A stretch of DNA of 12,438 nt from Deltaproteobacteria bacterium (lineage in GTDB: Bacteria > Desulfobacterota > GWC2-55-46 > DRQE01): the NCBI GenBank assembly GCA_011371515.1, contig DRQE01000070.1:1-12438 (forward strand), written 5' to 3'. The first letter of the stretch is position 1. The number at the start of each line of letters is the position of its first letter. The notes under the pieces were generated by a model. That model ran no database searches and was not told the origin of the DNA. It saw only the letters and a list, made by a program, of their open reading frames with translations. Made by a program: the position numbers and the translations under genes. Shown one piece after another: positions 1-12,438 of the stretch.

Positions 1-1113
1 CACAAGGTTCGCAAGCCCGTCGGTATCTATCCTTATCTTGCAGCCCATCCTTTTGAAATACATGCCCACCTTCTTCACAAGGTCGAGCCTTATGAGGGGC
101 TCACCGAAACCACAGAAGACGATTTCATCGTACTTTGTGGGTTCATCTCCAACGGCCTTTATCACATCGAAGAATGTGGGCTCTTTTTTGAGCTTCAGAT
201 AATGCCCCTTCACAGTGTAGGATGTAAGTTTTGCACAGAAGGTGCACACATTGTTGCAACGGTTGGTTATGTTAAGGTAAAGAGAGTTCCTTATGGGATA
301 GGCTATGCGTGCCTCTGGCTCATCTGTCTGAAGCATGCCAAAAAGGGTCTTTGCATTGAGTGTGGTAATCCTTGCCACATCCTGTAGTGTCAAACCCTTG
401 AGCTCTGCAATCTTTCTTGCAACCTCAACCACAAATGCCGGCTCACAGCGTTTGCCCCTGTGGGGAATGGGTGAAAGGTAGGGCGAGTCGGTCTCTATGA
501 GGACTCTTTCATCGGGCATGGAGCGGGCAATCTCTCTTAAGCCCTCTGCTCCGGGGAATGTGATTATGCCTGTAAAGGATATATAGAAGCCCATCTCAAG
601 GAGCCTCTGAGCCATCTTCTCCGAGCCTGAAAAACAGTGCACACAGCCGCCCACCTCTTCAGCCCCTTCGTCTTCGAGTATCTTTATGGTGTCCTCTTCG
701 GCATCCCTTGAGTGCACTATAAGGGGTAGGGCAAGCTCCCGCGCAATCCTTATCTGCTCGATGAATGCCTTCCTCTGAAGTTCCTTGGGGGAGTTCATGT
801 AGTGGTAGTCCAGCCCGGTCTCACCTATGGCAACGATGCCTTCCCTTCTGGACTCCTTCATTATCTCTGCCTTGAGGTTTATCTCTTCTATAAGTGAGGC
901 ATCGTGGGGATGAAGCCCGAGAGAGCCGAACACAAAGGGTGGCCTTAAGAGCCTCAAGCCCCGCTCGAAGCCCTCTTGCGGGTGCCACAGGCAGATGTTT
1001 ATTATTGCCTCAAGCCCACTCTGGCGGGCTCTTTCAAGCACTTCTTCCCTATCTTTGTTGAACCTTGCGTCATCAAGGTGTGCATGGGTATCTATAAAGA
1101 CTGTCTTCTCCAT
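1..1113 (-). CDS. TatD-family metal-dependent nuclease fused to a radical SAM domain (3' end beyond window)
   Basis: The gene starts at ATG 1113-1111 and stays open for 371 codons to the left edge, so the C-terminus is missing. Residues 1 to about 260 are a complete TatD hydrolase, a two-metal TIM-barrel DNase. The expected metal ligands are all visible: H10 and H12 (THAH), E98 (GETGLD), H134 (VHSRD), H159 (HCFSG) and D209 (ETDSPY). After a linker of about 15 residues a radical SAM domain begins with C286, C290 and C293 (CNNVCTFC), the CX3CX2C site that binds a [4Fe-4S] cluster and SAM. It is followed by CGFGEP at 334-339, which matches the SAM-binding glycine-rich motif. I recall an NCBI family for radical SAM proteins linked to TatD, whose substrate is unknown. 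The gene follows metG after 27 bases and is probably the last or a late gene of the tmk operon. The ribosome site (ACAGGA just before ATG) is weak. The domain calls are firm; the reaction of the second half is unknown. Confidence 0.9.
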   Translation of the reverse strand, partial: MEKTVFIDTHAHLDDARFNKDREEVLERARQSGLEAIINICLWHPQEGFERGLRLLRPPFVFGSLGLHPHDASLIEEINLKAEIMKESRREGIVAIGETGLDYHYMNSPKELQRKAFIEQIRIARELALPLIVHSRDAEEDTIKILEDEGAEEVGGCVHCFSGSEKMAQRLLEMGFYISFTGIITFPGAEGLREIARSMPDERVLIETDSPYLSPIPHRGKRCEPAFVVEVARKIAELKGLTLQDVARITTLNAKTLFGMLQTDEPEARIAYPIRNSLYLNITNRCNNVCTFCAKLTSYTVKGHYLKLKKEPTFFDVIKAVGDEPTKYDEIVFCGFGEPLIRLDLVKKVGMYFKRMGCKIRIDTDGLANLV

Positions 1114-1140
1114 GGGTCCTGTCTCTTAAAAGGGATACTT

Positions 1141-2685
1141 CTATTCAATCCTTGGAAAGAGTGGTGCCATCTTTTTAACCTTTGTGCCGGGTGAAAGCCC
1201 GCCCCAGCCCGCTACCTGTCTGATAGATACATCGGGGGCTTTCTCGATGGTCTCTATGCCCTTTTCTATGCCGAGGGCATGCCATATACGCTCTGAAGAA
1301 GCGGGCATGAAGGGGTAAAGGTAGAGGGCAACAATCCTCAAGCCCTCTGCAAGAATGTACAGGGTGGTTGCCCTCTGGGCAGAGTCCTTCTCACTCCATG
1401 GCTGAGCCCTGTCTACGAAGGTGTTCATCTCCCTTATAGCCTTCCATACTGCTGAGAGGGCTTCGTGGAAGGCTACCCTGTCGATGGAGGCTTCCATGTC
1501 TCTGTAGACGGAATCCTTGGAGTTTACATCCAATAGGGCAACCATTTTGCTTTCAAGCTCTGGCCTCAGTTTTACGGGGTTGGGTCCCGGTACAGAGCCC
1601 TTATGGTATCGAATTATCATGGAGACTGTACGGCTTAAAAGGTTTCCCAGCTCATTTGCAAGCTCACCGTTTATTCTTCCCTTGAGTGCCCTTACCGAGA
1701 AGTCTCCGTCAAGACCGAAGGGCACTTCACGCAGGAGAAAGTAGCGGAACTGGTCCACCCCGAACCGGTCAGCCATCTCGAAGGGGTCTACCACATTGCC
1801 ACGGGATTTACTCATCTTCTCACCCTCGACAGTCCACCAGCCGTGGGCAAAGACCTTTCTCGGTGGCTCTATTCCCGCAGACATAAGGAATGCAGGCCAG
1901 TAGATGGTGTGGAACCTCAAGATGTCTTTACCTATAAGGTGCAGGTCGGCAGGCCAGAACTCGCTTCTGTCAGGCCAGCCATCGGCTGTAAGGTAGTTCG
2001 TGAGGGCATCGAACCACACATACATCACATGTTTTGGATCGTCGGGTACGGGTATGCCCCATGAAAAAGAGGTTCTGCTTATACTCAAGTCTTTAAGCCC
2101 TTGGCGAATGAAGCTTACTATTTCGTTTCTTCTGTTGTCGGGCTGGATAAAGTCGGGGTTGTTCTCTATGTAATCGAGAAGAGGTTTTTCGTACTTTGAG
2201 AGTCTGAAGAAATAACTCGGCTCGCGAAGTTTCTCCACCTCTCTACCACAGTCAGGGCATTTGCCCTCTACGAGCTGGCTTTCTGTAAGAAAGCTCTCAC
2301 AGGGGGTGCAGTACCAGTCCTCGTATTCACCAAGGTATATGTCGCCCTTTTCTGCCACCCTGCGCCACAGCTCCGTTGCAGCACGGATGTGGCGTTCTTC
2401 TGTTGTGCGTATGAAGTCATCGTTTGAGATGTTGAGCCTTTCCCACAGCTTTTTGAACCTTACCACCACACGGTCTGCGAGCTCCTGTGGGGTTATGTTC
2501 ATGGAGCGGGCAGACTTTTCCACCTTCTGGCCATGCTCGTCCGTGCCTGTAAGAAAGAAGACCTTCATGCCAGAAAGTCTTCTGAACCTTGCCATACAAT
2601 CGGCAGCTATTGTGGTGTATGCATGGCCTATGTGTGGTATGTCGTTAACATAGTATATGGGTGTCGTTACATAGAACTTCTTCAT
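1141..2685 (-). CDS. metG: methionyl-tRNA synthetase
   Basis: This class I aminoacyl-tRNA synthetase charges tRNA-Met with methionine in the cytoplasm, for initiation and elongation. The 514-residue product carries the HIGH signature at 18-21 (PHIGHA) and KMSKS at 290-294. A four-Cys zinc knuckle lies in the connective peptide at C126, C129, C143 and C146. The N-terminal KKFYVTTPIYYVND is typical of the family. The C-terminal helical anticodon-binding domain is present, but the extra EMAP/Trbp111-type tRNA-binding dimerisation domain found in longer bacterial MetRS (about 650-680 residues) is absent. This is a known shorter form. The start ATG overlaps the RicT-like gene by four bases (ATGA), and a strong GGAGG lies 4 bases upstream, which fixes the start and suggests translational coupling. 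The TAG stop is 27 bases before the TatD-radical SAM gene. Confidence 0.97.
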   Translation of the reverse strand: MKKFYVTTPIYYVNDIPHIGHAYTTIAADCMARFRRLSGMKVFFLTGTDEHGQKVEKSARSMNITPQELADRVVVRFKKLWERLNISNDDFIRTTEERHIRAATELWRRVAEKGDIYLGEYEDWYCTPCESFLTESQLVEGKCPDCGREVEKLREPSYFFRLSKYEKPLLDYIENNPDFIQPDNRRNEIVSFIRQGLKDLSISRTSFSWGIPVPDDPKHVMYVWFDALTNYLTADGWPDRSEFWPADLHLIGKDILRFHTIYWPAFLMSAGIEPPRKVFAHGWWTVEGEKMSKSRGNVVDPFEMADRFGVDQFRYFLLREVPFGLDGDFSVRALKGRINGELANELGNLLSRTVSMIIRYHKGSVPGPNPVKLRPELESKMVALLDVNSKDSVYRDMEASIDRVAFHEALSAVWKAIREMNTFVDRAQPWSEKDSAQRATTLYILAEGLRIVALYLYPFMPASSERIWHALGIEKGIETIEKAPDVSIRQVAGWGGLSPGTKVKKMAPLFPRIE

Positions 2686-3371
2686 TCCGCCTCCATAGGT
2701 GATTGGTCTGTGTTGTTATGGTGACAGTTATTGTTGCAGCCTTCAAACTCGTAGTTAAGGCAACACATAAGTCTGCCGCACAGGCCTGACATCTTTAGGG
2801 GATTAAGAGGCATGTTCTGTTCCTTGGCTATCTTTATTGTGACAGGGGCGAACTCTGTCAGGAAGGATGAGCAGCACAGCTCCCTGCCACAGGGTCCTAT
2901 GCCGCCTATCATCTTTGCCTCGTCTCTCACACCTATCTGGCGCATCTCTATGCGGGTGTGGAAGGTTTGAGCAAGGTCTTTTACGAGCTCACGAAAGTCC
3001 ACCCTGCCATCTGCGGTAAAGTAGAATATGGCCTTGCTTGAGTCGAAAAGGCACTCCACATCCACAAGTTTCATGGGAAGCCCGTGTTTTTCTATCTTCT
3101 CCTTGCATATACGGAATGCCTCTTTTTCCCACTCGCTGTTGAACTGTGCCCGTTCTATGTCTACTTGGTCTGCCTTCCTTACCACCCGTTTCAGCGGGTG
3201 CTGGAGCTCTGCCTCCTCCTTTTCGCAGGGCTCTACAGCCACCGTGCCCATGGCTATGCCCTTTTCAACCTCCACTATCACGCGGTCTCCCACGCGGAGG
3301 TCGAGCTCACCTGCCAGAAACCAGTATATCTTACATGCCTTCTTGAATCTTATGCCACAAACCCTTGCCAT
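2682..3371 (-). CDS. ricT: PSP1 domain protein, RicT/YaaT-like
   Basis: The 229-residue protein has the PSP1 C-terminal domain, as in B. subtilis RicT (YaaT). RicT is part of the RicA-RicF-RicT complex, which binds [4Fe-4S] clusters and promotes RNase Y-dependent mRNA maturation there. The cysteine pattern is clear: C161, C166 and C167 (CGRELCC), then C198, C203 and C204 (CGRLMCC). Unusually, a short tail adds C212, C216 and two His (GCNNNCHHNN). No RicA or RicF partner is visible in this window, so the role in this organism is inferred only from homology. The start ATG at 3371 has AAGGAG about six bases upstream. The first 22 bases overlap the end of holB, and the last four overlap metG, so it is translated within the tmk-holB-ricT-metG operon. 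Outside Firmicutes such proteins are often annotated only as PSP1 or regulatory iron-sulfur-containing complex subunit. Confidence 0.9.
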   Translation of the reverse strand: MARVCGIRFKKACKIYWFLAGELDLRVGDRVIVEVEKGIAMGTVAVEPCEKEEAELQHPLKRVVRKADQVDIERAQFNSEWEKEAFRICKEKIEKHGLPMKLVDVECLFDSSKAIFYFTADGRVDFRELVKDLAQTFHTRIEMRQIGVRDEAKMIGGIGPCGRELCCSSFLTEFAPVTIKIAKEQNMPLNPLKMSGLCGRLMCCLNYEFEGCNNNCHHNNTDQSPMEAE

Positions 3372-4339
3372 CTTCTCTCCTTAAGGCTTACAAGGAGTGC
3401 CTCCATTGCAAGCCTTTTGTTTAGTGTGTTTGGTGGTAATATGCTCTCTCTTGTTTTTTCCACAAGGCTGTATGCCGAAAGCAACTCCTCTACTGAGTAG
3501 GTGCACCTGCCCACAGCATCCAGCATGTCTGTGTTTATAATTCTCTCTTCCGAAGGGGCTACCCTGTAGATGAGGGCATCCCTTAAAAGGGTCTTGAAGC
3601 TCTCGAGTAGTTCCTCAAGGTGTTCCTCTTTCGATAGCCTTTCTGCCATGTCCAGAAGTTCTGTGTCTGTAACATCGTCCATAGAAAGTACCGCTGTATA
3701 TTGCTGCCGTTTTTCTATTATACCCTCCGACGCCATCATAAGGGCTCTTTTTGCACTTCCACAGGAGAGCCTGCAGGCTATCTCTATTGTGGAGGGTTCT
3801 GTGTAGCCCTCTCTGTGAAGTATCTCCTTTATGGCATCTTCCTTGAGGGGGCTGAAGTTTATCCTCTGGCACCTTGAGAGTATCGTTGGAAGAAGGCTAT
3901 CGGGCCTCGATGAGATGAGTATCATTACAGTGTCAGGGGGTGGCTCTTCAAGGGTCTTGAGCAGTATGTTGGAGGTTGCCCTCACCATAAGATGGGCACC
4001 TTCTATTATGACGACCCTTCTGCCCCTGTCTACGCGGTAGTTAATAAGCCTTTTAAGCTCTCTTATAAGGTCTACCTTTAGTGTGCCTCCCTCTGGCTCT
4101 ACAAGAAGGAGGTTCGGGTGTGTTCCAGAGGCTATCAGCGTGCAAGACGGACACCTGCCACAGGCATCCCCTGTGTATTCTTCACAGTTGAGTGCTGCTG
4201 CAAAGGCCCTTGCCACGAGCCTCTTTCCAATACCCTCCAGACCAGAGAACAGATATGTGCTTGCACATCTGTTGTTTTCTATGCCCTTTTTTAAAAGGTT
4301 TATCTCCCTTTTATGTCCAAGTATGTCTGAAAAGCGCAA
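3350..4339 (-). CDS. holB: DNA polymerase III delta' subunit (clamp loader)
   Basis: This 329-residue AAA+ protein is the delta' subunit of the clamp loader, which opens and loads the beta sliding clamp. The fold and motifs resemble DnaX, encoded in the right part of this window. A Walker A-like GLEGIGKR at 33-40 keeps Lys39 but has Arg where Ser/Thr is normal, and the Walker B position reads VVIIEGAH (109-116) rather than DE. Weak or absent ATP binding is known for delta'. A zinc module is seen at C52, C60, C63 and C66, the SRC arginine-finger motif at 155-157, and LLKTLEEPP at 126-134. The start is TTG at 4339, supported by AAGGTG about 8 bases upstream. An ATG at 4344 is in the wrong frame, and an in-frame stop lies just upstream. 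The gene begins one base after the tmk stop and overlaps ricT by 22 bases. Confidence 0.93.
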   Translation of the reverse strand: MRFSDILGHKREINLLKKGIENNRCASTYLFSGLEGIGKRLVARAFAAALNCEEYTGDACGRCPSCTLIASGTHPNLLLVEPEGGTLKVDLIRELKRLINYRVDRGRRVVIIEGAHLMVRATSNILLKTLEEPPPDTVMILISSRPDSLLPTILSRCQRINFSPLKEDAIKEILHREGYTEPSTIEIACRLSCGSAKRALMMASEGIIEKRQQYTAVLSMDDVTDTELLDMAERLSKEEHLEELLESFKTLLRDALIYRVAPSEERIINTDMLDAVGRCTYSVEELLSAYSLVEKTRESILPPNTLNKRLAMEALLVSLKERRWQGFVA

Positions 4340-4340
4340 T

Positions 4341-4973
4341 TCATATCACCTTATCTATAATATCACAGATCTTGCCGTGGATGACAGATATTTCCCCCGT
4401 TCCGTCGACCACATATATCCTCTGTGGCTCTTTCTGGGCAAGCTCAAGATAGCCCCTGCGCACCCTCTGGTGGAACTCTATTGCTTCACGCTCGAAGCGG
4501 TCTTCTGTAGCCCCTTCTGAGTTCTTTATTCGGTGCCATGCCCGCTTGAGCCCTGTCTCCACGGGACAATCTATGAGTATGGTTACATCGGGCGTTATAC
4601 CAAAGGTGCTGTAGCTGTTTATTGTCTTTATAGCGTCGATGTCAAGCCCCCTGCCGTAGCCCTGATAGGCAAGGGTTGAGTCTGTAAAGCGATCGCAAAG
4701 GACCACCTTGCCATCTTCAAGGCAGGGTTTTATCACGTTCTTTACGAGCTGTGCCCTGCTTGCTGAATAGAGGAAGAGCTCTGCCCATGGCTCTATGCCC
4801 TCTGCCTCGTCTTCCATTACAAGAAGGATGTTCCTTATCCTCTCACCAAGCTCTGTACCGCCCGGCTCTCTTACGACCACACAGCTTTTACCCTTCCACT
4901 CAAGGTGGTCTCTCAGCATCTCAAGCTGTGTGGTCTTGCCACAACCCTCTATGCCTTCAAAACTAATAAACAA
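4341..4973 (-). CDS. tmk: thymidylate kinase
   Basis: Thymidylate kinase phosphorylates dTMP to dTDP with ATP, the step that commits thymidylate to dTTP and DNA synthesis. Numbering from the start chosen here (210 residues, close to the usual 205-215): P-loop EGIEGCGKTTQ at 6-16, REPGG at 35-39, and DR 94-95 followed by TDSTLAYQGYGRGLD. A basic/acidic LID segment ends near EDRFE. The frame stays open upstream to a GTG at 5030, which would add 19 residues. I prefer TTG at 4973 for three reasons: the extra residues are not family-like, a good promoter lies inside that extension, and AGGGAG lies 12 bases before the TTG. A CTG at 4985 is less likely. It is the first gene of the tmk-holB-ricT-metG-TatD run, and holB starts one base after its stop. 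The function is very secure; the exact start is not. Confidence 0.93.
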   Translation of the reverse strand: MFISFEGIEGCGKTTQLEMLRDHLEWKGKSCVVVREPGGTELGERIRNILLVMEDEAEGIEPWAELFLYSASRAQLVKNVIKPCLEDGKVVLCDRFTDSTLAYQGYGRGLDIDAIKTINSYSTFGITPDVTILIDCPVETGLKRAWHRIKNSEGATEDRFEREAIEFHQRVRRGYLELAQKEPQRIYVVDGTGEISVIHGKICDIIDKVI

Positions 4974-5211
4974 CTTCTTTTTCAGCTCCCTATGGCTAAT
5001 ATATCTTAAAGATAATAGCAGAAACCCCACCTTACAGGCAAGGCTAAATTGGAGCCTGTCAGATTGTAGGGGTTACTCTATGGACAGGATGTGGTTTATC
5101 TGCTAAAGTCTTTTTATGTGGAGGTTACAGGCTTACCCCCACTTTTGCGGAAGGGGTGGAAAAGCTCAACTGCCCCCCCGAGATTGGTGATGTTAAGGGC
5201 GACTCTGGTGG
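4974..5211. other. intergenic gap between gatC and tmk
   Basis: No convincing gene is seen in these 238 bases. They hold the tmk promoter. They also hold an imperfect 8-bp inverted repeat (5118-5125 with 5135-5142, one A/C mismatch, 9-base loop), nested short inverted repeats near 5035-5059 (ACAGGC with GCCTGT, AGGCT with AGCCT), and a run of seven C at 5173-5179. For a minus-strand transcript the larger hairpin is followed by an A-rich stretch rather than U, so it is not a standard terminator for gatC. I see no recognisable riboswitch. Confidence 0.4.
5012..5041 (-). promoter_or_regulatory. probable sigma-70-type promoter for the tmk operon
   Basis: On the minus strand, TTGCCT (5041-5036) and TATTAT (5017-5012) are separated by 18 bases. 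The -35 matches the consensus at 4 of 6 positions and the -10 at 5 of 6. Transcription would start near 5005, giving a leader of about 30 bases before the TTG start of tmk at 4973. The upstream GTG at 5030 would then not be on the transcript. The call is by eye only. Confidence 0.5.
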
Positions 5212-5499
5212 CTACTCTATGATTCTGGGTACCTTGAAGCAGTTCTTCTCTTTTTCTGGAGCGTTTCTTAGAACTTCTTCTACCGGAAGCGAAGGGCTTA
5301 CCTCGTCTTTGCGTCTCATCCTCTGGAGTGGAATTGTGTAGGTTGTGGGCTCAATTCCACCGGTATCTACAGCGGACAGTTTCTCCACATAGTGGAGTAT
5401 CTTTTTGAGCTGTTCTGTGTACAGAGAGATTTCCTCTTCGGTGAGGGCTAACCTTGAGAGCTCTGCTATGTGTTCCACATCTTTTCTGCTTATGGACAC
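5212..5499 (-). CDS. gatC: Asp-tRNA(Asn)/Glu-tRNA(Gln) amidotransferase subunit C
   Basis: GatC is the small scaffolding subunit of the GatCAB amidotransferase. The complex converts Glu-tRNA(Gln) and/or Asp-tRNA(Asn) to Gln-tRNA and Asn-tRNA in organisms lacking one or both direct synthetases. The 95-residue length is typical. The N-terminal ISRKDVEHIAELSRLALTEEE matches the family helix, as does the following EQLKKILHYVEKL. The mid-part TGGIEPTTY followed by the RKDEV segment corresponds to the linker that wraps around GatA. The start is GTG at 5499, with GGGAGG (minus strand, 5515-5510) ten bases upstream. The gene stands alone: neither gatA nor gatB follows, and the next gene, tmk, has its own promoter. 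The partner genes must therefore lie elsewhere. Confidence 0.92.
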   Translation of the reverse strand: MSISRKDVEHIAELSRLALTEEEISLYTEQLKKILHYVEKLSAVDTGGIEPTTYTIPLQRMRRKDEVSPSLPVEEVLRNAPEKEKNCFKVPRIIE

Positions 5500-5583
5500 G
5501 GCTGATACACCTCCCGGCAGATCTATTCAGAGAGTAGCACAGAAGGGTGGGAGGTTTCAAGTATTTATTGCCCTTACGCGTAT

Positions 5584-5637
5584 TTGACTTATTGTAAAAC
5601 AGTTCTATATTATAGATACGGGAACCACTTTGAAAAG
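5584..5637. promoter_or_regulatory. divergent promoter with symmetric -10 element between gatC and the glycan operon
   Basis: For the plus strand, TTGACT (5584-5589) and TATTAT (5608-5613) are 18 bases apart, a strong match to a sigma-70 promoter that reads toward the glycosyltransferase. The -10 region is an 11-base perfect palindrome around a central base (CTATATTATAG, 5605-5615), so the minus strand carries a perfect TATAAT at 5614-5609. A weak minus-strand -35, TTTTCA, lies 16 bases away at 5636-5631 and would read toward gatC with a leader of about 100 bases. A weaker alternative for gatC is TTGAAA (5560-5555) with TACTCT (5536-5531). Confidence 0.6.
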
Positions 5638-5650
5638 GAGGTAATGGGGG

Positions 5651-6709
5651 ATGAAGATAGCTCAGGTTGCTCCACTTTATGAGAGTGTTCCACCACGCTG
5701 TTACGGGGGCACAGAGAGAGTGGTCTCCTACCTTACGGAAGAACTCGTCAGGATGGGCCATGAGGTAACGCTGTTTGCAAGTGGAGACTCTGTAACAAAG
5801 GCAGAGCTTGTTGAGGCCTGTCCAGAGGCATTAAGACTTAACGGAAAGTGTGTGGACCCTCTGGCACATCATGTTCTCATGCTTGAGAGGGTTGTAAGCT
5901 CTGCCAGAAGGTTCGATATTATACACTTCCACATAGACTATCTGCACTTTCCACTTACAAGAAGGCTTGATGTGCCCTCTGTGACCACTCTGCACGGTAG
6001 ACTCGATGTGGCAGACTACAAACCCCTTTTCAGTGAGTTCAGAGATATTCCCCTTGTCTCCATATCCTACTCACAGCGAACCCCGCTTTCCTTTGCCAAC
6101 TGGCAGGCTACAGTATACCATGGGCTACCCAGAGACCTCTACAGCCAAGGTGATGGTAGCGGAGGCTACCTTGCATTTATTGGAAGGCTCTCTCCGGAAA
6201 AGAGACCGGATCGGGCGATAAAGATAGCCCTCCGCAGCGGGATGCCCTTGAAGATAGCCGCAAAGGTTGACAGGGTGGACACAGAATACTTCAGGGAGAT
6301 GGTAAAACCCCTTCTTAAAGAGTCAGGGGTTGAGTACATAGGAGAGATAGGTGAAAAAGAAAAGCAGAAATTTCTTGCCGAGGCCTATGCACTTCTTTTT
6401 CCCATAGACTGGCCCGAGCCATTCGGGCTTGTGATGATAGAGGCAATGGCATGTGGCACACCTGTTGTGGCATGGCGTAACGGCAGCGTGCCAGAGGTGA
6501 TAGACCACGGGCTTACGGGCTATGTGGTGGATAGCATCGACGAGGCAGTGGATGCCGTGGAAAAGGTGGAAGGGCTCGACAGAAAGAAGATAAGGAAGAC
6601 CTTCGAGGAGAGGTTCAGCTCAGAGCGGATGGCTCGCCAGTATGTGGAGATATACGAAAAACTCGTTCACAGAGAAAAGACCCCTCCGCTTTTCGCCATA
6701 CAGGGCTGA
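5651..6709 (+). CDS. GT4-type glycosyltransferase
   Basis: This 352-residue retaining glycosyltransferase has a GT-B fold. The first half is the acceptor domain, with MKIAQVAPLYESVPP and the nucleotide-binding GGTERV loop at 19-24 and a His at 115 (TLHGRL). The second half is the donor domain, with FIGRLSPEKRPD at 176-187 and the EX7E signature E256/E264 in EPFGLVMIEAMACG. No signal peptide or membrane segment is visible, so it is cytoplasmic or peripherally bound. The donor is probably a nucleotide sugar, but neither donor nor acceptor can be read from the sequence. AAGGAGG lies 9 bases before the ATG, and a strong promoter lies upstream at 5584-5613. The stop TGA shares its last base with the ATG of the next gene, a debranching-type glucosidase. 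The two very likely act on the same glucan or glycoside. The family is firm; the substrate is unknown. Confidence 0.93.
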   Translation: MKIAQVAPLYESVPPRCYGGTERVVSYLTEELVRMGHEVTLFASGDSVTKAELVEACPEALRLNGKCVDPLAHHVLMLERVVSSARRFDIIHFHIDYLHFPLTRRLDVPSVTTLHGRLDVADYKPLFSEFRDIPLVSISYSQRTPLSFANWQATVYHGLPRDLYSQGDGSGGYLAFIGRLSPEKRPDRAIKIALRSGMPLKIAAKVDRVDTEYFREMVKPLLKESGVEYIGEIGEKEKQKFLAEAYALLFPIDWPEPFGLVMIEAMACGTPVVAWRNGSVPEVIDHGLTGYVVDSIDEAVDAVEKVEGLDRKKIRKTFEERFSSERMARQYVEIYEKLVHREKTPPLFAIQG

Positions 6710-8883
6710 TGGAAAGAGACATAATACGCATAAAGGACAGGTTCTACATCCTTGCCACCTCATCACGGGTGGACGCCCGCACTCAGGTCCTCAAGGAGGG
6801 GGATACCTTCGGGGTCTTCGACCGTTTCGGGGACATCCACACAACCATAGGACAGGGAGAACAGGGTATATATCATACCGACACGCGCTTTGTGTCCACC
6901 CTTGAGCTTCTGCTTGAGGGCACAAGGCCCCTTCTTTTAAGCTCTACGGTTAAGGAGAAGAACGACCTTCTCACCGTTGACCTTACCAATACAGACATAT
7001 GCCGTGGGGGTGAGCTCTGTCTAAGAAGGGGCGATGTGCACATATTCAGGTCAAAGTTCTTCTGGAAAGGGGTCTGCTACGAGCGCGTAAGAATCATAAA
7101 CTATGGCAACAGGGCTGTGAGCACAAAGTTTGGCTTCAGGTTCGATGCAGACTTTCTCGACATATTCGAGGTAAGAGGGGTTAAAAGAGAGAAGAGGGGA
7201 AGGATACTCGGCAGAGAGGTGAAAGATGAGAGGACGGTGGTAATCTCCTATAAGGGAAGGGACGGCATAATAAGGCGCACCATATTCGAGGCAGACCCCG
7301 TGCCCACCAGCATAAAACCGGGGCAGATGGAGTTCGAGCTTCTGCTTGAGCCCATGAAGGTAAACATAATATACCTTACCATCTCTCTCGTTGTGGATGA
7401 CAGGAAGGTGGAAAAACTCTCCTACGAGAGCGCCTTCACCACCGCACAGGACTCCATAAGAAGGTCGTTTGAAGGATTCTGTGAGGTTGAGACATCGAAT
7501 ACCCAGTTCAACAGCTGGCTCTCGCGCTCGGTCTCAGACCTGCACATGCTCATTACGGATACGGAGCACGGGCTCTATCCCTATGCAGGTATACCATGGT
7601 ATGCAACCTGTTTCGGTAGAGACGGCATTATTACAGCCTTTGAATCACTCTGGATAAACCCTGATATAGCAAAGGGTGTTCTGCGCTATCTTGCCTACAC
7701 ACAGGCAAGAGAGTTCGATGAGAAGCGTGATGCCCAGCCGGGTAAAATCGTCCACGAGGTAAGAAAGTGCGAGATGGCAAACACAGGCGAGGTGCCCTTC
7801 GGCAGATACTACGGAAGTGTGGATGCAACACCTCTGTTTATAGTGCTCGCAAAGGCATACTATGACAGAACAGGGGATGTGGAGTTCATAGAGTCCATAT
7901 GGGAAAATATAGAGCTTGCCCTCAGATGGCTCGATGAGTACGGAGATGTCGATGGAGATGGTTTCATAGAGTATGCGAGAAAGTCGAGCAAGGGGCTTAT
8001 AAACCAAGGCTGGAAGGACTCTTTTGACTCCGTCTTCCATGCCGATGGCGAGCTTGCCGAAGGTCCCATAGCCCTCTGTGAGGTGCAGGGCTACGCCTAC
8101 TGGGCAAGGCTCTCCGTGGCAGCCCTTGCAATGGAGACGGGAAGAACAGGGCTTGCCATAAGAGAAGAGAAGAAGGCATATGAGTTGAAAAAGAGGTTTG
8201 AAGAAAGGTTCTGGAGTGATGAGCTTTCAACCTATGTGCTGGCTCTCGATGGAAAAAAGAGGGCATGTATGGTGAACACCTCTAACCCCGGGCATACGCT
8301 CGCCTCTGGTATAGTCTCACAGGAGAGGGCAGGCATACTGGCGAAGACCCTTTTGAGGGATGAGCTCTTCAGCGGCTGGGGTATAAGAACGGTAAGTGCC
8401 ATGGAGAAAAGATACAATCCCATGAGCTATCACAACGGTTCTGTGTGGCCTCACGACAATGCCATGATAGCCTATGGACTTGCGAAGTATGGTTTCAAAG
8501 ACGAGGTTATAAGAATCTTCCACGGGCTTTTTGAGGCATCGAGTTACATGGACTTTAACCGCATGCCAGAGCTTTTCTGTGGTTTCACCAAGAGGCCCGA
8601 GGCAGGGCCCACCATCTATCCTGTTGCATGTTCCCCGCAGGCATGGGCATCTGCAACGGTGTTTCTCATGCTGCAGGCATCCCTCGGTATGAGGTTCGAT
8701 GTCAAGAGTGCCCGCGTGGAATTCCACTATCCGCAGCTGCCCGAGTTTTTACACCATGTGGAGATTAAAAACCTCAAGGTTGGTCCTGCCGTTATAGACC
8801 TTCTGCTCAGAAGACATCCTGATGATGTGGGTATAAATGTGCTCAGAAAGGCTGGAGACATAGAGGTTGTCGTGTACAAGTAG
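6709..8883 (+). CDS. glycogen-debranching-like glucosidase (amylo-alpha-1,6-glucosidase family)
   Basis: The 724-residue protein has two parts. Residues 1 to about 240 form a beta-rich N-terminal domain of the glycogen-debranching N-terminal type (RFYILATSSRVD, GIYHTDTRF). Residues from about 270 onward form an (alpha/alpha)6-barrel glucosidase domain like GDE_C. Barrel landmarks include PWYATCFGRDGII at 296-308, a DVDGDGFIEY loop at 413-422, NQGWKDSFDS at 432-441, CEVQGYAYWA at 457-466, and YHNGSVWPHDNAMIAYGL near 574-591. The family is usually annotated as hydrolysing alpha-1,6-linked glucose at branch points, but several relatives act on other alpha-glucosides, so the substrate is open. 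There is no signal peptide, so it is likely cytoplasmic. Its ATG overlaps the glycosyltransferase stop by one base (TGATG), a sign of translational coupling. The stop TAG lies two bases before the tRNA promoter. Confidence 0.9.
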   Translation: MERDIIRIKDRFYILATSSRVDARTQVLKEGDTFGVFDRFGDIHTTIGQGEQGIYHTDTRFVSTLELLLEGTRPLLLSSTVKEKNDLLTVDLTNTDICRGGELCLRRGDVHIFRSKFFWKGVCYERVRIINYGNRAVSTKFGFRFDADFLDIFEVRGVKREKRGRILGREVKDERTVVISYKGRDGIIRRTIFEADPVPTSIKPGQMEFELLLEPMKVNIIYLTISLVVDDRKVEKLSYESAFTTAQDSIRRSFEGFCEVETSNTQFNSWLSRSVSDLHMLITDTEHGLYPYAGIPWYATCFGRDGIITAFESLWINPDIAKGVLRYLAYTQAREFDEKRDAQPGKIVHEVRKCEMANTGEVPFGRYYGSVDATPLFIVLAKAYYDRTGDVEFIESIWENIELALRWLDEYGDVDGDGFIEYARKSSKGLINQGWKDSFDSVFHADGELAEGPIALCEVQGYAYWARLSVAALAMETGRTGLAIREEKKAYELKKRFEERFWSDELSTYVLALDGKKRACMVNTSNPGHTLASGIVSQERAGILAKTLLRDELFSGWGIRTVSAMEKRYNPMSYHNGSVWPHDNAMIAYGLAKYGFKDEVIRIFHGLFEASSYMDFNRMPELFCGFTKRPEAGPTIYPVACSPQAWASATVFLMLQASLGMRFDVKSARVEFHYPQLPEFLHHVEIKNLKVGPAVIDLLLRRHPDDVGINVLRKAGDIEVVVYK

Positions 8884-8884
8884 A

Positions 8885-8920
8885 TTGACATTGATATGAA
8901 CCTGTGGTTTATGATATATT
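8885..8920 (+). promoter_or_regulatory. probable promoter of the tRNA-Ser cluster
   Basis: Two overlapping box pairs are possible. TTGACA (8885-8890) with TATGAT (8910-8915) has a 19-base spacer. TTGATA (8891-8896) with TATATT (8915-8920) has an 18-base spacer. Transcription would start close to the first tRNA nucleotide at 8927. The first box begins one base after the stop codon of the glucosidase gene. The same transcript may continue through the SRP RNA and dnaX, as no strong terminator is seen between them. Confidence 0.55.
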
Positions 8921-8926
8921 TCTGGT

Positions 8927-9020
8927 GGAGAGATGCCCGAGTGGACGAAGGGGGCTGACTCGAAATCAGCTGTTCCGGCTCAAACCGGAACCGAGGGTTC
9001 GAATCCCTCTCTCTCCGCCA
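8927..9020 (+). tRNA. tRNA-Ser (anticodon CGA)
   Basis: The acceptor stem GGAGAGA (8927-8933) pairs with TCTCTCC (9010-9016), followed by discriminator G and an encoded CCA. The anticodon stem-loop spans 8954-8970 with anticodon CGA at 8961-8963, reading UCG. The long variable arm typical of class II serine tRNAs is a strong hairpin (GTTCCGG with CCGGAAC). The T arm reads GAGGG-TTCGAAT-CCCTC. It decodes Ser and is cytoplasmic. Confidence 0.97.
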
Positions 9021-9051
9021 CAGGAGAAGGGCTTTCGTTATCGTCAAGGAC

Positions 9052-9143
9052 GGAGAGATGCCCGAGTGGTCGAAGGGGCACGACTGGAAATCGTGTGCAC
9101 ACTTCATCGTGTGCCGAGGGTTCGAATCCCTCTCTCTCCGCCA
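9052..9143 (+). tRNA. tRNA-Ser (anticodon GGA)
   Basis: This gene has the same acceptor stem, D-arm start, T arm and CCA end as the tRNA-Ser gene 31 bases upstream. The anticodon stem-loop spans 9079-9095 with anticodon GGA at 9086-9088, reading UCU/UCC. The variable arm differs (GCACAC, TTCATC loop, GTGTGC). Five T follow shortly after the CCA (9146-9150), but there is no separate terminator hairpin, so readthrough into the SRP RNA is possible. Confidence 0.97.
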
Positions 9144-9159
9144 CCTTTTTATGGATAGC

Positions 9160-9267
9160 GCTGATAGCCGGGTCCTGCGCAATGGAGCGGTGTGAACCCC
9201 GTCAGGTCCGGAAGGAAGCAGCGGTAAGCACCCAACTCCATGTGCCGCAGTCAACCTGGCTATCAGC
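9160..9267 (+). ncRNA. ffs: signal recognition particle RNA, small bacterial (4.5S) type
   Basis: The conserved apical hairpin GTCAGGTCCGGAAGGAAGC lies at 9201-9219, with its GGAA tetraloop at 9210-9213. The paired 3' segment AGCAGCGGTAAGC follows. The whole RNA folds back as one long helix, closed by a perfect 10-bp pairing of GCTGATAGCC (9160-9169) with GGCTATCAGC (9258-9267). The RNA binds Ffh and FtsY to target nascent membrane proteins. At about 108 nucleotides and with a single hairpin it is the small type without an Alu domain. The exact ends are inferred from the helix. It lies 52 bases upstream of dnaX, a placement also seen in B. subtilis (scr-dnaX). Confidence 0.95.
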
Positions 9268-9277
9268 GGTGTCCGTA

Positions 9278-9293
9278 AAGGGGAGCTTCCCTT
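9278..9293 (+). other. small hairpin between the SRP RNA and dnaX
   Basis: A 6-bp inverted repeat (AAGGGG/TTCCCTT side, one G-T pair, AGCT loop) lies between the SRP RNA and the dnaX ribosome site. It has no U tract after it, so it is not a clear terminator. It could be a processing site or a weak attenuator. Confidence 0.3.
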
Positions 9294-9319
9294 GAGAATT
9301 CCCGCTTAAGGAACTTCTT

Positions 9320-10951
9320 ATGTCCTATCAGGTTATAGCAAGAAAGTGGAGGCCCACGAGCTTCAGCGAGGTGGTGGGCCAGACCCATGTGGTAAAGACA
9401 CTACAGAATGCAATCGAGTCCGGTAGAATTGCACATGCCTACCTCTTTTCGGGTCCCCGTGGTGTGGGCAAGACCACCATGGCAAGAATCCTTGCAAAGG
9501 CACTAAACTGTGAGAAGGGTCCTGCCCCTGAACCATGTAACGAGTGCAGCATCTGTAAGGAGATAGGCTCGGGCTATTCCACAGATGTGCTCGAGATAGA
9601 CGGTGCCTCGAACACCCATGTGGACAACATAAGAGAGCTCAGAGAAAGTGTAAAGTACAGCCCGAGCAGGGGGAGGTTCAGGATATACATAATAGACGAG
9701 GTCCACATGCTAAGCTCCCACGCATTCAACGCCCTTCTTAAGACCCTTGAGGAGCCTCCACCCCATGTGATATTCGTATTTGCAACCACCGAACCACACA
9801 AGATTCCTGCCACAATACATTCAAGATGCCAGAGGTTTGAGTTCAGACGCATACCCACAAGGGTTGTGGCAGAAAAGCTCAAAGAGATTGCAGATGCCGA
9901 GGGTATCGCCATAGACGACGAGGCGGTCTACCTTATAGCAAGAGAGTCCGAAGGTAGCCTCAGAGACGCCCAGAGTATGCTCGACCAGTTGATAGCCTTC
10001 TCGGGCGAGAGGATCGGCAAAGAGGATGTGCGCGATGTCTTCGGGCTTATGGATAGAAGCCTTCTGGCAACCCTTCTTGAGTGTATCATTGACAGGGATG
10101 GGGCAGGGTGCCTTAATGTGGTTGAAAAGATAAATGATTTCGGGTATGATTTAAAGAAGCTCCTCGGCGAGCTTATAGAGTATGTAAGAGACCTCATAGT
10201 AATAAAGGTATGCGATGATAGAAAGATAGTAGAGCTTCCCGAGAACGAGTTCAGCCATCTTAAGGGGCTCTCGGAACGGATAGAGATGAGAAGGGCAGAC
10301 CTTCTCTTTTCTGTCCTCTCAAGGGGATACGAAGAGCTCACGAGGTCTTCCACCCCGAGGTTCTCTCTTGAGATGACCCTTCTCAGGGCATGTAATCTGG
10401 AGGACTTGAAAGATATAGCAGAGCTTCTGAGGGCTGTAAGGGAGGCTGCATATCCCCTTAAAGAAGGGGCTGTAAACAGAGGGCGATATGATCCGCTGAA
10501 AGAGGCTTCCAGTAGAGCCGAAACAGAGCCAGAAGAGAGCAAGAAGGCTACCGTAGAGAAAAAAAAAGAAGGTGAGTGTGAAGAGGGGGCGGCTTCACAC
10601 CAGATGACAGAGGGGCAAGAAGGGTTCAAAGAGTTCGTTGCCCCAAGGGACGAAAGGCTTTACGATGCCCTCGTGGATGCAGTGGTGAGTTTCGATGGAA
10701 GGAAACTCTCCATAGTTGCAGATCCAGAGGGCTATGTCATGCTGGAGGTCATAAAGAAGAAAAGGCTCGAGGAGCTTGTAAGAGAGTATTTTAAGAGGAA
10801 TATAGCGATAGAGGTTAAAAAAAATAACGACACAAAGACCGAGAGAGAAAGAGCCTCCGTGGCGGTACCTGCCGCAGAGGATATAAAGATAAAAGCTATG
10901 AAGATACTTGGTGCCAAAATAATAGAGGAGAGAAGTATAGACGATGCATAA
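9320..10951 (+). CDS. dnaX: DNA polymerase III subunits tau/gamma
   Basis: DnaX is the ATPase of the clamp loader. The full-length tau form also binds the polymerase core and, in E. coli, the helicase. The 543-residue product begins with the AAA+ domain: YQVIARKWRP, Walker A GPRGVGKT at 45-52, zinc Cys C64, C73, C76 and C79, Walker B IIDEVH at 124-129, LLKTLEEPP at 139-147, and SRC at 168-170. The collar domain III follows to about residue 370. A charged linker of low complexity around 385-425 leads to a C-terminal tau-specific domain. Codons 414-416 are three Lys made of nine A in a row, followed by a stem-loop. A -1 slip there would end the protein after residue 418 as a gamma form. The start ATG has AAGGA 7 bases upstream. 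The gene lies downstream of the SRP RNA and overlaps ybaB by 8 bases. Length and motifs fit the family well. Confidence 0.96.
   Translation: MSYQVIARKWRPTSFSEVVGQTHVVKTLQNAIESGRIAHAYLFSGPRGVGKTTMARILAKALNCEKGPAPEPCNECSICKEIGSGYSTDVLEIDGASNTHVDNIRELRESVKYSPSRGRFRIYIIDEVHMLSSHAFNALLKTLEEPPPHVIFVFATTEPHKIPATIHSRCQRFEFRRIPTRVVAEKLKEIADAEGIAIDDEAVYLIARESEGSLRDAQSMLDQLIAFSGERIGKEDVRDVFGLMDRSLLATLLECIIDRDGAGCLNVVEKINDFGYDLKKLLGELIEYVRDLIVIKVCDDRKIVELPENEFSHLKGLSERIEMRRADLLFSVLSRGYEELTRSSTPRFSLEMTLLRACNLEDLKDIAELLRAVREAAYPLKEGAVNRGRYDPLKEASSRAETEPEESKKATVEKKKEGECEEGAASHQMTEGQEGFKEFVAPRDERLYDALVDAVVSFDGRKLSIVADPEGYVMLEVIKKKRLEELVREYFKRNIAIEVKKNNDTKTERERASVAVPAAEDIKIKAMKILGAKIIEERSIDDA
10559..10600 (+). 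promoter_or_regulatory. putative programmed frameshift or transcript-slippage site in dnaX
   Basis: Nine A (10559-10567) are read in frame as AAA AAA AAA. Eight bases later a perfect 8-bp stem begins: GTGTGAAG (10576-10583) pairs with CTTCACAC (10593-10600) around a 9-base G-rich loop. In the -1 frame the next codons are AGA, AGG and the stop TGA (10573-10575), giving a 418-residue gamma-like product. An AGAAGG (10542-10547), 11 bases before the A run, could act as an internal Shine-Dalgarno stimulator, though weakly. The layout matches the known E. coli dnaX frameshift element (slippery A run, nearby hairpin, immediate TGA). A run of nine A also resembles the transcript-slippage site of Thermus dnaX. 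Confidence 0.75.
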
Positions 10952-11264
10952 GGGACTTTCAGACATAATGAAACAGGCAAAGAAGATGCAGGAGAAGATG
11001 GAAGAGGTGCAGAAGGGCCTTTCGGAAAAGTACTGCGAGGCATCTGCCGGTGGTGGAATGGTTACGGCAAGGGTTAATGGCAATATGCAGCTTGTGGCAA
11101 TAAAGATAGACCCATCGGTGGTTAACCCCGAGGATGTAGAGCTTCTTGAAGACCTGATAGTTGCAGCCGTTGGTGAGGCTACGAAGAGGGCTCAGGAGAT
11201 GGTGGCAAAAGAGATGGGCAAGGTCACCATGGGGCTAAACATTCCGGGCATCTTTGGAAAATGA
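10944..11264 (+). CDS. ybaB: YbaB/EbfC-family nucleoid-associated protein
   Basis: This 106-residue protein is of the YbaB/EbfC (YaaK) family, small homodimeric DNA-binding proteins of the nucleoid, usually encoded between dnaX and recR. The N-terminal helix with repeated Met, Gln and Lys (MKQAKKMQEKMEEVQKGL), the glycine-rich turn SAGGGMV, and the central NGNMQLVAIKIDPSVVNPED match the family. So does the C-terminal helix ending in GLNIPGIFGK. The start ATG overlaps the dnaX end by eight bases, and GAGGAG lies 13 bases upstream within dnaX. The stop codon overlaps the recR start as ATGA. It is co-transcribed and translationally coupled with dnaX and recR. Its precise cellular role is uncertain even in well-studied relatives. 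Confidence 0.95.
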   Translation: MHKGLSDIMKQAKKMQEKMEEVQKGLSEKYCEASAGGGMVTARVNGNMQLVAIKIDPSVVNPEDVELLEDLIVAAVGEATKRAQEMVAKEMGKVTMGLNIPGIFGK

Positions 11265-11857
11265 GCCATATAGAGCCAATAGCAAGACTGGTAAAGGCAT
11301 TCGCATCTCTACCGGGCATAGGAGAGAAGACCGCTACAAGACTCGCCCTTCACATACTCAATGCAAGGGATGAGTTCGTTGAAGAGTTTGCACAGAGCCT
11401 CAAGGATGTGAAAACAAAGGTAAGGCTCTGTAGAGAATGTATGGGCTTTTCGCCCGAAGAAAGGTGTAATGTGTGTGCAGACCCTGCAAGGGATGGCTCC
11501 ACCATATGTGTCGTGGCAGATTACAGGGACATGCTCGCCATAGAGGAAGGTGGGGTTTTCAGGGGCAGATACCACATACTCCATGGGCTTCTTGCCCCGC
11601 TTAAGGGCGTTGGTCCAGAGGACATAAGGATAGGGGAGCTTCTCAAAAGGGTAGACAGTGGCTCCGTAAAGGAGGTTATAATAGCCACACCTGTGGACAC
11701 AGAGGGTGAGGCAACTGCCCTTTATCTTAAGAAGGTGCTCAAAGAGAGAGGTGTAAAGGTCACCCGTATAGCAGTGGGTGTGCCTGTTGGTGGATACATA
11801 GAGTACATGGACCCTTCCACCTTGGGAAGGGCTATAGAAGGCAGACAGGAGGTTTAA
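11261..11857 (+). CDS. recR: recombination mediator RecR
   Basis: RecR works with RecO (and RecF) to load RecA on SSB-coated single-stranded DNA in gap repair. The 198-residue length is standard. The N-terminal helix-hairpin-helix is visible as LPGIGEKTATRLALHIL (17-33). The zinc finger is C57, C60, C69 and C72. The Toprim domain follows, with ICVVADYRDMLAIE (82-95), EGEAT at 148-152, and the C-terminal GVPVGG (173-178). The Toprim position that is Glu in E. coli RecR (VVE) is Ala86 here; it also varies in other RecR proteins, so I would not read loss of function into it. The start ATG overlaps the ybaB stop (ATGA). The oxidoreductase gamma gene begins 9 bases after its stop. Confidence 0.96.
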   Translation: MSHIEPIARLVKAFASLPGIGEKTATRLALHILNARDEFVEEFAQSLKDVKTKVRLCRECMGFSPEERCNVCADPARDGSTICVVADYRDMLAIEEGGVFRGRYHILHGLLAPLKGVGPEDIRIGELLKRVDSGSVKEVIIATPVDTEGEATALYLKKVLKERGVKVTRIAVGVPVGGYIEYMDPSTLGRAIEGRQEV

Positions 11858-11866
11858 GAGAGGACT

Positions 11867-12438
11867 ATGGAGAAGTACATAGAGGTAAGGTGGCATGGAA
11901 GGGCTCAGCAGGGGGTGGTGACGGCGGCAAAACTGCTCGGAGAGACTGCCCTTAGAGAAGGAAAGTTCGTGCAGGCATTTCCTGAGTTTGGCCCTGAAAG
12001 GATGGGAGCCCCTGTAAGGGCATTCAACAGAATAGCGGACATACCGATAAGGATACATGCACAGGTAAAGGAGCCGGACATAGTCGTAATAATAGACCCA
12101 ACACTCATAGGCACAGAGCCCACGGGAGGCATGGAGGGTGGCTCCATTACCGATGGAACAGACGAAGACACCATATTCATAGTAAATAGCCCCCATACAC
12201 CGGAGGAGATTCGGGCTGAGCTCGGTATAGACGGAAGGGGTAAGGTCTATACGGTTGATGCATCGCGCATATCCTTGGAAGAATTGAAAAGACACATGCC
12301 AAACACCCCAACCCTTGGTGCACTGGCAAAGGTTACAGGGCTCATCTCGCTTGATTCCCTTATAGCAAACTTCAGCGAGAACTACTCGAAAAAGTTCAGC
12401 CAGAAGGTAATAGATGCAAACATAAATGCCATGAAAAG
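11867..12438 (+). CDS. porG: pyruvate/2-oxoacid:ferredoxin oxidoreductase gamma subunit (3' end beyond window)
   Basis: The first 190 codons are present and the frame remains open at the right edge. The protein matches the gamma subunit (domain III) of pyruvate or 2-oxoisovalerate:ferredoxin oxidoreductase. These oxygen-sensitive enzymes interconvert 2-oxoacids with acyl-CoA, CO2 and reduced ferredoxin. Landmarks are VRWHGRAQQGVVTAAKLLGE at 7-26, QAFPEFGPERMGAPVRAF at 36-53, PDIVVIIDPTLIG at 70-82, and LGALAKVTGLI at 150-160. The family's usual GRGGQG glycine loop reads GRAQQG (11-16) here. The start ATG has GAGAGGA very close, and AGGAGGT inside the recR end about 14 bases upstream. The delta, alpha and beta subunits should follow downstream if this is a four-subunit enzyme. 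The gene points to an anaerobic or microaerobic metabolism, possibly the reductive TCA cycle or acetyl-CoA pathway. Which oxoacid is used cannot be told. Confidence 0.9.
   Translation, partial: MEKYIEVRWHGRAQQGVVTAAKLLGETALREGKFVQAFPEFGPERMGAPVRAFNRIADIPIRIHAQVKEPDIVVIIDPTLIGTEPTGGMEGGSITDGTDEDTIFIVNSPHTPEEIRAELGIDGRGKVYTVDASRISLEELKRHMPNTPTLGALAKVTGLISLDSLIANFSENYSKKFSQKVIDANINAMK

Follow-up and report, generated by a model that had tools for sequence, protein, structure and literature searches.

Recurrent adenine runs with prompt -1 stops point to a probable moving site for gamma-like clamp-loader subunits in the dnaX genes of a bacterial phylum

Across a bacterial phylum, the part of dnaX downstream of domain III holds an excess of long A-runs that are followed by a stop in the -1 frame within five codons. 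The run of nine A (A9) in the dnaX gene of the window, by which we mean the whole 12,438-nucleotide stretch of DNA analysed here, is, judged from its sequence, one example of such a site, a kind that has good statistical support and that changes its place within the gene. We propose that such A-runs with prompt -1 stops are a site that moves and has evolved repeatedly and that would give gamma-like subunits without the presumed polymerase-binding tail, with slippage as the likelier agent, and we assign this reading a probability of about 0.58.

Pfam domains DNA_pol3_delta2, DNAX_ATPase_lid and DNA_pol3_gamma3 were found in the dnaX product, and the best structural matches of its predicted model (52 sequences, mean pLDDT 81.7) are E. 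coli clamp-loader gamma chains (e.g. 1jr3 and 8vam), at approximately 41-43% identity. Beyond the linker, the model places a folded domain at about residues 433-501, a low-confidence stretch at 504-519, a helix at 518-530 and a low-confidence tail. In this model of the window protein, A9 lies in the first low-confidence stretch and a second run of eight A (A8) at the edge of the second, the two stretches flanking the C-terminal folded domain. The features are compiled in Table 1.

Table 1. Features of the window dnaX gene and its two candidate shift sites (window coordinates)
Feature	Position	Strand	Remarks
dnaX, tau-like clamp-loader ATPase subunit	9320-10951	+	543 aa, 61.2 kDa; one uninterrupted ORF
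Linker joining domain III to the C-terminal folded domain, predicted disordered	10454-10609	+	residues 379-430, pLDDT < 50
A9 run, codons 414-416 (AAA AAA AAA = Lys414-416)	10559-10567	+	within the disordered linker
Spacer GAAGGTGA	10568-10575	+	8 nt between A9 and stem
-1 frame TGA, two codons past A9	10573-10575	+	predicted product 418 aa
Perfect 8-bp stem with 9-nt loop, probably incidental	10576-10600	+	arms GTGTGAAG (10576-10583) and CTTCACAC (10593-10600), 8/8 Watson-Crick; loop AGGGGGCGG (10584-10592)
A8 run, codons 500-502 (AAA AAA AAT)	10817-10824	+	where the last strand of the C-terminal folded domain ends
-1 frame TAA directly after A8	10825-10827	+	predicted product 502 aa ending KKK, without the C-terminal helix
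Last predicted helix of note, residues 518-530	10871-10909 (codons)	+	helix H518-530 in the model; missing from both predicted shortened products

The C-terminal tail with its helix is presumed to bind the polymerase, by analogy with E. coli tau, in which the polymerase-binding residues lie near the end, from 611 to at least 636, according to the relevant part of PMC11470591. Because these residues are so close to the C-terminus, a late truncation would be expected to abolish polymerase binding as well. A sequence search of the last 113 residues of DnaX against the PDB returned nothing convincing (best E 0.97), so the presumed role of the tail is taken from the E. coli literature. The same 12-kb contig carries a dnaX-related clamp-loader gene on the minus strand (window 3350-4339), which we take to be holB-like (delta prime). 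Directly upstream of dnaX (window 8927-9264) lie two tRNA-Ser genes and a small SRP RNA, and two tRNA-Ser genes likewise lie just upstream of dnaX in G001, a genome of the same genus.

The original prediction had described A9, an 8-nt spacer, an 8-bp stem with a 9-nt loop and a -1 TGA that would leave 418 of 543 residues, and each of these elements is present as described. The short product expected from a -1 shift at A9 ends in KKKRR, as had been predicted, and its computed mass is 47.2 kDa instead of the approximately 46 kDa given earlier. The next stop in the +1 frame lies 12 codons past A9, that in the -1 frame two codons past it. The site shares with Thermus dnaX about nine A on the sense strand of a dnaX that is a single ORF, here of 543 aa, and with E. 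coli dnaX a stem-loop a few nucleotides downstream; the heptamer, by comparison, is A_AAA_AAA (AAA AAA AAA GAA) and not the E. coli-type A_AAA_AAG. No element resembling a Shine-Dalgarno (SD) sequence stands out upstream of A9, where the best anti-SD pairing is -4.5 kcal/mol (z -0.8 versus permutations) and is equalled at about one quarter of all places in dnaX.

We estimated chance levels for the window gene by permuting synonymous codons within it (4000 runs). A9 arises at its exact place in 4.8% of the permutations, a run of at least nine A arises anywhere in the C-terminal part in 23%, and a perfect stem 8 bp or longer at a suitable distance in 1.5%. The original prediction had overlooked A8 and its immediate -1 TAA; one extra A or a -1 shift there would bring a stop straight after residue 502 and yield a product of 56.7 kDa. 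Two runs of at least eight A, each with a -1 stop at most three codons away, occur in 0.9% of the permutations. Taken together, these chance levels for A9, A8 and the stem are suggestive, not compelling. In the dnaX gene of G001 (L005), an in-frame A_AAA_AAG followed by GGA TGA in the -1 frame lies about 45 residues before the C-terminus, near the position that A8 has in the window.

In the 1.30-Mb assembly, the A9 pattern is not confined to dnaX: there are 13 matches in 10 runs on both strands, four of the matches falling inside one A12 run. Apart from the run in dnaX, at least one further A9 (L114, G000:C4:9074-9082), at a contig edge, is in frame within a gene, where it lies in a linker reading EKKKPP; from its sequence, we take this gene to be cheA-like. 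The remaining eight runs were checked for overlap with open frames only.

To place A9 among other dnaX genes, we counted genes with a run of at least eight or at least nine A after domain III and a -1 stop within five codons, and compared these counts with a null obtained by permuting the synonymous codons of each gene, which keeps the protein and the codon usage but not every mutational bias. The phylum is taken to be Desulfobacterota-like from the names that similar proteins carry (Thermodesulfobacteriota, Deltaproteobacteria). Three sets were used. The class set derives from 59 genomes, for which 54 dnaX stretches were used (G011, G032, G047, G049 and G052 are omitted; G006, G015 and G046 lack the 5′ end); G005, in which the contig ends, was dropped, leaving 53 genes with the window included. 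The named diverse set consists of the best 80 of 592 loci, of which 78 were used, L035 and L101 having no stop within the stretch. One of the six search peptides for this set was EKKKEGEC and may have favoured lysine runs at the protein level, although the null conditions on the protein. The held-out set comprises 102 of 178 further dnaX matches from the phylum, taken by score, from which L242 was dropped to give 101 genes.

The excess was found in every set. In the class set, 8 of 53 genes have a run of at least eight A with an early -1 stop versus 1.62 expected, and 6 versus 0.54 have one of at least nine A; with the window removed, the counts are 7 versus 1.40 and 5 versus 0.42. The named set gave 10 of 78 versus 3.23 and 6 versus 1.32, respectively, and the held-out set 20 of 101 versus 6.27 and 13 versus 2.70. 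In 1000 permutations, the held-out null never exceeded 14 (at least eight A) and 9 (at least nine A), so that the observed values were never reached. Early +1 stops showed no excess in the held-out set (4 versus 3.90 for at least eight A, 3 versus 1.67 for at least nine). When runs were counted irrespective of stops in the class set, there was no clear excess for at least eight A (9 versus 5.78, p 0.083), and there was one for at least nine A (8 versus 2.84, p 0.003). Over the 154 phylum dnaX genes, runs of at least eight A number 40 versus 23.5; of these, 30 have an early -1 stop versus 8.0 expected, and 7 have an early +1 stop versus 5.7; 126 of the 154 genes have no run of at least eight A with an early -1 stop. 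The excess persists after genus weighting (5.33 versus 1.20, 33 genera) and after clustering by protein identity, both at 60% (13.0 versus 3.3 of 60 clusters) and at 70% (18.7 versus 5.8 of 107).

Control sequences show no such excess. The N-terminal parts of the same dnaX genes show no excess of runs of at least eight A (0 of 53, 2 of 78 and 1 of 101 versus 0.44, 2.80 and 1.79 expected), and neither do ORFs picked mechanically beside dnaX (0 versus 0.04, n=62; 2 versus 6.15, n=291); in the larger of these adjoining sets, runs of at least nine A are depleted (1 of 291 versus 7.62). The infB control covered 30 of 55 matches, and none of these 30 genes has a run of at least eight A versus 3.13 expected under the null; the first 250 residues encoded by infB have about twice the lysine content. 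The control genes thus show avoidance of A-runs, in line with a section of PMC1088944 that describes many genomes as avoiding runs of nine A, and dnaX shows the opposite.

In all three sets, a site lies in the linker, over 110 residues away from the C-terminus, or at most 60 residues from it, and both regions are enriched in every set. Linker sites number 4, 8 and 6 in the three sets versus 0.84, 2.20 and 2.22 expected, and late sites 5, 13 and 4 versus 0.39, 3.47 and 1.05, the 13 being those of the held-out set. No site lies 61-110 residues from the end in any set; because the null expects hardly any there (0.38, 0.61 and 0.14), this gap proves nothing by itself. The late sites are not one homologous position, since four A9 sites of family f5 lie 25-30 residues from the end and 12 of the 13 held-out sites lie at 41-47, with one at 55, and site positions differ even between close relatives. 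At about codons 537-541 of the L252 dnaX, 41 residues from the C-terminus, the sequence reads GAA AAA AAA AAG AGT GAC; we take its A_AAA_AAG followed by AGTGA to resemble the E. coli dnaX site. The dnaX ORF of L250 (G143), of only 470 codons, is the shortest among the 101 held-out genes.

The same mobility is seen when the closest relatives of the window gene are inspected. G001 dnaX, at 80% identity, is without the whole segment with KKK and stem, its protein being 21 residues shorter, and P0002, a protein of 76% identity, has no KKK in the linker; the idea that A9 and hairpin form a conserved cassette is thereby contradicted, judged by the criterion of the original prediction itself, under which relatives without lysine run and stem would refute it. 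P0001, which represents a cluster of nine members and in which one residue difference from the window was noticed, keeps KKK at the protein level. As judged by these sequences, the A9 cassette is narrow in distribution. The original prediction that the organism makes both tau and gamma therefore stands in part: a gamma-like product is plausible given the recurrence of A-runs with -1 stops in the phylum, and the exact cassette is not conserved.

The hairpin, which had been proposed as a working part of the site, fares less well. A scan of the whole dnaX gene found a stem of this length only at this place, and dinucleotide shuffling of 10559-10615 gave z -2.3, the native fold being matched by 5 of 200 shuffles. 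Over the 60 nt downstream of A9, however, the folding energy is ordinary: among 1000 permuted versions, 73% were at least as stable, and the permutation test for downstream structure gave z -0.05 at this site. Averaged over 39 A-run sites (sites less than 45 nt from the gene end being excluded from the hairpin test), there is no excess of hairpins or of SD-like elements (mean z 0.07 and 0.12, respectively), which rules out both as general parts of dnaX A-run sites. Strong hairpins occur at single sites, such as L010 (z -3.0) and L102 (z -2.6). The A9 hairpin is probably incidental.

Under the reading we favour, A-runs in dnaX would shift a fraction of transcripts, or of translating ribosomes, into the -1 frame, in which a stop follows within a few codons. 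Unshifted reading would give tau; a shift at A9 would give a 418-residue gamma-like protein with the ATPase, lid and collar domains only, and a shift at A8 a 502-residue form that would keep the C-terminal folded domain and lose the last helix and the tail. The position of the site would be free to move across the phylum, presumably because a gamma-like subunit results wherever past domain III the protein is cut short, provided that the tail is lost. The agent would more likely be RNA-polymerase slippage that adds a single A, the mechanism of Thermus dnaX; -1 ribosomal frameshifting would be an alternative or a helper. The sequences, the excess over the synonymous null, the controls and the two regions of the sites are observed; from them we infer that the frame is shifted in this gene, by which agent and how often, and the function of the products. 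It is possible, at somewhat less than even odds, that dnaX is under phylum-wide selection to have an A-run followed at once by a -1 stop, be it in the linker or before the tail, with fast turnover of sites, and that some species with both, this one among them, would make tau, a tail-less tau and gamma.

On the pattern of runs, we would place slippage ahead of ribosomal frameshifting at about two to one. The excess of -1 stops is concentrated in runs of at least eight A in every reading phase (30 versus 8.0 summed over the 154 phylum genes) and is present for every codon ending of the run, whereas early -1 stops follow short competent A_AAA_AAG sites about as often as expected (4 versus 3.74). 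Because the excess concerns long runs with all endings, and because hairpins and SD-like elements show no mean excess, slippage, or ribosome sliding, is favoured over a stimulated E. coli-type cassette; ribosomes can slide on A-runs, as described in part of PMC4363877. In an E. coli-like event at A9 itself, tandem tRNA-Lys would slip on A_AAA_AAA (10561-10567), the hairpin 8 nt further on would assist, and translation would end at the TGA. The full geometry of heptamer, spacer of 8, 8-bp stem unique in dnaX and prompt TGA is in place for it, and the long-run excess in the held-out set is specific for -1. G001 has the A_AAA_AAG with GGA TGA near its C-terminus described above, and there is a mild excess of A7 f2, the competent phase (6 versus 2.3), and of short runs ending in A_AAA_AAA (6 versus 2.19). 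Regarding lysine tRNAs, none was found among the 14 tRNA matches of the organism's own genome, and G001 served as a proxy: all of its 39 tRNA matches were typed, and the sole tRNA-Lys among them is UUU, as in E. coli, in a list that is incomplete because Asn and Ile tRNAs are missing from it. Possession of two lysine tRNAs was noted in PMC5009743, in a passage on Thermus, as a possible reason for using slippage. Against frameshifting of this kind, the same paper reports in part that shifting in E. coli is far less likely on A_AAA_AAA than on A_AAA_AAG, downstream structure is ordinary both at A9 and over the 39 sites, and an SD excess is absent. The original prediction had entertained an E. 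coli-like mechanism, and we now regard it as unlikely, as it is the runs of at least eight A and not the short A_AAA_AAG sites that are enriched. Purely transcriptional slippage, for its part, might be expected to favour stops in either shifted frame, the arrangement reported for Thermus, and next to long runs in the phylum +1 stops show no enrichment; in the named set (78 genes), one class with +1 stops is enriched (A8+ f1, 4 versus 1.3).

It could also be that dnaX is not recoded at all, and that lysine-rich linkers with some AAA codons hold A-runs next to which an early -1 stop lies by luck, tau being the only product. The absence of the A9 site from G001 and P0002, the 4.8% chance of A9 at its place and the in-frame A9 of the cheA-like gene in the same assembly would all fit this explanation. 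So would the shorter runs: in the C-terminal part of the 154 phylum genes, A6 f0 (starting at a codon boundary) occurs 58 times versus 33.3, and 21 versus 9.9 times with an early +1 stop. Because shorter runs, some of them with +1 stops, are in excess, AAA codons must cluster in the C-terminal part of dnaX for other reasons too. Chance alone, however, does not explain why long runs followed by -1 stops are so frequent across the phylum, the held-out genes included, nor why the control genes show no such excess or even a depletion of A-runs, and the two sites in the one window gene (0.9%) would be a coincidence. We therefore consider the absence of recoding quite unlikely.

Recoding of dnaX as such is already known from E. 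coli, Thermus and two-ORF genes. The site described here is most like that of Thermus thermophilus, in which, according to parts of PMC1088944 and PMC5009743, a single ORF encodes tau and the shorter gamma comes from transcripts that have slipped at nine A on the sense strand and so run into a stop close by. It differs in that stops are close in both non-zero frames in Thermus and are here two (-1) and 12 (+1) codons away, in the presence of the second site, A8, in the window gene and in that slippage here is putative. With E. coli dnaX it shares an A-rich site after domain III, a downstream stem-loop, an early -1 TGA and a product, here a predicted one, with domains I-III. It differs by nine A in place of A_AAA_AAG, by a window without a strong upstream SD-like element, by an 8-bp stem of ordinary stability and by its being missing from the two closest relatives found. 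The two-ORF dnaX genes of a GeneTack cluster (Chlorobium and others), as portrayed in a section of PMC3711429, have a poly-A stretch and a choice between gamma and tau via a change to the -1 frame. In those genes tau needs the shift, whereas the window tau is read unshifted from 543 uninterrupted codons. A 404-aa dnaX ORF in L105, a Chlorobiaceae MAG, ends soon after A10 and looks like the two-ORF type. Caulobacter also uses a shorter DnaX form, but its gamma is made by proteolysis without a recoding signal, as a passage in PMC5009743 has it. Our search, which was limited to open-licence papers, found no paper on such dnaX sites in this phylum.

The pattern of A-runs in dnaX touches on the question of how important gamma is beyond a few model bacteria. 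According to a passage in a 2012 review, most other bacteria have no dnaX frameshift signatures and may not make gamma (PMC3290774), and a 2005 genome survey held, in one of its sections, that it is difficult to assess truncating slippage from sequence comparison (PMC1088944). A test against a synonymous null is a way to judge truncating slippage and is applicable to other genes. A late site, such as A8, would separate two losses that are joint in E. coli gamma, as the tail would be removed and the folded C-terminal domain kept. If our reading is true, part of a large phylum would make a shortened DnaX, and the signal for it, being fixed neither in position nor in structure, would escape scans for conservation.
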